Part shown: one piece after another, positions 1 to 64,000 of the stretch
How the letters are laid out: each line of letters begins with the position of its first letter
Position numbering within the stretch: the stretch's first letter is position 1
Assembly (NCBI RefSeq): GCF_009858175.1
Contig: NZ_CP047393.1
Location: 1,240,001-1,304,000 of the forward strand
Direction: 5' to 3'
DNA length: 64,000 nucleotides
DNA from: Pontibacillus sp. HMF3514
Lineage (GTDB): Bacteria; Bacillota; Bacilli; Bacillales; BH030062
Notes under the pieces: model-generated
What the model saw: the letters and a program-made list of their open reading frames with translations, nothing else
Databases searched by the model: none
Told to the model about the DNA's origin: nothing
Program-made: the position numbers and the translations under genes

Positions 1-1460
1 CGGAACAGTTAATGAGTGCCTTAATTAATGCGATGCGTGTTTTAACAGACCAAGCAGATACAGGTGCCGTGACTCTATCGCTTCCTCAAGATGTTCAGGG
101 CGAAGCTTTTGACTACCCAGAGTATTTCTTTAAAAAGCGTGTACATCGGATAGAACGTAGAAAACCAACGGATATGGAACTACATGATGCTCTAGAATTA
201 ATGAAAAAGAAGAAAAAGCCTCTCATTGTAAGTGGCGGAGGCGTAAGGTATTCCGAATCGGGAGGAAAGCTTAAAGAGTTTGCAGAGAAGTATCATATAC
301 CAATTGCAGAGACCCAAGCAGGTAAAGGTGCTGTGGAAGGTACGTTTCCCCTCAATCTCGGAGGAATAGGTGTTACTGGAAATTCTGCTTCTAATCAGCT
401 AGCGAAAGAAGCAGATCTTGTGATTGGCATTGGGACAAAATTTGCAGATTTTACAACTGGATCGAAGGAACTGTTCCAACATCATGACGTTGATTTCTTG
501 ACTATTAATCTATCAAAATATCATGCCAACAAGTTGGATGCCACAACAGTAGTCGCAGATGCCAAAACAACCCTAGAAGAGCTAGGTGATTTACTAGATA
601 AAGAGAATTATTCTTCTGGCTATAACCAAGAGATCGAAGAAGCACGAAAAGGCTGGGAAGAAGAATTAAACCGACTTTATCATACAGATTATCATAAAGT
701 AGGATATCAGCCGGAAGTAGCAGGGCATCTTGATGAAGTCATACCAGAATATACTGAAGCTCTTGAAACTTCTCTAACGCAAACGGCTGTTATAGGAGAA
801 ATAAATCAATCCATTGCTGATGATTCTATTATAGTGGGCTCATCTGGTAGTCTGCCAGGTGATTTGCAACGAATGTGGGTTAGCAGACAACCGAACACGT
901 ATCATATGGAGTATGGCTACTCTTGTATGGGTTATGAGGTTTCTGGGTCACTAGGCGTAAAAATGGCGGAACCCAATAAAGAAGTCTATGCCATGGTCGG
1001 AGATGGTAGCTATTTAATGCTTCACTCTGAGTTAGTTACAAGCATCCAAGAAGGATTGAAGTTGAATATTATTCTATTTGATAATGCAGGCTTTGGATGC
1101 ATTAATAACTTACAAATGGGAAATGGAATGGGGAGTTTTGGTACAGAATTTAGACATCGAAACAGTAAAACAGGTTCATTGAATGGTTCGATTGTTCCGG
1201 TGGATTTCGCCCAAAGTGCCGCAGGATACGGAGTGAAGACATACAAGGTGCATACCATAGAAGATTTGCGTTATGCATTAGAGGACTCTAAAAAACAAGA
1301 TGTATCTACTTTAATGGATATTAAAGTTTTACCCAAAACCATGTCAGATGGGTATGATGCATGGTGGAACGTAGGAGTAGCAGAAACCTCTAAAAGCGAA
1401 TCGGTAGAACAAGCTCATCAAGTACGAATGAAGCACCTCGAACAAGCTCGTAAATATTAG
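1..1460 (+). CDS. iolD: 3D-(3,5/4)-trihydroxycyclohexane-1,2-dione hydrolase, 5' end outside window
   Basis: Cytoplasmic thiamine-diphosphate enzyme of myo-inositol catabolism that opens the ring of THcHDO, the product of IolE, to 5-deoxyglucuronate. The frame is open from the first base (codons for E-Q-L precede the first ATG at 12), so the gene begins upstream; about 485 residues of a usual ~640 are present. The ThDP-binding signature is visible: a GDGS motif at about nt 999-1010 followed some 30 residues later by an NN pair (about nt 1100-1110). The start of the visible part, [16 protein letters not shown], is very close to Bacillus IolD as I know it. iolE follows after 21 bp, so they are one operon. 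Confidence 0.95.
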
Positions 1461-1481
1461 CAGGGTTAAAGGAGTGTCCCT

Positions 1482-2375
1482 ATGTTTAAGGAAAACACGA
1501 TTAAACTTGGAATTGCACCTATTGGATGGACCAACGATGATTTACCGGAGCTAGGGGGAGATATTCCATTTGAGCAATGTGTTAGTGAAATGGCACTAGC
1601 TGGCTTTGAAGGAACTGAGGTCGGGAATAAATACCCCCACAATAGGGATGAACTAAACAACGCTCTTACTTTACGTAATCTAAAAGTAGCAAGTGCGTGG
1701 TTTAGTGCATTTACGACCACAGAGCCCTTAGAAAATACAATAGAGGAATTTATAAAACACCGTGATTTCCTACATGATATGGGAGCTAAAGTGATTGTCG
1801 TATCTGAACAAGGTCATAGTATACAACATAAAGACGTATCTTTATTTGATGAAAAACCGATCTTTACTGAAGAAGAATGGGATCTACTAGCAGAAGGGAT
1901 GAATAAGCTAGGAGCTTTGGCAAAGGAAAAGGGAATGGAAGTCGTCTTTCACCATCATATGGGGACAGGAGTCCAAACGACGCAGGAAGTGGATCGTCTA
2001 ATGGAAATGACAGATCCAAATCTGGTCCACTTATTATATGATACAGGACATCTCTATTTTTCGGGTGAAGACCCATTAATTGTTCTAAAACAACATCTCC
2101 ATAGAATTAAGCATGTTCATCTGAAGGATGTTCGACAATCTGTTGCTAGGAGTATTCAAGAGAATAACAAGAGCTTCCTTGAAGCGGTAAAAGAAGGTGT
2201 ATTTACGGTACCTGGAGATGGAGTTATTGATTTTGAACCCATCTTCTCTATTCTTGCAGAAGCGGAATATCATGGGTGGTTCGTGGTAGAAGCAGAGCAG
2301 GATCCAGAACTGGCAAATCCACTTCAATATGCATTATCTGCAAGAGAATATATATATAAAACCGCAGGATTGTAG
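1482..2375 (+). CDS. iolE: myo-inosose-2 dehydratase
   Basis: Dehydrates 2-keto-myo-inositol to the dione that IolD hydrolyses; cytoplasmic, metal (Mn/Co) dependent, TIM-barrel xylose-isomerase-like fold. It has 297 residues, the same as Bacillus IolE. Likely metal and substrate residues are in the histidine cluster VVFHHHMGTG (about 148-157) and in LLYDTGHLYFSG (about 185-196). A good Shine-Dalgarno AAAGGAG lies 8 bases before the ATG. It is translated from the same message as iolD. Downstream there is no further iol gene, only a hairpin and a LacI-type regulator. Confidence 0.95.
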   Translation: MFKENTIKLGIAPIGWTNDDLPELGGDIPFEQCVSEMALAGFEGTEVGNKYPHNRDELNNALTLRNLKVASAWFSAFTTTEPLENTIEEFIKHRDFLHDMGAKVIVVSEQGHSIQHKDVSLFDEKPIFTEEEWDLLAEGMNKLGALAKEKGMEVVFHHHMGTGVQTTQEVDRLMEMTDPNLVHLLYDTGHLYFSGEDPLIVLKQHLHRIKHVHLKDVRQSVARSIQENNKSFLEAVKEGVFTVPGDGVIDFEPIFSILAEAEYHGWFVVEAEQDPELANPLQYALSAREYIYKTAGL

Positions 2376-2475
2376 AAAAGATAACGTGAAGAAGGAAAGA
2401 GTAGGAATCGTTGGTCTAGATTGATCATGAAGAAAGTATACAAAGCCCTCGGTGAATTCAGGTGTGTGAAATATA

Positions 2476-2510
2476 AACAAGCAGATTAGTTAGAATGCTA
2501 TCTGCTTGTT
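2476..2510. terminator. hairpin after iolE, possible terminator
   Basis: An 11-bp perfect stem (AACAAGCAGAT ... ATCTGCTTGTT) with a 13-base loop lies about 100 bases after the iolE stop. No T-run follows on the + strand, so it is either a weak terminator, a processing site or an operator-like palindrome. Confidence 0.4.
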
Positions 2511-2582
2511 CTAACCTCAATAATGATGATTAATAACATATTTTATAATTCGTTAGGTTTAATAGATACAATGAATTAGGCT

Positions 2583-2588
2583 ATAATA
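2583..2588 (+). promoter_or_regulatory. candidate -10 element for the LacI-family gene
   Basis: A consensus TATAAT lies 41 bases before the regulator start. The -35 region (TTTAAT near 2558, 19-base spacing) is poor, so the promoter is only tentatively assigned. Confidence 0.35.
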
Positions 2589-2629
2589 CATATACGAGGT
2601 ATTCTTGAAAAAAGAAATGGGGATCAAGC

Positions 2630-3649
2630 ATGAAAGTAACCATATATGAAGTTGCCAAAGAAGCAGACGTTTCCATAGCAACAGTATCAAAGGTTATTAA
2701 TAATACAGGGCGTATCAGTGAAGCTACACGAATAAAAGTGCTTGAGGCAATGAAAGCATTAAATTACTACCCAAGTGTAGTGGCCTCTGCATTGACAGGC
2801 AAACGTACAGATACGCTTGGTTTACTAATTCCGGATATTTCAAACCCATTTTTCTCAGAAATCGCTAGAAATATAGAGGACAAAGCACATGAACGGGGAA
2901 TAAGCGTTATCATGTGTAGTACTGATCACGATGAAGAAAAGGAAAAGAAATATATAGAGCTTTTAAAGAGGAAACAAGTGGATGGTTTTATTGTAGCTTC
3001 TGGAATTAAAAATAAAGGAATTATGAAGGAACTAACTGAGGCCAATGTTCCACTTGCAATGCTAGCTCAGGAAGAGCCAGCTTATGATGTTACTGTAGTG
3101 TCTGTCGATAACTACAAAGGAGGATATGAGGCTACCTCTCACTTATTCTTAAACGGACATCGTAATGTGGGGATTATTGCTGAACAAATGCATAGTAATA
3201 ATATGCGACTGTATGCTTACCGAGATGTACATGAAGCATTTGGAGTCTTAATCAACGAAGATAATATAGTCAAAACAACTGCAACAATAGAGAATGGTAG
3301 GGAGTGTACTAAGCAGCTACTTGATAAAGATGATCCACCTACAGCTATTTTTGCATGTAACGATTTGCTAGCGATAGGTGTTATACAAGCTGCGAGAGAA
3401 AAAGGATTAAATATTCCCGACGATCTATCGGTTATCGGGTTTGATAATACCATTCTAGCCACAACAACCGTTCCAGCTCTCACAACCATGGCACAACCAA
3501 TTGAAGATATGGGGAAAAAGATCATCGATGTCATCATCAACAAAATAGAAGGAGACAACGAAAGACAAGAAAGCATCTTTTTCAATCCAACCTTAATGAT
3601 CCGTGGCACAACGGCACCATTAGTTACAGCAAGTAATAAAGTGAAATGA
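2630..3649 (+). CDS. LacI/PurR-family transcriptional regulator
   Basis: DNA-binding sugar-responsive regulator of 339 residues. The N-terminal helix-turn-helix is at residues 3-23 (TIYEVAKEADVSIATVSKV), then the hinge-helix region near PSVVASALTGKRT and a periplasmic-binding-protein-like effector domain from about 60 to 330 (TDTLGLLIPDISNPFF, later PDDLSVIGFDNT). The ATG has the ribosome site ATGGGGA. It lies 254 bp downstream of iolE with its own likely promoter and terminator, so it is probably monocistronic. Its position suggests control of the inositol genes, but in B. subtilis that regulator (IolR) is of the DeoR type, so the effector and target are inference only. Confidence 0.85.
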   Translation: MKVTIYEVAKEADVSIATVSKVINNTGRISEATRIKVLEAMKALNYYPSVVASALTGKRTDTLGLLIPDISNPFFSEIARNIEDKAHERGISVIMCSTDHDEEKEKKYIELLKRKQVDGFIVASGIKNKGIMKELTEANVPLAMLAQEEPAYDVTVVSVDNYKGGYEATSHLFLNGHRNVGIIAEQMHSNNMRLYAYRDVHEAFGVLINEDNIVKTTATIENGRECTKQLLDKDDPPTAIFACNDLLAIGVIQAAREKGLNIPDDLSVIGFDNTILATTTVPALTTMAQPIEDMGKKIIDVIINKIEGDNERQESIFFNPTLMIRGTTAPLVTASNKVK

Positions 3650-3675
3650 TACCATTTTAAAAATAACATAAAAAC

Positions 3676-3707
3676 ACAAGGAGGTATTTAACTCCTCCTT
3701 GTTTTCC
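3676..3707 (+). terminator. rho-independent terminator of the LacI-family gene
   Basis: Nine-bp stem ACAAGGAGG/CCTCCTTGT with a 9-base loop, followed by a short T-run, 27 bases after the stop codon. Confidence 0.7.
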
Positions 3708-3836
3708 TTGTGTCTATACATATTCCATCAATAGATAGTTAACACCCTTCAAGGTTATGATCGTAGCGTGATATATCCTTCCATTATTGTATTCTTATAG
3801 TATTCATCTCTATTTGCTGAGCTTTGATACATAATG

Positions 3837-3880
3837 AGGTCTGACCCCACCGCTTTAATATGGTTGGTTCAGGCACTTTT
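3837..3880. repeat. GTGCCTGACCCC palindrome, decayed copy 1
   Basis: The sequence GTCTGACCCCACCGCTTTAA followed by GGTTCAGGCACTTTTTT is a degenerate member of the family seen eleven more times up to 25.6 kb. The right arm has lost its GGGGGT block, so the stem is broken. Confidence 0.7.
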
Positions 3881-3994
3881 TTATGTGTGCGAAAAAATCA
3901 GAAAAAAGTAAATTCACACACATTTTTTATAATCATTGACCGGCAGTTTGATGGTTGTTATAGTTCTCTTTATCAAATAAATAACAGATTCAGC

Positions 3995-4064
3995 ACCTTG
4001 TATAAGTTCAGGAATAGGGCCTGAACGTTTCTACCAGCTACCGAAAATAGCTCGTCTACAAGGG
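3995..4064 (+). promoter_or_regulatory. purine (guanine-type) riboswitch aptamer
   Basis: The layout matches purine riboswitches: P1 arm ACCTTGTA, TATAAG, a P2 hairpin (TTCAGG ... CCTGAA), the hallmark junction GTTTCTACC, a P3 hairpin (AGCTA-CCGAAAA-TAGCT), then GTCTACAAGG closing P1. The pyrimidine at the specificity position in GTCTAC is C, as in guanine/hypoxanthine sensors, rather than U as in adenine sensors. AATAGGG replaces the usual ATATGG. It lies upstream of a hypoxanthine/guanine permease gene, the expected target. Confidence 0.88.
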
Positions 4065-4080
4065 GAAAACGTCTATGTTT

Positions 4081-4123
4081 CTTTCCCTTTGTATAAGCAG
4101 CGGTAGTTTACCGGTGCTTTTTT
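4081..4123 (+). terminator. riboswitch expression platform: antiterminator arm and terminator
   Basis: The bases TTTCCCTTTGTATA (about 4083-4095) can pair with the 3' P1 strand TACAAGGGGAAA (4057-4068). When the ligand holds P1 closed, the following hairpin GCAGCGGTA/TACCGGTGC (4097-4117, one mismatch) with a T6 tract can form. This is the usual OFF-switch logic of transcription-terminating purine riboswitches. Confidence 0.75.
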
Positions 4124-4140
4124 ACATTCTATGAATCTAT

Positions 4141-4335
4141 AAAATTTATGGCTTGTGTATAACTTTTTAATGACAGTGGGGCCACGTCTAGCTCCAGCGC
4201 CCAGCAACGAAGGGACTTCCCTTGCCTCCGTTCGATAAGTCAACATCAAATTGGCAAACAATTTGTGTTTCCTTTATCTCACTACTGGCTCAGTCCAGTC
4301 CCTTCGTTGCTAAACGAGCGCTTACGCTTTTGTTA
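4141..4335. repeat. structured interspersed element, short copy A
   Basis: This ~195-bp element has imperfect inverted ends AGCTCCAGCGCC (4190-4201) and GAGCGCTTACGCT. A long stem pairs CAACGAAGGGA with TCCCTTCGTTG, and an inner hairpin CAAATTG/CAATTTG is present. Shared landmarks with other copies are GATAAGTCAACATC, GTGTTTCCTTTA and GGCTCAGTCCA. About 45 bases to the left (GGCTTGTGTATAACT) are also shared with the copy at 28296. It lies in the permease leader, between riboswitch and ribosome site. Confidence 0.85.
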
Positions 4336-4357
4336 TATGCATCTAGGAGGGGACATC

Positions 4358-5650
4358 ATGAGACATTTCTTCAAGTTTAATGAACGTGAAACGAATTATA
4401 AACAAGAAACGATGGCCGGTATTACCACGTTTCTTTCTATGGCCTATATTTTAGTCGTTAACCCGATCATTTTAAGTCAGGCTGGGATTGATAAAGGGGC
4501 ACTCTTTACGGCTACTGCTTTATCCGCCATTGTTGGATCGCTTTTAATCGGACTGATGGCAAACTTTCCTGTTGGTATTGCACCAAGTATGGGGCTTAAT
4601 TCATTCTTTACCTTTTCTGTCGTTATCGGGATGGGGATTGAATGGCAAGTCGCTTTAACGGGAGTATTTATTGCTGGCATTATCTTTATGATTCTAAGTC
4701 TTCTGAAGATACGAGAGAAAATCATTAATGTGATTCCGAAAGATTTAAAACATGCCATTGCAGGAGGCATCGGGTTTTTCATTGCGTTTATTGGTTTGAA
4801 AAATGCCGGTATTGTTGTAGGAAACGAGGAGACGTTGGTAGCAATTGGTCAATTGACTAATCCTGCGACTGCCCTTGCCGTGTTTGGTTTTATTATTACT
4901 TTGATGATGCTTGTGCGTGGAATTCGTGGAGGTATTTTCTATGGAATTGTCATCACCAGCATTGTAGGCATGAGCATTGGATTAGTAGATGTGCCTGACT
5001 CCGTGGTTGGAGAGGTACCTAGCCTTGAGCCAACATTTGGGGTTGTTTTTCAGCACTTAGGGGATATCTTTACTCCTGAAATTCTTGCTGTTATTTTTAC
5101 ATTTTTATTTGTTGCGTTTTTCGATACGGCTGGTGCACTTATTGCTGTGGCCAGTCAGGCAGGTATTATGAAGGACAATCAAATTCCAAATGCAGGTCGC
5201 GCTCTATTAGCGGATTCCACTTCTGGAGTGGCTGGGGCTATCTTTGGTACTTCCACAACGGCTTCGTTTGTTGAATCCTCTGCCGGAGTTGCTGTTGGTG
5301 GCCGTACAGGCTTTACGAGTGTTGTAATTGCCATCTGCTTCTTTTTTGCATTGTTCTTTTCACCTATACTTGGCGTCATTACAACTGAAGTAACAGCACC
5401 TGCCCTCATCATTGTCGGTGCTCTTATGGCGTCAGAGGTAAAAGCGATTGACTGGAGCAAGATGGAAATCATGGTTCCGGCATTTGTCACCATTATCACA
5501 ATGCCACTCACTTTCAGTATAGCAACGGGGATTGCCCTTGGTTTCATCCTTTACCCATTTGCTATGGTTGCTAAAAAAGATTGGAAGCAAGTCCACCCAA
5601 TTATGTACGGTCTAGCTGGAATGTTTATGTTGTATTTTGTGTTTTTGTAA
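4358..5650 (+). CDS. pbuG: hypoxanthine/guanine permease, NCS2 AzgA-type
   Basis: Membrane purine uptake carrier of 430 residues with about 12 hydrophobic segments. AzgA-subfamily motifs are visible: MGLNSFFTF (about 85-95), FDTAGALIAVASQAG (about 255-270) and TSTTASFVESSAGVAVGGRTG region (about 300-320). The start is set at the ATG at 4358, which has AGGAGGGG seven bases upstream and begins MRHFFKFNERETNY; the open frame reaches back into the repeat, where no start is credible. A purine riboswitch with terminator lies upstream, so expression should fall when guanine or hypoxanthine is plentiful. The paralogue PbuO is an alternative name. Confidence 0.9.
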   Translation: MRHFFKFNERETNYKQETMAGITTFLSMAYILVVNPIILSQAGIDKGALFTATALSAIVGSLLIGLMANFPVGIAPSMGLNSFFTFSVVIGMGIEWQVALTGVFIAGIIFMILSLLKIREKIINVIPKDLKHAIAGGIGFFIAFIGLKNAGIVVGNEETLVAIGQLTNPATALAVFGFIITLMMLVRGIRGGIFYGIVITSIVGMSIGLVDVPDSVVGEVPSLEPTFGVVFQHLGDIFTPEILAVIFTFLFVAFFDTAGALIAVASQAGIMKDNQIPNAGRALLADSTSGVAGAIFGTSTTASFVESSAGVAVGGRTGFTSVVIAICFFFALFFSPILGVITTEVTAPALIIVGALMASEVKAIDWSKMEIMVPAFVTIITMPLTFSIATGIALGFILYPFAMVAKKDWKQVHPIMYGLAGMFMLYFVFL

Positions 5651-5660
5651 GGTAGGAAAG

Positions 5661-5708
5661 AAGTGCCTGACCCCCAGTACTTTAAAGCATTGGGGGTCAG
5701 GCACTTTT
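5661..5708. repeat. GTGCCTGACCCC palindrome, copy 2 (bidirectional terminator)
   Basis: A near-perfect 44-bp palindrome, AAGTGCCTGACCCCCAGTAC to its mirror, ends in T4. It lies between the convergent stops of pbuG and metA and can terminate both. Confidence 0.85.
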
Positions 5709-5711
5709 ACA

Positions 5712-6641
5712 TTATATACTCCACAAACTCTCAGATCCCCACTCATAAGGCGTTTCCTGATAAACATAATAGTTCAACCAATTCGAAAATAATAGATAAG
5801 CCTGAGATCTCCAACGATTTAAAGGCTGTTGATCAGGATCATCGTCAGGAAAATAACCAGCTGGGACATTCACATTTAATCCTTTTGCTACATCTCGCTC
5901 ATATTCTTCTGCTAGTGTCGTAGATTCATATTCAATATGACCCGTAATCATCACATGCTTTTCATCATTTGATATAGCCAGTAATGGTCCAGCATCCTTA
6001 GATGAAGATAATAATGTTAACTGATCATGATTCGAGATTTCTTCCTCTGATACACCTGTATATCGCGAATGAGGGGCTAAGAATACGTCATCCATTCCCC
6101 GAACTAATTTGACAGTTGGATGCATCATGCGGTGTTGATACACGCCTGAAATTTTATCCGGAAGTGCATACTTATCAATCCCATAATGGTAATAGAGTGC
6201 TGCCTGAGCTCCCCAACAAATGTGCAGGACAGATGTGACATTGGTCTTTGTCCATTCCATAATTTCTTTGAGTTCTTCCCAATAGGCGACATCTTCAAAA
6301 TCTAGTTGCTCGACAGGGGCGCCTGTAATAATCATTCCATCGTAACGTTTGTCTTTGATTTCATGAAACGTTTTATAAAATTGACTTAAATGAGATTTGC
6401 TTATATTTTTTGATTCGTATGTAGAGGTATGTATAAACTCTACATTTACTTGTAAGGGGGAATTACTGAGCAAGCGCAGCAACTGTCTTTCCGTTTTTTC
6501 TTTTTCGGGCATGAGGTTCAGAATCAGGATATTTAACGGTCGAATATCCTGAGTAACAGCACGTTCGTCCTCCATAAGGAAGATGTTTTCTTTTTCTAAG
6601 ATATCTCTTGCGGGTAATTTTTCAGGAATATTAATTGGCAT
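5712..6641 (-). CDS. metA: homoserine O-acetyltransferase, MetA family
   Basis: Acylates L-homoserine in methionine synthesis; cytoplasmic, 309 residues, full family length. The catalytic Cys142 (HICWGAQ), His235 and Glu237 (GHIEYE) are at the canonical numbers. Residue 111 is Glu ([10 protein letters not shown]); in the characterised family Glu111 goes with acetyl-CoA use and Gly111 with succinyl-CoA, so this is predicted to be an acetyltransferase despite the usual 'succinyl' label. The ribosome site GAAGGGG precedes the ATG. I found no SAM riboswitch or T-box upstream. It stands alone and converges on pbuG. Confidence 0.93.
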
Positions 6642-6826
6642 CTTCAGTCACCCCTTCTATAATCTACGAAATATTTTGTCTATTATAACAAAAGTTATTG
6701 GACTCGCCATCAAAAAATTTTATCTAATCTGTTGTGGGTCTCGGTACCTCTGTTTACAATAGAAAGGGCTGACAGTATGCAAAAGAATCTAATGATATTA
6801 AAATAAGATTCATAGATATATTGTAA

Positions 6827-6850
6827 CCAGTCTTTGAGGGCTGGCTTTTA
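6827..6850 (+). promoter_or_regulatory. small leader hairpin before cidA-like gene
   Basis: CCAG ... CTGG with a CTTTT tail lies about 40 bases before the start. It may be a weak attenuator; support is only the short inverted repeat. Confidence 0.3.
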
Positions 6851-6888
6851 TTCGTGATGAGCGATCGTTGTTCGAGAGGAGGGCTCAT

Positions 6889-7284
6889 ATGGGTGTTTTG
6901 AAAGTGATGGGCCATATCGCTGTTTTAATCGTTTTTTATTTGATTGGAAGTTGGATACAGGATCTATTCAATCTGTTTATACCGGGTAGCATTATTGGGA
7001 TGTTGTTACTCTTTAGTACGTTATTAACAAAGAAAGTGAATGTGAACTGGGTGGATGAGGGAGCTGATTTCCTTATTCGTCATTTAGCGTTGTTATTTAT
7101 TCCAGTTACAGTTGGCATTATACAATATCTAGATTTATTTACTGGTAAGAGTTTTTTTCTTATTCCGATCGCATTGTGCAGTACGCTACTTGTGATGGTG
7201 TGTTCGGGAATGGTGAGTCAGTATATCGTCAGAAAGAAGGAGCGGGAGTATGAGCATCTTAATCGGGATCATAACGTTCATTAG
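6889..7284 (+). CDS. CidA/LrgA-family holin-like membrane protein
   Basis: A 131-residue protein with four hydrophobic segments and the family motif LFNLFIPGSIIGMLLLF. CidA/LrgA proteins are holin-like membrane proteins that, with their CidB/LrgB partner, affect murein hydrolase export, overflow metabolism or pyruvate transport (Bacillus PftAB is a member). The start ATG at 6889 has GAGAGGAGGG upstream; a TTG 21 bases earlier lacks this. The 3' end overlaps the partner gene by 35 bp, so translation is coupled. No LysR or LytR regulator lies next to it, unlike many cid/lrg loci. Confidence 0.85.
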   Translation: MGVLKVMGHIAVLIVFYLIGSWIQDLFNLFIPGSIIGMLLLFSTLLTKKVNVNWVDEGADFLIRHLALLFIPVTVGIIQYLDLFTGKSFFLIPIALCSTLLVMVCSGMVSQYIVRKKEREYEHLNRDHNVH

Positions 7285-7936
7285 TACGGTTCTTATCTAT
7301 CTAGCCTCACGAAAATTGTATCAAAAGGTTCCGAATCCGTTTCTATTACCCGTATTGCCTTCTACAGCATTCTTGGTTGCGATTCTACTTATTTTTCATA
7401 TCCCGTATGAAACCTATATGGTAGGAGGAAAGTGGATCGATTGGTTTCTTGGGCCTGGTGTTGTGGCTTTAGCTTATCCTTTATATAAGAATTGGGAGAT
7501 TCTCAAGAGATATAGTGTGAGCATTTTGATTGGTGTATTTGTTGGAGCGGTCATAGGGGTGTCTACGGGTTTGTTACTAGCAAAATGGGTTTCTTTTGAT
7601 GAAGCTATTATTTATTCAATTATTCCTAAAAACTCCACGACACCTATAGCCATGGAGGTTGCAACTACCCTTGGTGGTGTCTCATCCATGGCGGCTGTCT
7701 TTGTTATGATAGCTGGAATTGGCGGAGCTATATTAGGGCCATTCGTTTTAAAATGGAGTGGGATTCATCACTTCCTGGGTAGAGGGATCGGTTTTGGGAG
7801 TGCTTCTCATGCGATTGGCACCTCGAAAGCTATGGAGAATAGTGAACAAGAAGGGGCTATAAGCACAGTGGCTATGACGGTTAGTGCCATTATGGTTTCT
7901 ATTGTTAGTCCGATTCTTGTTTATTTTTTATATTAG
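7250..7936 (+). CDS. CidB/LrgB-family membrane protein
   Basis: A 228-residue polytopic protein with the conserved LrgB core: IIPKNSTTPIAMEVATTLGG (about 125-145) and GFGSASHAIGTSKA (about 183-197). It is the obligate partner of the CidA/LrgA protein encoded just upstream. Its ribosome site AAGGAGCGGGAG lies inside the cidA-like frame. Family length is normal. Function in autolysis control or in pyruvate uptake cannot be told apart from sequence alone. Confidence 0.88.
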   Translation: MSILIGIITFISTVLIYLASRKLYQKVPNPFLLPVLPSTAFLVAILLIFHIPYETYMVGGKWIDWFLGPGVVALAYPLYKNWEILKRYSVSILIGVFVGAVIGVSTGLLLAKWVSFDEAIIYSIIPKNSTTPIAMEVATTLGGVSSMAAVFVMIAGIGGAILGPFVLKWSGIHHFLGRGIGFGSASHAIGTSKAMENSEQEGAISTVAMTVSAIMVSIVSPILVYFLY

Positions 7937-7940
7937 GGAG

Positions 7941-7996
7941 AGTGCCTGACCCCCGCCTTGCTAACGCAGTAAAGCGGTGGGGGTCAGGCACTTTTT
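7941..7996. repeat. GTGCCTGACCCC palindrome, copy 3
   Basis: GTGCCTGACCCCCGCC and GGTGGGGGTCAGGCAC with T5 flank a longer loop (TTGCTAACGCAGTAAAG). This is the reverse orientation of the long-loop subtype seen at 25.0 and 25.6 kb. It follows the cidB-like stop by 5 bases and should terminate that operon. Confidence 0.85.
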
Positions 7997-8054
7997 CATT
8001 TTTATTGAAGTAGATACATATAGTAGTACAAACTGTGTTAAGGGGAGTGCTGCT

Positions 8055-8255
8055 ATGAAACCATGTCCAATCTGTGATGGGGGAGAGATGGAGGCGAAGG
8101 ATCTCGTAGCGAAACAAATACGAAAGGAAGGTTTCTTGGTTCGTGGAGAGTATGCCTCATTAGAGATTGATGGAAATGAAGTTCAAGCCTATGTCTGTGG
8201 TGAGTGTGGTTATCTTGCCTTGTTTAAGCAGAGTAGACTGATGGAGAGGAAGTGA
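8055..8255 (+). CDS. small zinc-ribbon protein, function unknown
   Basis: A 66-residue protein with two CxxC pairs, CPIC at residues 3-6 and CGEC about 47-50, the spacing of a single zinc ribbon (like MqsA/YgiT-type N-terminal fingers). The start ATG at 8055 follows AAGGGGAG; the open frame upstream runs through the repeat and is not coding. It has no toxin partner nearby. Nucleic-acid or protein binding is only a family-level guess. Confidence 0.7.
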   Translation: MKPCPICDGGEMEAKDLVAKQIRKEGFLVRGEYASLEIDGNEVQAYVCGECGYLALFKQSRLMERK

Positions 8256-8453
8256 TTGGGCTTAGTCCAGTTGCTTCTTTTTTATGTTTCTTTACACCGA
8301 ATCATGGTTGAAATATCGATGATCTACTATATTCATTGCATACATTTTTAGTAAACTAGGATTAGTTTGTTAATACACGCTAGGTAGGGGGGATTAAGAT
8401 TATAATAGGTACTAAATGTATTTTTTAAATACTAGTACACCAATTTTGGTATA

Positions 8454-8498
8454 GGTGCCATACTTTATCGATTTAGCAGAGTGGGGGTCAGGTACCTT
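8454..8498. repeat. GTGCCTGACCCC palindrome, decayed copy 4
   Basis: GGTGCCATAC and GAGTGGGGGTCAGGTACCTT remain. The left arm has lost its GACCCCC block, so no stable stem forms. It lies directly before the ribosome site of the next gene, where an intact terminator would silence it. Confidence 0.6.
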
Positions 8499-8520
8499 GC
8501 AACAAAAGGAGGTGAACGAT

Positions 8521-8802
8521 ATGCACCAAGGTGATGAAGTTTTTATAACGAAGTCAGGAAAGTACTATCATTATTTTGACGATGATTGTCCAACGTCTTC
8601 AAGCATTCTTAAGGGGAAGAAGGAAGCGCAAAAGGTTAGGGAAGAAGAGGCCAAGGAAATGGGGCTTACGCTGTGTAAGCATTGTGCGAAAGAGTATGAA
8701 GAGGATATGAAGGAAAGACAAGGATGTGTGGGTGCTGCGGTTTTCTTTATTGGAGCGGCAGTTGCATCGGTTGAATTTTTTACATATGTGATAGGATTAT
8801 AA
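8521..8802 (+). CDS. small membrane-anchored cysteine protein
   Basis: A 93-residue protein of unknown function. The N-terminal part GKYYHYFDDDCP (10-21) and CKHCAKEY (52-59) form the pattern G-K-Y-H-x(n)-C ... C-x-x-C that occurs as a small metal-binding tail in several Firmicute surface and nuclease proteins. Residues 70-93 are hydrophobic and could be a C-terminal membrane anchor. The ATG at 8521 has AAAGGAGGTGA seven bases before it. The larger frame starting upstream crosses a repeat and is discarded. Confidence 0.65.
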   Translation: MHQGDEVFITKSGKYYHYFDDDCPTSSSILKGKKEAQKVREEEAKEMGLTLCKHCAKEYEEDMKERQGCVGAAVFFIGAAVASVEFFTYVIGL

Positions 8803-8823
8803 AGCAGAAAAACACTCAATGAA

Positions 8824-8897
8824 AGGTGCCTGACCCCTATCGCTTTAAAGCAGTGGGGGTCAGGCACTTCTAAGGCACTTCTTTTAGGCACTTCTTT
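8824..8897. repeat. GTGCCTGACCCC palindrome, copy 5, with extra tail units
   Basis: The core is 8824-8869. The tail motif AGGCACTTCT is repeated at about 8873 and 8886, as if the 3' arm had been duplicated by slippage. It lies between the convergent small cysteine protein gene and the subtilisin gene. Confidence 0.8.
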
Positions 8898-8901
8898 TAT
8901 T

Positions 8902-10620
8902 TTACTTCAATATTCTTTCAATCGTGTAGGTTCCGGTGTATTGCTCTGTCGTATTTAAGTAACCGATTACGTCTACCGTGTAGTCACCTTCTATTGTGTT
9001 AGGAATAAAGGTTTCCTCTACTGTGGTAGCAGCGTTTCCAGAAGATCCTGCTAAATCACCATTTGGGTCTCTAACTTCTAAATCTAAATCATTTGTTGGA
9101 GATACCCATTCAATTTTTACATTAAGACTTACTGTATCTTTACCTAGGTTAATCGTGTAATAATCATGAGATGCTGCATCCGCATCGGCGGCGCCAGGCC
9201 CAATGGAACTGTTCCACGTTTCTGTAACAAAATAGGTTTCATATGTTTTGCCCGTTTCTTTATCCTTATACTGTCCAGTGGTTGCTTTTGTTTTTGACGC
9301 TTGCTCTACTGCAGCATATGCATCTACATAACCTTTTCCTACTTCATGGAGTTCATAGCCACTCATGGGTTCTGCTGTTTTTTCCATAATATCTAATACT
9401 GCATCTGGATGAAGGTCTGGCTGTGCTTCTCTCATTAATGCAACGATTCCAGAGATATGAGGTGTTGCCATACTAGTACCACTTGCTGTTGTATAATATG
9501 GAAGATACTGCTCCTCAATATAATTCACATCCGTAGTCGTACCCAGCGAATTCATCACGAGACCAGTAGAAGACTTTGTGGAAACAATATCAACACCTGG
9601 TGCTGTGATATCTGGATGAACAAATTCATCACCTGGAATACCTCTTGAAGAGAAGTCGGCTAGTTGCTTATCTTTCGTTCCAGCAGCAACGGATATCACC
9701 CATGGGGCTGCTGAATATGGATTTAATGTATTGTTTTCAGGTCCTTCGTTCCCAGCGGCAAACGTTACAACCATACCAGCATCATGTAACTTTTTAGAAG
9801 CAACGTTAATGGGGTTATTTGGAGAATAATCGCCAGTAGTTCCCCAACTATTGCTTACGACGTCAATACCATACTCCTCATGATGTTCTAAGACATAGTT
9901 AAATGCTTCAAGAGACCAAAGAATATTAATCCCTTCCCCAGTACCAAGTCCAACCAACTGTGCATCTGGTGCAATACCAGCATACAACCCATCACTAGCA
10001 GTTCCATTACCAGCAATTGTACCAGCTACATGTGTCCCATGACCTGAAGAGGTATCTGTATTCACTACATCTTCTAGATAAAGACTCTCATCACCAAAAA
10101 TACTGTCCCCAACTAGGAACTTTACATTTTGAATGACTTTATCTCCATATGGAAGGTCCTGATGTGTAGCGTCAATTCCGCTGTCTACCACAGCAATTGT
10201 TGTTCCTTTTCCAGTATAGCCGAGGTCGTTCCACACTCGTTCAGCCCCTACAAGCTTACGACTGTCTTTCATAAAATAATCTAATTTCTTATTGTAATAG
10301 ATTGATCGTGCGTTTAAGCCTTGATCTAAAAGGTCGTTCACTTGACTGTTTGTCCCTGTAATAGCCACCATTGGAAGCTTACTGTATGTTTTAGTGTCTA
10401 ACCCTAAATTCTGTAGAGCGTCCAAGTCTGATTCAGATGGCATTTGATCATAAGTTATTACAGCCTCAACGATAAAATCGCTAGATTCTGAGCTTAAAAC
10501 TTCCTTAAGCGCATCGCCTACTTCTAATGAAGTGGCATTGGCCTTTGTTGAATGAAGATAACTAGATCCAAAACTAAATAAAACGAGCAATGCTATACTT
10601 ACTTTGATAAAAAATTTCAA
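8902..10620 (-). CDS. secreted subtilisin-like serine protease with C-terminal PPC domain
   Basis: An extracellular S8-family protease of 572 residues. The signal peptide is at residues 1-29 (KFFIKVSIALLVLFSFGSSY ... ANA), followed by an I9-like propeptide (about 35-115) and the catalytic domain with Asp in VVDSGID, His in GHGTHVAGT and Ser in GTSMATPHISG. The last ~100 residues are a pre-peptidase C-terminal (PPC) beta domain (DLDLEVRDPNG). I chose the TTG at 10620 because GGAGGG lies 7 bases upstream; the ATG at 10635 overlaps that site and has none of its own. The gene is monocistronic, with a repeat terminator at its 3' end. Confidence 0.92.
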   Translation of the reverse strand: MKFFIKVSIALLVLFSFGSSYLHSTKANATSLEVGDALKEVLSSESSDFIVEAVITYDQMPSESDLDALQNLGLDTKTYSKLPMVAITGTNSQVNDLLDQGLNARSIYYNKKLDYFMKDSRKLVGAERVWNDLGYTGKGTTIAVVDSGIDATHQDLPYGDKVIQNVKFLVGDSIFGDESLYLEDVVNTDTSSGHGTHVAGTIAGNGTASDGLYAGIAPDAQLVGLGTGEGINILWSLEAFNYVLEHHEEYGIDVVSNSWGTTGDYSPNNPINVASKKLHDAGMVVTFAAGNEGPENNTLNPYSAAPWVISVAAGTKDKQLADFSSRGIPGDEFVHPDITAPGVDIVSTKSSTGLVMNSLGTTTDVNYIEEQYLPYYTTASGTSMATPHISGIVALMREAQPDLHPDAVLDIMEKTAEPMSGYELHEVGKGYVDAYAAVEQASKTKATTGQYKDKETGKTYETYFVTETWNSSIGPGAADADAASHDYYTINLGKDTVSLNVKIEWVSPTNDLDLEVRDPNGDLAGSSGNAATTVEETFIPNTIEGDYTVDVIGYLNTTEQYTGTYTIERILK

Positions 10621-10856
10621 AACTTTTCCCTCCATTTCAGTATTTGTAATTTATGGTGATGGAAATATTTCATAATTTCAAATATATATTGTTAATTTTC
10701 TGAAAACAAAACCATCAGACTAGTTATTAGTGATATTATCGGCCTATATAAATGTAAATATTATCCACTTTTGGCTTCTTGTTTTGTCATCATTCTATCA
10801 AACTATGTTTTTCTTAGCGGTACATATAACGGTGGGGCTATTGGAGCTTGAAAAGG

Positions 10857-10920
10857 AAGTGCCTGACCCCCATTGCTTTAAAGCGGTGGGGGTCAGGCAC
10901 TTTTTGAGGCACTTGAACTA
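10857..10920. repeat. GTGCCTGACCCC palindrome, copy 6
   Basis: Intact core 10857-10905 with T5, then one extra GAGGCACTT tail unit. It lies just after the 3' end of the minus-strand small gene at 10918 and serves as its terminator on that strand. Confidence 0.8.
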
Positions 10921-11076
10921 GAATAAGATCTCATCTGCTTTAACTTCTGCTTCTTTTTCTTCGTATTGTTCGAGGACTTCGAGCATTTTGTTTGTGATGC
11001 TTTCGATTTCTCGACGGCTATAACCTAATTCGTTCATGGCGATCGTGGTGTAGGCGAGTGCGTCATTTTTCTCCAC
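10918..11076 (-). CDS. small protein of unknown function
   Basis: A 52-residue acidic helical protein starting MEKNDALAYTTIAMNELGYS. The GTG at 11076 has TTAGGAGG six bases upstream; the longer frame from 11109 reads through that ribosome site. Residues 20-50 (SRREIESITNKMLEVLEQYE) look like a helix, possibly a short coiled coil. No homologue that I can name. It is divergent from the TANGO2-type gene. Confidence 0.6.
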   Translation of the reverse strand: MEKNDALAYTTIAMNELGYSRREIESITNKMLEVLEQYEEKEAEVKADEILF

Positions 11077-11149
11077 TTGGGTTCCTCCTAATGATCCATT
11101 CTTTTTCATAGTGTGTACAAATCATGAAAAATGTATTAGTTGTCTCTCT

Positions 11150-11179
11150 TTGGGATTATCCGTTCTTATCCTTTATAAT
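11150..11179 (+). promoter_or_regulatory. candidate sigma-A promoter for the TANGO2-type gene
   Basis: TTGGGA (11150-11155), an 18-base spacer and a perfect TATAAT (11174-11179), 41 bases before the start codon. Confidence 0.55.
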
Positions 11180-11219
11180 AGGGGGAATCATTCTTTTATG
11201 GAGCAAGGAGATGACTTGC

Positions 11220-11969
11220 ATGTGCTTAATCAACTTCGCCTATGGCATAGACGATACATACGACTTGGTGGTAGCCGCCAATCGAGATGAGTTTTACGAA
11301 CGTCCCACTGCTCAAGCCCATTTTTGGGAGGATGCTCCTCATATTTTGGCAGGACGTGATTTAGAAAAGATGGGTACATGGATGGGTGTGACAAAAGAAG
11401 GGCGTTTTGCTGCGCTTACGAATTATCGTGATCCTGGTGAAGAGACGGAAGGGAAGCGGTCTCGTGGAGAACTCGTGAGTGGATTTTTGATGGGGGATGA
11501 GGATCCGGAGAGCTATTTGAAGGGTATTCAAAACAATCGAGATCAGTATCCTGGTTTTAACCTAATCGTTTATGATGGGCGGTCGCTTTTCTATTATTCG
11601 AATAGAGAAGATGAGATTCGAGTGCTTGAACCTGGTGTGTATGGATTGAGTAATCACTTGTTGAACACGCCTTGGCCGAAAGTAACGAAAGGGAAAGAAG
11701 GGCTGCAACAATGCTTGAAGGGGTCTGCAGGAAACTTGAAGGAATGTATCTTCTCAAGCTTACAACATGCAGAGCCTGCGCCTGATGAAGAGTTACCAGA
11801 TACGGGAATACCACTTGAATGGGAGCGTAATCTCTCTCCACTATTTATTCAGACGCCTCAATACGGTACAAGAGCTTCCACACTTGTGTTTATGAATAGA
11901 GAAGAGGTCCGCTTTGTAGAACGTGTATATGAAAGAGATTCTTCTCATGAACAGGAGTTTACCATTTGA
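11220..11969 (+). CDS. NRDE/TANGO2-family protein
   Basis: A 249-residue protein with the hallmark AANRDEFYERPT near its N-terminus, which names the NRDE family (Ntn-hydrolase-like fold; eukaryotic TANGO2). Cys2 directly after the initiator Met is the position of the nucleophile in Ntn hydrolases. This supports ATG 11220, which has AAGGAG nine bases upstream, over the ATG at 11211 and longer starts. The biochemical role is unsettled; haem handling and lipid metabolism have been proposed for the family. Monocistronic, ending at a repeat terminator. Confidence 0.8.
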   Translation: MCLINFAYGIDDTYDLVVAANRDEFYERPTAQAHFWEDAPHILAGRDLEKMGTWMGVTKEGRFAALTNYRDPGEETEGKRSRGELVSGFLMGDEDPESYLKGIQNNRDQYPGFNLIVYDGRSLFYYSNREDEIRVLEPGVYGLSNHLLNTPWPKVTKGKEGLQQCLKGSAGNLKECIFSSLQHAEPAPDEELPDTGIPLEWERNLSPLFIQTPQYGTRASTLVFMNREEVRFVERVYERDSSHEQEFTI

Positions 11970-11970
11970 A

Positions 11971-12018
11971 AAGTGCCTGTCCCCTAATGCTTTAAAGCGA
12001 TGGGGGTCAGGCACTTTT
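11971..12018. repeat. GTGCCTGACCCC palindrome, copy 7
   Basis: AAGTGCCTGTCCCCTAATGC with mirror GATGGGGGTCAGGCACTTTT; two arm mismatches. It starts 2 bases after the NRDE stop codon. Confidence 0.8.
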
Positions 12019-12021
12019 AAA

Positions 12022-12085
12022 GTTTAGTTAATCTTACTACGGGCTCAGTCCAGTCCCTTCGTTGCTAAACGGGCGCTTCCACTTT
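12022..12085. repeat. solo 3' half of the structured interspersed element
   Basis: TTTAGTTAATCTTACTACGG, GGCTCAGTCCAGTCCCTTCG and CGGGCGCTTCC match the right-hand third of the elements at 4.1, 28.3, 55.3 and 57.1 kb. The left part is absent and the region begins next to palindrome copy 7. Confidence 0.75.
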
Positions 12086-12095
12086 TCTTATTTAT

Positions 12096-13748
12096 TCATT
12101 CATTCATCCATACTTCTCCATCCTTGTAGCTCATTTGCTCAGGATAACGAAGGTCAACAATTTCTTCTTGTATTTCTTGAGATGGAGCCTTTGTAGAAAG
12201 GGATACGATGATGTTGGTGAGGATGGCTGAAGCTGCACCGAACACCCCGGCACCTGTATCGAGGATGCCTAAAATCGTAAAGCCTCCGTATTTTGCTGCG
12301 AATATATAACCTAATGTCACGCTTAACCCTACGACCATTCCTGCAATAGCTCCTGGACCATTTGCGCGTTTCCACCATACACCTAATAATAGGGCAGGGA
12401 AGAATGATCCTGAGGCTAGAGCAAATGCCCAGGCGACAATTTGTGTAATGGCACCAGGTGGGTTTAATGCGGTAAGGCCTGCAATGACGGTTGCAATCAC
12501 AATCGACCATCGACCAACTGCTAAACGTTTTTGCTCACTTGCATTTGGGTTAATGGTTCTGAAGTAGATGTCATGAGAAAGAGCAGCTGAGATGGCAATC
12601 ATGAGTCCACCTGCCGTAGATAATGCTGCAGCCATGGCGCCTGCTGCCATTAATCCAATTACAAAAATTCCTAGGTTTGCAATTTCAGGGGTTGCCATGA
12701 CAACGATGTCCTTACTAATCACAATTTCAGCCCATTGAAGTATGCCATCACCATTTTGGTCGGCTACAGATAAACGTCCGGTATTTACCCAAGCAGTTGT
12801 CCATTCGGGTAGGTTATTAATAGGACTTCCTGCTACATTGGTCATCAAAATAAAACGAGAAAAGGCTGCATAAGCAGGAGCCGATAAATAAAGTAGGCCA
12901 ATAAATAATAGTGCCCAAGCTCCACTCCAGCGCGCTGCTTTCATGGTTGAAACGGTGTAAAAACGTACAATAACGTGAGGAAGGCCAGCTGTACCTGCCA
13001 TCAATGTAAACATGAGGGCAAGAAACTGCCATTTCGTTGATTCTGTAAAAGGAACTAGGTATTCAGATATGCCAAGCTCTTGATCCAACTGACCTAATTC
13101 ACCTATGATTTCCCCATAAGAAATCCATGGTAGAGGGTTTTGAGTAAGTTGAAGAGACATGAAGATAACAGGGATTAAATAAGCGATAATTAAAATGATA
13201 TATTGAGCGACTTGTGTCCATGTAATCCCTTTCATACCACCAAAGGCTGAATAAAAGGCAATTAATACAACGCCAATTAATGTACCGACAGCCGCATCGA
13301 CTTCTAGTAATCGTCCGATAACGACTCCGGAGCCTGATAACTGACCGATGGAGTAGGTGAAACTAATGATAATGGTAGCCAAAGCAGCAATTAATCGAGC
13401 TGTATCACTTTTGTAACGGTCACCAATAAATTCAGGCACAGTGTAACGCCCATATTTTCGTAGTTGGGGAGCAAGTAAAAAGGTAAGTAAAAGGTAACCA
13501 CCTGACCAACCCATAATATATGCGAGTCCATCATAGCCCAAAATCATAACGGTACCAGCCATTCCGATAAAGGAAGCGGCACTCATCCAATCCGCACCAA
13601 TAGCCATACCATTAAAAACAGGTGGGACTCCACGACCTGCTACGTAAAAGTCTGAAGTCGCTTTGGCCTTATTATAGAGAGCGATCCATATGTATAGACC
13701 GAATGTTAATCCTATGAGAGTTAGTGAGACTAAAAACTGTATATCCAA
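12096..13748 (-). CDS. sodium:solute symporter, acetate-permease type (SSS family)
   Basis: A 550-residue polytopic membrane carrier with about 13 hydrophobic segments and SSS motifs (GMAIGADWMSAASFIGMAG about 40-60; GLMAAGAMAAALSTAGGLM about 365-385). A hydrophilic insert DQNGDGILQWAE resembles an EF-hand loop and occurs in the VC_2705-type subgroup that pairs with a DUF4212 small subunit, encoded just upstream. The TTG at 13748 has GAAGGAGGAG five bases upstream; the ATG at 13772 reads through that site. Probable substrate is acetate or a similar short acid. A cre site lies before the first gene of the operon. Confidence 0.88.
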   Translation of the reverse strand: MDIQFLVSLTLIGLTFGLYIWIALYNKAKATSDFYVAGRGVPPVFNGMAIGADWMSAASFIGMAGTVMILGYDGLAYIMGWSGGYLLLTFLLAPQLRKYGRYTVPEFIGDRYKSDTARLIAALATIIISFTYSIGQLSGSGVVIGRLLEVDAAVGTLIGVVLIAFYSAFGGMKGITWTQVAQYIILIIAYLIPVIFMSLQLTQNPLPWISYGEIIGELGQLDQELGISEYLVPFTESTKWQFLALMFTLMAGTAGLPHVIVRFYTVSTMKAARWSGAWALLFIGLLYLSAPAYAAFSRFILMTNVAGSPINNLPEWTTAWVNTGRLSVADQNGDGILQWAEIVISKDIVVMATPEIANLGIFVIGLMAAGAMAAALSTAGGLMIAISAALSHDIYFRTINPNASEQKRLAVGRWSIVIATVIAGLTALNPPGAITQIVAWAFALASGSFFPALLLGVWWKRANGPGAIAGMVVGLSVTLGYIFAAKYGGFTILGILDTGAGVFGAASAILTNIIVSLSTKAPSQEIQEEIVDLRYPEQMSYKDGEVWMNE

Positions 13749-13791
13749 TGTTTCTCCTCCTTCTGTATCCAAAAGATCGAATTAGCAAGAA

Positions 13792-14094
13792 TTATTGATC
13801 TACTGTATGACCTGCACTAATGGCTTCATTTTGCTTTTCATCTATTCCATATTTTTGATCAATTTTGTCACTTACGATCGCATTGACAAATAAAAGGAGA
13901 ATAAAGGTTAATACAGAACCTTGAGCACCCATGAAATAATGAAATGGAATCCCATTGATAGTGTAAGCAGATAAAGGTTCAGCGAAAAGAACAACACCAT
14001 AAGAAACAGCAAACCAAATGACTAAGTAAATGGCAGTGGCAATGTTCCTAGCGCGAAAATAGCTATCTGCGACATGTTTCTCTACTTTTTTCAT
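13792..14094 (-). CDS. symporter small subunit, DUF4212
   Basis: A 100-residue protein with two membrane segments (about 18-40 and 58-78) and the conserved DSYFRARNIATAIYLVIWF region typical of the small subunit that accompanies VC_2705-like Na+/solute symporters. It ends 43 bp before the symporter start. The ribosome site GGGAGGTG precedes the ATG. It belongs in one operon with the symporter and probably with the small gene at 14127. Confidence 0.85.
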   Translation of the reverse strand: MKKVEKHVADSYFRARNIATAIYLVIWFAVSYGVVLFAEPLSAYTINGIPFHYFMGAQGSVLTFILLLFVNAIVSDKIDQKYGIDEKQNEAISAGHTVDQ

Positions 14095-14126
14095 ATTTTC
14101 ACCTCCCTTCGGTGCGAATGCTTAAG

Positions 14127-14312
14127 CTATCCTCTTAAGTTAAAAATAAAGCGGACGGTTTCCCAGAACGGAAGGGGCACTAACATGATTTTAATGAGCA
14201 TAAATGTAAATATAGCTAGAATAGGAAGTCCTAATAGAATGGGTTTCTTTTTATTCAAAGCAAAGAATACTGATAAAATGGTCAGGATTGAAAATAGTAA
14301 AACTAGAATCAT
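14127..14312 (-). CDS. small membrane protein, first gene of symporter operon
   Basis: A 61-residue protein with two hydrophobic stretches (2-20 and 27-48). The ribosome site AAGGGGG lies seven bases upstream. It is 32 bp before the DUF4212 gene on the same strand. I do not recognise a family; the location suggests an accessory of the symporter. Confidence 0.6.
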   Translation of the reverse strand: MILVLLFSILTILSVFFALNKKKPILLGLPILAIFTFMLIKIMLVPLPFWETVRFIFNLRG

Positions 14313-14328
14313 TTGATTTCCCCCTTGG

Positions 14329-14342
14329 TGAAAGCGTTAACA
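14329..14342. promoter_or_regulatory. CcpA cre site for symporter operon
   Basis: TGAAAGCGTTAACA fits the cre consensus TGWNANCGNTNWCA at every position. It lies 17 bases before the first start codon of the minus-strand operon, downstream of the likely promoter, so CcpA bound here should block transcription when sugar is abundant. Confidence 0.75.
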
Positions 14343-14371
14343 AAAAGGTACATGTTCATTGGTTTCACTTA

Positions 14372-14400
14372 ATTATGTGAGTAAATATAAAATTTTTGAA
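14372..14400 (-). promoter_or_regulatory. candidate promoter of symporter operon
   Basis: On the minus strand TTCAAA (14400-14395), a 17-base spacer and CATAAT (14377-14372). Matches are moderate, but the place just upstream of the cre site is right. Confidence 0.4.
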
Positions 14401-14557
14401 AATTTAATTAATTGCCATTATTAAGAAAATTATTTGTGATGTCAAGAGGTTAATATACTTAATTTGGTTTATTATCCATTGAGTGTAGTATAGAGCGAGT
14501 GTATAAAGATGGAACAAGCACAGAAAGAGATTTTACGTTATAATAGCGTTTGGGATG

Positions 14558-14588
14558 AAAGCCTAGTCGGTTCATGATTAGGCTTTTT
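14558..14588 (+). terminator. terminator-like hairpin in leader of SEC-C gene
   Basis: AAAGCCTA pairs with TAGGCTTT, and T5 follows, 35 bases before the SEC-C start. A TATAAT at 14539-14544 lies before it. This could be an attenuator, or a terminator of a short leader transcript. Confidence 0.5.
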
Positions 14589-14622
14589 GTACGTTTTTTG
14601 TAAGAAAAGGAGTTAAAGATAC

Positions 14623-16722
14623 ATGAGTGAGTCAGTTAGACGTAATGACCCGTGTCCTTGTGGGAGCGGGAAGAAATATAAGAAGTGCTGTATGAATAAA
14701 CAGCAAGTGGTGCAGTTAAAAGAGGTGAAGGAAGAGCGTTTCCTTCAACAAAAGAACCAGCTTACGAGTAAGTTGAGATCCTTTATACATGATAAGGTTT
14801 CAGCAGGTGAGACGTACCAACTGGAAACCACATTTAATAAGCGAAGCGGGCGTGTGTTGCAGCAACATAAGCCTTATGCTCATTTCTGGATGTACTTTTT
14901 CTATCGTTATGAAAATGGACTTCGTGGGATTGAGTGGTTTGTGAAGGAGCAAGGCCATCGCCTGGATCAAGATGAGCGTAAAATGGCTGAACGTTGGATG
15001 CAGCTTAAGCCACAGCTCGTGCAAGCCGTTGAGGATCAAGAGGAGAATGTGATTTTTGAAGATATCGTAACAAAAGAAGCATATGCTGCACCTAAGTCCG
15101 AGGAGCATATTTCGTATGTAAAACCATGGTACGGAGCGTTGGGGCTACTTGAGCCGAAAGACGACGTTCATTATTTCAACGGCATGCGTGTCATGGTAGG
15201 ACCATATGGGTTACGAAATGCGAAGCTAAAGGCTGAGGAGATCCAGGAGAGTACAGGACTTTCTCTTGATGAGGTACTCATCGATTATTACCCTGAAGTT
15301 TTCGCAGCGCTTCATCGAACGATTGAGGATAACGTCCCAGAAGGTGAAAACTATGAAGCGAAGGAGTATAAGTATTTCTTCAGTGTTGAGGACCAAGAAC
15401 GTGCTACGGCATTTTTCGTAAATGATCATTCCTTCCAAATCGATGAGTGGACAGAATCTAGTCAGGAACTCACTTGGACGGGGAACTGGAAAACGTATGA
15501 GGACAATGAGATGAATGGTGAGATTTTAATTGCGGATGTTTACGCTGTGCTTTCCATTCAAAATGGAAAGCTTACGGTACAAACGTATGGAATCGAACAT
15601 ATGAATGCGATCTTCAAAAAACTGACGGAGGCACGCGGCGTGTTTATCTATCAGGATGAAAAGGTTACATCCATTGGAAACTTACCGATTCAGATCAAGC
15701 CAAAAACGGTTCGAATTCAGGATGGCATCCCTTCCTATTTTGCCTTGTACGCGCAAAATGAAGAGCTGTTAAATGTGGACGCACAGATTCCAAAATATCA
15801 TTATAAGTCGTTACGTGAGCTTGTGAATGAGGGACATGAACAAGTCGCGGATGATTGGCTGAAGCAAAATGAGTATATGGTTTATGGGAACGTCGTCCAA
15901 CAAGTTGGCGAAGTGGATGTCACTGCTGACTTTAATAAACCACGAAAAGAACTAGGGTTACCTCTTTCAGCTTTTGTAACAGGTGGAGCGGATCGTGTTA
16001 CAGCGTTTAAGCCTGTGGAATCGCCGATTGATAGAGAGACGTATGTGGTGGAAGAAGACATTCCTGAATATGAGGATTTAGGTATTACGAATGAAATGAA
16101 GGATCTGTTTTTTGTTGAGGATCTGTTGCGTTTCTATCGTGAAAAAGTTGATGGGAAGTCTGATGCAACGAAGCGGAAGTATCGAGATAGTCTGTCTGTT
16201 ATTCGCAAGCTTCTTGAGGTAAGCGAGATTCAGAGCTGGGATGCGTGTGATTTTAGTTTCTGGAAATTTGCTTTAACAGAAGGATTCTTTGAGGGAGTTG
16301 GTTATGCCAGCTTGACATATGCAAAAGATTTTATTTCTGTAGTGAGGGCTTTTACGAAGTGGCTTGATAAGGAAAAAGGCATGAATGTTGGAAAAGATGT
16401 AGCTGCATTTCTTAAAGAGAAGGAAAGTTCGATTTTGAATGCAGTAAGAATGGAAAATGCAATTATGGATTCCCCTGAATATCCTAATTTAGAGCATGAG
16501 TTTGAAGCTCAAACTGAGTATGAAATGGATCTGTTTTTAGTAGAGGAAATCAATAAGGATAGCCTAGTCCTTCTAAATTCAGAAGATCAACACCGTACAC
16601 TTTCGATCCCAGAAGGTGCCGTACAATTTGCAGAGGTTAGTATGATGATCCAAGCAGAAATCGGAAAAGCTCGTAACGAATGGGATATTATTAAACTAGG
16701 TGAGGTATTTCCTGCGAAGTGA
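14623..16722 (+). CDS. SEC-C zinc-motif protein with recombinase-like helical domain
   Basis: A 699-residue cytoplasmic protein. Residues 8-25 are a SEC-C zinc motif (NDPCPCGSGKKYKKCC), the ribosome/SecB-binding tail found in SecA, here at the N-terminus. The central ~450 residues I do not recognise. Residues about 495-595 (KSDATKRKYRDSLSVIRKLL ... FTKWLDKEKG) resemble the SAM-like core-binding domain of tyrosine recombinases, but no catalytic domain follows. The ATG has AAAAGGAG nine bases upstream. It is monocistronic behind a terminator-like leader hairpin. Function is unknown; a role in translation quality or nucleic-acid binding is a guess. Confidence 0.8.
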   Translation: MSESVRRNDPCPCGSGKKYKKCCMNKQQVVQLKEVKEERFLQQKNQLTSKLRSFIHDKVSAGETYQLETTFNKRSGRVLQQHKPYAHFWMYFFYRYENGLRGIEWFVKEQGHRLDQDERKMAERWMQLKPQLVQAVEDQEENVIFEDIVTKEAYAAPKSEEHISYVKPWYGALGLLEPKDDVHYFNGMRVMVGPYGLRNAKLKAEEIQESTGLSLDEVLIDYYPEVFAALHRTIEDNVPEGENYEAKEYKYFFSVEDQERATAFFVNDHSFQIDEWTESSQELTWTGNWKTYEDNEMNGEILIADVYAVLSIQNGKLTVQTYGIEHMNAIFKKLTEARGVFIYQDEKVTSIGNLPIQIKPKTVRIQDGIPSYFALYAQNEELLNVDAQIPKYHYKSLRELVNEGHEQVADDWLKQNEYMVYGNVVQQVGEVDVTADFNKPRKELGLPLSAFVTGGADRVTAFKPVESPIDRETYVVEEDIPEYEDLGITNEMKDLFFVEDLLRFYREKVDGKSDATKRKYRDSLSVIRKLLEVSEIQSWDACDFSFWKFALTEGFFEGVGYASLTYAKDFISVVRAFTKWLDKEKGMNVGKDVAAFLKEKESSILNAVRMENAIMDSPEYPNLEHEFEAQTEYEMDLFLVEEINKDSLVLLNSEDQHRTLSIPEGAVQFAEVSMMIQAEIGKARNEWDIIKLGEVFPAK

Positions 16723-16730
16723 TGGATGTA

Positions 16731-16850
16731 AGGCTGGCGAATATGCGGGAGCGCCTGAATATGAGTGAGTTTCGCTTGAAAATCGAGTGCTATCGCCTGC
16801 ACATGGCTTAGGATCGCCCGAACTTGGGGTTCGACCGCCTGAATCATAAA
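16731..16850. repeat. 21-bp periodic imperfect tandem repeat
   Basis: At least four consecutive 21-bp units begin CGCCTGAA or close variants at 16752, 16773, 16794 and 16815, with a fifth starting at 16836 and a worn unit before the first. Only the first 6-8 bases of each unit are well kept. It fills the gap between the SEC-C stop and palindrome copy 8. Confidence 0.75.
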
Positions 16851-16911
16851 AAGTGCCTGACCCCCACTGCTTTAAAGCGGTGGGGGTCAGGCACTTTTTC
16901 AGGCACTTTTT
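16851..16911. repeat. GTGCCTGACCCC palindrome, copy 8
   Basis: A nearly perfect palindrome at 16851-16899 (AAGTGCCTGACCCCCACTGC and mirror, T5) with one extra AGGCACTTTTT tail unit. It separates the SEC-C gene from the PTS gene. Confidence 0.85.
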
Positions 16912-16939
16912 CATCATATCCCCCTAAACAAGCTCATAA

Positions 16940-16958
16940 ATTTGTATAGACAACCAGT
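16940..16958. promoter_or_regulatory. possible NagR (GntR-family) operator
   Basis: ATTTGTATAGACAACCAGT resembles the NagR/DasR operator type (TGGTATAGACCA-like) known before nag genes, including a Bacillus PTS gene. It lies 47 bases before the start of the GlcNAc-type PTS gene. No nagR gene is in the window. Confidence 0.5.
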
Positions 16959-17004
16959 ATAAGCTTTTGGGATAAATACCATTTGTGGAAAGGGGATACG
17001 TGTG

Positions 17005-18378
17005 ATGTTAGGGTTCTTACAAAGAATTGGGAAGGCGCTGATGCTTCCGATTGCGGTGCTTCCTGCGGCGGCGTTGTTACTTCGACTTGGACAACCGGAC
17101 TTATTGGACATACCTTTTATGGCGGCTGCTGGGGATGCGATTTTTGCAAATCTTGCTTTGTTGTTTGCGATTGGGGTAGCTGTTGGGTTATCAAAAGATG
17201 GTCATGGTGCAGCGGCCTTGGCTGGGGCTGTCGGTTATTTTGTGCTGACCAAAGGAGCTACAGCGATTAATGAGGATATTAAAATGGCTGTGCTTGGAGG
17301 TATTATTTCGGGTATTGTGGCTGGTCTTTTGTACAACCGCTATAGTGAGGTCAAACTGCCTGATTGGCTTGGATTTTTTGGAGGAAAAAGGTTTGTACCG
17401 ATTATCACGTCTCTAGCCATGCTTATTTTAGCTGGCGTGTTTGGCTATGTATGGCCACCGATTCAGGAAGGAATTAATAATGTTGGTCAATGGATAGTTG
17501 ATGCCGGTGCAGCTGGGGTTGGGGTGTTTGGTTTCTTAAATCGCCTCCTGATTCCAGTGGGATTACACCATGTGTTGAATACGCTTGTGTGGTTCGAGTT
17601 TGGTGAGTTTACCAATTCAGCAGGGGAAATGGTAAAAGGGGACTTATCCCGTTTCTTCGCTGGAGATCAGAGTGCAGGGATCTTTATGGCTGGGTTCTTC
17701 CCAATCATGATGTTTGGTCTACCTGCTGCAGCTCTTGCCATGATTGCGGCTGCTAAAAAACATCGTAGAAAAGCGGTATCTGGTGCGCTGATTGGTGTGG
17801 CTTTTACGTCCTTTTTAACAGGGATTACTGAGCCAGTTGAGTTCTTGTTCATGTTCCTATCTCCACTACTGTATGTGGTGCATGCTCTATTAACAGGGAT
17901 ATCTATGTCTCTAGCTACAGTTCTCGATATTCATCATGGATTCGGTTTCTCGGCGGGTGCCATTGACTACGTATTGAACTTTGGAATTGCTCAAAAACCA
18001 ATCGAGTTGTTGATGTTAGGACTCGTTTATGGAGGGCTCTACTTTGTGATTTTCTATTTCCTCATTGTCAAATTGGACCTGAAAACACCAGGGCGTGAAG
18101 AGGAAGTGGAAGGGGAGTTTACAGAAAGTTATTCGGGTAGCGATTATGAGCAAAAGGCGAATCATTACCTAAGCGCTTTAGGTGGTAAGGAGAATATTGC
18201 TGTCCTAGATAACTGTGTGACGCGCCTGCGCCTGCAAATGGTGGATATGGCGAAGGTTGATGAAGTCGGATTGAAAAATGCCGGTGCCAAAGGGGTCTTT
18301 AAACTGAATAGTAAGGATCTGCAAGTGGTTGTAGGGACTGATGTTGAGCACCTTGCAAATGCGATGAAACGAAAATAA
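17005..18378 (+). CDS. nagP: PTS N-acetylglucosamine-type EIICB component
   Basis: A 457-residue phosphotransferase permease that imports and phosphorylates its sugar. The IIC domain (about 1-365) starts MLGFLQRIGKALMLPIAVLP and includes LIPVGLHHVLNTLVWF and GITEPVEFLFMF. The C-terminal IIB domain (about 385-457) has the phospho-cysteine in LDNCVTRLRLQ. There is no IIA domain, as in Bacillus NagP, so IIA must come from elsewhere. Starts GTG 17002 and ATG 17005 are adjacent; AAAGGGG favours either. GlcNAc specificity rests on overall likeness and on the NagR-like site. Confidence 0.85.
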   Translation: MLGFLQRIGKALMLPIAVLPAAALLLRLGQPDLLDIPFMAAAGDAIFANLALLFAIGVAVGLSKDGHGAAALAGAVGYFVLTKGATAINEDIKMAVLGGIISGIVAGLLYNRYSEVKLPDWLGFFGGKRFVPIITSLAMLILAGVFGYVWPPIQEGINNVGQWIVDAGAAGVGVFGFLNRLLIPVGLHHVLNTLVWFEFGEFTNSAGEMVKGDLSRFFAGDQSAGIFMAGFFPIMMFGLPAAALAMIAAAKKHRRKAVSGALIGVAFTSFLTGITEPVEFLFMFLSPLLYVVHALLTGISMSLATVLDIHHGFGFSAGAIDYVLNFGIAQKPIELLMLGLVYGGLYFVIFYFLIVKLDLKTPGREEEVEGEFTESYSGSDYEQKANHYLSALGGKENIAVLDNCVTRLRLQMVDMAKVDEVGLKNAGAKGVFKLNSKDLQVVVGTDVEHLANAMKRK

Positions 18379-18383
18379 AAAAA

Positions 18384-18432
18384 CAGTGCCTGACCCCCAA
18401 TGCTTTAAAGCGGTGGGGGTCAGGCACTTTTA
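18384..18432. repeat. GTGCCTGACCCC palindrome, copy 9
   Basis: An intact core lies between the convergent nagP-like gene and ilvE, with the stop codons 6 bases to the left and touching its right end. It is placed as a shared bidirectional terminator. Confidence 0.85.
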
Positions 18433-19524
18433 ATGTTCTACAACGCTTGATTCGTTAACTTTTGTAATCCAGCCGAATGGGTCTTCTACTGTTCCGTATT
18501 GGATGCCGGTTACGTTATCATATAGTGCTTTTGCAACTTCTCCGGTTTGGCCTTCGTTGATGACCATATGCTGATCTCCCCATGACAGCTGGCCGATAGG
18601 GGACACAACGGCAGCGGTTCCGGTTCCGAATGCTTCTTCTAACTGGCCATCCTGATGCGCTTGATAGATTTCCTGCATGGAAACTTTTCGTTCTGAAATA
18701 GGATAGTTCCAATGTTTTAAGAGTCGGATTGCTGTACTTCTTGTTACACCTTCTAAAATGCTTCCGTTCAGTTCAGGTGTTACGATCTCACCATTGATTT
18801 TGAAAAAGACGTTCATGCTGCCCACTTCTTCAATATACTCCTTTTCAACACCGTCTAGCCAAAGAACCTGGGCGTATCCGTTCTTATTGGCTTCTTCCTG
18901 CGCTTTAAGGCTGGATGCGTAGTTACCGCCTGTTTTGGCTTCACCCGTTCCTCCGGTTACCGCTCGAACGTATTTGTTTTCCACAGCAATTTTTACTGGG
19001 TTAATGCCTTCTTTATAGTACGCGCCAACAGGTGATAGGATCACGATAAATTTGTAGTTGTGTGAAGGCGCTACGCCAAGGAAAGGCTCTGTTGAAATAA
19101 TAAATGGTCGAATATAAAGAGAAGTACCTTCCGCTTTAGGGATCCAATCTTTCTCTAGAGCTACAAGTTCCTTCATGGCGTCTAACGCAAATTCTTCATC
19201 GATCTTAGGGATACACATTCGTTCGTTCGAGTTATTTATACGTTGTAAGTTAATGTCTGGTCGGAATAATTGAGCTTCTCCTTCTGGGGAGAGGTATGCT
19301 TTTAATCCTTCAAATACAGATTGGCCATAGTGGAAGACCATGGCTGAGGGATCAATACTAATATTTTGATATGGTATAATTCGCGCATCATGCCATCCTT
19401 TGTCTGGTGTGTAATCCATGATAAACATGTGATCCGTGAATTCTTTACCGAATTGTAATTGATCTGGTGCAGGTTTTTCTTTATAGGTGGAAGTGAGTTC
19501 TTTACGAATTCTACGATCTACCAT
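18430..19524 (-). CDS. ilvE: branched-chain amino acid aminotransferase
   Basis: A PLP enzyme (class IV aminotransferase) that makes or degrades Leu, Ile and Val; 364 residues, the long bacterial form like Bacillus YbgE/YwaA. The PLP lysine is K197 in GEAKTGGNY. Other family blocks are MVFHYGQSVFEGLKAY (62-77) and EAFGTGTAAVVSPIG. The ribosome site AAAAGGGGCTG precedes ATG. It stands alone. I saw no T-box or CodY-like site that I would defend. Its last codons run into the right end of palindrome copy 9. Confidence 0.93.
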   Translation of the reverse strand: MVDRRIRKELTSTYKEKPAPDQLQFGKEFTDHMFIMDYTPDKGWHDARIIPYQNISIDPSAMVFHYGQSVFEGLKAYLSPEGEAQLFRPDINLQRINNSNERMCIPKIDEEFALDAMKELVALEKDWIPKAEGTSLYIRPFIISTEPFLGVAPSHNYKFIVILSPVGAYYKEGINPVKIAVENKYVRAVTGGTGEAKTGGNYASSLKAQEEANKNGYAQVLWLDGVEKEYIEEVGSMNVFFKINGEIVTPELNGSILEGVTRSTAIRLLKHWNYPISERKVSMQEIYQAHQDGQLEEAFGTGTAAVVSPIGQLSWGDQHMVINEGQTGEVAKALYDNVTGIQYGTVEDPFGWITKVNESSVVEH

Positions 19525-19613
19525 ATCTTCAGCCCCTTTTTGTGGAAAATTTTAATAGCCATGATAAAGGATTCTGAAAATTTACGCAATAGGTATTTTG
19601 GGAAAAGTGTATA

Positions 19614-19627
19614 TGAAAACGTTTTTA
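19614..19627. promoter_or_regulatory. near-consensus cre site upstream of cstA
   Basis: TGAAAACGTTTTTA matches the cre consensus at 13 of 14 positions and is highly palindromic. It lies 97 bases before the cstA-like start; cstA is a known CcpA target in Bacillus. Confidence 0.5.
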
Positions 19628-19723
19628 TTAAAATTTTCTAAACTTTCTATTAAAAACAGCTTGTAATTTTTTTCTTAGCGATTTAGAATTCTCCTTAATA
19701 TCTTTTTGAAGGGAGGCTCGGCG

Positions 19724-21166
19724 ATGGTTACGTTTTTTGCATCCATCACAATGTTGTTATTAGGATTTTTAGTTTATGGAAAGGTGGTAGAACGAATTAT
19801 TGGGGTCGATGATCAGAGACAAACCCCAGCGTACACACAGCAAGACGGACTTGATTACATGCCAATGAGTTGGTGGAAAGGGAGTCTGATCCAGCTGTTG
19901 AACATCGCTGGGCTCGGACCGATTTTCGGAGCATTAATGGGAGCTTTATATGGACCTGTTGCATTTATCTGGATCGTAATCGGTACTATTTTTGGAGGGG
20001 CAGTTCACGATTACTTTGCAGGCATGATGTCCCTTCGACATAACGGAGAACAATATCCTTCTCTTGTAGGAAAATACTTAGGAAAAAGTGCACAAGCAAT
20101 TATTAATATTGTTTCAATTGTCCTCATGATTCTTGTTGCAGCGGCGTTCACAGCAGGGCCTGCACAGCTGATGAGTGAGGTGACGCCACTAGGCTTTACA
20201 ACAAGTATTGTCATTGTTTTTGCTTACTTAGCGATTGCGGCTGTATTGCCAATCAACAAAATCATAGGAAAAATTTATCCGGTCTTTGGTGCCATCTTAA
20301 TTTTTATGGCGGTATCCATCGGTGTGGGAATGTTCTTTTTCGGTAATCCAATCCCGAATCTAACGATGAGCAACTTGCATCCGGACAGCATGCCAGTGTG
20401 GCCATTAATGATGGTGACGATTTCCTGCGGAGCGATCTCAGGGTTCCATTGTACGCAATCCCCAATCTTGGCTCGTACGCTTAAAAAGGAAAGTGAAGGT
20501 CGAAAAGTCTTTTACGGTGCTATGGTTGCTGAAGGTGTCATTGCATTGATCTGGGCAGCTGCAGGTATGACGTTTTACGGAAGTACAGGTGGCATCCAGG
20601 AAGCAATCACTGCCGGAGGACCAGCGGCTGTCGTGAACGAAATCTCAAAATCTACGCTTGGCTCTTTTGGTGGCATGCTTGCGATTCTTGGTGTAATTAT
20701 TCTACCAATCACAACAGGCGATACAGCGCTACGTTCTTCTCGTATGATGCTTGCGGACTTGGTAGGACAAGTAACGAAAAAAGATCTACAAGGCAAAGGC
20801 GCTTTGTTAGGATTAATGGCCGTCGTAGCTGTACCAGCATTCTTACTTACGCAAATGGACTATAGCTTCTTATGGCGTTATGTGGGCTGGACGAACCAGG
20901 TTGTAGCAACCGTGATGCTATGGACAGGCGCGATGTACTTGGTGAAGCAACGCAAATTCCATTGGATTTGTAGTGTACCAGCGCTATTTATGACAGGAGC
21001 AATAAGTGTGTATATCTTCTACGCACCAGAAGGGTTAGGCATGGCATACTCGACATCCATGAAGCTTGGAGCGATCGTTTGGACGATCGTTGCGTTGAGA
21101 TTCTTCTGGATGTTGTATGGTCATAAGGTTCGAGCGCTATTCCGTAAACCACAGGCGAATGTGTAG
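19724..21166 (+). CDS. cstA: carbon starvation protein, CstA family transporter
   Basis: A 480-residue polytopic carrier of the CstA/BtsT family (peptide or pyruvate uptake under carbon limitation). Characteristic stretches are FGALMGALYGPVAFIWI, GTIFGGAVHDYFAGMMSLRH (about 85-105) and SGFHCTQSPILARTL (about 240-254). It is shorter than E. coli CstA (about 700), and lacks the long C-terminal part. The ATG at 19724 has AAGGGAGG upstream, while the TTG at 19706 has none. A cre-like site lies upstream and a strong terminator downstream. Confidence 0.88.
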   Translation: MVTFFASITMLLLGFLVYGKVVERIIGVDDQRQTPAYTQQDGLDYMPMSWWKGSLIQLLNIAGLGPIFGALMGALYGPVAFIWIVIGTIFGGAVHDYFAGMMSLRHNGEQYPSLVGKYLGKSAQAIINIVSIVLMILVAAAFTAGPAQLMSEVTPLGFTTSIVIVFAYLAIAAVLPINKIIGKIYPVFGAILIFMAVSIGVGMFFFGNPIPNLTMSNLHPDSMPVWPLMMVTISCGAISGFHCTQSPILARTLKKESEGRKVFYGAMVAEGVIALIWAAAGMTFYGSTGGIQEAITAGGPAAVVNEISKSTLGSFGGMLAILGVIILPITTGDTALRSSRMMLADLVGQVTKKDLQGKGALLGLMAVVAVPAFLLTQMDYSFLWRYVGWTNQVVATVMLWTGAMYLVKQRKFHWICSVPALFMTGAISVYIFYAPEGLGMAYSTSMKLGAIVWTIVALRFFWMLYGHKVRALFRKPQANV

Positions 21167-21209
21167 AGAGGAAAATTATTTTGATGTGCATCTCATATAA
21201 ATGATTTTA

Positions 21210-21253
21210 AAAATGGCGTGCAATCTGACTACAGGATTGACACGCCATTTTTA
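21210..21253. terminator. bidirectional terminator between cstA and hydrolase
   Basis: A long stem, AAAATGGCGTGCAATC with the near mirror GATTGACACGCCATTTTT, has A and T runs on both sides. It serves the convergent genes. Confidence 0.85.
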
Positions 21254-21304
21254 ATAGATTTTTGACAGCCATAAATTTAAAATGTCTTATTAAGTAGTAA
21301 AACC

Positions 21305-22249
21305 TTATTTAAAAAAACAATGAACTTGTTTTGTAAACTCACTTGTTTCTTCAATTAAAGGAAAATGAGCCGATTGATTAAACCAAACAAATTTTTTAAA
21401 AGGTGCATTTATCTCACTTAAGTATTCTTTTGCAAGATTTGACGGTGTATTAAAATCGTATTTTCCTGCAAAAAATGCTATAGGAATCTTTACCTCTGTA
21501 ATCTCATCTCTTAGTTTGGTATTAAATAATTCCTCATACGTATTCATAAATGAATAACCAGTTCCTTTTTTCCACTTATCAATGTCATCTTTAGTGTATT
21601 CATTGCCTTTATTCATCCCATCAATTATGAGGGGAATTAAATCAAAGCCTCTAGTTGCTCCACCAAAAACTTGTAGCCAATTTCGTTGAATCGCTATATC
21701 ATTTAATGGGTTTTGATAAGGTGGCTCTCCAATTTGAGTAAGTTCTTTAAGGGCTTCATCATTATTCTGTCTCTTTGCACTATTTAATACATAATGATAG
21801 CCTTCTTTTTCCATGTCCCACCAGTTCGTTACCTGTCCTACCCCTATAAATCTTTCAACTAATTCAGGATATTCTTTGATAACATTCATACCTAATAAAC
21901 TTCCCCAAGAGTGACCGATAAGATATACTTTCTTCTTTTTGAAAGTATCCAGAAGAAATTGAATCACTACCCTTGTATCCTCGACAAATTGATTCATATT
22001 CATAGTATCTTGATCTAAGTCTGGTGAAAATGAAAGTCCCGATCCCCTTTGATCCCAATTAACAACTATATAATGCTCCTCAAGTTTCTTTATATAAGGG
22101 GATATGAATCCAATTTGAGCAGTACCAGGTCCTCCATGTAAAAATAAGATAATGGGATTATCATCATTTTCTCCGCGAATCAGGAGCCATTGATCAACAT
22201 CATTGACCAATATTTTGAATGGTTCTCCTGTCCTAGAATTTGTTTTCAT
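21305..22249 (-). CDS. alpha/beta hydrolase, proline-iminopeptidase-like
   Basis: A cytoplasmic serine hydrolase of 314 residues. The oxyanion motif is LFLHGGPG (35-42), the nucleophile Ser is in GHSWGS (about 113-118), Asp in GKYDFNTP (about 263) and His in SAHFP (about 295). The HGGPG motif and the large insert between core strands resemble the S33 prolyl aminopeptidase branch. The peptide or ester substrate is not certain. The ribosome site GGGGTGG is 8 bases before ATG. No operon partner. Confidence 0.8.
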   Translation of the reverse strand: MKTNSRTGEPFKILVNDVDQWLLIRGENDDNPIILFLHGGPGTAQIGFISPYIKKLEEHYIVVNWDQRGSGLSFSPDLDQDTMNMNQFVEDTRVVIQFLLDTFKKKKVYLIGHSWGSLLGMNVIKEYPELVERFIGVGQVTNWWDMEKEGYHYVLNSAKRQNNDEALKELTQIGEPPYQNPLNDIAIQRNWLQVFGGATRGFDLIPLIIDGMNKGNEYTKDDIDKWKKGTGYSFMNTYEELFNTKLRDEITEVKIPIAFFAGKYDFNTPSNLAKEYLSEINAPFKKFVWFNQSAHFPLIEETSEFTKQVHCFFK

Positions 22250-22463
22250 AAATATTCCACCCCTGTGCTTTTATTAAAAAGAATGAATTTATGATTACTT
22301 CTTCTTTCTAACTATAAAACTCCTCCCAAAATTTATTTATTTCACCATAAAGATCTAAAACTCTTTTATTAGACATTAAACCAGGCAGAGGAACATAAAA
22401 GATAGTGTGAAAAAGTTACAGGTTAATCTATAATAAATAGAAAACATGGGTAGGTGATTTTAT

Positions 22464-22670
22464 ATGAAGAGTTCAATGCAAGTTTTAGAATGCCCGAAGT
22501 GTGGAGGTACTGACCTAGGAAAAGGAAAGCATGGAGGATATGCGGTTATGACTCCGGTGGATAAAAAGTTTAGTTTGGGTTCGGATGTAGAATATATCAT
22601 TTGTACGGGTTGTGGATTCATAATTGAAAGCTATGTGACGAAGCCAGAGAAGTTTAAGGGAACACGTTAA
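22464..22670 (+). CDS. small zinc-ribbon protein
   Basis: A 68-residue protein with CPKCGG (9-14) and CTGCGF (47-52), a single zinc ribbon. The middle (KHGGYAVMTPVDKK) is polar. Ribosome site GGTAGGTGA. It is monocistronic. No specific function can be given. Confidence 0.65.
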   Translation: MKSSMQVLECPKCGGTDLGKGKHGGYAVMTPVDKKFSLGSDVEYIICTGCGFIIESYVTKPEKFKGTR

Positions 22671-22761
22671 ATTTCAAGTTTGCCTTTATGCTACATAAAA
22701 TAGTTTAATAGACTTGTTCGAAGTAAATGGTGAATGATTTGAGCAAGTAATTATAAAAACA

Positions 22762-22792
22762 AGGCTTAGAGATCATGATTTTCTCTAAGCCT
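22762..22792. terminator. bidirectional hairpin terminator
   Basis: The stem AGGCTTAGAGA/TCTCTAAGCCT with a 9-base loop lies between the zinc-ribbon gene and the convergent lipoprotein gene. A and T runs are weak. Confidence 0.6.
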
Positions 22793-22845
22793 ATTAAATA
22801 GTGATTTGTAATGCGAAATAGTGTTTGGAAACGCAGGGCGCCTTG

Positions 22846-24330
22846 TTAGTTATCTTTTTTCATGACAATGAGTTGCTCTGCATTTGGTGTGAACCCTTCA
22901 ATATGTTCATACAATTGTAGAGTAAATTCCTTTTTCTTTTCTGGATTGTCCATGGACGTTAGTACATAGGAATCCACGTCATGGTTATCCGTGTACTCAC
23001 TATAAGCAAAAGTGTTTCCTTGAGGAGCCCAGTTGATGTCTCCTTTTTTTAAAGGTTTGATGAGTTGATCGTTCTGATAAATACCTTCATCTCTCACGTA
23101 ACGATAGTTCCCATCTGCAGAGAAATAGAAGTAATGGGCGAGATTCTTGCCATCTAAATAAAGTTCCTTTGTTTCGCCTGTGTTTTTGTCATAGTAATAG
23201 GACTTGTTAAACGTTTTACTTTTGGCCACAAAGCCAATATGATCGCCGTAAGAATAAAATTTGATAGGCGTCTTGCCTCCGGTTAGAGCATTTTCGGGCA
23301 TTCCTGGAATCACGTCTTTATATCTATCTTGTTTTTGAGTGGATAAATCATGAACAACAAGGTCAAATTTTTCATCTTTCTTATTATCCCCAACAGCCAT
23401 TAGTAGAGTGTTTTGCTCAGGCATTACCCTTGCGCCACCTACAAAACCTCCTGGATTCACACGGTATTGAATTTGCTCATCATAATGTGGAGAGTCTTCA
23501 GAAATAAAGAAACCTCTCGGATCAACGATAAGTAGCTCTTCAGTTATCGGGTTCATCTTAATTCCCTCTGGATAAAAAACAGGTTCTTTGCCTGGCTTAT
23601 ATAAATACGTTAGTTTTGGATAATTTGCGTCACATTCGCAATACTCTGTGTTCTGGTAAAGAACGAATGTACTGTCTGCTAGCGGTTCAGCTTTATAATA
23701 ATAGGTCTGAAATGATGATAGCTTTTGCTCCTTACTTACATCTAGTGAATAGGCATATATTTGGTTTGGCTTTGTTAGTATCATTCTAAATCGATTATGT
23801 TTCTCAAGATGTTTGCCAGATTCCGTAATCGCCCCATCTATATCTATGTGCACTTCTCTAATATATCGATCTTTTATAGGTATGGACGGGACAGTTACGG
23901 AGAGGTTTTGTGAACCTTGCCATTCAAAGGTCGCTTTAACAGGTAAACCTTCTGAAATCTGTTTTTCAACACTATCCATTTTCATAGGAACATCAAAATG
24001 AATATTGAATTGATGAGATTTTTCAGAAGAAAGCACAAGATTCCTTGCTTCTCGATTGGTTCCATCTTGAAGCTTGAAGGTTGTGATCGTTTCCTTCAGT
24101 ACTGGATATTGCTTTTCAGGTTCTTCTTTATTTTTATTGGATGGACTCTTTGTCGTATCCAGATCTTTCTCAGAAGTGTCGTCGTTATCACTTGGTGATT
24201 TTAACTCGTCTTCCTTCGTATCTTGTTCTTCCTCTAGCTTTGATGGAGCGGGATCCTTTGCTACTTCTTCTTTACACCCGACCAACATAAACAAAAGAAT
24301 GAATAGAGAAATAGTGCATAACCTTTTCAT
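22846..24330 (-). CDS. lipoprotein with beta-propeller-like C-terminal part
   Basis: A 494-residue membrane-anchored exported protein. The type II signal peptide ends in the lipobox LVGC with Cys19. An acidic low-complexity linker follows (25-75: EEEQDTKEDELKSPSDNDD). The rest is a predicted extracytoplasmic beta-rich region with repeating patterns such as DGNYRYVRDEG and GNTFAYSEYTD that resemble TolB/WD-type blades. A ribosome site AGGTGGG precedes ATG. I do not recognise a named family; the substrate or partner is unknown. Confidence 0.7.
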   Translation of the reverse strand: MKRLCTISLFILLFMLVGCKEEVAKDPAPSKLEEEQDTKEDELKSPSDNDDTSEKDLDTTKSPSNKNKEEPEKQYPVLKETITTFKLQDGTNREARNLVLSSEKSHQFNIHFDVPMKMDSVEKQISEGLPVKATFEWQGSQNLSVTVPSIPIKDRYIREVHIDIDGAITESGKHLEKHNRFRMILTKPNQIYAYSLDVSKEQKLSSFQTYYYKAEPLADSTFVLYQNTEYCECDANYPKLTYLYKPGKEPVFYPEGIKMNPITEELLIVDPRGFFISEDSPHYDEQIQYRVNPGGFVGGARVMPEQNTLLMAVGDNKKDEKFDLVVHDLSTQKQDRYKDVIPGMPENALTGGKTPIKFYSYGDHIGFVAKSKTFNKSYYYDKNTGETKELYLDGKNLAHYFYFSADGNYRYVRDEGIYQNDQLIKPLKKGDINWAPQGNTFAYSEYTDNHDVDSYVLTSMDNPEKKKEFTLQLYEHIEGFTPNAEQLIVMKKDN

Positions 24331-24405
24331 TGTAAACCCACCTAGTTTCTTCTTTTACTAGTATATTAACAAAATTTGGTTACTTGGTATATAGTGTAAA
24401 AAAAG

Positions 24406-24459
24406 TGGTGCCTGACTCCTGCCGCTTAAAAGCATTAGCGGAGTAGGGGTCAGGCACTT
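24406..24459. repeat. GTGCCTGACCCC palindrome, copy 10
   Basis: A long-loop subtype, GTGCCTGACTCCTGCCGC with GCGGAGTAGGGGTCAGGCAC. It lies immediately after the stop of the minus-strand gene at 24466 and forms that gene's terminator. Confidence 0.8.
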
Positions 24460-24465
24460 GGTCCT

Positions 24466-24921
24466 TTAGCTTTTATAACTTACATTAATTTTATAAAAAC
24501 CTTCCAATTCGGATACGAGCTTGTCTAGAATGTCATCACTGTATTCCTTTGTCCAATACTTATCCTTCTTTTCAATGACTTCACTTCTTAAATCCTCATA
24601 CTTGTCCTTTTCCTTCTTAAATTTCTTGTGCTTTTGCCTCCAGTACGCATAGAGAAGAGCAAGAGCGATGTAACCGGCCATGTTCACAGTATTGCTGAAA
24701 TGGTAGAATATCAGACTTAAAACATCTCCCGTGTAAGAGGACTGAACGCCGAACTGAAATAACCAAGCCATGAAGGCAACCGCCACGATAACAAAGATTG
24801 TCAAAATTCCTTGGTGAAGTGCCTCAGCATTTTTCTTTTTAATACTTCGCTCAACCAGCTGATCTAACATGATTCGATCATTCTCTTTAAAAACTTCTGC
24901 ATTCCATATGGGGACACTCAA
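24466..24921 (-). CDS. YpbF-like membrane protein (DUF2663)
   Basis: A 151-residue protein with two membrane segments (about 39-58 and 72-90) and a long charged C-terminal helix (KKFKKEKDKYEDLRSEVIEK) that is typical of DUF2663 (YpbF) proteins in Bacillus. The TTG at 24921 follows TAGGAGGG; the ATG at 24942 would read through that site. Function unknown in the family. The assignment rests on remembered pattern, so it is moderate. Confidence 0.6.
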   Translation of the reverse strand: MSVPIWNAEVFKENDRIMLDQLVERSIKKKNAEALHQGILTIFVIVAVAFMAWLFQFGVQSSYTGDVLSLIFYHFSNTVNMAGYIALALLYAYWRQKHKKFKKEKDKYEDLRSEVIEKKDKYWTKEYSDDILDKLVSELEGFYKINVSYKS

Positions 24922-24981
24922 TGTAAGCCCTCCTATGTACAACCCTTTTTTATTATATATACGAGATTGGCAGAAAAATAT

Positions 24982-25017
24982 AACTAGTGCCTTAACTAGT
25001 GCCTTAACTAGTGCCTG
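24982..25017. repeat. 12-bp tandem triplication of repeat edge
   Basis: AACTAGTGCCTT occurs at 24982, 24994 and, as AACTAGTGCCTG, at 25006, where it runs into palindrome copy 11. It looks like slippage at the palindrome boundary. Confidence 0.8.
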
Positions 25018-25062
25018 ACCCCCACTGCTTTAAAGTATTACCGGAGTGGGGGTCAGGCACCT
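25008..25062. repeat. GTGCCTGACCCC palindrome, copy 11
   Basis: A long-loop subtype (TTTAAAGTATTACC) with intact GTGCCTGACCCCCACT and AGTGGGGGTCAGGCAC arms, between two divergently transcribed genes. Confidence 0.85.
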
Positions 25063-25131
25063 GCATGTAGATGACAGGAAGCATAAATGATAAATTAAAG
25101 AGAAACAAACAAGAATGGGAGATCATTGATC

Positions 25132-25563
25132 ATGAAAAGAACGATATTACTCAGTATCCTATTGGTCACTTTCAGCATACTTGTCGCCTGTACTCCACAG
25201 ATTCAAGAAGCCAAAGGAACTTTTGAAAAGGAAGGGATCCAAGTAGACGCTGAAGCTACATATAATAAAACGAGCGGAAAGTATGATGTAGAGGCGAAGG
25301 TTACAAATAATACTAATCAACAATTAGAGCTCATCTATGATTGTGGTCGGATTATAAGGTATGAGGGGCAACCACAAAAGACTGAGTGTATTGATGTTTA
25401 TTCAGAAAGTCATGATCCAGGAGATGTTACGACGATAGAGAGATCTATACCTAAAAACGATTTCCTAAGTGAGGAAGATCCATTTCATATAAAAATCGTA
25501 TATGCCCTTGAAGCAGAAAATAAGAAAATAGAAATTGAAATTCCATTAAAAGCAGAGGAATAA
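25132..25563 (+). CDS. small lipoprotein
   Basis: A 143-residue exported lipoprotein. The signal peptide ends in ILVACTPQ with Cys at 20. The remainder is acidic and beta-rich (EAKVTNNTNQQLELIYDCGR), similar to BsuPI/FxLYD-type small extracellular domains of Bacillaceae, with a possible Cys pair (about 77 and 89). The ATG at 25132 follows GGGAGA. Monocistronic, ending at palindrome copy 12. Function unknown. Confidence 0.65.
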   Translation: MKRTILLSILLVTFSILVACTPQIQEAKGTFEKEGIQVDAEATYNKTSGKYDVEAKVTNNTNQQLELIYDCGRIIRYEGQPQKTECIDVYSESHDPGDVTTIERSIPKNDFLSEEDPFHIKIVYALEAENKKIEIEIPLKAEE

Positions 25564-25565
25564 TA

Positions 25566-25625
25566 AAAAAGTGCCTGACCCCCACTGCATTAAAGTATTA
25601 GCAGAGTGGGGGTCAGGCACTTTTA
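25566..25625. repeat. GTGCCTGACCCC palindrome, copy 12
   Basis: A long-loop subtype (ATTAAAGTATTAGCAG) flanked by A6 and T4, between the convergent lipoprotein and small membrane protein genes. It is the last copy in the window. Confidence 0.85.
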
Positions 25626-25835
25626 TAATTGTGTACCTGTCATAGCAACAAGGAAGCCAATAACAATCGCAATCGCACCTAAGATAAGTGATGCTTTTCC
25701 GTAGTTTCGAACCGTTTGATTTTGACTACCAAACGCTAAAATAAACAGCGTAATGATGTTCACAAGAGGGATGGCTAGTAGCACTAAATATAACATCCAT
25801 CTCCACATGGATACGACGTTGTCTTGTTGTAGCAA
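25623..25835 (-). CDS. small membrane protein
   Basis: A 70-residue protein with two membrane segments (about 12-32 and 45-66) joined by FGSQNQTVRNYGKAS. It starts at TTG 25835 with AAAGGTGA six bases upstream. It resembles small DUF-type membrane proteins of Bacillaceae, but I cannot name a family. Confidence 0.6.
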   Translation of the reverse strand: MLQQDNVVSMWRWMLYLVLLAIPLVNIITLFILAFGSQNQTVRNYGKASLILGAIAIVIGFLVAMTGTQL

Positions 25836-25971
25836 TGAAAATCACCTTTCTATGTATGCTATCTATTATGCTAGCATTTCTTTCTAGAAATCTTCAATAA
25901 AGTGGGAGTGGTAGTTTTTAGTAACCTATTCTAAAATAAAGGTATCCATATAAGAGTAGGGGGTGTATGAC

Positions 25972-26772
25972 GTGAAACAAAACTTACTTAATTTAAAATG
26001 CTCATTAGATCAGGCCCAAATCGAGGACAGACTTTCGTATAAGCCAAATATTCTAGAGCTACAGTTATTCGAAGCGGATATAGATGATCCTGAGTATATA
26101 AAAAATGTGATTCACGACCTCCATGAAAAAGGTGTGAAAGTCATTCTTCATCATCCTATGAAAGTGAATGGGAAGTTTCTTGATATTTTAAGTGAGGACA
26201 AGGAAGTTCTTGAATATTATGAGCGGTCTTGTAGGGTGTTGGATGAAATCTGTTATTCAGAGGATATATATTGTGTCGTTCATCCTCATTATGATGACTG
26301 TGATAGTGGAAGGATTGATCCTTCAAACAAAAAACTTATGTTGGACAAATCAAATGAATTAAAAAAGGCCCTTCAAAAGCTTAGAGAGAATACAAATGAT
26401 CGATTTTATTTCGAGAATGCACCTGTCGGGATCTTTTCAAGCATGAATCCTTTTTGGATATCGCACATTATCCAACCATTGAATTTACCCGTCTGCTATG
26501 ATGTCAGTCATTCTTTTATGTCATTAAGAGGGGACAATCATAAATTAGAGCAGGATTTGAAAGCAGCTTTTCCTTTTACAAAGCATTATCATGTAGTGGA
26601 TAGTGAAGGGACCGAGGTCCATGATGCACTCCCCTTAGGAAATGGCGGAATTGTATGGGGTAACTTAAAGCCGTTTATTATGCAAAAGAATTTTATTTTT
26701 GAAATTGATTTACCGGATTACAAGGATTGTACACTTATGATCGACAGTGCCGCTTATTTTGAATCGGTATAA
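25972..26772 (+). CDS. TIM-barrel protein, sugar isomerase/endonuclease IV-like
   Basis: A 266-residue cytoplasmic protein of the xylose-isomerase-like (AP endonuclease 2) fold. Conserved metal-site-like stretches are VILHHPMK, YCVVHPHYDD, FYFENAPVG, CYDVSHSF and KHYHVVDSEG, in the order of the barrel strands. GTG 25972 lies nine bases after TAGGGGG; a GTG three codons earlier overlaps that site. The substrate is unknown. It is not next to related sugar genes. Confidence 0.65.
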   Translation: MKQNLLNLKCSLDQAQIEDRLSYKPNILELQLFEADIDDPEYIKNVIHDLHEKGVKVILHHPMKVNGKFLDILSEDKEVLEYYERSCRVLDEICYSEDIYCVVHPHYDDCDSGRIDPSNKKLMLDKSNELKKALQKLRENTNDRFYFENAPVGIFSSMNPFWISHIIQPLNLPVCYDVSHSFMSLRGDNHKLEQDLKAAFPFTKHYHVVDSEGTEVHDALPLGNGGIVWGNLKPFIMQKNFIFEIDLPDYKDCTLMIDSAAYFESV

Positions 26773-26785
26773 GTTGGCATACAAA

Positions 26786-26819
26786 AACAGGCAACCCCTT
26801 ACGTCAGGATCGCCTGTTA
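26786..26819. terminator. hairpin between convergent genes
   Basis: AACAGGC ... GCCTGTT enclose a 19-base loop. Weak T-runs; it is a likely but modest terminator. Confidence 0.45.
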
Positions 26820-27086
26820 AGAAAGAGACAACAATCGATAAGTCCTTTGCATTTCTAAAATTTTGGGCTTGATGATGTTCCATATCGCACTTTTGTACAA
26901 TTTGTACACCTTCGTATCCTTATAAGCACGAATGGTAGCCTTGATTAACTTCTTAGCCTTCTTCTTGGTTTGTTCATAGTTTCGGAGGTTTTTCTGCTGT
27001 ATATCTTCTTCAAGTTGTTTAAGAATCGAAAAAGCTGTACGAATGATAAAAAGATCATCTTTTCCTACAAATGTTTCAATGTTCAT
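26817..27086 (-). CDS. small basic helical protein, unknown
   Basis: An 89-residue protein, rich in lysine (QTKKKAKKLIKATIRAYKDT), predicted mostly helical. ATG 27086 follows AAAGGA by nine bases; the ATG at 27095 overlaps it. No family recognised. It is divergent from ppaC. Confidence 0.55.
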   Translation of the reverse strand: MNIETFVGKDDLFIIRTAFSILKQLEEDIQQKNLRNYEQTKKKAKKLIKATIRAYKDTKVYKLYKSAIWNIIKPKILEMQRTYRLLSLS

Positions 27087-27292
27087 GACGACCATCCTTT
27101 CTATAAGATTTATCTCACTAGTTTATGCAAGAGAGGGTCATAAAGAGACTAAATCGTAAAAGAATGTGTATAATTATTATATACTGAATATTCAGAAAAT
27201 ATAAGTGAGAATTTTATGAAATGTGTGGGAGGGGGCATCTTGTGATACACTAAAACCCGTACATAAATGTTTAGAAAAGGGAGTTTGAATTC

Positions 27293-28222
27293 ATGGAAAA
27301 AACATTGATTTTCGGACATAAAAATCCAGACACAGATACGATTTGCTCTGCGTTAGCTTATGCGGATTTAAAAACAAAAATTGGGGAGTCGGTAGAGCCT
27401 GTACGATTAGGTGAAGTGAACGGCGAAACACAATATGCTTTAGATACTTTTGAAGCAGAAGCACCTCGCCTAGTTCAAAGCGTGGCAAACGAAACAAGCA
27501 CGGTTATTCTTGTCGACCACAATGAGCGTCAACAAAGTGCTGATGATATTGATCAAGTACGTATTAAAGAGGTTATTGATCATCACCGTATTGCAAACTT
27601 TGAAACGGCTGATCCCCTATACTACCGTGCTGAACCAGTAGGCTGTACGGCAACGATTCTGAACAAAATGTATCGAGAAAATGGTGTAAGAATTGAAAAG
27701 AATATCGCAGGGTTATTGCTATCTGCTATCATTTCAGACTCTCTATTATTTAAATCACCTACGTGCACACAAGAAGATATTGTTGCTGCACGTGAGTTAG
27801 CTGATATCGCTGGTGTAGACGTTAATGATTACGGTTTGGACATGCTTAAAGCAGGTGCCGACTTAAGCGGGAAAACAAGTGAGGAACTGATCTCTCTTGA
27901 TGCTAAAGAGTTCAACATGGGCGGTAAAAAAGTAGAGGTAGCTCAGGTGAATGCTGTTGATACAGACGAAGTGCTTGCTCGCAAAGAAGAGCTAGGAAAA
28001 GCGATGAATGCAACGATCGAGGAAAAAGACTTAGACTTATTCTTACTTGTGATCACAGACATCTTAAACAGTAATTCCATCGCTGTTGCACTTGGTAATT
28101 CTGGACAAGCTGTTGGAGAAGCATTTGGTGTTAAGTTAGAAGATCATACGGCTCTTTTAGAAGGTGTGGTTTCTCGTAAAAAGCAGATTGTGCCGAAATT
28201 GACTGAGGCGTTGGAGAAGTAA
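27293..28222 (+). CDS. ppaC: manganese-dependent inorganic pyrophosphatase (family II)
   Basis: Cytoplasmic DHH-family enzyme that hydrolyses pyrophosphate and pulls biosynthetic reactions forward; 309 residues, full length. The metal ligands lie in GHKNPDTD (7-14), VDHNE (about 74-78), the DHH triad IDHHRI (about 96-101) and [10 protein letters not shown] (about 148-157). The C-terminal DHHA2 domain ends with [10 protein letters not shown]. Ribosome site AAAAGGGAG. There are no CBS domains, so it is the unregulated form. Confidence 0.95.
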
Positions 28223-28231
28223 TAAATATCT

Positions 28232-28278
28232 AAAAAGCATGTGGTTTTAGAAATAAATCTAAGACCACATGCTTTTTT
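28232..28278 (+). terminator. terminator of ppaC
   Basis: A 15-bp stem, AAAAAGCATGTGGTTTTAGA with its mirror TCTAAGACCACATGCTTTTT, starts 9 bases after the stop. Confidence 0.85.
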
Positions 28279-28295
28279 ATAAGTCCAGGAATTTA

Positions 28296-28676
28296 TAAAA
28301 TTAGTGGCTTGTGTATAACTCTTTAATGAGCGTGGGGCCTAGTCCAGCTCCAGCGCCCAGCAACTAGTATGCTTGGGCCCACATGACGTGGGTCAGATCG
28401 ACGTTGTCACAGGACGTGACGGGTTTAGTCGATCATTCTTTCTCCGTAAGATAAGTCAACATCGAATCGCTTTGCTCTTCGTGTTTCCTTTACACGTTTG
28501 TTACATAAAATTTTAACAATGAAGGAACTCGACGTAGTTAAAATTTCTAGGTGAAAGTACCACGGCAACTATGCTTCTGTCTGCGCCTATTGGCTTGCCA
28601 ATCAGCAAGTTTAGTTAATCTTACTGCGGCTCAGTCCAGCATATACGTTGCTACCCGGGCGCTTACGCTTTTGTTC
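28296..28676. repeat. structured interspersed element, long copy B
   Basis: A ~380-bp element with the same ends as the copies at 4.1 and 57.1 kb (AGCTCCAGCGCC; GGCGCTTACGC) plus two inserted blocks. Stems visible: CAACTAGTATGCT/AGCATATACGTTG outside; CCCAC/GTGGG; GTCAC/GTGAC inside GATCGAC/GTCGATC; a perfect AAATTTTAAC/GTTAAAATTT; ATTGGC/GCCAAT. It ends one base before the stop codon of the minus-strand dctB-like gene. A second long copy is at 55259. Confidence 0.85.
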
Positions 28677-29708
28677 TTACTCCCCGATGAGTTGATCCAT
28701 CCATTCTTCCCCGATAGTAGGCTCGAAGTTATCATATACAGCCTGAAACTTTTCTCTCCATGCAGCTTTTTCAGCCTCTGATAATGTATGTATTTTAATA
28801 TCAGATGAGTTCTTAAGTAATCGTAAGGCTTGCTGATTTGTTTCCATTGCGTGTTGTTGATTCCAAGCAGTTGTTTCTTCCATCGCGTCTTTAATCGCGG
28901 TTTGAATATGATTAGGTAGATTGCTCCAAAACTCCTGGTCCACCATGACAACATAGCTTAAAAATCCATGATTACTGATTGTCATGTAATCTTGGACCTT
29001 ATAAAACTTTTTTGAGTATATATTTGAGATGGTATTCTCCTGTCCATCAATCAAGCCTTGCTCAATGTTTCGGTACGTTAAGTTAAAAGAAATCCTACTA
29101 GTTTCAGCATTAAGAGCTTCAAACTGTTGTTCAATTACATCGCTGGGCATAATTCTAAAACGATGATTGGAAAAATCATTAGGATTTATTAATGCACGTT
29201 TACTACTTGTCATCTGTTTAAAGCCGTTGCTCCAATAAGATAGGCCTACTAAATTTTCACGTTCCATTGATTCTAGTAACTCGGTTCCGATTTCTCCATT
29301 AAATACTTCATAAATCGCATCATAAGTTGGAAAGGCATATGGTAGATCGAAAAGTTCTAGTTTAGGGAAAAATGTAGACATCTTTGAAGTTGCAGGTGCA
29401 ATCATTTGAATGGACCCTTGTCTTAAAGCCTCTATAGCTTCTTTTTCAGAATATAAGCTACCGTTCGGATACACCTCTACCCTTACTTTATTATTGGTTT
29501 TCTCTTGAACGAGATCTGCAAATTTCTCTGCAGCTTGTCCTTTAGGTGTGTTTTTAGCTACGATATGGCTAAATTTAATAACAATTTGTTCATTCAAACC
29601 TGCTTGTTCATCATCAGATGGATACTTATTCTCTTGTTTTAGATAAAGGTATGTAGACGCAATGGCCAGTAATAGAATCATAAAAAAGACCAAGTGTTTC
29701 TTTTTCAT
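28677..29708 (-). CDS. dctB: membrane-anchored DctP-type dicarboxylate-binding protein
   Basis: A 343-residue TRAP-type solute-binding protein. It has no lipobox; an uncleaved signal anchor (about 5-24) precedes the binding domain from about 40 (IVIKFSHIVAKNTPKGQAAE). The signature region SRISFNLTYRNIEQGLIDGQ is kept. It is divergent from a DctS/DctR two-component system, the arrangement of B. subtilis dctB, whose product works with DctS as a C4-dicarboxylate co-sensor rather than in transport. The real DctP is at 32316 and is its paralogue. ATG 29708 follows GAGGTGG; a start 12 bases upstream lacks one. Confidence 0.82.
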   Translation of the reverse strand: MKKKHLVFFMILLLAIASTYLYLKQENKYPSDDEQAGLNEQIVIKFSHIVAKNTPKGQAAEKFADLVQEKTNNKVRVEVYPNGSLYSEKEAIEALRQGSIQMIAPATSKMSTFFPKLELFDLPYAFPTYDAIYEVFNGEIGTELLESMERENLVGLSYWSNGFKQMTSSKRALINPNDFSNHRFRIMPSDVIEQQFEALNAETSRISFNLTYRNIEQGLIDGQENTISNIYSKKFYKVQDYMTISNHGFLSYVVMVDQEFWSNLPNHIQTAIKDAMEETTAWNQQHAMETNQQALRLLKNSSDIKIHTLSEAEKAAWREKFQAVYDNFEPTIGEEWMDQLIGE

Positions 29709-29797
29709 AAGCCACCTCATAATGTTGTTTTAAAAATTGTAACATATCTGAAATTTCATGCTACAATACCCATATTACCTATGAAAGGATATGCCGT

Positions 29798-31396
29798 ATG
29801 ACGATTAAGCAGCTTCCTATTCAGGTTAAAATTACAATCCTTTCTTTTGGGGTTGTTTTATTTACGCTATTAATTTCAAGCATTTTTCTGATAGGAAATG
29901 TGGAAAACTTGAAAAAAGAAGAGCTAAGAAAAAGGTCTATGATTACTGCTCGAACAGTTGCTCAGCTTCCAGAAATTAAGCAAAATATCACATTAGATGA
30001 TGGATGGGAAAACATTAATCCAGTCGTAGATAGAATTAGAATTATTAATGATGCAGACTACATCGTTGTAATGAATAATCAAAGGAAACGATTTTCCCAT
30101 CCTAATCATTCCATGATCGGAACATATTCTAGTGGGGTGGATGAAAACGAAGCTTTTGCACGTCATTCCTATACGACTTTAGCAAAAGGAGAAGAAGGCC
30201 TGGCTGTAAGGGCTCTTGTTCCCATTCTAAATAATAAATCGGAACAAGTTGGTGTTGTGATTGTAGGAAATCTCTTACCCGGTTTCTCTGCACTCCTTCT
30301 TGATATGAAAAAAGAGATCCTGATTATGCTTTTCCTTACATTATTATTTGGAATTAGTGGATCTGGACTTCTTGCTCGACACATAAAAAATCAAATGTAT
30401 CATCTAGAACCATATGAATTAAAGCGCATTTTAGAAGAGCGAACAGCTACCTTCAATGCTATGCATGAAGGAGTCATTGCGATAGATACAGAAAAAAGGA
30501 TTACTGTATTTAACCATAAAGCAAAAGAAATGTTGGGAGTTTCTGGAGATGTGATTGGGAAGCCTATTCAATCCATTCTATATGATACTAGGCTTCCAGA
30601 AATATTAGAATTAGAGAAACCTATTTTTAATCAAGAATTAACAGTAAATGATACGAACTTAATGAGTAATCGAGTTCCAATTCTATTTGATCATAATGTG
30701 CTTGGAGCGGTTGCTATATTTCAGGATCGAACGGAAGTAACTAAAATAGCTGAAGAACTAACAGGTGTAAAAGCTTTTGTTGAGGCCCTTCGAGTACAAA
30801 ACCATGAACACATGAATAAACTACATACCATTGCTGGACTGATCCAATTGGGTAACAAGGATAAAGCTTTAAATTATGTGTTCAATATCACGGAAGAATA
30901 TGAAGATCTATCAAGCTTTCTTAGTGAGAACATCGGTAACGATAGCTTAGCAGGTCTTTTGTTAAGCAAAGTAAGTAGAGGGAAAGAGCTTGGAATTCAT
31001 GTTCATATCGATCGGAAAAGTCATTTAAATAAGTTTCCACCTGATTTAGATAAACATGATTTTGTATTGTTATTTGGGAATTTATTTGAGAATGCTTTTA
31101 CTGCACTTCAGCAATCTGAGAGTCATGAAAAATATGTAGAAGTAAGTTTAGAACAAGATGATGAATTATGTTCTATCTTAATCGAAGATAGCGGAATCGG
31201 GATAAGCGAAGAGGATCAAAAGCAGATCTTTAAAGAGGGCTTTACCACGAAGAGTGAAGAGGGTCATGGAATTGGACTATCACTTGTAAAGAACATTGTA
31301 GATAAAGGGGAAGGAACCATAAATATTTATTCCAAGCCCAATCAAGGAACGAGCTTTGTGATTACATTCCCAATGGATCGAAGGGGGAGCGCGTAA
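29798..31396 (+). CDS. dctS: DctS-type sensor histidine kinase (CitA/DcuS family)
   Basis: A 532-residue membrane kinase sensing C4-dicarboxylates. Order: TM1 (about 12-33), an extracytoplasmic PAS-like domain (35-165) with RKRFSHPNHSMIG, TM2 (about 172-195), a cytoplasmic PAS (about 215-320), phospho-His region VQNHEHMNKLHTIAGLIQLG (about 335-355), then ATPase boxes LFENAFTAL, DSGIGIS and GHGIGLSLV. The CitA-type H-box defines the family. Ribosome site GAAAGG. The response regulator gene follows after 1 bp. Confidence 0.9.
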   Translation: MTIKQLPIQVKITILSFGVVLFTLLISSIFLIGNVENLKKEELRKRSMITARTVAQLPEIKQNITLDDGWENINPVVDRIRIINDADYIVVMNNQRKRFSHPNHSMIGTYSSGVDENEAFARHSYTTLAKGEEGLAVRALVPILNNKSEQVGVVIVGNLLPGFSALLLDMKKEILIMLFLTLLFGISGSGLLARHIKNQMYHLEPYELKRILEERTATFNAMHEGVIAIDTEKRITVFNHKAKEMLGVSGDVIGKPIQSILYDTRLPEILELEKPIFNQELTVNDTNLMSNRVPILFDHNVLGAVAIFQDRTEVTKIAEELTGVKAFVEALRVQNHEHMNKLHTIAGLIQLGNKDKALNYVFNITEEYEDLSSFLSENIGNDSLAGLLLSKVSRGKELGIHVHIDRKSHLNKFPPDLDKHDFVLLFGNLFENAFTALQQSESHEKYVEVSLEQDDELCSILIEDSGIGISEEDQKQIFKEGFTTKSEEGHGIGLSLVKNIVDKGEGTINIYSKPNQGTSFVITFPMDRRGSA

Positions 31397-31397
31397 C

Positions 31398-32072
31398 ATG
31401 ATTCGAGTTTTATTAATTGAAGATGACCCTATGGTACAGGAAGTGAACAAACAGTTTATAGAAAAGGTAGAAGGATTTAAAGTAGTTGAAAAGGCGGGGA
31501 ATGGGAAGGAAGGGATCGAGAAAATTGAAAGATATAAGCCTGATTTGGTAATTCTTGATGTTTATATGCCAAATCAAAATGGCTTAGAAGTTCTATATCA
31601 CATTCGAAAAGAACAATTTCCTGTAGATGTAATAACGGTCACTGCAGCTAATGATCAAGAGACGATCCGAAAAATGCTTCAAAATGGTGCTGTAGATTAC
31701 ATCATAAAACCATTTAAATTTGAGCGAATTCAACAAGCGTTGGAAAACTATAAAAGATATACAAGCAAATTATCTGAAAAGACCGCTGTTTCACAAGATT
31801 ATATTGACGAAATTCTTCATAAAAAAGTGGAAGAGTCTTCTGAAGATGCGGATATTCCCAAAGGGCTTAACCAATTAACTTTAGATCAAATCTCTAAATA
31901 TTTAGATCAACAAAGAGAAGCCAAATCAGCTGAAGATGTTGCTGAAGGTGTAGGGCTTGCTCGTGTAACAGCAAGAAGGTATCTAGAATATATGAAAAAA
32001 ATTGGCCATATTAAGCTGGATATGCAATATGGTGGGGTAGGAAGACCTGTGAATCGTTATATAAAAAAGTGA
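31398..32072 (+). CDS. dctR: DctR-type response regulator (CitB family)
   Basis: A 224-residue regulator with receiver domain (1-120; phospho-Asp in VILDVYMPN about 54, Lys in YIIKPFKFERIQ) and a C-terminal winged-helix region (about 160-224; AEGVGLARVTARRYLEYMKK). It is cotranscribed with dctS. Likely target is dctPQM just downstream; two pairs of similar CAAAAAGACC-type sequences flank the intergenic terminator. Ribosome site AAGGGGGAG overlaps the dctS end. Confidence 0.9.
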   Translation: MIRVLLIEDDPMVQEVNKQFIEKVEGFKVVEKAGNGKEGIEKIERYKPDLVILDVYMPNQNGLEVLYHIRKEQFPVDVITVTAANDQETIRKMLQNGAVDYIIKPFKFERIQQALENYKRYTSKLSEKTAVSQDYIDEILHKKVEESSEDADIPKGLNQLTLDQISKYLDQQREAKSAEDVAEGVGLARVTARRYLEYMKKIGHIKLDMQYGGVGRPVNRYIKK

Positions 32073-32092
32073 TCCTTTTTGTCTTTTTGGTC
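32073..32092. promoter_or_regulatory. candidate DctR site 1
   Basis: TCCTTTTTGTCTTTTTGGTC is the reverse complement of a motif repeated at 32195-32217 (GACCAAAAAG plus a CAAAAAGG half). Two half-sites 9-11 bases apart fit a dimeric response regulator. Confidence 0.4.
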
Positions 32093-32149
32093 TTAACGGT
32101 TACAAATCATCCACCATTTTATAAAAAATGAATAATGATTGTAACTTTT

Positions 32150-32177
32150 TAAAAACTCCTAGTTCTTAGGAGTTTTT
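32150..32177 (+). terminator. terminator of dctSR
   Basis: AAAAACTCCTA/TAGGAGTTTTTT with a small loop and a long T-rich tail. Confidence 0.85.
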
Positions 32178-32194
32178 TCTTTTTTTCAGGAAGA

Positions 32195-32217
32195 GAACAA
32201 AAAGACCAAAAAGGACA
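32195..32217. promoter_or_regulatory. candidate DctR site 2, upstream of dctP
   Basis: AACAAAAAGACCAAAAAGGA holds two CAAAAAG half-sites in direct orientation, about 100 bases before dctP and just before a cre site and the likely promoter. Site 1 is the inverted counterpart. Confidence 0.45.
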
Positions 32218-32245
32218 ATATGATTACAATATTCAACACCCTTGA

Positions 32246-32259
32246 TGTAAGCGTTATCA
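32246..32259. promoter_or_regulatory. cre site for dctP operon
   Basis: TGTAAGCGTTATCA fits TGWNANCGNTNWCA fully. It lies 57 bases before the dctP start and overlaps the probable promoter (CATAAT at 32258), which predicts glucose repression of dicarboxylate uptake. Confidence 0.7.
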
Positions 32260-32315
32260 TAATGTTTAAGTTTAAATATTACTTATTTTCTGACAAATGA
32301 AAGGGGTACTTACTT

Positions 32316-33377
32316 ATGCAAAAAAAGCTTAGCTTAATTCTATCCACTATTCTTTTAATAGGGGTTTTAGCAGGATGTGGTGCACGTTCTTCAGAAACGT
32401 CAGGTGATGGATCTTCATCAGGTGGAGAAGGAGATAATAAGAATGAAGAAAAGATTACGATTAAGTTTTCACACGTAGTTGCAGAAAACACACCTAAAGG
32501 AAAAGCGGCAAATATGTTTGAAGATCTTGCTGAAAAGTACACAGATGGAAAAGTAGATGTACAAGTGTTCCCAAATTCTCAACTTTATAATGACGATGAA
32601 GTGTTATCTGCAGTTCAGCAAAACAATGTTCAAATGGCAGCTCCAGCAACATCAAAGGTGTCCAAGTTATTCCCGGAATGGCAGATTTTCGATTTCCCAT
32701 TTGCATTTGAAGACACACAAGCTGTACAAGAAGCGATGGAAAGTGAAAAAATCGGTGGAAAACTTTTTAAGATGCTAAAAGATCAGAACTTACTAGGCTT
32801 ATCCATGTGGGATAACGGTTTTAAACAAATGACTCTTGATGAACACGCTTTAATTAAGCCTGAAGATTTCAAAGGTCAGAAGTTCCGTGTTATGTCTAGT
32901 AAAGTACTAGAAGCACAATTCGAAGCGGTAGATGCTAATCCTACTCCAATGCCGTTTAGTGAAGTATATAGTGCATTAGAGCAAGGGGTTATTGATGGAC
33001 AAGAAAATACACTTTCTAATATTTACTCTAAGAAATTCCATGAAGTCCAAGACTATATGACGATTAGTAACCATGGTTACCTTGGATATGCAGTTATTAC
33101 AAATGATGAATTCTGGACAGGTTTACCTGATGACGTTCGCTCTAGCTTGGAAAAAGCACTAGATGAAACAACAAAATGGGTTCGTGAAAATGGTGAACGT
33201 CTAAATAACGAAAACCTTGAAAAGATCAAAGAGGACGGTACATTGAAAGAAATTCATAAGCTAACAGATGAAGAGAAACAAGCTTGGATTAAAGCTATGG
33301 ATCCAGTGTACAAGCAATTTGAAGACGAAGTAGGCAAGGACTTAATTGAGGCAGTAAAAGCCCTTCGTAAGAAGTAA
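32316..33377 (+). CDS. dctP: TRAP transporter solute-binding lipoprotein
   Basis: A 353-residue extracytoplasmic receptor that delivers C4-dicarboxylates to DctQM. The signal peptide ends in GVLAGCGARS (Cys about 22), then a Ser/Gly-rich linker (24-45) and the binding domain beginning ITIKFSHVVAENTPKGKAAN. The signature region is PMPFSEVYSALEQGVIDGQE. It is about half identical by eye to the divergent dctB-like protein. Ribosome site GAAAGGGG. A hairpin after the gene separates it from dctQM and may raise its relative dose. Confidence 0.92.
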   Translation: MQKKLSLILSTILLIGVLAGCGARSSETSGDGSSSGGEGDNKNEEKITIKFSHVVAENTPKGKAANMFEDLAEKYTDGKVDVQVFPNSQLYNDDEVLSAVQQNNVQMAAPATSKVSKLFPEWQIFDFPFAFEDTQAVQEAMESEKIGGKLFKMLKDQNLLGLSMWDNGFKQMTLDEHALIKPEDFKGQKFRVMSSKVLEAQFEAVDANPTPMPFSEVYSALEQGVIDGQENTLSNIYSKKFHEVQDYMTISNHGYLGYAVITNDEFWTGLPDDVRSSLEKALDETTKWVRENGERLNNENLEKIKEDGTLKEIHKLTDEEKQAWIKAMDPVYKQFEDEVGKDLIEAVKALRKK

Positions 33378-33382
33378 AACTG

Positions 33383-33408
33383 GAGAGGGCTTCAAGCCCT
33401 CTCTTTTA
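33383..33408 (+). terminator. intra-operon hairpin after dctP
   Basis: GAGAGGGCTT/AAGCCCTCTC followed by TTTT; likely partial terminator or mRNA-stabilising end, common after binding-protein genes. Confidence 0.75.
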
Positions 33409-33457
33409 TTTTAAAAACACTTCAAGATATTGCTATAGGACAAGGAAGTGATAACTG

Positions 33458-33970
33458 GTGAAAGTATTAAACTCCATCATTAACAAATTTGAAGAGATTG
33501 TTGTGATCATCAGCTTGGCAGTTGCAACGATTTTAACATTTATTGAAGTTATCTTACGTAAATTTTTTGGATCAAGCCTTGGATTTACACATGAGTTGGT
33601 AGTGTACCTTCTTATAACAGCTGGTTTAATTGGTGCATCCATTGGTGTTCGTGAAAAAGTACACCTTGGGGTAGACATTGTCATTCAACAATTTCCATTA
33701 GGGCTACAAAAAACGATTGTCATCGTTACTCAAATGGCTAGTGTTTTATTTTGTTTAATCATTGCTATATTAGGTGTGCAACAAGTACAAAACATTGCTA
33801 AATTTGGACAAGTAACCCCAGAAATGGAAATTCCTTTTTTTATACCACTTCTTATCGTCCCAATTTCATTTGGGCTTATGACGCTACGGTTTACTCAACA
33901 GCTTATTCAATCTATAAGAACGCCAGCTAAAGGGTTGCTTCAAGAGGAGGATGATGCCGTTCATGAATAA
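33458..33970 (+). CDS. dctQ: TRAP transporter small permease subunit
   Basis: A 170-residue membrane protein with four hydrophobic segments, the DctQ fold that bridges receptor and large permease. Family stretch EVILRKFFGSSLGFTHELV (about 30-48) and EKVHLGVDI (about 66). GTG start at 33458 preceded by AAGGAAGTG. The end overlaps the dctM start, so translation is coupled. Confidence 0.9.
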   Translation: MKVLNSIINKFEEIVVIISLAVATILTFIEVILRKFFGSSLGFTHELVVYLLITAGLIGASIGVREKVHLGVDIVIQQFPLGLQKTIVIVTQMASVLFCLIIAILGVQQVQNIAKFGQVTPEMEIPFFIPLLIVPISFGLMTLRFTQQLIQSIRTPAKGLLQEEDDAVHE

Positions 33971-35378
33971 CGCCCTACAAACAAATGAAACAGAAGTTCA
34001 TCAAAATCTTTCAAAACGTTCTTTGCCGAAAATGGTGTCATCGAGCCTTGTTCTTTTAGTCTCCTTAACTGGGATACTTTATTCCATGCAAACGAACAAT
34101 ATGGGATTAGCCTTATTTTCACTGCTATTTTTACTTATGTTATTAGGCGTGCCCATTGCCATATCTCTAGGGCTAGCTTCGTTTCTAACGATCTACTATT
34201 TTACAACAGATCCTTTACCAGATTTAGCGGGGAAGGTATTTTCAGGCTTAAACCATTTCACGCTTATGGCCATACCGTTTTTCGTTTTAGCAGGTAATAT
34301 TTTTACTAGAGGTGGCGTAGCCAATCGGTTAATTAAACTAACGAATTCTTGGGTGGGGCATATACCTGGTGGCTTATCTGTTGCAGGAATTGTTTCTTGT
34401 ACGTTATTTGCTGCTATTTCAGGTTCTTCTCCTGCTACGGTTGTAGCGATTGGAGGGATTATGATTCCTGCGATGGTGAACCACGGATATAGTAAAAGCT
34501 ATGCTGTAGGTTCCATTTCAACAGCCGGCTCATTGGGGATTCTAATTCCACCAAGTATCCCGATGATTGTATATGCTGTCACTGTAGAACAGTCAGTGGG
34601 AAAAATGTTCTTGGCTGGAGTCATACCTGGAATATTACTGATGCTGCTTTTGTCAGCAGTTAGTTTTTTTATTGCGAACCGCAAAAATTATGCTAGAGCT
34701 GAAAAAGCTACTTATAAAGAAAGAATGATAGCTCTTAAAAATGCTTTTTGGAGCTTAATGTTGCCGATTGTTGTCATTGGTGGGATTTATTCAGGAGTGT
34801 TTACACCAACAGAGTCCGCAGCAGTAGCCGTTATACTTGGATTAGTAGTAGGATTGTGGATTCATAAGGATCTCATGGTCAAAGAGCTACCTGGTATATT
34901 AGTAGACTCTGCCAAAACAACGGCGATGTTATTCTTTATTATCACCATGGCCATGACCTTTGCTCATATCTTAACACTTGAACGCATTCCACATACTATT
35001 GCTGATGTAATCACGGGATGGAATGTAGGACCTATTATGTTCTTACTTATTGTTAATATTCTATTATTTATCGCAGGTCAATTTATGGAACCGACAGCGA
35101 TTATTACGATTTTAGCTCCTATTTTATTCCCGGTTGCGGTAGCCCTCGGAATAGATCCAATTCATTTTGGGGTTGTGATGGTTGTGAATATGGAAGTTGG
35201 TATGATCACACCGCCAGTAGGGCTGAATTTGTATGTTGCAAGTGGAATTACCAAAATGCCTCTTGTAGATGTTACAAAGTCTGCAATACCATGGCTGATT
35301 GCTGTTGTTATTGGTCTTATTCTAGTGACCTATGTGCCAGCTATTAGTTTATGGTTGCCTAATTTACTTTACAGGTAA
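33963..35378 (+). CDS. dctM: TRAP transporter large permease subunit
   Basis: A 471-residue polytopic carrier with the DctM signature GSSPATVVAIGGIMIPAM and GILIPPSIPMIVYA. It carries out Na+-driven dicarboxylate import with DctPQ. Three ATGs are in frame (33951, 33954, 33963). The ribosome site GAGGAGG ends at 33950, so 33963 is the one with usable spacing, though 33954 cannot be excluded. An extra ~25 polar residues precede the first membrane helix. Confidence 0.9.
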   Translation: MNNALQTNETEVHQNLSKRSLPKMVSSSLVLLVSLTGILYSMQTNNMGLALFSLLFLLMLLGVPIAISLGLASFLTIYYFTTDPLPDLAGKVFSGLNHFTLMAIPFFVLAGNIFTRGGVANRLIKLTNSWVGHIPGGLSVAGIVSCTLFAAISGSSPATVVAIGGIMIPAMVNHGYSKSYAVGSISTAGSLGILIPPSIPMIVYAVTVEQSVGKMFLAGVIPGILLMLLLSAVSFFIANRKNYARAEKATYKERMIALKNAFWSLMLPIVVIGGIYSGVFTPTESAAVAVILGLVVGLWIHKDLMVKELPGILVDSAKTTAMLFFIITMAMTFAHILTLERIPHTIADVITGWNVGPIMFLLIVNILLFIAGQFMEPTAIITILAPILFPVAVALGIDPIHFGVVMVVNMEVGMITPPVGLNLYVASGITKMPLVDVTKSAIPWLIAVVIGLILVTYVPAISLWLPNLLYR

Positions 35379-35392
35379 TATGTAGTTTGAAT

Positions 35393-35419
35393 AAAAACCC
35401 TGCTGATACAGGGTTTTTA
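35393..35419 (+). terminator. terminator of dctPQM
   Basis: AAAAACCCTG/CAGGGTTTTT with a 5-base loop. Confidence 0.85.
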
Positions 35420-35454
35420 TGTAATTTTATTGGTTTAGGAGAGGGGGGATCTAA

Positions 35455-36681
35455 TTGATTGAAGCACGAACTAGAACATTTTGGACTACAACTATAGCAT
35501 TGAGCATCGGTTCCTTAGTGATCTTTGCTAATGTATATTTTACTCAGCCCATACTACCAGTTTTTACAGAGGAATTTGGGATTACCCCTCTCGAATCTAG
35601 CATGTCGGTATCCCTTGTCATTTTGGCATTAGGGATATCTTTATTCTTTTATGGTCCTTTGTCCGATAGTTATGGCCGAAGAGGAATTATGATCATTACG
35701 ATGCTTTTAGGGTCTCTTCTAACTTTTGCGCTTGTGATCGTCCCATCTTTTAAATTGTTGCTTCTCATAAGAATTTTTCAAGGAATCCTTTTAGCTGGTT
35801 TGCCTTCACTTGCTTTAGCCTATATAGGAGAAGAGTATTCCTCTAATTCCATTGCCTTAGCGATAGGTCTCTTGATAAGTGGGAACACAATAGGAGGTAT
35901 GTTCGGCAGGATTTTCAGCGGGACAATAACGGATATTTATGGCTGGCGTACGGCTTTTCTATTAATGGGATGTATCAATCTAATCCTAGCTATTGTGTTT
36001 ATTCTATTGCTTAGGAAGTCACGGAACTTCCAACCGAAACCTTTCAATTGGAAGGAAGCTATGCAAAATTATAAAGGGCATATACAAAATAAAGAGCTTC
36101 GTTTCGCTTATATTATAGGTGGATTACACTTTTTTCTTTTTGTTGGTCACTTTAATTACGTGACGTTTCTACTTAGTAAACCACCTTACAATCTACCATC
36201 CACTTGGTTAGGGCTGCTCTTTCTTACATATCTTGCTGGGACATTGAGTTCCTCTATTGCAGGGAAAGTGTCGCTTAGGATACACAAAACCTATTGCATT
36301 GCTATCGGAATAGGGATTATGTTTATAGGTTTCGCTGTAACGCTTATACCAAGTGTATTTGCCATCATTTTAGGGCTTTTATTAAATTGCTTTGGCTTTT
36401 TCTTTGCTCATTCTACTGCAAGCTCATGGGTGAGTAAGAGAGCTTTTTATTCAAAAGCCAGTGCATCTGGACTTTATTTAATTTCTTATTATATTGGTGG
36501 AAGTCTAGGTCCTTTTTATTTAGATCCTTTCTGGAATTGGATGGGATGGGGAGGAATTGTCCTCGGTTGTTATATCGTATTAGGGACTACGCTGTATTGT
36601 ACAAGAGCCTTGTATAAAATTGAACGAAATATTGGAGGCGAAAGTGTTGAAAAACGTGAGCTTAGCTATCATTCCAGGTGA
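35455..36681 (+). CDS. MFS transporter, YnfM-like
   Basis: A 408-residue major facilitator with 12 likely membrane helices and the loop-2/3 motif GPLSDSYGRRGIM (about 65-77). The family includes drug and small-molecule exporters. TTG 35455 follows AGGAGAGGGGGG. Its 3' end overlaps the next dehydrogenase gene by about 35 bp, so the two are one unit. The context with a dicarboxylate TRAP system and tartrate/malate-type dehydrogenase suggests organic-acid transport, which is inference. Confidence 0.82.
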   Translation: MIEARTRTFWTTTIALSIGSLVIFANVYFTQPILPVFTEEFGITPLESSMSVSLVILALGISLFFYGPLSDSYGRRGIMIITMLLGSLLTFALVIVPSFKLLLLIRIFQGILLAGLPSLALAYIGEEYSSNSIALAIGLLISGNTIGGMFGRIFSGTITDIYGWRTAFLLMGCINLILAIVFILLLRKSRNFQPKPFNWKEAMQNYKGHIQNKELRFAYIIGGLHFFLFVGHFNYVTFLLSKPPYNLPSTWLGLLFLTYLAGTLSSSIAGKVSLRIHKTYCIAIGIGIMFIGFAVTLIPSVFAIILGLLLNCFGFFFAHSTASSWVSKRAFYSKASASGLYLISYYIGGSLGPFYLDPFWNWMGWGGIVLGCYIVLGTTLYCTRALYKIERNIGGESVEKRELSYHSR

Positions 36682-37702
36682 TGGTGTCGGAAGAGAAGTA
36701 ATGCCTGGAGCGGTGGATGTATTAAATACAATAGCAGACATCCATGGTGGCCTATCCTTTCAGAACACATGGTATCCGTATAGTTGTGATTATTACCTTA
36801 AACATGGTCGAATGATGGCGGAGGACGGGCTAGACCAATTAAGGCAGCATGATCACATTTTTCTTGGTGCTGTTGGAAATCCGAAGCTTGTTCCGGATCA
36901 CATATCACTCTGGGGATTATTAATTGAGATACGAAGAGAGTTTCAACAAGTGATTAATGTGCGACCAGCAAAAACATTAACGGGTATTGAATCTCCTTTA
37001 CGTCAAAATGAGGGCTTTGATTTTGTCGTTGTGCGTGAAAATAGTGAAGGAGAATATAGTGAAGTTGGAGGTAGAATCCACCAAGGAGATGATGAAATAG
37101 CTATTCAAAACGCTATCTTCACGAGAAAAACGACAGAGCGTGTAATGAAATATGCCTTTTCGTTGGCTGAGAATCGAAAGAGACATGTCTTGAGCGCTAC
37201 AAAATCAAATGGAATTGTGCACTCCATGCCTTTTTGGGATGAAGTGTTCAAAGATGTTGGGGAAGGTTATCCTTCTATAGATCAGGCTTCCAGTCATATT
37301 GATGCATTAGCAGCTTCGCTAGTTTCAAAGCCACATGAACTGGATGTTGTTGTCGCGAGTAATTTATTTGGAGATATACTGACGGATATCGGAGCTGCCA
37401 TTATGGGAAGTATCGGAGTAGCACCAGCTGCTAATCTAAATGTAAATGGAAAGCATCCATCTATGTTTGAACCTGTGCACGGATCAGCACCAGATATTGA
37501 AGGGAAAGGGATCGCTAATCCAATTGGACAAATATGGACAGGGAAGATGTTACTGGACCATATAGGTGAACATGAATTAGGTACTCTTCTGCTAAATACG
37601 ATTGAAGGGGTACTAGCTGACGGTTTTAAAACTCAGGATATAGGTGGAACTACTTCTACAGAAGAAGTGACCTCAGAAATTATTCGGCGCTTAAAAAAAT
37701 AA
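36647..37702 (+). CDS. tartrate/D-malate-type dehydrogenase (isocitrate dehydrogenase family)
   Basis: A 351-residue NAD-dependent beta-decarboxylating dehydrogenase. Family motifs: SLAIIPGDGVGREV at the N-terminus, substrate arginines in NVRPAK and VVRENSEGEYS, and the metal/NAD loops SNLFGDILTDIGAA and FEPVHGSAPDIEGKG. The sequence most resembles YcsA/TtuC tartrate (D-malate) dehydrogenases rather than LeuB or Icd. TTG 36647 (or GTG 36644) follows TTGGAGG; the TTG at 36620 precedes that site. It would oxidise and decarboxylate the acid imported by the neighbouring transporters. Confidence 0.85.
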   Translation: MKNVSLAIIPGDGVGREVMPGAVDVLNTIADIHGGLSFQNTWYPYSCDYYLKHGRMMAEDGLDQLRQHDHIFLGAVGNPKLVPDHISLWGLLIEIRREFQQVINVRPAKTLTGIESPLRQNEGFDFVVVRENSEGEYSEVGGRIHQGDDEIAIQNAIFTRKTTERVMKYAFSLAENRKRHVLSATKSNGIVHSMPFWDEVFKDVGEGYPSIDQASSHIDALAASLVSKPHELDVVVASNLFGDILTDIGAAIMGSIGVAPAANLNVNGKHPSMFEPVHGSAPDIEGKGIANPIGQIWTGKMLLDHIGEHELGTLLLNTIEGVLADGFKTQDIGGTTSTEEVTSEIIRRLKK

Positions 37703-37712
37703 GGTAGCAGAT

Positions 37713-37743
37713 AAAGCGCATGAAGAGTTTCACATGCGCTTTT
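37713..37743. terminator. bidirectional terminator
   Basis: AAAGCGCATG/CATGCGCTTTT between the dehydrogenase and the convergent Gfo/Idh gene. Confidence 0.8.
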
Positions 37744-37755
37744 GAGTATATGATT

Positions 37756-38745
37756 TTAATTCAACAACATATCCACAACCTTCAACGAAATCAAAGCATC
37801 CTTACCTGTAATTAAAGGTTCTGTATCCTTAATAATCGATTCGACAAAAGCATTAACAACACCAGAGTTTGGGTGGTGGGGCAATTCAGGCTTCTGAACC
37901 TCGCCATCATTGGTCTCAATGACTAAAGGAATATCTTTTTCCGGATAGAGTTTGATGATTCCCTTTTCACAGTAGATCGTTGTGCTGTTGTCTTGTTTCC
38001 CATAATAAGTCCACGAAAATGAAGCAGTACCGATACGACCTTTCTTCGTTTTTAATGCACAAACGAGGTTATCGCACACTTCGATCGGTTTCCCGTTTTC
38101 ATCAACCTTGTCTAAAGCTCCTTTGAAGGAATGTCCATCCGTGATTTCATCATCTAATAAGTAATGGAGGAGATCAATTTTATGGATACCAAGGTCTCCA
38201 ACGACACCTGATACAGAACGATCTTTTTTAAAAAACCACGTACTATTCGTTTTATTATGTCCCCAGTGTTCAGGTCCTTTATGGCCAAAAGTGGTTTTAA
38301 ATTTAAGGACTTCACCTAACCCTTCATTATGTATAATCTCTTTCGCTTTCTGGTGAGGGGCATCAAAGCGTTGGTTATGAGCAACCATTAGCTTTTTACC
38401 TGAGATGCGTTGTGTTTCAACCATCTTTTCGGCTTCTTCCAAACTAGTCGCTAGAGGTTTTTCGCACAAAACATGTTTACCTTTTTGCATTGCTTTTGTG
38501 GTGTTAATCGGATGATTTTCATTAGAAGAGCAATCACTAATTGCTGAAATAGATGGATCATTGAGTAGATCTTCAATGGTTTCTGCCACACGGCCATTGA
38601 ATGTTTCGGCTAGGGCGTGGGCGCGTTCAGGGTTTCGGTCATAAAACACAATCTCTTTTACATGTTGGTTTTCTTGATATTCAGGTGCATGACGGTTTTT
38701 GGTTATGGAACCACAGCCGATAATTCCGACATTTATTTGCTTCAT
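37756..38745 (-). CDS. Gfo/Idh/MocA-family NAD(P)-dependent oxidoreductase
   Basis: A 329-residue sugar or polyol dehydrogenase. The N-terminal Rossmann fold has GIIGCGSITKNRHAPEY (5-21); the catalytic-lysine motif is CEKPLA (about 94-99), and GDLGIHKIDLLHYLL (about 183-197) lies in the substrate domain. ATG 38745 follows AAAGGTGG; a start seven codons earlier overlaps it. Inositol dehydrogenase IolG belongs here, but the likeness is to the general family, so no substrate is named. Monocistronic. Confidence 0.85.
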   Translation of the reverse strand: MKQINVGIIGCGSITKNRHAPEYQENQHVKEIVFYDRNPERAHALAETFNGRVAETIEDLLNDPSISAISDCSSNENHPINTTKAMQKGKHVLCEKPLATSLEEAEKMVETQRISGKKLMVAHNQRFDAPHQKAKEIIHNEGLGEVLKFKTTFGHKGPEHWGHNKTNSTWFFKKDRSVSGVVGDLGIHKIDLLHYLLDDEITDGHSFKGALDKVDENGKPIEVCDNLVCALKTKKGRIGTASFSWTYYGKQDNSTTIYCEKGIIKLYPEKDIPLVIETNDGEVQKPELPHHPNSGVVNAFVESIIKDTEPLITGKDALISLKVVDMLLN

Positions 38746-38924
38746 ATATATACCACCTTTATTCATCGCGTTCCCTATATTTTATCAGAGAAGAACGTAT
38801 GTATGGATACAACTTGAAATGTTACCAAAAGGCGGACAAATTTTCGTTCTCAAGTCTGAAGAATTTTTAATAAAAATTCTGTAACTTTAATGTAGGTTGT
38901 TCGTATAGATAATAACCTTACTAA

Positions 38925-39002
38925 GAAGATAAGAGGGAGCAGCCTGTTTCAATTATGACCTCCCCAGGTATAAATTGATCGACGTGCTCCCTCTTGCTTT
39001 TT
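38925..39002 (+). ncRNA. orphan hairpin RNA with C-rich loop
   Basis: An 11-bp perfect stem AAGAGGGAGCA (38931-38941) and TGCTCCCTCTT (38985-38995) encloses a second stem TCAATT/AATTGA and an apical ACCT-CCCC-AGGT hairpin; GCTTTTT follows. The nested stem with T-run looks like a short terminated transcript. The loop CCTCCCC could pair with Shine-Dalgarno sequences, as do C-rich loops of several Gram-positive sRNAs. It is not next to the start or end of any gene on this strand. A weak -10 (GATAAT, 38908) lies upstream. The forespore sRNA CsfG is one family to test, but I cannot confirm it. Confidence 0.6.
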
Positions 39003-39029
39003 ATAGAAATACCTCCAGATGTCTATTTA

Positions 39030-39110
39030 AGTTGCTCTAGCAACTATTTTGTGTTGAGAAGTTGTTGTAGCAACTGTAACGCATAAAGAATGGTTGTTAT
39101 AGAAACAATC
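39030..39110. promoter_or_regulatory. array of operator-like palindromes
   Basis: AGTTGCTCTAGCAACT (39030-39045), AGTTGTTGTAGCAACT (39060-39075) and a looser GGTTGTTATAGAAACAATC (39092-39110) share one pattern with a copy near the marR start (39573). They have the form of MarR-type binding sites. No gene start lies close on either side. Confidence 0.5.
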
Positions 39111-39124
39111 GGATGAAAATGTCC

Positions 39125-39554
39125 TTATTGTTCTTGGACATTCTGGTCAATTTTCGAGAATAATCTTTCTAGTTCTTGGATTTCCTCATTTGAAATCCCC
39201 TTCGTGACTACATCATTAAATTCCTCAGCTACAGGCATCACTTTTTCTCCAAGTTCTTTGCCGTATTCGGTAAGGTATAACATTAATGAGCTACGTCTCC
39301 TTCGGGTGTGCTCGCCTAATGAATCCCTTTTTTTCTAAGCTAGAAGCCATACGAGCAAAATTGGTTTTGTCTTTGTAAAGCTTCTCAGCAAGCTGGTTTT
39401 GCATTAGACCGTCTTTTTCCCAAAGTAGCATCATGACCAAATTTTGCTCAGGTGCGAGGTTGAAATCCTCTAATTTAGATTTGATATATTTGGTTAAATT
39501 TAAATCAGTTTAATGAATTTTGATGCCAATGTAGTCTTGAAATCCTAAATTCAC
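39125..39554 (-). pseudogene. broken MarR-family regulator
   Basis: Translation from GTG 39554 (GGAGG eight bases upstream) gives MNLGFQDYIGIKIH and then an in-frame TAA (39512-39510). Reading on gives DLNLTKYIKSKL, LAPEQNLVMMLLWEKDG, the wHTH LAEKLYKDKTNFARMASSLE and GFIRR; then a one-base frame change near 39310 is needed to continue RRSSLMLYLTEYGKELGEKV to a stop at 39125. Both lesions are within a full-length MarR frame (about 143 codons). It is divergent from the pirin gene, a common pairing in Bacillaceae. Confidence 0.8.
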
Positions 39555-39572
39555 AAAAGGTGCCTCCTAATT

Positions 39573-39620
39573 AGTTGCTACACAAACTATTACACTTCAG
39601 TTAATTAGTCCGAACAAACT
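39573..39620. promoter_or_regulatory. MarR-type operator repeats between marR remnant and pirin
   Basis: TTAGTTGCTACACAAACTATT (from 39571) and a second, looser TTAGTCCGAACAAACTTG (from 39605) form two repeats just upstream of the broken marR. The first half, AGTTGCT, is identical to the palindromes at 39030. Confidence 0.45.
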
Positions 39621-39804
39621 TGTTAATTCACATATAGAAAAATGTTAAAGGTTTGATTTGGAGGGGATGATATGTTCTAATTTAAACAAAATATGCTAAA
39701 AATAATTCCATTAAAGTTACTGTATTAACGATTTATCCTTGCTATATGGTTGATATGACGACTGTTTGATTCAAAGAATTTATTTGAGAAGGGAGATACT
39801 CAAT

Positions 39805-40680
39805 ATGTCAGAGAATGATAAAGATCCGTTAAAACGAAGTGTAAAAGATTCCTGGTATGTTCAATACAATGAAATGAACTTTCCGGCTATTCAAAAAGGA
39901 TGGGTATTGCCCGTTGACCGTTGGGAGGATTTTGATCCATTTATTTTGATGGCGGAGGATTGGTTTAAAAAAGGTACATTCCCAGACCATCCGCATAGAG
40001 GGTTCCAGACGGTTACGTATGTAATTGATGGAAGGCTCGAGCATATTGATAACGGTGGAGGTCGCGACATTCTCGAGCCTGGGGATGTTCAATATATGAA
40101 CGCAGGATGGGCTGCTCGTCACGCAGAAGATGGGGTAGAAGATGATATTGCGCATACGCTACAGTTATGGCTAAACCTCCCACAGGATAAGAAAGAGACA
40201 AAAACCATATATCAAAATATTTATTCAGAAGATGCACCTGTTGTGGATTTTGATGGGGGTTCTGTAAAGGTTTACTCTGGTGATGTTGCGGGCGTTAAAG
40301 GACCTATGGATTCCATTGTTCCGATCACCCTATCTGAGGTGAATTTATCTGAGGGAACTGAGTACACTTTAGATTTACCTGAGGATCACAATGCTTTCTT
40401 ATATGTTCTTTCTGGCGAGGTAGAAGTTGGAGAGAAACAAAACAAACTAGCAAAACATGGCGTAGCTACGTTAACGTATCGAGATAATGGAAATCCTGAT
40501 GCTTCAAGCGAGCTTACATTAAAGGCAAATCGTAGGCGTACGAGAGTTCTCGTCTATTCAGGAAAGCCCATTAAAGAAAACATTGTTCCCTATGGACCTT
40601 TTGTGATGAATTCAATGGATGAAATTAAAAAAGCCTTTCAAGATTTTCAGGAAGGAAGGTTTGGACCTCCTGCGATTTAA
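39805..40680 (+). CDS. pirin family protein
   Basis: A 291-residue bicupin protein. The N-terminal cupin carries the metal-site motif FPDHPHRGFQTVTYVIDGRL region (about 56-75), with RDILEPGDVQYMNAGWAARH (about 83-103) following. Pirins can have quercetinase or redox-sensing activity; in bacteria they are often controlled by MarR-type regulators responding to quinones or oxidants. ATG 39805 follows GAAGGGAGA; the ATG at 39766 has none. It is divergent from the marR remnant, so its repression may have been lost. Confidence 0.88.
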   Translation: MSENDKDPLKRSVKDSWYVQYNEMNFPAIQKGWVLPVDRWEDFDPFILMAEDWFKKGTFPDHPHRGFQTVTYVIDGRLEHIDNGGGRDILEPGDVQYMNAGWAARHAEDGVEDDIAHTLQLWLNLPQDKKETKTIYQNIYSEDAPVVDFDGGSVKVYSGDVAGVKGPMDSIVPITLSEVNLSEGTEYTLDLPEDHNAFLYVLSGEVEVGEKQNKLAKHGVATLTYRDNGNPDASSELTLKANRRRTRVLVYSGKPIKENIVPYGPFVMNSMDEIKKAFQDFQEGRFGPPAI

Positions 40681-40693
40681 GACATTATAGTAT

Positions 40694-40731
40694 AAAAGAA
40701 GGATCACGACGTAAACGTGATCCTTCTTTTA
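40694..40731. terminator. bidirectional terminator after pirin
   Basis: AAAAGAAGGATCACG/CGTGATCCTTCTTTT with a short loop. Confidence 0.85.
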
Positions 40732-40746
40732 TACGTTAGTAAAGGT

Positions 40747-41208
40747 CTATGACTGACTTGATTCCCAAACATTCATACTTTGCATCGTTTCTTTTGCTTG
40801 AGCCAATGTGGATTCTGCAACGTCTTGCCATTTAATAATTTGTTCCACAAACGGTCTCCATGTATCGTTTGCGTTTTCCTTCATCATTTGTAAGCCTTCA
40901 CGTACACCTTTGTCTTGCTTCTGAGCATTTTTTATACAAGATATTGCAGTCGTAATGATATAAGGATCAGATTCCCCGGCGGTTAATCGATAAGCAGACC
41001 CTGATGCCGTTACTCTGTGATAAGACGCTGGTACAAGGTGATCGTGCATTTTCGTGTTCCCCTTTAGATCCTTCGTTTCAGGGTTATAAAGCATTTGCGT
41101 ACTCATGGAACAGACCATACCTTCTGCATATAAACTTTGTTGGAGTAATGTAAAAACATTTGCCCAACCGTTTTGTCTATAGTAAGGATAGGGATACATA
41201 TAATACAT
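40747..41208 (-). CDS. hypothetical protein with Tyr/Pro-rich N-terminus
   Basis: A 153-residue protein starting MYYMYPYPYYRQNGW, a composition seen in Bacillus spore-coat and germination proteins. The rest is helical and polar (NAQKQDKGVREGLQMMKENA). ATG 41208 follows AAGGAGG by about 11 bases. No family recognised; a sporulation role is a guess from the N-terminus only. Confidence 0.5.
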   Translation of the reverse strand: MYYMYPYPYYRQNGWANVFTLLQQSLYAEGMVCSMSTQMLYNPETKDLKGNTKMHDHLVPASYHRVTASGSAYRLTAGESDPYIITTAISCIKNAQKQDKGVREGLQMMKENANDTWRPFVEQIIKWQDVAESTLAQAKETMQSMNVWESSQS

Positions 41209-41469
41209 GTAGACAATCTCCTCCTTAGGTGATTTTTTTACATGTATATGTATCATTCATGTTTGTCATGTGGATTTTGGAGTGACGAAATGTAATAAGA
41301 ATTTTAAGTAGTTACCGAATAGCAAAAATGATAAAAGCCTATAGGGATTAATTAGAATTTCTTGTCATCATATTCATTAAAATGAATTTTTTCATGAATC
41401 GACTCCTATTGCCTGACTATTAAAACGCTTATATAATAAAAAATAATTACGAATACGGGAGGTGGAAAA

Positions 41470-41826
41470 ATGAAATCAGAATCACTAATTCTACAGAAAT
41501 TAGATCAATTAAATGAACGTATTGAAGAAACTAATGAACGAATGGAAAAAGGTTTGCAAGAAACTAATGGACGAATGGAAAATGGTTTTCAAGAAATCAA
41601 TAAACGAATAGAAACAGGCTTTCAGGAAATGGATACACGTATTGGGAAGTTAGAGCACAATATCATAAATGGACTTGCTCCATATTTTGAGAATATCGAA
41701 AAGCATGTAGATGAGAAGGCAGATGAGATCAAAGAGTCCGTAGAATCACATGACCGAATTTTAGACACTCTATCCTCAAGAACGATACGTCATGAATCTG
41801 AAATTAGGAAGTTTAAAAAAGATTGA
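41470..41826 (+). CDS. coiled-coil protein with 11-residue repeats
   Basis: A 118-residue cytoplasmic protein. Residues 19-62 are four consecutive 11-mers of the pattern xETNxRMExGF (EETNERMEKGL, QETNGRMENGF, QEINKRIETGF, QEMDTRIGKLE), a hendecad right-handed coiled coil. A second helical part (75-118) follows. The ribosome site GGGAGGTGG is strong. Bacillaceae have similar short coiled-coil proteins of unknown role. Monocistronic. Confidence 0.65.
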   Translation: MKSESLILQKLDQLNERIEETNERMEKGLQETNGRMENGFQEINKRIETGFQEMDTRIGKLEHNIINGLAPYFENIEKHVDEKADEIKESVESHDRILDTLSSRTIRHESEIRKFKKD

Positions 41827-41894
41827 TTTTTCTTTATTTGAATGACTATCATATACCTCATAATTCTACTAAATAATCTCTCTTCTAATTCTTC

Positions 41895-41928
41895 AAAAAA
41901 GGGACCAGCTTTGTACTGGCCCCTTTTT
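41895..41928. terminator. bidirectional terminator
   Basis: AAAAAGGGACCAG ... CTGGCCCCTTTTT between convergent genes. Confidence 0.8.
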
Positions 41929-41939
41929 GTAAATATAGA

Positions 41940-42680
41940 CTATACACGGTCTTTTTCATAAATTCGATCCAACGCTATCTTTAAATTCGGATAGATTTCT
42001 GTAGGGAAAGATTGATCTCGAGAAAAGCCCCACTCTTTTGCAACTACAGGTCGGATACCTGTAATGGTTACTCTGGTGCCAATTAATGAGACCGCTTTAA
42101 TTAATTTATTAACCTTTTCTAAAAACTCCTGGTTTACGGTTGAGATTGCAGAAAAGTCAATAAGCAAATCATTTACATTCATCTTTGAAACCCGATCAAT
42201 ACTCTTATCTAATACATAGTGGAAATCTACTTCATCTATAATCGGTTGAAGCGGAAGAAGAGCAATTCCTTCATTCAATGGAATAACGTTCACGGCCATA
42301 TCTTCAAGTCTGTTTATCAATTTTAATTGTTTTTCATATAGGGCTGTCACATCTGTGAACTCCACCATAGCCCCATACACTTCATCATTTTCTTTTAGAA
42401 TTCTCGTTTGAATAGATAGATATAAATTGTAATCTCCCCAGTGATAAGGCATTACATCTACATGATACTCTTCATGTGTTTCAATGGTTCGCTCCACATG
42501 ACGAACTTCATTTGGTGCTGAAGGAAACAGATCATAAACGTTTCCTCCCATGACATCGTCTTTATTTACTTTTAGTAACTCAGCCCCCATATTGTTTAAT
42601 GCGATGATTTGATAGTCTAAATCGATCGCCATTACGCCAAAAGAAAGTTGATCTAACACTTGTTCACTATAATGACCCAA
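41940..42680 (-). CDS. PAS-STAS domain protein (RsbR/YtvA-like co-antagonist type)
   Basis: A 246-residue cytoplasmic protein with an N-terminal PAS domain (1-120; VLDQLSFGVMAIDLDYQIIA) and a C-terminal STAS domain (about 140-246; LPLQPIIDEVDFHYVLDKSI, LLIDFSAISTVN). This is the layout of stressosome RsbR paralogues and the light sensor YtvA. The PAS lacks the LOV cysteine motif NCRFLQ, so it is not a blue-light receptor. The usual STAS phospho-site region reads DFSAISTVN, with Ser/Thr present. It starts at TTG 42680 with GTGGGAGA upstream. Monocistronic. Confidence 0.8.
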   Translation of the reverse strand: MGHYSEQVLDQLSFGVMAIDLDYQIIALNNMGAELLKVNKDDVMGGNVYDLFPSAPNEVRHVERTIETHEEYHVDVMPYHWGDYNLYLSIQTRILKENDEVYGAMVEFTDVTALYEKQLKLINRLEDMAVNVIPLNEGIALLPLQPIIDEVDFHYVLDKSIDRVSKMNVNDLLIDFSAISTVNQEFLEKVNKLIKAVSLIGTRVTITGIRPVVAKEWGFSRDQSFPTEIYPNLKIALDRIYEKDRV

Positions 42681-42858
42681 GGTTCTCCCACCCTTATGTA
42701 AAATCTTAAATCTATAAAATATTCAGTATGATTACCTTCTTTAATAGTATACAAGAAAAAATAGGAGAACCCTTTATTTGAATGTGCTAAAAGTTTTAAA
42801 ATATAATATTTAAAGGAGAGACAAATTGGATAAATAGATTAAAAAAAGAAAAAATATC

Positions 42859-42888
42859 GTGACATCTGTTTGTACCTTGTGCTATAAT
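42859..42888 (+). promoter_or_regulatory. sigma-A promoter of csp gene
   Basis: GTGACA (42859-42864), 18 bases, TATAAT (42883-42888). The transcript would have a ~120-base 5' leader, typical of cold-shock mRNAs. Confidence 0.65.
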
Positions 42889-43016
42889 AAAAGTTAATTA
42901 TTGATGTTCGTGTACGAATGAAAGAGAAAGTAATGAAAGTTGCTTCGTCTTGAATGAATATGTTGAGCAAAAATAGTAATCTAATTGTGGATTAATTCCA
43001 CGCAGGAGGTAACATT

Positions 43017-43214
43017 ATGTTACAAGGTACAGTAAAATGGTTTAACGCAGAAAAAGGTTTTGGATTCATCGAAGTAGAAGGTCAAGACGATGTATTCGTT
43101 CACTTCTCTGCTATTCAAGACGAAGGCTTCAAAACTTTAGAAGAAAACCAAACAGTTTCTTTTGAAATCGTTGAAGGTAACCGTGGCCCACAGGCTGCTA
43201 ACGTTCAAAAGTAA
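43017..43214 (+). CDS. cold-shock protein, CspA/CspB family
   Basis: A 65-residue RNA/ssDNA-binding chaperone. RNP1 is KGFGFI (18-23) and RNP2 is VFVHFSAI (29-36). It acts at low temperature and in general mRNA unfolding. Ribosome site GGAGGTAAC. A long untranslated leader precedes it, as expected for a thermo-responsive RNA. Monocistronic with a strong terminator. Confidence 0.95.
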
Positions 43215-43227
43215 TTGATCCTTTAAG

Positions 43228-43260
43228 AAAAAGACTTCCATTCGTGGGAGTCTTTTTTTT
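43228..43260 (+). terminator. terminator of csp gene
   Basis: AAAAGACTTCCA/TGGGAGTCTTTTTTTT hairpin, one wobble pair, T8. Confidence 0.85.
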
Positions 43261-43332
43261 ATGTACAATAGAACAAGGATTTCACAGGATTCCATCGAAT
43301 ACATAAGGAGACCATTTATTAGGAGGAACACG

Positions 43333-45030
43333 ATGAATACAACCAAAGTTTACATTGAAAAATACGATTTTAAAGATAAAGAAAAAGTTGAAGAGCATTT
43401 TCAAGGTTTACTTGAAAGAGATATTACATCAGCTGAAGAACTAGAGGCTTGGCTCAAGGATGTTTCTGATTTTTATGATGCGATCCAAGAGGCAACAGAT
43501 GGGCATTATATTGACTTTCAAGCGAACAATGAAGATCAGGAAGCAAAAGAAGCGTTTGAATATGATCAAGAAGAGATTGAGCCTCTTGTGAAGCGATATC
43601 AGGCGAAATTAGATCAAAAGTTTATGAACACTCAGTGGAAAGAAAAATTAAGTGAAGCGGAGTACAGTCGCTTAATCCGAAGTAAACAAAATGCCCTTGA
43701 GTTGTTTAATGAAGCGAATGTTAAGCTTGAAATCGAAGAGGATAAGCTAGCTACACAATATTTTGAACATACAGGAGCTTTGACCGCAGAATGGAATGGT
43801 GAAGAAAAGACGATTACGCAATTATTCACCTATTTACAAGACCCTGATCGTTCTGTACGCAAAAAAGCTTTTGGATTGATTTTTAATGCAATGTTAGAAG
43901 TGAAGCCTGACCTTCAGGACATTATGAGCCGTTTAATTGAAATTCGTCAAGAAAAGGCAAAGAATAGCGGACTCCAAAACTATCGAGATTACATGTTCAA
44001 AAAATATGAGCGCTTTGATTACACACCTGAGGATTGTAAAGAGCTTGCTGAATCAATCAAAACGCACGTCCTACCATTGGCGAAAGAAATTCAAGATGAA
44101 CATAGAAGAGAGCTTGGTTTAGAGGATTATCGACCTTATGATACGAAAGCTGTTCCCTCTGATAAAAAGCCTTTGAAACCGTTTAAGACTACAGAAGAGT
44201 TTGTTGAAAAAACAGCAACTGTATTAGGTGAACTTGACCCTCGTTTCAAAGAACTGATTGAAATCATGAATGAACGAGGCATGTTAGATCTAGAGAATCG
44301 AAAAAATAAATCGCCAGGTGGGTTCTGCACACCTTTACCGATTTCAGAGTTATCGTTTATTTTCATGAATGCTGCTAACACACACTCAGATATGATGACC
44401 CTTGTTCACGAAATGGGACACTGTGTTCATAATGACTTAAAGCGTTCGATTGAGCTATCTTATTATCGTGATACGCCAATGGAGTCTTCAGAGCTTGCAA
44501 GTATGACGATGGAGCTCATCACGATGGATTATTGGCACCATTTTTATGATAAAAAGGAAGATCTGAAGCGTGCGAAGCTAGATGTTTTAAAAGGTATCGT
44601 GACATTCCTTCCTGGTGGTGTCGTCATTGACCAATTCCAGCATTGGATGTATGAAAATCCAAATCATACAAAAGAAGAGCGTATGAACAAATATATGGAG
44701 TTACGCCAAGAGTTCGATCCAGGCGTTGTGAACTATGATGGCTACGAGGAAGCAAGGAAAGCACAATGGCTGTTTGTTCTTCATATTTTTGAAGTGCCAT
44801 TCTATTATATTGAGTACGTGATTGCTCAATTAGGTGCCGTCCAAATGTATAAGCAGTACCGTGAAGATCCTGAAAAAGCTCTACTGAATTATAAAGAAGC
44901 ACTTTCATTAGGAAATACAAAATCCCTATATGAAGTGTATGAAGCAGCAGGTATCAAGTTTGATTTCTCTGCTGAGATGGTGAAGGAGTTAATGGACTTT
45001 ATTCATGCGGAAATTGATGAGCTAGAATAA
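43333..45030 (+). CDS. M3 family oligoendopeptidase (PepF-like)
   Basis: A 565-residue cytoplasmic zinc peptidase cutting short peptides. The HExxH zinc motif is in LVHEMGHCVHN (about 358-368) with the third ligand Glu in TPMESSELASM downstream. The length is normal for the M3B branch. ATG 43333 follows AGGAGG by six bases; the frame continues upstream to 43261 without a ribosome site. Monocistronic. Confidence 0.92.
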   Translation: MNTTKVYIEKYDFKDKEKVEEHFQGLLERDITSAEELEAWLKDVSDFYDAIQEATDGHYIDFQANNEDQEAKEAFEYDQEEIEPLVKRYQAKLDQKFMNTQWKEKLSEAEYSRLIRSKQNALELFNEANVKLEIEEDKLATQYFEHTGALTAEWNGEEKTITQLFTYLQDPDRSVRKKAFGLIFNAMLEVKPDLQDIMSRLIEIRQEKAKNSGLQNYRDYMFKKYERFDYTPEDCKELAESIKTHVLPLAKEIQDEHRRELGLEDYRPYDTKAVPSDKKPLKPFKTTEEFVEKTATVLGELDPRFKELIEIMNERGMLDLENRKNKSPGGFCTPLPISELSFIFMNAANTHSDMMTLVHEMGHCVHNDLKRSIELSYYRDTPMESSELASMTMELITMDYWHHFYDKKEDLKRAKLDVLKGIVTFLPGGVVIDQFQHWMYENPNHTKEERMNKYMELRQEFDPGVVNYDGYEEARKAQWLFVLHIFEVPFYYIEYVIAQLGAVQMYKQYREDPEKALLNYKEALSLGNTKSLYEVYEAAGIKFDFSAEMVKELMDFIHAEIDELE

Positions 45031-45036
45031 AAATGT

Positions 45037-45067
45037 TAGTCCCTGGTAGAGTACCGGGGCTATTTTT
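45037..45067 (+). terminator. terminator of oligoendopeptidase gene
   Basis: TAGTCCC...GGGGCTA hairpin followed by TTTTT. Confidence 0.7.
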
Positions 45068-45195
45068 GTATCTAAGAAAAAATGCCCTAATATAGAAATT
45101 TATGGTACCATGCAGTGAGGTTGTTTATCTATTAGACTATCAGGATTTAAAGCATATTCATATCAGAAAACCAATAACACAGGAGAGGGATCTTA

Positions 45196-45654
45196 GTGGA
45201 GTACATTAAATGGCTTCGAGGTAAAGTGGGGCATGATTATGTCATATTAAATTTTGCTGGGGCTATCATTCAAGATGAGTCGAGAAGGCTTCTCCTTCAA
45301 AAAAGAGGAGATAATCATCAATGGGGATTTCCTGGTGGTTGCATAGAGATTGGTGAATCAGCTGAGGAAACAGCTATAAGAGAAATTAAAGAGGAAACCG
45401 GATTTGATATCTCGATAAACGGGATGATTGGTGTCTATAGTAAGTATTTTCATGAGTATCCAAATGGAGATAAGGCCCAGACTATTGGTGTGTTTTTTGA
45501 TTGCTCGCTTAATGGTGGCGAGATGAAGATTGATGAGAGTGAAACACTTGATTTGGAATTCTTCGATGTTGAACATATACCGCCTTTGTTTCATCAAAAG
45601 CACTATGACGCTCTAGAAGATTTTCTTAACAATAAAAGAGGGGTTTATCGATAA
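45196..45654 (+). CDS. Nudix hydrolase
   Basis: A 152-residue pyrophosphohydrolase. The Nudix box GGCIEIGESAEETAIREIKE-ETG (about 44-66) fits the consensus with all glutamates. GTG 45196 follows AGGAGAGG. It begins a three-gene run with a methyltransferase (15 bp later) and a small membrane protein. The nucleoside-diphosphate substrate is unknown. Confidence 0.88.
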   Translation: MEYIKWLRGKVGHDYVILNFAGAIIQDESRRLLLQKRGDNHQWGFPGGCIEIGESAEETAIREIKEETGFDISINGMIGVYSKYFHEYPNGDKAQTIGVFFDCSLNGGEMKIDESETLDLEFFDVEHIPPLFHQKHYDALEDFLNNKRGVYR

Positions 45655-45669
45655 TAAGGGGGACGACAA

Positions 45670-46401
45670 ATGAGTTATAAAGGATCTCAGGCTTATGATA
45701 ATCACGCTTTTTTTGAAAATTACATGGCCCGACGTAAACGGGAACAAAGTCCGAATGAAGTGATGGAGACGCCAGTGTTTTTAGAAAAGCTAGGCGATGT
45801 TACAGGAAAGCATATTCTGGATCTCGGTTGTGGGGATGCACGATTTGGATATGGATTGCTTCAAAGAGGATGCGAGCATTTTGTTGGCGTTGATGGGTCA
45901 AAAAATATGGTAGAAGCGGCGAATACAGTTTTGGAAGGAACAAAAGGATCGGTTTACCATTCACCTTTAGAAAGCTGGGATTTCGAGAAACATACATACA
46001 ATGTTGTCATGTCCAGGCTAGTCTTTCATTATATCGAAGACCTGCAAACCATTTTTGATCAAGTCTTCAAAACGCTTTCTAATCAAGGTCGATTTATATT
46101 TAGCGTCCAACATCCTGTCTTAACTTCCTCTATTGAAAGTGCTACGAAATCCCCTAAGAAGTCGAATTGGATTGTAGATGATTATTTCAATACAGGTCAG
46201 CGGATTGAACCTTGGATTGAAGAACAGGTAATCAAATATCATCGTACAACTGAAGACTATTTTGCAATGTTGAAGCGGTCAGGCTTTAGCATAGAGGATA
46301 TAAGTGAATGTTCTCCTAAGCGAGAGAATTTCTCGAGTGAAGAAGAATATAAGAGACGTAAGAGAATCCCATTGTTTTTGCTATTCTCATGTAAAAAATA
46401 A
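45670..46401 (+). CDS. class I SAM-dependent methyltransferase
   Basis: A 243-residue enzyme. SAM-binding motif I is ILDLGCGDARFGYGL (about 47-61), with the acidic residue of motif II in FVGVDGSKNM. The C-terminal half (ISECSPKRENFSSEEEYKRR) matches small-molecule methyltransferases next to Nudix genes in Bacillus. Ribosome site AAGGGGGG. Substrate unknown. Confidence 0.85.
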   Translation: MSYKGSQAYDNHAFFENYMARRKREQSPNEVMETPVFLEKLGDVTGKHILDLGCGDARFGYGLLQRGCEHFVGVDGSKNMVEAANTVLEGTKGSVYHSPLESWDFEKHTYNVVMSRLVFHYIEDLQTIFDQVFKTLSNQGRFIFSVQHPVLTSSIESATKSPKKSNWIVDDYFNTGQRIEPWIEEQVIKYHRTTEDYFAMLKRSGFSIEDISECSPKRENFSSEEEYKRRKRIPLFLLFSCKK

Positions 46402-46419
46402 AGAAAGGAGTTCATCGTA

Positions 46420-46629
46420 ATGGAAAGATACATAAGGTTACTCATTGCTCTAATCGTTAGTGCATTATTTATGTTCTTAGCGAATCATTTTGGGAGGTAC
46501 GGATTAGATTACATTCCATTTGGGCGGATTTTGGCTAATATCGTATATGAACTGGTCTACATTGTTGGATTTATTGCATTTGTTAAAGTCGCTTACTTAT
46601 GGGTTAAAGAACTCTGGAAATTGAAATAA
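46420..46629 (+). CDS. small membrane protein
   Basis: A 69-residue protein with two membrane helices (about 5-22 and 36-58). AAAGGAG is nine bases before the ATG and 18 bases after the methyltransferase stop, so it belongs to that operon. No family recognised. Confidence 0.65.
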   Translation: MERYIRLLIALIVSALFMFLANHFGRYGLDYIPFGRILANIVYELVYIVGFIAFVKVAYLWVKELWKLK

Positions 46630-46639
46630 TGAGAAGATT

Positions 46640-46674
46640 AAATCACCCTAATAACATGTCTGGGTGATTTTTTT
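46640..46674 (+). terminator. terminator of Nudix-methyltransferase operon
   Basis: AAATCACCC/GGGTGATTT with T7. Confidence 0.85.
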
Positions 46675-46730
46675 CGTGCTAAAAAAAGTAATATATGGTA
46701 TCTTCAAAGTAAGTAGATAGGAGGGATTCC

Positions 46731-48122
46731 ATGTCTCAACCAAAAGTAACAATTAAAGATCATAAGCAGCAATACGCTGTATATGTCAATCGGATGACGG
46801 TTTATAAACAAGGTAAAATCGTTGAATGTACAGATGACGAAGCACAACATTACTACATGTTTTTCTATAAGCAAAAATACTTAAATATTGTAAAAGAAAA
46901 GCCTCTAAAACCCGATTCATATGCCAAGAATGCCTTAGATCATGGCACAACTTTCCACGCACCTCATCCTCTTATTGATGCTACGATTTCAGAGTCTGAA
47001 CCATATAAGAAACATCTATTTAATGATCTATTTCCTAAGTTAAAACAAAAGTATAATTATGATGAAGTTACCCTAATTGCATCTTTTTTTGAATCGTTTA
47101 TTAAGAAAGAACAGCTCATAAAATTTATTAAAACAATGTTCTATGAAAACCGCCGTAATGGTAAAATGTTTGCTTGCTATCGCATATATCGTGTCCTAGC
47201 CAATTTTGCCTCATCCAATAGCTTTGTTCGTTCTCTAGCTAGTACGTTGGAGTTTAAAAAGTTCGATCCTCTTTATGAGCAACTGAACACCTCTTTAAAA
47301 GAAAAAGACCCCATTTATTATGAACAAGTTTTACATGATCACCTTCATGATGATGAAGCCTTTCAAAAACTCTCTCAATTTCTACAAGAAGAAGAGCGGT
47401 GGATAGATGATCTCACCATATCCATTCAAAAGTTTGAAAACGACCCAACTGATAATTGGTACACCTTTATCCAACACAAAATGATGTCTCATTTCCAAGG
47501 TAAAGCCTTTATGCAATTGTTAGAGGATTTATTTTCTCGAGTCCCAAATAATAAAATACTCCAAAAAGATTTACTCAATCAGTATGTACAATTGGATTGT
47601 CCTGAAAAAGCCTTAAACCTTATCGCTACACAACATTTAGATTTACGAGAGGATCAACTTGAGTCTTTTAATAAAGTTTTAGACCACATTAACCTTGAGG
47701 AAATTGATGTGAAGATTGAGGAATTAAACACGGTGATCGCTTCCTTATTTAAGAAGATACCTAATCAAGCTGCGTCACTTTTACAGAAAGCTATTAAAAT
47801 GCTGATGAAGGACCATTCCATATCCTTTATACAAAAATGGCTAGAACCTTTACGTGGCCTACCTCAAGCTGATCCTATAATTGAAAAAGTGGATCAAATG
47901 CAGGTGTTACAGGATGAGCCGAATAAACAGTTGGAGTTAGGTGAGTTGTACTATGAATTTAGCCAAATGGATGAGGCAATTGAATGTTTTAGCTGGGAGA
48001 TGGAGCTACATGACCAAAATCCTAAACCTGTACAATGGTTATCTAAAATTTATAATGAGTTAGGTCAAAGCCAAGAAGCAAAGGCGTATCAGAAATTATA
48101 TGTGGATATGGTGAAAGCATAG
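46731..48122 (+). CDS. large helical-repeat (TPR-like) protein
   Basis: A 463-residue cytoplasmic protein of unknown function. The C-terminal ~60 residues (KQLELGELYYEFSQMDEAIE ... WLSKIYNELGQSQEAKAY) read as two tetratricopeptide units; the central part is all-helical. Ribosome site AGGAGGG. Bacillaceae encode similar uncharacterised TPR proteins. Monocistronic. Confidence 0.6.
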   Translation: MSQPKVTIKDHKQQYAVYVNRMTVYKQGKIVECTDDEAQHYYMFFYKQKYLNIVKEKPLKPDSYAKNALDHGTTFHAPHPLIDATISESEPYKKHLFNDLFPKLKQKYNYDEVTLIASFFESFIKKEQLIKFIKTMFYENRRNGKMFACYRIYRVLANFASSNSFVRSLASTLEFKKFDPLYEQLNTSLKEKDPIYYEQVLHDHLHDDEAFQKLSQFLQEEERWIDDLTISIQKFENDPTDNWYTFIQHKMMSHFQGKAFMQLLEDLFSRVPNNKILQKDLLNQYVQLDCPEKALNLIATQHLDLREDQLESFNKVLDHINLEEIDVKIEELNTVIASLFKKIPNQAASLLQKAIKMLMKDHSISFIQKWLEPLRGLPQADPIIEKVDQMQVLQDEPNKQLELGELYYEFSQMDEAIECFSWEMELHDQNPKPVQWLSKIYNELGQSQEAKAYQKLYVDMVKA

Positions 48123-48138
48123 ATGACATCAAAGAGTT

Positions 48139-48175
48139 TAAAGGCTCTGTATCAAACCGGTACAGAGCCTTTAAT
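48139..48175 (+). terminator. terminator of TPR-like gene
   Basis: TTAAAGGCTCTGTA/TACAGAGCCTTTAA with an 8-base loop. Confidence 0.75.
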
Positions 48176-48264
48176 TGATTTAAATAAGTTTTGATGTACG
48201 TATTTATTTAGATAATAGAAATGAGAATAAGTATGTGGTGTGAGGTTATGCTTCATTTCTAATA

Positions 48265-48432
48265 AAGAATGCTTCGTTTACGGTTGTGAATATATGTGTT
48301 GGTGGAGGATGGTTAACAGAGGTGATCATGAAGAATTATTGTCACTCAAATGTCATTGCATTAGATGGTTCGGAAAGTATGCTACGATATACGAGTAATC
48401 GACTAGAAAAATTTAAGAATCGTGTTTTTTAG
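48265..48432 (+). pseudogene. methyltransferase remnant
   Basis: Frame from about 48280 reads TVVNICVGGGWLTEVIMKNY followed by HSNVIALDGSESMLRYTSNR and a stop at 48432. This is recognisable as motif I and II of a class I methyltransferase, with the first glycine motif worn (CVGGG instead of GCGTG). Neither a start codon with ribosome site nor the C-terminal two thirds is present. It is a decayed fragment, not a working gene. Confidence 0.65.
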
Positions 48433-48466
48433 AACATTTGAGTAAGATCAAGGAGGAACTAGGTTA

Positions 48467-49258
48467 ATGAAAAAAATCTACTACGGTAATAATGAACATC
48501 AATTCGGCGAATTACGCCTTCCTGAGGGAGATGGACCTCATCCTGTTACAGTCGTTATTCACGGAGGGTTTTGGAGAAGTGAATATGGTATTGAGCAAAT
48601 CAATGCAGTTGCTGAGAATTTAGCAGAAAACGGATGGGCTACTTGGAATATTGAATATCGTCGTGTTGGTCATGAAGGTGGGAGTTGGCCTGGTACGTTG
48701 CTTGATGTTGCATATGCAGCTGATTATGTACGAACACTTGCGAATACATATTCTCTCCAATTAGATAATGTCGTGACGATAGGTCATTCTGCTGGCGGGC
48801 ATCTTGCATTATGGTTAGCTGGGCGTCATCGTTTACCGGATAGCAGCGAACTTCATACACAAGATCCTCTCAAAATCAAAAGTGCCGTGAGTTTAGCGGG
48901 TGTAACAGACCTTCGTTTGATGCATAAGGTACACGATATTCGAAATCAAGCTGTTGGAGGAGAACCAAGTAATCCAACTGCTGATTTATTGGGTGGATCT
49001 CCGGGTGAAGTGGCAAACCGGTACAACGAAGCATCACCAAGTGCGCTCTTACCCCTTGATGTTCATCAAGTATTGGTTCATGGCGCATTGGATGTCCATG
49101 TGCCCGTAGGAATCAGCCAACACTACTATCGAGAAGCCGAGGAGTTTGGTGATTTTGTGAAATTGGTGGAGCTCCCGAATGCTGAGCACTTTATGATAGT
49201 GGATCCCAGTACAGACGCCTGGGCAGAGATTTTGCAAGAGATGGAGTTATTAAAATAA
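48467..49258 (+). CDS. alpha/beta hydrolase, esterase or kynurenine-formamidase-like
   Basis: A 263-residue serine hydrolase of the BD-FAE/esterase-lipase branch. Oxyanion motif VIHGGFW (about 31-37), nucleophile GHSAGGH (about 106-112), Asp in HGALDVHVP and His in AEHFM. The HGGFW motif is shared with kynurenine formamidases and carboxylesterases. AAGGAGG precedes ATG. No pathway partner nearby. Confidence 0.85.
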   Translation: MKKIYYGNNEHQFGELRLPEGDGPHPVTVVIHGGFWRSEYGIEQINAVAENLAENGWATWNIEYRRVGHEGGSWPGTLLDVAYAADYVRTLANTYSLQLDNVVTIGHSAGGHLALWLAGRHRLPDSSELHTQDPLKIKSAVSLAGVTDLRLMHKVHDIRNQAVGGEPSNPTADLLGGSPGEVANRYNEASPSALLPLDVHQVLVHGALDVHVPVGISQHYYREAEEFGDFVKLVELPNAEHFMIVDPSTDAWAEILQEMELLK

Positions 49259-49380
49259 TCTGATTTGGATCGTCACCCTTCTTTTTAGAATCATGTAAAA
49301 AGGAAACCAATAGGGGGTTACATAAGAGAGTGCCACTGGATGGGACAGGCTTCAGATCCATATTAAAATTGGTTACATCA

Positions 49381-49412
49381 GAAGAGCTGACTTACTGTTC
49401 AGCTCTTTTTTT
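49381..49412 (+). terminator. terminator
   Basis: GAAGAGCTGA/TCAGCTCTTTTTTT with an 8-base loop, 120 bases after the hydrolase. Confidence 0.8.
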
Positions 49413-49502
49413 GCATAATTCATCCAGAACATATATATCTAAAAAGAAAAATATGGTAAGTTGTAAGGGGATTAGAAAGTAACACAATAAGGAGGGGGCT
49501 GG

Positions 49503-49724
49503 ATGTGTAAATACATATTATTAGTTGGAGGAATACTCATCTGGATCCTTGCTTTTTTTGTGCTTTATAAGAGTTATGCTCCAAGAGTAGGCCCCATTGG
49601 GGAGGGCTTAGGTTACAAATCCGTCTGGTTCCATTTTGGGGTACAATTTTTTATGGGTTTCAGTGCAATTGTACATTCGATTTTGTTATTTAAGAAAGGA
49701 AAAGATCAAGAGCAATATAGCTAA
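49503..49724 (+). CDS. small membrane protein
   Basis: A 73-residue protein with two membrane helices (about 4-22 and 43-64). AAGGAGGGG is seven bases upstream. It is followed by another small membrane protein after 34 bp; the pair is probably one operon. No family recognised. Confidence 0.6.
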   Translation: MCKYILLVGGILIWILAFFVLYKSYAPRVGPIGEGLGYKSVWFHFGVQFFMGFSAIVHSILLFKKGKDQEQYS

Positions 49725-49758
49725 GTGAACGATAGAGGTAAGAAAAGGAGTTATACAT

Positions 49759-49962
49759 ATGCTTTATGCAGTTTCACTTTACATTATAAAATATTTACTG
49801 ATGTTAATTGGTATCGTTTTGAGTGCATTAGGCGTTTGGGAATTAAGAGTAGGTACACAAAAAAGACGTTATCTTACCTTTGTCATTTTAGGAGCCGTTG
49901 TCATTATCTTGAGTCAGGCGTTGATGCAGATTTGGGGAATGATAGGGATGTTTGGGATGTAG
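49759..49962 (+). CDS. small membrane protein
   Basis: A 67-residue very hydrophobic protein with two helices (about 5-27 and 38-62). AAAAGGAG precedes the ATG. A longer open frame at 49725 in another phase has no ribosome site and is rejected. Confidence 0.6.
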   Translation: MLYAVSLYIIKYLLMLIGIVLSALGVWELRVGTQKRRYLTFVILGAVVIILSQALMQIWGMIGMFGM

Positions 49963-50061
49963 GCCCCTAAACTTGAAAGGTACCTATTAAAGAGAAAAAA
50001 TCTTGAATAATTCTGTTTTGGTTCTTTTTGAATTATAACTTGAAGAAGGTTGTGCAGCTCA

Positions 50062-50385
50062 ATGAAAAGAATGCTTTCTATTTTAGTTGTTAGTATATGC
50101 CTCCTTGTTATGTCCGCATGTACTGGCGCATCTATTACTTCCACTGCATCTGATTTACATGTTGTAAATAAAGGTTATTCAGAAGACTATAAACATGCAT
50201 GGATCATTGCTTACGATCTTTATAGCGAAAAACAAGTTAAGAAAAAAATAATGGTAGAAAATCCTATGGTTTGGAATTTAATTGAGAAAGAAAAAACCTA
50301 TTCCACAAGCTATTCAAAGGAAGGTAATAAACCGTGGAAACTGGACCAAATAGAACACATTGGGGATAAGGAAACCTTAAGATAA
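50062..50385 (+). CDS. small lipoprotein
   Basis: A 107-residue exported lipoprotein; signal peptide with lipobox VMSACTG (Cys about 20). The rest is basic and without known domain. The only purine-rich site (GAAGAAGG) is rather far from the ATG. The next small gene follows 16 bases after the stop, so they are cotranscribed. Confidence 0.6.
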   Translation: MKRMLSILVVSICLLVMSACTGASITSTASDLHVVNKGYSEDYKHAWIIAYDLYSEKQVKKKIMVENPMVWNLIEKEKTYSTSYSKEGNKPWKLDQIEHIGDKETLR

Positions 50386-50401
50386 CGAGAGGAATGGTAA
50401 A

Positions 50402-50611
50402 TTGAAGTGTGTACGAATCTATTTATTTGTCATTCTCTTAATCATTTCAGGCTATGAGGTTCAGTATTTTGCTGTGGGAAATAAGGAAAATTATGTTCTG
50501 AACACTAAAGATGCTACTTATTCTTTAAATGTAATCTTGAGTCAAACTCATAAACAACCATCTGAAGAGATTGCAGAAAGAATGGTGAAGCAAATAACCA
50601 ATCATGAATAA
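50402..50611 (+). CDS. small signal-anchored protein
   Basis: A 69-residue protein; hydrophobic N-terminus (about 4-20) then a polar tail. TTG 50402 follows AGAGGAATGG. Unknown function. Confidence 0.5.
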   Translation: MKCVRIYLFVILLIISGYEVQYFAVGNKENYVLNTKDATYSLNVILSQTHKQPSEEIAERMVKQITNHE

Positions 50612-50623
50612 ACTCACTCAAAA

Positions 50624-50657
50624 AATGCCGTGACACACATATAAGTGTTACGGCATT
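50624..50657 (+). terminator. hairpin, probable terminator
   Basis: AATGCCGT/ACGGCATT with further ACAC/GTGT pairing; no clear T-run. Confidence 0.5.
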
Positions 50658-50739
50658 CATGTATTTCGAGATAAAAACGAAATTTTGAAAAGGATTACCC
50701 CCTGTAAAAATAGAAATAGGGAGGTGAGGAGGAAAAAAC

Positions 50740-51234
50740 ATGACATCTACATATGTGGATTGGGGAGAGGCGAAGGTTAAGCTAACCTGGCAAGAACGTG
50801 ATCATCTTCCACAAAAAGACCTCATCACAAGCGCGCATGGTTTTTGCTTTTTTGATGGTCAGTTAATGATGGTTGATTTAGTTGATCGTGGATGGGATTT
50901 CCCAGGTGGACATATTGAAACCGGAGAAACCCCTATAGAGTGCTTCAAGCGAGAGGCGATGGAAGAAGGGTATGTGGAAGGGGATTGTGCATTTCTTGGA
51001 ACGATTGAAGTTAATCATAGCGAAAATCCAAATTGGCATGAAAATGGTCCTTATCCAAAGATAGGATACCAAGCTTTTTACAGAATGGATATTACCCAAT
51101 TGCATCCTTTTAAAGCTGAACATGAATCAGGACAACGAACATTTATCCATACCAATGCAGTAGCTGACTATTATCATAAGTGGAATGATGTTTACCGAGA
51201 AGTTCTGGCAAGTGCTTTGAAGGTAGAAAAATAG
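50740..51234 (+). CDS. Nudix hydrolase
   Basis: A 164-residue protein; the Nudix box GGHIETGETPIECFKREAME-EGY (about 60-82) is intact. It has 60 residues of non-conserved N-terminal sequence. GGAGGTGAGGAGG precedes the ATG. Monocistronic. Substrate unknown. Confidence 0.85.
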   Translation: MTSTYVDWGEAKVKLTWQERDHLPQKDLITSAHGFCFFDGQLMMVDLVDRGWDFPGGHIETGETPIECFKREAMEEGYVEGDCAFLGTIEVNHSENPNWHENGPYPKIGYQAFYRMDITQLHPFKAEHESGQRTFIHTNAVADYYHKWNDVYREVLASALKVEK

Positions 51235-51282
51235 AGGTTTTCATACATAAATAAAAACGGGAGCTAAAGGAGCCTGGCGAGT

Positions 51283-52290
51283 ATGAGATATGAACGGTTG
51301 ATTTATATCATTCTAGCAGGGGGGATGTTGCTCTTTGGTGGTATTTCAGTATTCTATTATATGAAAGCGCTTCAAAATAATGTGCGAATTGATCAAGTCC
51401 ATTCACAAGAGAAAGAGGATTTTCATTTCGTCTTGATCCCACAAGAGACAGATAATGATTATTGGAGGTTAGTCGAAAAAGGGGCGAGAGAAGCAGAGGA
51501 GGCCCTAGGTGTATCAGTTGAGTACAATGGGCCGAAAAAGACGAGTGTGTCAGAGCACATAGAATGGATTGAAAAAGCTGTTGCAGCCAAAGTCGATGGC
51601 ATTATCACACAGGGATTAGATGAAAAAACGTTTGCTCCTGTCATCAATCAAGCGATCGATAAGGGTATTCCTGTTATCACGATTGATACGGACGCAGCAT
51701 CAAGTGAACGCTCAGCCTATGTGGGTACAGACAACTATCAGGCTGGATTTTTAGCTGGACAAGCTCTTATCAAGGATACGGGTGGTGAAGCCAATGTGGG
51801 CATAATTACAGGGAGCTTCGAGGCCCGCAATATGCAACTTCGTGTTCAAGGGTTTCGCGATGCTGTAAAGAATGCTCCAGGGGTTAAGATTTTAGACGTA
51901 AAGGCCTCAAACATCACTCGTATCCAAGCGGCTGAAAAAGCAGATGAAATGCTCAGCACGTATTCCGATATGGATGCTTTTTTTGGCACGAGTGCCCTAG
52001 ATAGTTATGGAATTGCTTCAACGGTTCAACAAAGAGGGCGTACAAATGGTGTTTATATCATAGCCTTTGACACGTTACCTGAAACGATCGAACTTATCCG
52101 GAATGGCATTATCGATGCAACCGTTGTTCAGAAGCCTTATAAAATGGGTTATGAAAGTGTGAGACTACTAACGCAGATTGGTAATGGGAAGACAGTTGAG
52201 CCCATTCATCATACAGGAACGGATATTTTAAGACGAGATGATTTAACGAGAAAGGAACCTTCTCCTGATGAAAGTGAGGGTCCATCATGA
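51283..52290 (+). CDS. membrane-anchored sugar-binding sensor protein (RbsB-like)
   Basis: A 335-residue protein with an N-terminal membrane anchor (about 6-26) and a periplasmic binding protein type I domain (FHFVLIPQETDNDYWR at 47; IPVITIDTDAASSERSAYVG; VYIIAFDTLPETI). No lipobox. It is the first gene of a trio with a YesM-type kinase and an AraC-type response regulator (4-bp ATGA overlap with the kinase), so it most likely presents sugar to the kinase rather than to a transporter. AAAGGAG precedes ATG. Confidence 0.85.
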   Translation: MRYERLIYIILAGGMLLFGGISVFYYMKALQNNVRIDQVHSQEKEDFHFVLIPQETDNDYWRLVEKGAREAEEALGVSVEYNGPKKTSVSEHIEWIEKAVAAKVDGIITQGLDEKTFAPVINQAIDKGIPVITIDTDAASSERSAYVGTDNYQAGFLAGQALIKDTGGEANVGIITGSFEARNMQLRVQGFRDAVKNAPGVKILDVKASNITRIQAAEKADEMLSTYSDMDAFFGTSALDSYGIASTVQQRGRTNGVYIIAFDTLPETIELIRNGIIDATVVQKPYKMGYESVRLLTQIGNGKTVEPIHHTGTDILRRDDLTRKEPSPDESEGPS

Positions 52291-53732
52291 TTCATATTCA
52301 GACGAAGCTCATGACCTTTTTCATCTTGTTGATCTTATTTATGAATGGCGTTGCCTACTTTCTCTATCAAGGAAGCCAAGATACCATTCGACAATATGAT
52401 ATTTTGCTTGAACGCTTCTTTTTACTGAACGAAGTTGAACAAACTACAGAAGACGTCTATCAAAATTTAAAGAGCTATATTATTAATAAATCTCCTGAAC
52501 TGTTAGAAGAGTATAAGGATGGGCGAGAAGAACTTAAAACCTTGCAAGGGCAACTGCCTGAAAAGATTGATCGAAATCAATTGGTGGTGGAGAACTACTC
52601 CAATATGATTGAAAGCTTTCTTGAGGAAAGCGATCAAGCCCTCCAAGCTTATCAGAAGGAAAACATTAAAGAGTACTCTGCTCGTATGATTGAGGCAGAG
52701 GAAGTACTGTCTTATCTTCAAGAAACAGCACTCACACTCATTAATGAAGAGTTATCGGAATATGATAGTTTTTACAAAAGCCTTGTCGTCCACAATGGCT
52801 TTATTGAAAAAATGCGCCTAGCTGTCTTTGCCTTCACGTTGTTTGCATCGCTGTTATTTGCGTTTTGGTTTTCACGAGGAATCACAAGACCTATCCATGA
52901 CCTGGCTCATGCAGCTAGAGAAATTGCTTCTGGAAAGTTTGATGGGGAGAAAGTACCTGTGCAAACAAAGGATGAGCTCGGGTTTTTAACGGAAACGTTT
53001 AATAGTATGCGAGAAAACATTCAATCTCTTGTAACGCAAATTAAACAGAAGTCTGAAATGAAACGATTGATGAAGGAAATGGAGCTGAAGAGCTTACAGA
53101 GTCAAGTGAATCCACACTTTCTTTTTAATACGCTTAATATGATTGCGAAAACCTCTTATATTGAGGATGCAAAAAGGACAAGTGAGTTGATTGAAGCAGT
53201 GTCTACTTTGCTTCGCCATAATTTAACGCGATTGGACCAACCGACTACGTTAAAAGAAGAGTTGAAAAATGTAAATGAGTATATGTTTATTCAACAAGCT
53301 CGTTTTGGTCAACGTTTTACTTATGAAGAGGACATCCATCCGGATACAACAGGGACACCTCTTCCTGTTTTAACCCTCCAGCCTCTTGTAGAAAATGCCT
53401 TTATTCATGGTATTGAAAATTTGGAAGCTGGGGGAGAAATTCGTATTTCTTCAATGATTAGAGATGGTATGACCCTTATTGATATACAAGATAATGGTGT
53501 AGGGATAAGTGAGGAACAAGTGGAAAAACTTTTAGCCACACCGAGTAATGATGAAGAACTACAAGAGACAAACAGAAATGGACACACGACAGGGATTGGC
53601 TTACCGAACATTATTCGTAGGCTAGAGTTGTTTTATGAGAGAGAAGAGCTTGTGACGATCGATTCTGAGATAGGGAATGGAACAACTATTCGACTCCAAC
53701 TTCCAATCGAACAGGCCAGAGGAGGGATATGA
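52287..53732 (+). CDS. YesM-family sensor histidine kinase
   Basis: A 481-residue membrane kinase. TM1 (6-23), extracytoplasmic segment with coiled-coil helices (30-175), TM2 (about 180-198), HAMP (200-252), His_kinase domain with phospho-His in SQVNPHFLFNTLNMI (about 274) and ATPase boxes NAFIHGIENL, IDIQDNGVGIS and TTGIGLPNIIRRL. It shares a short overlap with both neighbours, so the three genes are translated together. Confidence 0.9.
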   Translation: MIHIQTKLMTFFILLILFMNGVAYFLYQGSQDTIRQYDILLERFFLLNEVEQTTEDVYQNLKSYIINKSPELLEEYKDGREELKTLQGQLPEKIDRNQLVVENYSNMIESFLEESDQALQAYQKENIKEYSARMIEAEEVLSYLQETALTLINEELSEYDSFYKSLVVHNGFIEKMRLAVFAFTLFASLLFAFWFSRGITRPIHDLAHAAREIASGKFDGEKVPVQTKDELGFLTETFNSMRENIQSLVTQIKQKSEMKRLMKEMELKSLQSQVNPHFLFNTLNMIAKTSYIEDAKRTSELIEAVSTLLRHNLTRLDQPTTLKEELKNVNEYMFIQQARFGQRFTYEEDIHPDTTGTPLPVLTLQPLVENAFIHGIENLEAGGEIRISSMIRDGMTLIDIQDNGVGISEEQVEKLLATPSNDEELQETNRNGHTTGIGLPNIIRRLELFYEREELVTIDSEIGNGTTIRLQLPIEQARGGI

Positions 53733-55249
53733 TGAAGTGGCTAATGGTTGAAGATGAGATGATCGAGCGCGAAGGGTTGAAAAAGATGGTCACGGACCAA
53801 TTTACTGAGCTCAAACTCATTGGAGAAGCGGTATCAGGAAGAGAAGCGATCGATTTAGCTAAGGAGCATCACCCAGATTTAATCACAATGGATATCAAAA
53901 TGCCTGGTATGGATGGCATTCAAGCTGTTAAAGAGATAAAAGCTTGGAATCCTGACATTGAAATCATCATGATGACGGCATATAACGAATTTGAGTATGC
54001 AAGGGAAGTCATGCGACAGGGGGTTCAGGAGTATGTGTTAAAGCCTGCAAAAAAATCTGAACTCTATGCTACATTTCAGCGAGTTTTGAATGGAATAGCA
54101 GAAAAACGACAAAAAGAGAATGAAGGCCAGGATAAGCAGGCCATTCTGTCACTGATTCAATCTAACTGGATGCAAGCTTATTTTACGGAGCGAGTTATGG
54201 AGCATTACCCTGAAGAGTTAGCTTCATTTTTCCCTGCATCTAGTGGTAAGGGTTGTGCGATGATTGTTCATTTGGATGACCCACAAGGATACGAAGAACA
54301 ACAAGTGTGGATCAAAGAAGAGTTGGAGAAAAGCACTTATTGTTTAGTTGGACCGATCCAGAGCGGACACTTTCCTGTTTGGGTTTTTGCCTTTAAGGAT
54401 GAGGAAAAGGTTGCAAATCTATCAAAATGGATTAGAACCACTCTGCAACGATTCCAATCCGCTTTCCAAAAAAAGATTACCATCGGTATTGGAAACCTTT
54501 ATAATGAACCTTCACAGCTCATTCATTCCTATCATGAGGCTGTGATTGCAATGGCTTTTGTGAATCTTCAAAAAGGATATGTTTTGTATGATGAAGCCAA
54601 ATCACAACTTGCCCCTGGTGCCTTTAACCGTGTAGTGCAAGAGAAGAAAATCTATGAAGCTGTACGTAGTGGAGATTCTGATTTAGCCATTCATCAATTT
54701 GAACAGCTCTGGCCGTTACTGGATGAAGGTGTTGAGGAAAGGATCTCTTATTGTAAGGATCTTGTTCATGCAGTCTACGGCATTATCAAAGAAATGGGCA
54801 TAGCGGAGCAAAGCTTACTAAGTGATTTTCCTGAAGAAATGAATCCAAGTGATTGGAGAAAATGGGCTGTACAAAAGGTGGCACAAGCTTCAGATGGGAT
54901 TCGAAGCTGGAAGCATGTCACGTCAAAAGATGCGATTTGGGAAGCGGAAGAATGGATTAAATCTCATTTTGAAGAACCCATTACGCTTGAAGACGTTGCA
55001 GAACACGTATCTTTAAGTCCTTATTACTTCAGCAAAATCTTTAAAGAGAGACTCAATAAAAGTTTTGTAGATTACCTGACAGATCTCAGGGTTGTAAAAG
55101 CCAAAGAGCTATTAACAACAACCGATAAACCTTTAAAAGAAATCAGCCAACTAGTGGGCTATAAAGATCCGAATTATTTTAGTCGTGTGTTTAAAAAACG
55201 AATGGGCGTGACGCCTTCTGAATATAGGGTTCCTTCTATGAAGTCATAG
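53732..55249 (+). CDS. AraC-family response regulator
   Basis: A 505-residue regulator. Receiver domain 1-118 with phospho-Asp in LITMDIKMPGMDG (about 54) and Lys in YVLKPAKK. A long linker domain follows (130-390). The C-terminal double helix-turn-helix is VAEHVSLSPYYFSKIFKERL and VGYKDPNYFSRVFKKRMGVT. ATG 53732 has GGAGGG five bases upstream, while the ATG 53729 is too close. It likely activates the sugar ABC operon at 55727. Confidence 0.9.
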   Translation: MKWLMVEDEMIEREGLKKMVTDQFTELKLIGEAVSGREAIDLAKEHHPDLITMDIKMPGMDGIQAVKEIKAWNPDIEIIMMTAYNEFEYAREVMRQGVQEYVLKPAKKSELYATFQRVLNGIAEKRQKENEGQDKQAILSLIQSNWMQAYFTERVMEHYPEELASFFPASSGKGCAMIVHLDDPQGYEEQQVWIKEELEKSTYCLVGPIQSGHFPVWVFAFKDEEKVANLSKWIRTTLQRFQSAFQKKITIGIGNLYNEPSQLIHSYHEAVIAMAFVNLQKGYVLYDEAKSQLAPGAFNRVVQEKKIYEAVRSGDSDLAIHQFEQLWPLLDEGVEERISYCKDLVHAVYGIIKEMGIAEQSLLSDFPEEMNPSDWRKWAVQKVAQASDGIRSWKHVTSKDAIWEAEEWIKSHFEEPITLEDVAEHVSLSPYYFSKIFKERLNKSFVDYLTDLRVVKAKELLTTTDKPLKEISQLVGYKDPNYFSRVFKKRMGVTPSEYRVPSMKS

Positions 55250-55258
55250 ATAAGATGT

Positions 55259-55605
55259 TGATCATAGGTGTCTAGCTCCAGCGCCCAGCAACTAGTATGC
55301 TTGGGCCCACACGACGTGGGTTAGATCGACGTTGTCACAGGACGTGACGTACTTAGTCGATCATTCTTTCAGTAAGATAAGTCAACATCGAATCACTTCG
55401 TTCTTCGTGTTTCCTTTACACGTTTGTTAAATGAAATTTTAACAATGAAGGAACTCGACGTAGTTAAAATTTCTAGGTGAAAGTACCATGGTAATTATGC
55501 TTCTGTCTGCGCCTATTGGCTTGCCAATCAGCAAGTTTTGTTAATCTTACTGCGGCTCAATCCAGCATATAAGTTGCTAATCGGGCACCTCCGTTTTTCT
55601 TACAT
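55259..55605. repeat. structured interspersed element, long copy C
   Basis: About 94 percent alike by eye to the long copy at 28296, with changes mostly in loops (for example CCCAC-atgac-GTGGG versus CCCAC-acgac-GTGGG) and near the 3' end (GGGCACCTCCGTTTTTCTT). The 45-base left extension seen in other copies is absent. It separates the regulator gene from the ABC operon. Confidence 0.85.
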
Positions 55606-55683
55606 CAAAATAATGCGGTTAAACAACAAAATATTGAAGAGAGTTCTTAAAATGAACACCCCTTCACCATGATACATTGTAAA

Positions 55684-55697
55684 TGAAAGCGATTACA
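55684..55697. promoter_or_regulatory. cre site of sugar ABC operon
   Basis: TGAAAGCGATTACA fits the cre consensus at every defined position and lies 30 bases before the binding-protein start. Predicts CcpA repression. Confidence 0.75.
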
Positions 55698-55726
55698 ATT
55701 ACTTATGGATGAAAGGGGTTTTATTT

Positions 55727-56998
55727 TTGAAACGATACGGTTTTTTATGGATGATCGCCATCCTTCTAATCGGGACAATGGCAGCTTGTAGCGATTCCGA
55801 CTCTAGTTCAGATGGATCTGGAGGAGAAGGAAAAATTGAATTATTCAGCTGGTGGACTGCAGGCGGGGAGTCTGAAGGTCTTAACGCACTTATGGATCAA
55901 TTTAAAGAAGAACACCCAGACATAGAAATCGAAAACGCAGCAGTAGCAGGAGGCGGCGGTTCAAACGCCAAAGCTGTGCTAGCTAACCGTATGCAAGGAG
56001 GAGACCCACCATCCACATTCCAGGTACACGGTGGAGATGAGCTGCTTGCAGGTTGGGTAGCGGCTGATAAAATGCAGCCACTGAACGATCTTTACGAAGA
56101 AAATAACTGGAAAGACGTTTTTCCTCAAGATCTAATCGATATGGTTAGTAAAGACGGGAATATCTATGCCGTTCCAGTTGATATTCACCGCGGAAACGTC
56201 GTTTTCTATAACAAAAAGGTATTTGAAGAAAACAACATAGAACCACCTAAGGATTGGAATGGATTCTTAGAAGTAGCTGAAAAGCTTAAATCGAAAGGCA
56301 TCACACCACTTGCTCTTGGTGACAAAAACGTGTGGCCATCCACTATGGTCTTCGAAAGCATTCTTCAGGCAAACCTAGGAGCAGAAGACTACAACAAACT
56401 TTGGAATGGTGAAATTCCAATGGATGATGAGCGTGTTGTGAAGTCTGCTGAAATGTTCAAGAAAGTTCTAGCTTATGTAAACGAAGATCACAGCGCTCGT
56501 GCTTGGCAGGATGGTTCTCAGTTAGTAGCTGATGGAAAAGCAGCTATGAATATCATGGGTGACTGGGCGAATGGTTATTACAAGAGTAAGGACCTAAAGC
56601 CAGGTGAAGATTATGGTTGGTTCGCTTCTCCAGGAACAGAAGGCGAATTCCAGGTTATCACGGATACATTCGGATTACCTAAAGGCGTTGAAAATCCTGA
56701 CCAAGTAAAAGAATTCTTAACGGTTCTTGGTTCGAAAAAAGGTCAGGACGCATTTAACCCGAAAAAAGGTTCGATCCCTGCCCGTACAGATGCAGACATG
56801 TCTAAGTACGGAAAGTATTCTACAGATACAATCAAGGATTTCAAAGATTCAAAGCTTACACCAAGCTTAGCTCACGGTTCAGCAGCACCTGAACAGGTTG
56901 TAACGAAAGTAAACCAGGCAGTAAACGTATTTGTTACACAGCAAAAAGTAGACCAATTTATCGAATCACTAAAACAATCTGTAAGCTCACTTAAATAA
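55727..56998 (+). CDS. sugar ABC transporter binding lipoprotein
   Basis: A 423-residue extracellular receptor (family 1 solute-binding). Lipobox GTMAACSDS (Cys about 20), Ser/Gly linker, then IELFSWWTAGGESEGLNALM. The signature region is RGNVVFYNKKVFEENNI. It resembles carbohydrate receptors that use (oligo)glucosides or similar. TTG 55727 has AAAGGGG eight bases upstream; ATG 55709 overlaps it. First gene of an ABC operon with two permeases and no ATPase gene, as for Bacillus sugar systems that share MsmX. Confidence 0.88.
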   Translation: MKRYGFLWMIAILLIGTMAACSDSDSSSDGSGGEGKIELFSWWTAGGESEGLNALMDQFKEEHPDIEIENAAVAGGGGSNAKAVLANRMQGGDPPSTFQVHGGDELLAGWVAADKMQPLNDLYEENNWKDVFPQDLIDMVSKDGNIYAVPVDIHRGNVVFYNKKVFEENNIEPPKDWNGFLEVAEKLKSKGITPLALGDKNVWPSTMVFESILQANLGAEDYNKLWNGEIPMDDERVVKSAEMFKKVLAYVNEDHSARAWQDGSQLVADGKAAMNIMGDWANGYYKSKDLKPGEDYGWFASPGTEGEFQVITDTFGLPKGVENPDQVKEFLTVLGSKKGQDAFNPKKGSIPARTDADMSKYGKYSTDTIKDFKDSKLTPSLAHGSAAPEQVVTKVNQAVNVFVTQQKVDQFIESLKQSVSSLK

Positions 56999-57007
56999 TA
57001 GGGTAGC

Positions 57008-57034
57008 GGGGAGGTCAAGTGTGCCTCCCTTCTA
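57008..57034 (+). terminator. intra-operon hairpin after binding protein
   Basis: GGGAGGT/GCCTCCC with TTCT tail; likely reduces permease expression relative to the receptor. Confidence 0.6.
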
Positions 57035-57060
57035 TCGTTTATATGGAGTAAGGTGATTTT

Positions 57061-57246
57061 TGTAATTAGTGGCTTTAATTTATTTAGTAGAGTGGGCCAC
57101 ATCCAGCTCCAGCGCCCAGCAACGAAGGGAGTTCCCTCGCCTCCGTTCGATAAGTCAACATCAAATTGTTTCACAATTTGTGTTTCCTTTATCTTACTAC
57201 GGGCTCAGTCCACTCCCTTCGTTGCTAAGCAGGCGCTTCCGCTTTA
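57061..57246. repeat. structured interspersed element, short copy D
   Basis: Same short form as the copy at 4141: AGCTCCAGCGCC, CAACGAAGGGA/TCCCTTCGTTG stem, GATAAGTCAACATC, perfect hairpin CAAATTG-TTTCA-CAATTTG, GGCTCAGTCCA and GGCGCTTCCGCT. It lies inside the ABC operon between receptor and first permease genes. Confidence 0.85.
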
Positions 57247-57268
57247 GAAATGAAAGGAGGCTGTTCAG

Positions 57269-58177
57269 GTGATTAAAGGCAACTCCGATCGTATTTGGTC
57301 TATTTTATTTATCTTACCTTCCATTATCTTTATAGGCATTTTTGTTTATGGTTTTATTAGTTGGACAGGGTATGTGTCACTGAGTGAATGGCGCTCTCTG
57401 ATTCCCAATTATTCATTTGCTGGTTTTGAAAACTATCTTAATTTATTTAAGGATTTTCGTTTCCAGGCAGATATACGAAATACGATTATCTTTACAGTTC
57501 TGTTTATTGGTGCTGTTGCCTTTATGGGACAACTACTTGCGATTCTTATTGATCAGAATATTAAAGGGGAATCGATTTTTCGTAACATATTCTTATTTCC
57601 GATGGCACTATCATTCGTTGTAACAGGAGTTGTCTGGCAGTGGTTATTGAACCCTTCTACAGGTGTGAACCTTTTATTGGAAAAGATTGGGTTATCGCCG
57701 AAATGGTATGTGAGCACTGAAGTCCTTTTTGGGATACCGATCGGAAAAATTGAATTTGGCATTCCTGTTGCGATCATTGCCATTGTCATTGCAGCCGTTT
57801 GGCAGATGACAGGGTTCTCTTTAGCTATGTATCTTGCAGGTTTGAGAGGGATTCCTGAAGAATTAAAAGAAGCCGCTCGTATGGATGGAGCGTCAGAATG
57901 GAAGCTTTACCGCAAAATTATTTTTCCTCAGCTTCGTCCTATAACGATGAGTGTGATTATTATTATGGCACACATCTCGTTAAAAATATTTGATTTGATT
58001 TATGCGATGACTGGACCTGGAGCGAACTATGTAACTGATGTTCCAGCGTTGTATATGTTCGAAACAACATTCAGGGCTAATGATTATGCGAGTGGTGCGG
58101 CCATTGCCATGATCCTTCTAATTAGTGTTGCAGTGTTTATTATCCCTTATTTAGTCGTCAACAGGAGGGAGGATTAA
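57269..58177 (+). CDS. sugar ABC transporter permease (MalF-type)
   Basis: A 302-residue membrane protein with six helices and the EAA loop EELKEAARMDGASEWKLYRK (about 200-219), which docks to the ATPase. It starts at GTG 57269 with AAAGGAGG eight bases upstream. The second permease begins 1 base after its stop. Confidence 0.9.
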   Translation: MIKGNSDRIWSILFILPSIIFIGIFVYGFISWTGYVSLSEWRSLIPNYSFAGFENYLNLFKDFRFQADIRNTIIFTVLFIGAVAFMGQLLAILIDQNIKGESIFRNIFLFPMALSFVVTGVVWQWLLNPSTGVNLLLEKIGLSPKWYVSTEVLFGIPIGKIEFGIPVAIIAIVIAAVWQMTGFSLAMYLAGLRGIPEELKEAARMDGASEWKLYRKIIFPQLRPITMSVIIIMAHISLKIFDLIYAMTGPGANYVTDVPALYMFETTFRANDYASGAAIAMILLISVAVFIIPYLVVNRRED

Positions 58178-58178
58178 C

Positions 58179-58997
58179 ATGGCCAAACGTTTAACGAAAC
58201 CATTTATCTATTTAATACTCATTGCATTCAGCTTATTTTACTTAATGCCTGTCTATGTGTTGATCGTCACGAGCTTAAAGCCATTTGATCAAATCTCATT
58301 AGATACGATGTGGCAGCTACCATCAACCATTGACTTAAGTAGCTATAGCACGGCATTTTCAAAACTTGCTCCAAATATTATGAACTCCTTTTACCTTGTG
58401 ATTCCAGCAACACTCTTGTCAGCGCTGTTTGGATCATTGAATGGTTATGTCTTGTCAAAGTGGAAGTTCAAGGGGTCAGAAATCGTTTTTACAGCGATTT
58501 TGTTTGGGATGTTCATTCCGTATCAAAGTATCCTGATTCCTTTGATTGTTTTCCTTAGAGATATGGGGTTATACAACTCTATTCCAGGGTTGATTTTCAC
58601 ACACGTGGTGTACGGCCTTCCGATTACCACGTTGATGTTTCGAAATTTCTACGCAAGCATTCCATACTCGATGTTGGAGTCAGCTAAAATCGATGGAGCA
58701 AACTTCTTAAAGATTTACGGAAAGATTATGTTCCCATTATCGATTTCAGGATTTGTGGTCGTTGCGATATGGCAGTTCACAAACATTTGGAATGAGTTTT
58801 TATTTGCTGTATCCCTGACACAATCTGATCAACAACCGGTCATGGTAGCTTTACAAAACCTTGCCGGAAGTCAGGTTGTTCAGTGGAACGTCCAAATGGC
58901 CGGGGCTTTACTAGCTGCATTGCCAACTCTGCTTGTCTATATTTTAGTAGGGAAGTATTTTGTGAGAGGGTTGCTGGCTGGTTCTGTAAAAGGTTAA
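58179..58997 (+). CDS. sugar ABC transporter permease (MalG-type)
   Basis: A 272-residue membrane protein with six helices. EAA loop: MLESAKIDGANFLKIYGKI (about 168-186). GGGAGGA precedes ATG. Last gene of the operon; no ATPase is encoded in the window, so a shared ATPase such as MsmX is required. Confidence 0.9.
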   Translation: MAKRLTKPFIYLILIAFSLFYLMPVYVLIVTSLKPFDQISLDTMWQLPSTIDLSSYSTAFSKLAPNIMNSFYLVIPATLLSALFGSLNGYVLSKWKFKGSEIVFTAILFGMFIPYQSILIPLIVFLRDMGLYNSIPGLIFTHVVYGLPITTLMFRNFYASIPYSMLESAKIDGANFLKIYGKIMFPLSISGFVVVAIWQFTNIWNEFLFAVSLTQSDQQPVMVALQNLAGSQVVQWNVQMAGALLAALPTLLVYILVGKYFVRGLLAGSVKG

Positions 58998-59012
58998 TAG
59001 GTTCTATCAAGC

Positions 59013-59046
59013 GCATGATCTCACTTTTGGGATCATGTGTTTTTTT
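59013..59046 (+). terminator. terminator of sugar ABC operon
   Basis: GCATGATC/GGATCATGT with T7. Confidence 0.8.
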
Positions 59047-59359
59047 ATTTTCTTCATAAGTTGTAGGTAAACTTCCTTCTAGTTAGTGAGGCTTCACTGT
59101 CGATTGAACTAAAGAAACATAATTCTGTAAAGCTAGTAGACTTGAACGTTTCACCGAGCCATTACAACCAAGTCAGGAACCATATCAATTGTTCCTTAAG
59201 CTGGATCCTTGATAATATGGAATAAAATAACTGGACTAGCGATTTAAGACCTTAAAAAATGAATTTGTCGACTTATCGTAAAAACACAAAGCATAATCAA
59301 CTTTTTTAAAGTTATTGATGTGATGGATTATGATTTTTTAATCAATAGGAGGAATTATA
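59047..59359. other. intergenic region, little recognised
   Basis: No coding sequence with a ribosome site. A weak inverted repeat (GCATAATC ... GGATTATGA then T6, about 59291-59338) directly before the next gene could be an attenuator. Nothing else seen. Confidence 0.4.
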
Positions 59360-60193
59360 ATGAGTAAAAAAATTGGATTTGTAGGGCTAGGAGCGATGGG
59401 CTTTCCAATGGCAGTTAATTTAAAGAAAGCTGGTTTTGAAGTAATAGGCTATGACGCTTTCAAAGGAGTATATGAAAAGGCAAACCATGCTGGAATAACC
59501 ATGGTAGAAACTTTAAAAGAGGTAGGAGAACTAGCAGACGAGGCAATCATCTCAATGGTTCGTGACTATGAACAAAATGTTGACATCATTTTTAGAGAAG
59601 ACGGTCTATTATCTGCCCATCCTAAAGATAAAACAATTATCGTTATGAGTACTCTCGACCCTGATTCAATGAATGAATTAGGTAAGAAAGTCGAAGAAGA
59701 AAGTGAATTAAAAATGATTTCTGCTTCGGTAAGTGGTGGGGTTTCAGGTGCTCAAGCTGGTACATTATCAATTATGACATCGGGTTATGAGGCAATCGTG
59801 GAATCTTTTAAGGGATACTTCGATGCAATAGGATCCCATACGTTCTACTACGGTAATAAACCAGGTAACAGCGAGGCAGCAAAATTAATTAACAATATGA
59901 TTCTGGGTATTAACATAAATGCAGTAGCTGAAGGACTTAAATTAGCGAATGAATATGACTTGCCTGAGGAAGAGATATTAAACTTACTTCAAGTAAGTAC
60001 AGGTGATAGTTGGGTAGCTCGAAATTGGGACGATATTTCTGAATGGACTGCAGATACCTCATTGGGCGTACTAATTACAGACTTAAAAGCATCTTACAAC
60101 GAAGGACTTAAACACAATGTCACATTACCTTTCAATGCCTTATCATCTTCACAATTATTTGACTCTATGGGAAAAGATAAACCAAAAGACTAA
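59360..60193 (+). CDS. 3-hydroxyisobutyrate dehydrogenase-family oxidoreductase
   Basis: A 277-residue NAD(P)-dependent beta-hydroxyacid dehydrogenase. Rossmann motif GFVGLGAMGFPMAVNL (6-21), substrate-binding SASVSGGVSGAQAGTL (about 119-134) and catalytic Lys in EAAKLINNMILG (about 170). It is slightly shorter than the usual ~290, ending after FDSMGKDKPKD. AGGAGG precedes ATG. Could act on hydroxyisobutyrate, tartronate semialdehyde or similar; no neighbour tells which. Monocistronic. Confidence 0.85.
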   Translation: MSKKIGFVGLGAMGFPMAVNLKKAGFEVIGYDAFKGVYEKANHAGITMVETLKEVGELADEAIISMVRDYEQNVDIIFREDGLLSAHPKDKTIIVMSTLDPDSMNELGKKVEEESELKMISASVSGGVSGAQAGTLSIMTSGYEAIVESFKGYFDAIGSHTFYYGNKPGNSEAAKLINNMILGININAVAEGLKLANEYDLPEEEILNLLQVSTGDSWVARNWDDISEWTADTSLGVLITDLKASYNEGLKHNVTLPFNALSSSQLFDSMGKDKPKD

Positions 60194-60393
60194 TAATTGT
60201 TTAAAGTAATCAATTAGTGTACAACTAACGAGTACGTTAGGTGAAAAACAAATTTATAATTATCTAGAATTAAAGTCTTCAGTTTATGGGCGCTTTTGTT
60301 TAAGAACCTGTCTTTTTTATAAATACAACAAAACATAAAACTTAAAAAAATGGGGGGAGTTAGTGTTCAAACGCTGAAAACTAAAAAAGTTTG

Positions 60394-60495
60394 GCCCTAA
60401 TTGCGTTAACAAGTAGTTAAACAAATAATGGTATTAATCTTCGAATCAAGTCTTCCTAATTAGGGCGCGATTACGGAGGAAGGAAACCATTATTT
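60394..60495. repeat. two interleaved inverted repeats
   Basis: GCCCTAATT (60394-60402) pairs with AATTAGGGC (60458-60466), and AAATAATGG (60423-60431) pairs with CCATTATTT (60487-60495). The order A-B-A'-B' is a pseudoknot topology. It occupies a 466-bp gap with no gene. Confidence 0.6.
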
Positions 60496-60659
60496 AATGC
60501 TTCATTTGCGAAAGGTAAACTTTCTAATTAACAGGTTCATTAAGTTGAGAAAAAAAGGTTTTAGAAGCTCATCAAAGCCATGATAATAAACAAATAAAAC
60601 GTGCCAAGCGCAAGTCATGACACGTTAATCGATAAGTGAAATTATAATTTTAATTAGAA

Positions 60660-60839
60660 TTAGTCATTATTTGATGTTAAACGACTATGGTTTTGTCCGC
60701 ATTTTATACACTGAATCCATAGTGTATTTATTACTTTTTCAGAAAATTCTTTAGGCACTACCTTCATAACTTTTTGTTCATCATTATGGCAATTAATACA
60801 GTGGTTTTTAATTAAGGAACCAACTTCATATTGTTTCAA
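60660..60839 (-). CDS. small protein with two CxxC pairs
   Basis: A 59-residue protein, MKQYEVGSLIKNHCINC then CIKCGQNHS, a probable zinc ribbon. TTG 60839 has GAGAGGGGGC five bases upstream. A longer frame to TTG 60914 has no ribosome site. Function unknown. Confidence 0.55.
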   Translation of the reverse strand: MKQYEVGSLIKNHCINCHNDEQKVMKVVPKEFSEKVINTLWIQCIKCGQNHSRLTSNND

Positions 60840-60946
60840 ATTTTGCCCCCTCTCTAAGTGAGTAGAGGCAACAGCAGGAAGGTCAACCTTAATATATTTG
60901 AGCTGATCTTTCAAGAGGGGGGCTTTAATTCTGTTATGAATAATAA

Positions 60947-60985
60947 AAAATCCTGTACAACTAAAATTGTACAGGATTTTCTTTT
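60947..60985. terminator. bidirectional terminator
   Basis: AAAATCCTGTACAA/TTGTACAGGATTTT, a 14-bp perfect stem with 6-base loop, between the YjcZ-like gene's 3' end and the start side of the zinc-ribbon gene; terminates the former. Confidence 0.85.
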
Positions 60986-60995
60986 ATGCTTACTG

Positions 60996-61154
60996 TTAGC
61001 AGTAGCAGACAGCACCAACAATGATTAACAAGATAAACAACACGACAATTAATACAAAGGTGTCGGGCCTACGACCATATCCATAACCAGGTGCAGTTGC
61101 CATTGGCGCAACATTGGCTCCAGCAACAGGAGCAGCATTTACATTTGCATGCAT
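60996..61154 (-). CDS. YjcZ-type sporulation micro-protein
   Basis: A 52-residue protein: an Ala/Pro/Gly-rich N-terminus (APVAGANVAPMATAPGYGYG) followed by a membrane helix TFVLIVVLFILLIIVGAV and a CYC end. The helix is the hallmark of tiny YjcZ/YhcM-like proteins made during Bacillus sporulation. AAAAAGGAAG precedes ATG 61154. It lies between small-gene neighbours and next to tgl, another spore gene. Confidence 0.85.
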   Translation of the reverse strand: MHANVNAAPVAGANVAPMATAPGYGYGRRPDTFVLIVVLFILLIIVGAVCYC

Positions 61155-61258
61155 GTTAACACTTCCTTTTTGGGATTATTCACTATATTATACTCACCTA
61201 GTACAGACATGAGCCCGTCAACATACAAAATGGGCGGGTATCATACCCAAAATCATAT

Positions 61259-62095
61259 TTAACTCATAAACATTTTATAAAGATAGGATAGATAATGCCT
61301 ATATGAAATGGAAGGTTTATTGTGGTGAATAATCATAGGCTGCTGTTTATACAGTGGATTCAATGTGCTGCGGTTTGCAGAATTTTGAATAGAAATTCTA
61401 GTGACCAAACTTGTTAAGTAAGCGGTTTGATTACTCTCTGGCTTTCTCGTTTCATTAAGGGTTTGGATCATGCCTTCAGTACTTTTTATTCCAAACCCAT
61501 GACCAAAAACATCATCATCAAACATAGCAACAGCATTTACACCACGGTACCAAGGAGTGCTAGGATCATATTCAGGGTTATTAAAATAAACCACATCCCC
61601 AGGTATAAAATGGTCCCCATAAAAGGTGTATAGACCGAGGTCAACGTCAGTGTGCCAACTGTATAAATACAGGTTTTGAAACACGTAATTAAACATACCT
61701 TCCCCTATACGATCCAAAGTAGCTTTGTAAAAGGTGATGACACACGCCATTGCACACTCAAACGCATAAAGTGAACTGTTTATATAAATATCTCGAATTG
61801 CATCAGAAGGGTATTTATTACGATTTAATTGGAAACCACCTTCTGTCGTTAAGTACCAGTATTCAGGATTACATTGGGTATATTGAAATGTTGTAAATTC
61901 AGATTCACCTTCACTCATTTCTTTTGCACTTTCTATAATTTCTTTTCGAAGATTGATATCAAATAAAAGGTCATTAAATGAGGAAAAAGAATAAAGGGAA
62001 GGTGCGTCAATCATTGCTTTAATAATTATAGTTTGTTCATTTCCAAAGTTCGACGAATCCGTTAGCTGAAAAGGCATTCCAGATACTTGTATCAT
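61259..62095 (-). CDS. tgl: spore-coat protein-glutamine gamma-glutamyltransferase
   Basis: Cross-links spore-coat proteins by epsilon-(gamma-glutamyl)lysine bonds in the mother cell. The catalytic Cys is C114 in LYAFECAMAC (C116 in B. subtilis Tgl); other family blocks are RDIYINSS, YSWHTD, GDVVYFNNPEYDPSTPWYRG and FGHGFGI. It has 278 residues against about 245 in B. subtilis; the extra ~30 are a C-terminal tail (IIHHNKPSISYRHYLSYLYK). ATG 62095 follows GGGGTGTG; a start four codons earlier overlaps it. Probably under a mother-cell sigma factor. Confidence 0.92.
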   Translation of the reverse strand: MIQVSGMPFQLTDSSNFGNEQTIIIKAMIDAPSLYSFSSFNDLLFDINLRKEIIESAKEMSEGESEFTTFQYTQCNPEYWYLTTEGGFQLNRNKYPSDAIRDIYINSSLYAFECAMACVITFYKATLDRIGEGMFNYVFQNLYLYSWHTDVDLGLYTFYGDHFIPGDVVYFNNPEYDPSTPWYRGVNAVAMFDDDVFGHGFGIKSTEGMIQTLNETRKPESNQTAYLTSLVTRISIQNSANRSTLNPLYKQQPMIIHHNKPSISYRHYLSYLYKMFMS

Positions 62096-62107
62096 GTCAC
62101 ACCCCAT

Positions 62108-62473
62108 TTCAGATTTATTTTGTTACTTATCTTATTCGATAGTTGTTTTGAACATGTTTCAATAACAGCTTAATCATTACTTTCACAATAACTTGTCTTC
62201 TAATGCCCTTTTCCTTTCAAAAAATTATTTCCTAGGTAATTTTTGGTCCATAGTTTTTACACAAGTAAGATTTCTAGATAAACCAAAGCTAGTTGAGCGT
62301 TGACAAAAAATAACTGAAGATAGAGTTGCTTACGTCTATATAGTGGTGAGAAAAAAGCCTTTGCAGGATAGTATTTTTGGAGATCTTACACTACAATTTA
62401 ACTAGATTTGTAAAAAAGTGAAACAAAACAGGGGACTTTTTCGTCTAAAAGAAGGAGCATAGGGGGGAGAACT
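62108..62473. other. intergenic region upstream of membrane protein
   Basis: A TTGACA at 62299-62304 has no good -10 at the right distance. AT-rich; no ORF with a ribosome site, no clear hairpin. Presumed promoter region for the two divergent genes. Confidence 0.4.
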
Positions 62474-64000
62474 GTGAATAAACAGATCATAAAAATTACA
62501 GCATGTGCATTACTTTTAATATGCATGGTTACTGGTGTTAGTAATCTAGCGCATGCTGAAGAAGGCCGATTACAGATAAAAGTCGATGAAGGCCTAAATG
62601 GAAAAGCGAAAAGAAATAAGGGTTTCCCAATAACGTTAACCGTTACAAATAATGGAGAGGACTTTTCAGGAGACTTAACAGTGGTCATTCCTCGAGATTA
62701 TAATTCAATCGGAAATAAAGTCATTCCCATTGATATTGCTGCTGGTGCAACAAAAAAGATCCATTTTTCCGTTCCGCAAATGGAAGGGATGAATGTGTTC
62801 CGAAATGGACTAGGGCAACCAAGTGTTGAACAGTTCCATTTATATGAAGGAAACTGGGAAGATGGGAAAAAAGTTCCCGTTGATACTGGATTATCGATTA
62901 GCCCAACGTACATACAAGATAACAAAGCGGTAATCGGTGTTCTGACAGATCAACCGGACCAATTAAATTACTTAAAATTACTTTCTTTTATGGGAGAAAG
63001 TCCAGAAATCCTTTTCTTAGATGCTGAGGATATCCCGAAAGATTCCACGGGGCTTCATGTATTGGATGTTCTTGTGATACAAGATTATGATATAGCAAAC
63101 CTATCTGAAAATCGTCAAAAGGCTATTAAACAGTGGATGCAAAAGGGTGGCCATATTGCAACAGGTAGTACACCTGGTTTGATGCAGCAATATGGAATCC
63201 TTAGTGAGGATCTGCCTTTCCAAATAGAAGGTAAGAAATCTGTGAATTCAATTGAGCGCTTCAATCAAATCGAGCAGTTCGATATCACGAATTTCGAATT
63301 GTACAAGGGAACCGCTGGAAAAGCGGCTACCATTAAGTATGAGGAGAACGGTTCGCCTTTAGTGATTCAACAAAATCAAGGACAGGGTAAGATCACACAA
63401 TTCACCTATGATATTAGTCACCCCGCTTTTCAAGAATGGGGTGGAAATGAAGATATATGGGATTCAGTTGTTGGAAATTATCAGCCTAACCACAATATGA
63501 ATCTCTATGATCGCCTGGGGGATACGTCTCGTTATTTTGAAACATTAGCGAATTTTAAACTTTCTACTCTAGCCTTTCTGTTTTTAGGCTATATTTTATT
63601 GGTTGTTCCCATTCTGTATTTCATTTTGAAGAAGATAGATAAGCGAGAGTGGGCATGGTTGGTGATTCCTGCGCTTGCTGTAATCACTTCGGTTGGATTA
63701 TATGTAGTTGGTGCCCAAGATCGATTAGGCGATTACAAAACAAAAGCTGTTTCGATCGTATCCGTCGATCAAAATGGAGAGGGATACGGAAAAGGATCTG
63801 TCTCCATGCTTTCCAAAGAATCTGGCACATACACATTAGAAGTGGATGCTTCACTTGAATCGTTCCCAACCAACACAAGACGTTCTACAAACATGCGCGC
63901 TGAGGATATACCTTATATTGAAACGGGTAGTGACAACAGTCGTGTGTACTTTGAGGATGTAGAATTTTGGTCCCCCCGTAGTGTAACAGTGAATCTTCCA
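62474..64000 (+). CDS. large exported membrane protein, 3' end outside window
   Basis: An open frame of 509 codons runs to the window edge. GTG 62474 follows AGGGGGGA. A signal peptide (2-30; ITACALLLICMVTGVSNLAH) precedes an extracytoplasmic beta domain (LQIKVDEGLNGKAKRNKGFP), then a glutamine-amidotransferase-like alpha/beta part (LDVLVIQDYDIANLSENRQK, WMQKGGHIATGS) and two membrane helices (about 372-394 and 401-420), with another exported part after. This resembles uncharacterised Bacillus membrane proteins next to ABC or YtfA-like genes. Function unknown. Confidence 0.75.
   Translation, partial: MNKQIIKITACALLLICMVTGVSNLAHAEEGRLQIKVDEGLNGKAKRNKGFPITLTVTNNGEDFSGDLTVVIPRDYNSIGNKVIPIDIAAGATKKIHFSVPQMEGMNVFRNGLGQPSVEQFHLYEGNWEDGKKVPVDTGLSISPTYIQDNKAVIGVLTDQPDQLNYLKLLSFMGESPEILFLDAEDIPKDSTGLHVLDVLVIQDYDIANLSENRQKAIKQWMQKGGHIATGSTPGLMQQYGILSEDLPFQIEGKKSVNSIERFNQIEQFDITNFELYKGTAGKAATIKYEENGSPLVIQQNQGQGKITQFTYDISHPAFQEWGGNEDIWDSVVGNYQPNHNMNLYDRLGDTSRYFETLANFKLSTLAFLFLGYILLVVPILYFILKKIDKREWAWLVIPALAVITSVGLYVVGAQDRLGDYKTKAVSIVSVDQNGEGYGKGSVSMLSKESGTYTLEVDASLESFPTNTRRSTNMRAEDIPYIETGSDNSRVYFEDVEFWSPRSVTVNLP

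Follow-up and report, generated by a model that had tools for sequence, protein, structure and literature searches.

Five related elements lie within a 64-kb stretch of the Pontibacillus sp. HMF3514 genome (G000:C1:1240001-1304000, called the window here), and they raise the question of whether such repeats are non-autonomous mobile elements or regulatory RNAs. Both had been offered in the original prediction. The elements are probably copies of a MITE-like, modular, non-autonomous mobile repeat that is spread across the Bacillaceae and whose folded minus strand is selected.

The copies are named by the starts first given to them. Four full copies (short, 4141 and 57061; long, 28296 and 55259) and a solo 3' half (12022) were found at the positions predicted and with the internal blocks described, except that GGCTCAGTCCA is the sole block in the solo half and that GGGCAC/CGT stands for GGCGCT/GCT in the 55259 copy. 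Their extents were redrawn (Table 1). One class of copies has a conserved AT-rich extension to the left of the core, and the starts 4141, 28296 and 57061 fall within it. The 55259 copy directly adjoins the stop codon (55249) of the ORF before it.

Table 1. Copies of the repeat in the window, their nested modules and the adjoining riboswitch.
Feature	Position in window	Strand	Description
Purine riboswitch aptamer (RF00167)	3978..4078	+	Directly upstream of short copy 1; context, outside the element
Short copy 1 (4141)	4128..4334	+	Class I left end 4128-4186 and 145-bp core 4187-4331; between the purine riboswitch terminator and the start of a downstream permease-like gene
Most conserved part of core	4234..4278	-	GATAAGTCAACATC...GTGTTTCCTTTATC
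Solo 3' half (12022)	12019..12086 (approx.)	+	End of module C and 3' arm of core
Long copy 1 (28296)	28284..28672	+	Class I left end 28284-28342 and 330-bp core 28343-28672, with both modules
Bacillaceae-1 module (RF01690, 72.0 bits)	28378..28444	-	Nested in 5' arm of long copy 1
Module C, 126 bp	28492..28617	+	Nested in 3' arm of long copy 1
Long copy 2 (55259)	55238..55598	+	Class II left end and 328-bp core 55271-55598, with both modules
Bacillaceae-1 module (RF01690, 73.4 bits)	55306..55372	-	Nested in long copy 2
Module C, 126 bp	55418..55543	+	In long copy 2
Short copy 2 (57061)	57063..57246	+	Degenerate class I left end and 145-bp core 57102-57246; between two + strand genes

The family is not a product of chance, since the 4141 copy has 60 BLAST matches in its own genome and the left-end 15-mer occurs at 133 sites, compared with 17 when it is reversed as a control. 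Many of the BLAST matches cover the 145 bp of the core with 85-93% identity, and the best non-self match has E=9e-73. A covariance model built from the copies gave 74 matches in this closed 3.98-Mb genome, which reduce to about 65 elements and fragments after manual merging. Searched across the order, the model matched 106 of 150 genomes and 61 of 83 genera; the weaker of these matches may be related repeats of about 112 bp that have only the ends in common. Nearly all of the loci listed in a pattern scan of GTDB are in Bacillaceae genera, and no copies were detected in plasmid and phage collections. Four pattern matches in viral contigs were set aside as chance (the model gave three of them 12.6 bits and the fourth no score). 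An Rfam search of the core, both strands, returned nothing above chance, and a literature search with the sequence blocks returned no relevant paper.

An alignment of 42 copies resolves size classes of about 145, 205, 271 and 330 bp, all of which share the 145-bp core. In being short (145-391 bp), non-coding, dispersed and present in dozens of copies per genome, the elements have the general character of MITEs. A copy begins with an AT-rich left end (similar to TAAGAAA(G/T)TATAA), continues with the core of about 145 bp and closes with a right end, which is short. Inverted repeats, AGCnnnAGCGCC/GGCGCTnnnGCT, form the core ends; at the outer ends there is just a short imperfect TAAGAAA/TTTCTTA. 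Left ends fall into two classes, and each class usually goes with a particular right end: class I (TCTAGGAAATTATAAAATTTGTGGCTTGTGTATAACT...) has GTTCTTA on its right, and class II (GTAAAGAAAGTATAAGTTGTAGCTCATAGATG) has CTTATT. The outer right letters may be target sequence, as the nearest relative, G002, retains GTTCTCA at the empty site that corresponds to 28296. The outer stem had been thought to differ between short and long copies. Each length class contains both stem subtypes; for example, L041, L031 and L045 are 144-149 bp yet have the CAACTAGTATGC stem, and L032, L024 and L040 are longer yet have the CAACGAAGGG stem. The link seen in the window is thus a coincidence of few copies.

A non-autonomous mobile element is supported by the presence and absence of copies at orthologous sites. 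Nine sites were compared with G002, which we infer to be Pontibacillus marinus, where flanks are roughly 84-96% identical. The 4141 and 57061 sites there are without the element, and at the former the terminator T run of the riboswitch runs straight into the ribosome-binding site. The 28296 site has 7 bp instead of 390, and the L020 site has a short AT-rich stretch. Only about 45 bp of the ends are left at L033 and L052, the L028 copy is inverted, and at 12022 there is only an even shorter 3' remnant. The 55259 element is there, minus exactly the 126-bp module C. Some of the 'empty' sites may be deletions, since this nearest relative is just about 88-90% identical. No exact target-site duplication was detected at the empty sites in this comparison (at 4141 there is an imperfect TTACAT/TTATAT), and for that reason the family is called MITE-like and is not assigned to the MITEs.

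In the window, positions 3978-4360 run from the purine riboswitch and its terminator through the 4141 element to a start codon, and the leader of the permease-like gene is about 200 nt longer than in the relative and has a long hairpin. Such effects on the host, including the extra hairpin between riboswitch and start codon, are probably incidental.

Placement of the copies is biased at one end. In 25 of 42 copies the left end adjoins an intrinsic terminator on the same strand, and in 1 of 42 the right end does so; either target choice or selection against insertion inside transcripts would explain this. The genes around the copies may be co-directional, convergent, divergent or antisense. That elements are found in every gene context argues against a regulatory RNA acting in cis. 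Co-orientation with replication, judged from an origin and terminus placed by the GC skew of the fetched stretches, was observed for 47 of 65 elements (p=4e-4). Among the aligned copies it holds for 33 of 42, not clearly above the flanking genes (46 of 72), so that co-orientation with replication is real but is not separable from co-orientation with genes.

The long copies contain the whole core, and the added length is two separate repeat modules nested in it. The step of 60 bp corresponds to a pair of Bacillaceae-1 hairpins (Rfam RF01690) that lie antisense to the element as read, and the step of 126 bp is module C. The RF01690 gathering cut-off (35) is exceeded by the roughly 60-bp module of the long copies only, not by the core. 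Module C is also free-standing, as a repeat of about 140 bp with a similar left end (GTTAAGAAAGTATAAAATTTTAGC) in a dozen other places, mostly behind terminators. It has the short imperfect end motifs TAAGAAA...TTTTCTTA in common with the core family. Comparison with the 55259 orthologue places its insertion point at CCTTT^ATCTTACTGCGG, within CCTTTATC and inside a TTTAT; the core itself has no TTTAT repeats at its ends. In other genera both Bacillaceae-1 and module C are found facing either way and in both of the core's arms, so that they behave as independent modules.

The reverse complement of Bacillaceae-1 has been proposed as a CsrA-binding RNA (PMC4333381), and CsrA is encoded in this genome. 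In most of the copies read, one or both hairpins have CGA or TGA instead of GGA, so that a functional CsrA decoy is not established. A wobble test of Bacillaceae-1 favours the reverse complement by 12 to 4, from few independent events.

Other repeats in the genome touch on these modules. The free copies of module C (L249-L259, L272 and L274, about 140 bp and mostly just behind terminators) make up a third repeat family here. Family B, a second, non-coding repeat family of about 690 bp (L046, L047 and L050, e.g., at 524796, 641392 and 1522095 of G000:C1; also L048 and L049), has ends different from those of the core (AAAGCCCC...GTCCGTTGC / GCAACGGAAC). It carries Bacillaceae-1, with CGA or TGA and not GGA in the hairpin loops of the copies read, and seems to be the source of many of the 58 RF01690 matches above cut-off in the genome. 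At L051 (2155-2275) and L055 (371-437) Bacillaceae-1 is apparently free-standing, with an intrinsic terminator directly after it; L051 has two in tandem, whose reverse-strand loops are full GGA. Both loci may be ancestral ones of the sRNA type.

The core is one long imperfect hairpin, and its pairing is strongly conserved. Among 47 diverse copies, the plus-strand consensus has 35 pairs, 24 of which show compensatory changes. Pairing is kept in 94.6% of cells, as opposed to 81.5% in shuffles, and 0 of 500 shuffles reach the observed value by any measure; in slid controls, pairing collapses to 33-45%. Covariation is thus significant for a single fold. The minus-strand consensus contains 40 pairs (28 compensatory), with 95.6% of cells paired. 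Covariation had been put forward as a sign of a selected fold, and it holds up well; the part of that proposal that changes is the strand. The core appears to be constrained as a single strand, namely the minus strand, opposite to the one originally read.

Mismatch types point to the minus strand. In 120 redundancy-weighted copies, the plus strand has A.C mismatches weighing 51.8 and G.T 7.6, a G.T share of 0.13 (95% interval 0.04-0.23). The 47-copy alignment, unweighted, gives 40 A.C and 17 G.T. An A.C on one strand is a G.U (or G.T) on the other, and so the minus strand is the one that tolerates wobble. The 120-copy alignment was fitted with the plus-strand model, and any bias that this introduced runs against the minus-strand result. 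A small tRNA control behaved as expected, with 8 G.T wobbles and 0 A.C on the sense strand. The test is compatible with folded RNA and with single-stranded DNA alike. Folding energy was tried and dropped as evidence on the strand: the minus strand is more stable in 120 of 120 copies, but the shuffled minus strand is also more stable and the z-scores are similar. The mismatch asymmetry is therefore the evidence used. The internal loops agree with the choice of the minus strand, on which they are of the sheared G.A type and of kinds known to be stable, GNA/GNA and tandem GA/GA. The plus-strand TNC/TNC and TC/TC pyrimidine loops correspond to minus-strand GNA/GNA and to an invariant tandem GA/GA. 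In the most conserved part, the minus strand folds as GAUAA-A-G-[GA]-AACA / UGUU-[GA]-C-UUAUC, with a 2x2 tandem G.A loop.

A fold of this kind would also be expected if the copies were primarily genes for trans-acting sRNAs, transcribed from the minus strand and multicopy by happenstance, to which Bacillaceae-1 adds GGA hairpins of the CsrA type. The covariation, the minus-strand wobble bias and the G.A loops all suit such genes, as do the proposed CsrA binding of the Bacillaceae-1 reverse complement (PMC4333381) and a host that encodes CsrA; minus-strand transcripts would meet the adjacent terminators, if these act both ways. What makes the explanation unlikely is that copy number and sites vary between close species, with sites that empty or invert, and that every gene context occurs. 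In addition, the GGA strand of Bacillaceae-1 is the plus strand here, opposite the strand favoured in the core, and one of its two loops is usually CGA, not GGA. For the mobile repeat itself a trans-acting RNA function is possible, because a fold conserved over 60 genera exceeds what a passive MITE needs. A bolder combination, to which we give a low probability, is that folded minus-strand RNA is both the dispersal substrate and a chassis that collects RNA hairpins, so that a bacterial SINE-like element spreads Bacillaceae-1 hairpins of the CsrA type through Bacillaceae genomes and rewires post-transcriptional regulation.

It is somewhat less likely than the sRNA explanation that the DNA palindrome alone matters, as a cruciform or a replication-associated hairpin, with the compensatory changes arising by template-switch correction of an imperfect palindrome and not by selection. 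Palindrome arms can be co-corrected, and there are few wobble pairs in all, even the minus strand having them in about 2.5% of cells. However, the GNA/GNA and GA/GA internal loops remain unpaired and conserved, uncorrected, and the mismatch types are strongly strand-asymmetric, unlike the outcome of a strand-neutral correction.

Head-to-tail arrays of two to three copies, with near-identical spacers of 6-7 bp, occur in relatives, and these arrays often begin with a 5'-truncated copy fused to a terminator. Tandem arrays, partial copies, dispersal, a lack of coding sequence and structure on one strand would fit movement through an RNA copy made by a cellular reverse transcriptase of the group II intron or retron type, as in a bacterial SINE. 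This is improbable; the truncated array copies lack the minus-strand 3' part, not the 5' part, which is unusual for target-primed reverse transcription. Among the additional end-motif sites read, a search that was not exhaustive, there was no autonomous partner or transposase with the same ends; what turned up was unrelated genes or further repeat C copies. That the elements are decayed ends of a known insertion sequence, for which the imperfect TAAGAAA...TTTTCTTA motifs also present in repeat C might speak, is very improbable, since the 145-bp core has both ends and its interior conserved over many genera and has no room for a transposase gene, no insertion sequence with such ends was among those additional sites, and no known decayed transposon was found.

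For the non-autonomous repeat that we prefer, the hairpin serves as a chassis, with the Bacillaceae-1 hairpin pair and the 126-bp repeat nested in its arms to produce the four size classes. Dispersal would depend on an enzyme acting in trans, which would recognise the folded single strand as RNA or as single-stranded DNA, and insertion would take place behind terminators, left end first.

Several known systems resemble this repeat in part. Bacterial MITEs of the ERIC, BOX and NEMIS type are non-coding imperfect palindromes of 100-200 bp in intergenic regions, and BOX is modular. The likeness is in these general features only; the modules here differ in being independent repeats with free copies of their own, in either orientation. 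Palindrome-associated elements of the IS200/IS605 type also combine a folded single strand with replication co-orientation and no clear target duplication, but the favoured strand here is the minus strand, which is not the lagging-strand template for co-oriented copies. The closest published analogues, likened by description, would be the bcr repeats known from the B. cereus group. In two papers (PMC3446304, PMC6542083), bcr1-bcr18 are short (100-400 bp), intergenic, multicopy, MITE-like Bacillus repeats with conserved secondary structure, and their mobility is tied to a TTTAT motif; module C here is inserted inside a TTTAT, at CCTTT^ATC. In contrast, bcr1 is specific to the B. cereus group according to the title of its description, whereas the present family, compared by description only, is in at least 61 genera.

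Bacillaceae-1 is present as a nested module in the long copies. The 145-bp core is not Bacillaceae-1, and short copies are without it; in this genome Bacillaceae-1 also lies inside a different repeat family and, by itself, ahead of a terminator. This RNA, which is catalogued as an sRNA and has been suggested to be a CsrA decoy, is newly placed by these results, many of its copies here being cargo in dispersed repeats. Bacterial repeats can grow by nesting independent modules. A family-wide repeat with a strongly covarying fold and an assigned strand also makes its mover, and recognition as RNA or as single-stranded DNA, testable by compensatory mutants.

Two variants were seen in other genomes. 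In Neobacillus and relatives (L201, L211 and L159), part of the core's 3' arm gives way to a further module, CACAAGGAAGGC...CATCGCACGA.... A related repeat type of about 112 bp, with a weaker match to the core model, is found in G005:C1 (e.g., 1364773-1365117 and 3870217-3870798), where it also forms tandem arrays.

Follow-up and report, generated by a model that had tools for sequence, protein, structure and literature searches.

A dispersed multi-stem repeat of Pontibacillus, built of removable cassettes and placed behind transcription terminators

The window considered here is a stretch of 64,000 nucleotides from Pontibacillus sp. HMF3514, and at positions 28283–28676 it contains a multi-stem non-coding repeat of about 390 nt that is one copy of a dispersed family. 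The question raised by this locus is what such an elaborate fold is kept for, and whether the family is better understood as a set of structured RNAs or as mobile DNA. The parts of the element, together with the other copies in the window, are listed below, where the comparison congener is Pontibacillus marinus BH030004 (genome G002).

28232–28277, plus strand: intrinsic terminator of the upstream plus-strand gene and target of the insertion (inverted repeat I1; also present in the empty P. marinus site)
28283–28672, plus strand: inserted element, edges good to within a few bases; absent at the orthologous P. marinus site, which has 7 other nt there
28286–28345, plus strand: E-type 5' extension, GGAATTTATAAAATTAGTGGCTTGTGTATAAC..
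28352–28373, plus strand: outer left arm, AGCGCCC AGCAACTAGTATGCT (I2, I10; arm covariation)
28378–28444, minus strand: Bacillaceae-1 cassette, RF01690, the Rfam strand being minus (Rfam match; cassette gain and loss)
28446–28452, plus strand: GTAAGAT, 5' strand of the stem around H and M2, with its partner at 28618–28624 (I12; both-sided changes, columns 125/301)
28458–28485, plus strand: H hairpin, followed by TTTCCTTTA (both-sided changes, columns 140/158, 142/156 and 145/153)
28493–28618, plus strand: M2 cassette, 126 nt, also a free-standing 135-nt repeat elsewhere (orthologous gain and loss; length classes)
28638–28663, plus strand: outer right arm, AGCATATACGTTGCT .. GGGCGCT (I2, I10; arm covariation)
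28657–28670, plus strand: right-end hairpin, small and terminator-like, with a T run (consensus match only)
4120–4340, plus strand: minimal copy of E type without a cassette; P. marinus site empty
55259–55605, plus strand: second long copy in the window; insertion common to P. marinus, where exactly M2 is missing
55306–55372, minus strand: Bacillaceae-1 cassette of the second long copy (Rfam match)
57094–57245, plus strand: minimal copy without a cassette; absent from the P. marinus locus

All the hairpins listed by the initial annotation are present in the window element. CCCAC/GTGGG lies at 28378–28382/28388–28392, GATCGAC/GTCGATC (28396–28402/28428–28434) encloses GTCAC/GTGAC (28406–28410/28416–28420), and the AAATTTTAAC/GTTAAAATTT stem is found at 28508–28517/28537–28546, all of them in both long copies of the window. 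The ATTGGC/GCCAAT pairing (28589–28594/28597–28602) is no feature of the family, being broken in most copies when the alignment is read by eye, and an overlapping CTTGC/GCAAG stem (28594–28598/28605–28609) is, by the same reading, kept in most of them. Further stems beyond that list are the outer arms, 28352–28373/28638–28663, and the pair 28446–28452/28618–28624. The minimal copy at 4120–4340 sits between a purine riboswitch terminator and the start of the next gene (window 3978–4352), and would therefore join the leader RNA upon read-through of the switch.

Searches of the HMF3514 genome, with 58 and 59 matches, merge into 58 places, of which 48 parse as complete cores; the ten places outside the core set are six M2-only copies along with L016, L079, L161 and L146_795695. 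Each core runs in the order left arm, slot 1, hairpin H with TTTCCTTTA, slot 2 and a right arm that ends in GCGCTTGCGCTTTT or similar. Slot 1 is occupied by a short junction of the type CCCTCGCC or by a Bacillaceae-1 cassette, which adds 60 nt, and slot 2 holds either nothing or an M2 cassette, which adds 126 nt. Neither cassette is found in 21 of the 48 cores, Bacillaceae-1 only in 7, M2 only in 11 and both in 9, and the core lengths are quantised at about 147, 207, 273 and 333 nt for these four states respectively. The extension in front of the core is of type E in 17, of type N in 21 and missing in 10. A few copies carry other deletions (for instance L029, L022 and L160_3234104), and the 60-nt hairpin-pair unit of Bacillaceae-1 is repeated two or three times within single copies, namely L010 and L030 in HMF3514 and L177, L178, L180 and L181 in P. 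marinus, the tandem call for L178 being made from its length and a partial second match only.

The M2 cassette also leads a life of its own, as a repeat of about 135 nt with the terminator end CTTGCC-AATC-GGCAAG-TTTTCTTTA. Free-standing M2 is found in the HMF3514 genome at L073, L075, L076, L077, L080 and L081, and four of these six copies lie behind a detected terminator. At L076, M2 stands directly behind the terminator end of what appears to be a further M2 copy. Matches to M2 occur in 18 of 41 genomes searched and 15 of 34 genera, many over part of its length only. The idea that M2 is an already known RNA was dropped, as the Rfam search gave no counterpart near a cut-off.

The other cassette is a catalogued one. 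The first three stems named in the initial annotation match Rfam RF01690 (Bacillaceae-1) on the minus strand of the two window copies, with E values of 2.6e-11 and 1.2e-11 and scores of 72 and 73.4 bits against a gathering cut-off of 35. There are 59 RF01690 matches in the HMF3514 genome, 58 over the cut-off, and 40 of the 59 reside in a second repeat family (L033–L071 and L126–L145) of about 500–760 bp, which has ends unlike those of family 1 and no long open reading frame. This second family has two kinds of end, A and B, with one of each wherever both were found, and a 23-base motif of the B end gives 116 matches at up to 3 mismatches where the backward control gives none. Each end has a Bacillaceae-1 slot some 100 nt away from it, and both of these are occupied in L049. 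Twenty members without RF01690 were sampled, and for 19 of them at least one comparison shows the slot to be vacant, usually with 11–14 nt in its place; the flanks of empty and filled slots are up to 98% identical.

Beyond this genome the distribution of RF01690 is patchy, with matches in 33 of 61 genomes and none in the congener G003. In several other genera with few copies, RF01690 is found with rRNA operons or tRNA clusters, inside them or next to them, and in the sense orientation (L091, L094, L095, L102, L103 and L105). With one copy examined per genus, it is next to the start of 16S in L091, between 23S and 5S in L102, beside 5S in L103, and after 5S in L094 and L095. This placement fits an RNA role better than a mobile-DNA view. 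Bacillaceae-1, which appears in a table of PMC2864571, is typed by Rfam as an sRNA gene, and is among the abundant sRNAs identified by homology in an extract of PMC9029176; in an extract of PMC8208703, the previously unannotated matches include 8 Bacillaceae-1 structures of B. subtilis.

In a comparison with P. marinus, whole copies and single cassettes differ between the two species, although a single species for comparison does not allow a gain to be distinguished from a loss at any one site. The orthologous loci are those matchable among the P. marinus stretches compared rather than a random sample. Five HMF3514 copies are absent at their orthologous sites, those at window 28283, 4120 and 57094 together with L147 and L146_793442. 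The host terminator is present in four of these empty sites, where the HMF3514 insert starts within a few bases of the terminator T run, the site of 57094 being less clean. The five sites have no clear target duplication, and TA is seen by eye at many element ends. Elsewhere the insertion is common to both species and differs in a single cassette. The P. marinus counterpart of 55259 is without exactly M2, and that of L020 carries a short junction where HMF3514 has Bacillaceae-1; at L146_795695 it is the HMF3514 copy that has no core, P. marinus retaining two Bacillaceae-1 units and M2. L079 and its counterpart L180 are different element copies behind one terminator, which suggests a favoured landing site. 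The proposal of the initial annotation that the element changes size by modules is thus seen both at orthologous insertions and as quantised lengths.

Element copies have a fixed orientation directly 3' of intrinsic terminators. A co-oriented intrinsic terminator lies directly upstream of 31 of the 48 copies, as against 18 of 600 random 75-mers (p 4e-28), a lenient control drawn from whole loci with coding sequence included; the better contrast is that with the downstream side, where terminators were detected in 1 and 0 of 48 for the two orientations. By type of extension, the upstream terminator was detected for 16 of 17 E copies, 7 of 21 N copies and 8 of 10 without an extension. The second repeat family is likewise near terminators, on both sides (15, 11, 5 and 11 of 40).

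The fold itself has evidently been kept. Folded as a single sequence the window element gives z values of -2.1 (plus) and -2.6 (minus). An alignment was made of 18 of the 23 copies with both cassettes (8 from HMF3514 and 10 from the congener, five with tandem units being left out), and its consensus energy is -84.8 on the plus strand and -92.7 on the minus strand, about twice that of column-shuffled alignments on either strand (means -41.4, sd 4.5, and -43.8, sd 4.6, from 30 shuffles per strand). Both-sided changes are seen in 16 of the 97 predicted pairs. The strongest case for kept pairing is provided by the outer arms. Three of 65 copies, in which fewer than 14 of the 22 positions pair, were dropped, and in the 44 distinct arm pairs supplied by the rest 882 of 968 cells are paired; none of 2000 re-deals of the right arms reached this value, their mean being 815 (sd 7.0, maximum 840).

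The initial annotation had also claimed that loops rather than stems differ between copies, and this holds. Of the 25 differences between the two long window copies, 6 lie in the 152 paired columns and 19 in the remaining 178 (Fisher p 0.023). It had called for a comparison of substitution in stems and loops over all genome copies, and over the 18 the pairwise difference averages 0.081 in stems against 0.159 in unpaired columns (permutation p 0.0002), a result that is favoured by the stems having been derived from the same alignment. Its picture of many conserved stems is borne out by the pairing kept across copies.

Kept pairing does not in itself distinguish RNA from DNA, but the kind of mispairing that is tolerated bears on the matter. 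Selection of one strand as RNA should leave more G-U than A-C among the departures from pairing on that strand. Over the 18 long copies the departures are balanced, with 15 G-U and 14 A-C cells, and so they are in the outer arms (19 and 21); since the two are equal, no strand is favoured. The balance is compatible with RNA but lends it no support, and equal counts could also stem from weak selection or young copies. For RF01690 alone, read on the Rfam strand, 12 G-U stand against 32 A-C (63 unique sequences, non-independent and partly misaligned), which leans opposite to the Rfam strand, and this conflicts with the rRNA-operon copies, which lie on it. Because wobble pairs show no strand preference though the stems are kept by paired changes, the fold of the element may act as DNA.

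It is likely that the element is a non-autonomous mobile repeat of BOX-like build, composed of cassettes, inserted behind terminators and with its fold kept for mobility. What has been observed to this end is its dispersal, its absence from orthologous sites, its single orientation 3' of terminators, the quantised cassettes, the orthologous differences of one cassette and the both-sided changes in stems. A trans-acting enzyme would recognise the folded element, through its outer arms, and insert it behind a hairpin and T run. Further elements that share this target would then nest inside, M2 coming to lie behind the TTTCCTTTA of the H hairpin, and the Bacillaceae-1 cassette would be exchanged in its fixed slot by recombination between copies, where it can also duplicate in tandem. 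Mobility would require the fold and so preserve it, probably in the form of a DNA hairpin or cruciform, with any role in read-through RNA secondary. Against this reading, searches with RVT_1 and Y1 found no mobilising gene for the element in the HMF3514 genome, the empty sites have no clear target duplication, and a terminator was detected upstream of just 7 of the 21 N-type copies. More tentatively, terminators may serve as landing pads to a guild of non-coding Bacillales elements that insert as folded DNA, several of which have terminator-like ends of their own and so stack and nest into composites; Bacillaceae-1 would then be a guild cassette and not a gene, and M2 a further, uncatalogued member.

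The initial annotation held instead that this is a multi-stem RNA of about 350 nt. On such a view the family would consist of transcribed regulatory RNAs whose hairpins bind protein, and in print the Bacillaceae-1 part has been proposed to titrate CsrA through the loops of its reverse complement. The consensus fold far below column shuffles, the terminator-like right end and the sense-strand RF01690 in rRNA operons of other genera all speak for an RNA, and in an extract of PMC4333381 the reverse complement of Bacillaceae-1, with its matches to the CsrA motif, is proposed to bind CsrA, the discoverers having been unsure of the strand. The csrA gene is present in HMF3514 and in 57 of 61 relatives, but three of the four relatives without it have RF01690 (2, 10 and 6 matches, the last genome being 7% contaminated). 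By eye, family-1 cassettes have at least one AGGA loop, whereas just 5 of the 40 family-2 cassettes do. With the GGA loop lost in the other 35, and with RF01690 in csrA-less genomes, a CsrA sponge was rejected as the general role of the cassette, and the idea fits poorly here. Wobble pairs without strand preference and copies that are dispensable at orthologous sites argue against the wider RNA reading, as does the promoter scan, which on element copies did no better than on shuffles; an extended -10-like TGTGTATAAC read by eye in the E-type extension (28286–28345) was not recovered by it. Taken together, regulatory RNA is an unlikely account of the family. A slightly better prospect, though still a doubtful one, is an ordinary MITE of a DDE insertion sequence that inserts anywhere and survives only behind terminators. 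The inverted outer arms, the lack of an open reading frame, the dispersed copies and the TA at many ends (by eye) would suit it, but survival alone fails to explain the one-sided orientation (31 against 1 and 0 of 48), the empty sites have no clear duplication, and a limited search of 20 family-2 loci, L160 and L161 found no insertion sequence with these ends. The longer forms leave no room for a transposase, the family-2 ends being about 470–640 nt apart in 19 of the 20 sampled loci (in L126 the second end was not recovered with that motif), and by eye no transposase was recognised among the open reading frames of L160 and L161. The assertion of the initial annotation that this is not a simple MITE accordingly stands in part: the element is made up of cassettes that occur elsewhere too, but it is MITE-like in being dispersed, non-coding, equipped with inverted arms and absent at orthologous sites, even if its arms are found within the E or N extension and not at the very ends.

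Two further kinds of enzyme have to be weighed as mobilisers. RAYT genes are flanked by their REPs, and a REP/REPIN-like element moved by a resident RAYT-like Y1 transposase would suit the fixed orientation and the lack of clear duplication; HMF3514 has one RAYT-like Y1_Tnp gene and each of 7 congeners has 1 to 4. The HMF3514 gene, however, lies beside a different palindrome (GTGCCTGACCCCC..), and just 2 of the 15 Y1 loci examined (L230 and L233) contain a family-1 copy, which does not flank the gene; those 15 are from 17 found, two much stronger matches (G003 and G005) lying outside the set. With the flanking repeat being another palindrome, RAYT was rejected as mobiliser and this explanation is very unlikely. 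At L229, L230 and L234, RAYT-like Y1 genes are found beside GTGCCTGACCCCC..GGGGGTCAGGCAC palindromes, a REP family unrelated to the element. Group IIC introns insert behind terminators, and a retro-element whose RNA copy is placed there by a reverse transcriptase in the same manner would account for the fixed orientation and for the position immediately after terminator hairpins. There are, though, no RVT_1 matches in HMF3514 or P. marinus, with any at all in only 3 of 8 congeneric genomes, and Rfam gave no match to a group II intron within the element, so that a reverse transcriptase was rejected and this route is the most improbable of those considered. Spread on plasmids or phages was also dropped, there being no blastn match of the element in either collection. 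The non-autonomous mobile repeat, inserted behind terminators and kept folded for mobility, thus remains the preferred reading.

If so, the reading of a catalogued small RNA family changes, as nearly all its copies in the HMF3514 genome are removable cassettes of dispersed repeats, and annotation therefore counts them as RNA genes without evidence. The finding points to an activity that targets transcription terminators, and the orthologous pairs with and without one cassette allow a direct test of what a cassette does to the genes next to it and to mobility. In the open literature, a scope outside which most subscription papers lie and within which ranking could hide one, no tie of Bacillaceae-1 to mobile repeats was found; a text match to the letters of the arms gave no bacterial-repeat paper by title among the matches listed, and a search on Pontibacillus repeats nothing relevant by title. 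As far as the literature searched goes, three things seem new: Bacillaceae-1 as a removable cassette within mobile repeats, M2 as a nested repeat not yet catalogued, and the fixed place of the copies behind terminators.

Several known systems resemble the element in part. REP/REPIN palindromes with RAYT are structured, dispersed and non-autonomous, and the element is likewise, although the RAYT-like gene here adjoins another palindrome. RF01690 itself is matched by the cassettes at 28378–28444 and 55306–55372; in Rfam it is an sRNA gene and here a removable part of two repeat families. The bcr1 repeat of the Bacillus cereus group is also a dispersed folded repeat, for which the title of a work in the reference list of PMC2267715 announces mobile element characteristics, and it is likened to the element by that title alone. 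The closest in build, a likeness by description and not membership, are the BOX elements of Streptococcus pneumoniae and S. suis, which in an extract of PMC3049150 are composite, folded, dispersed and non-coding, with an inner module that is absent, single or in tandem. The element shares this modular plan, in which an inner module may be missing, present once or repeated in tandem, and one inner module of the S. suis BOX is common to two families with different ends (same extract), just as RF01690 is here. Unlike BOX, the present family belongs to another genus and is made of other modules, one of which is a catalogued RNA family whilst the second is also free-standing, and its copies lie directly behind terminators in one orientation.
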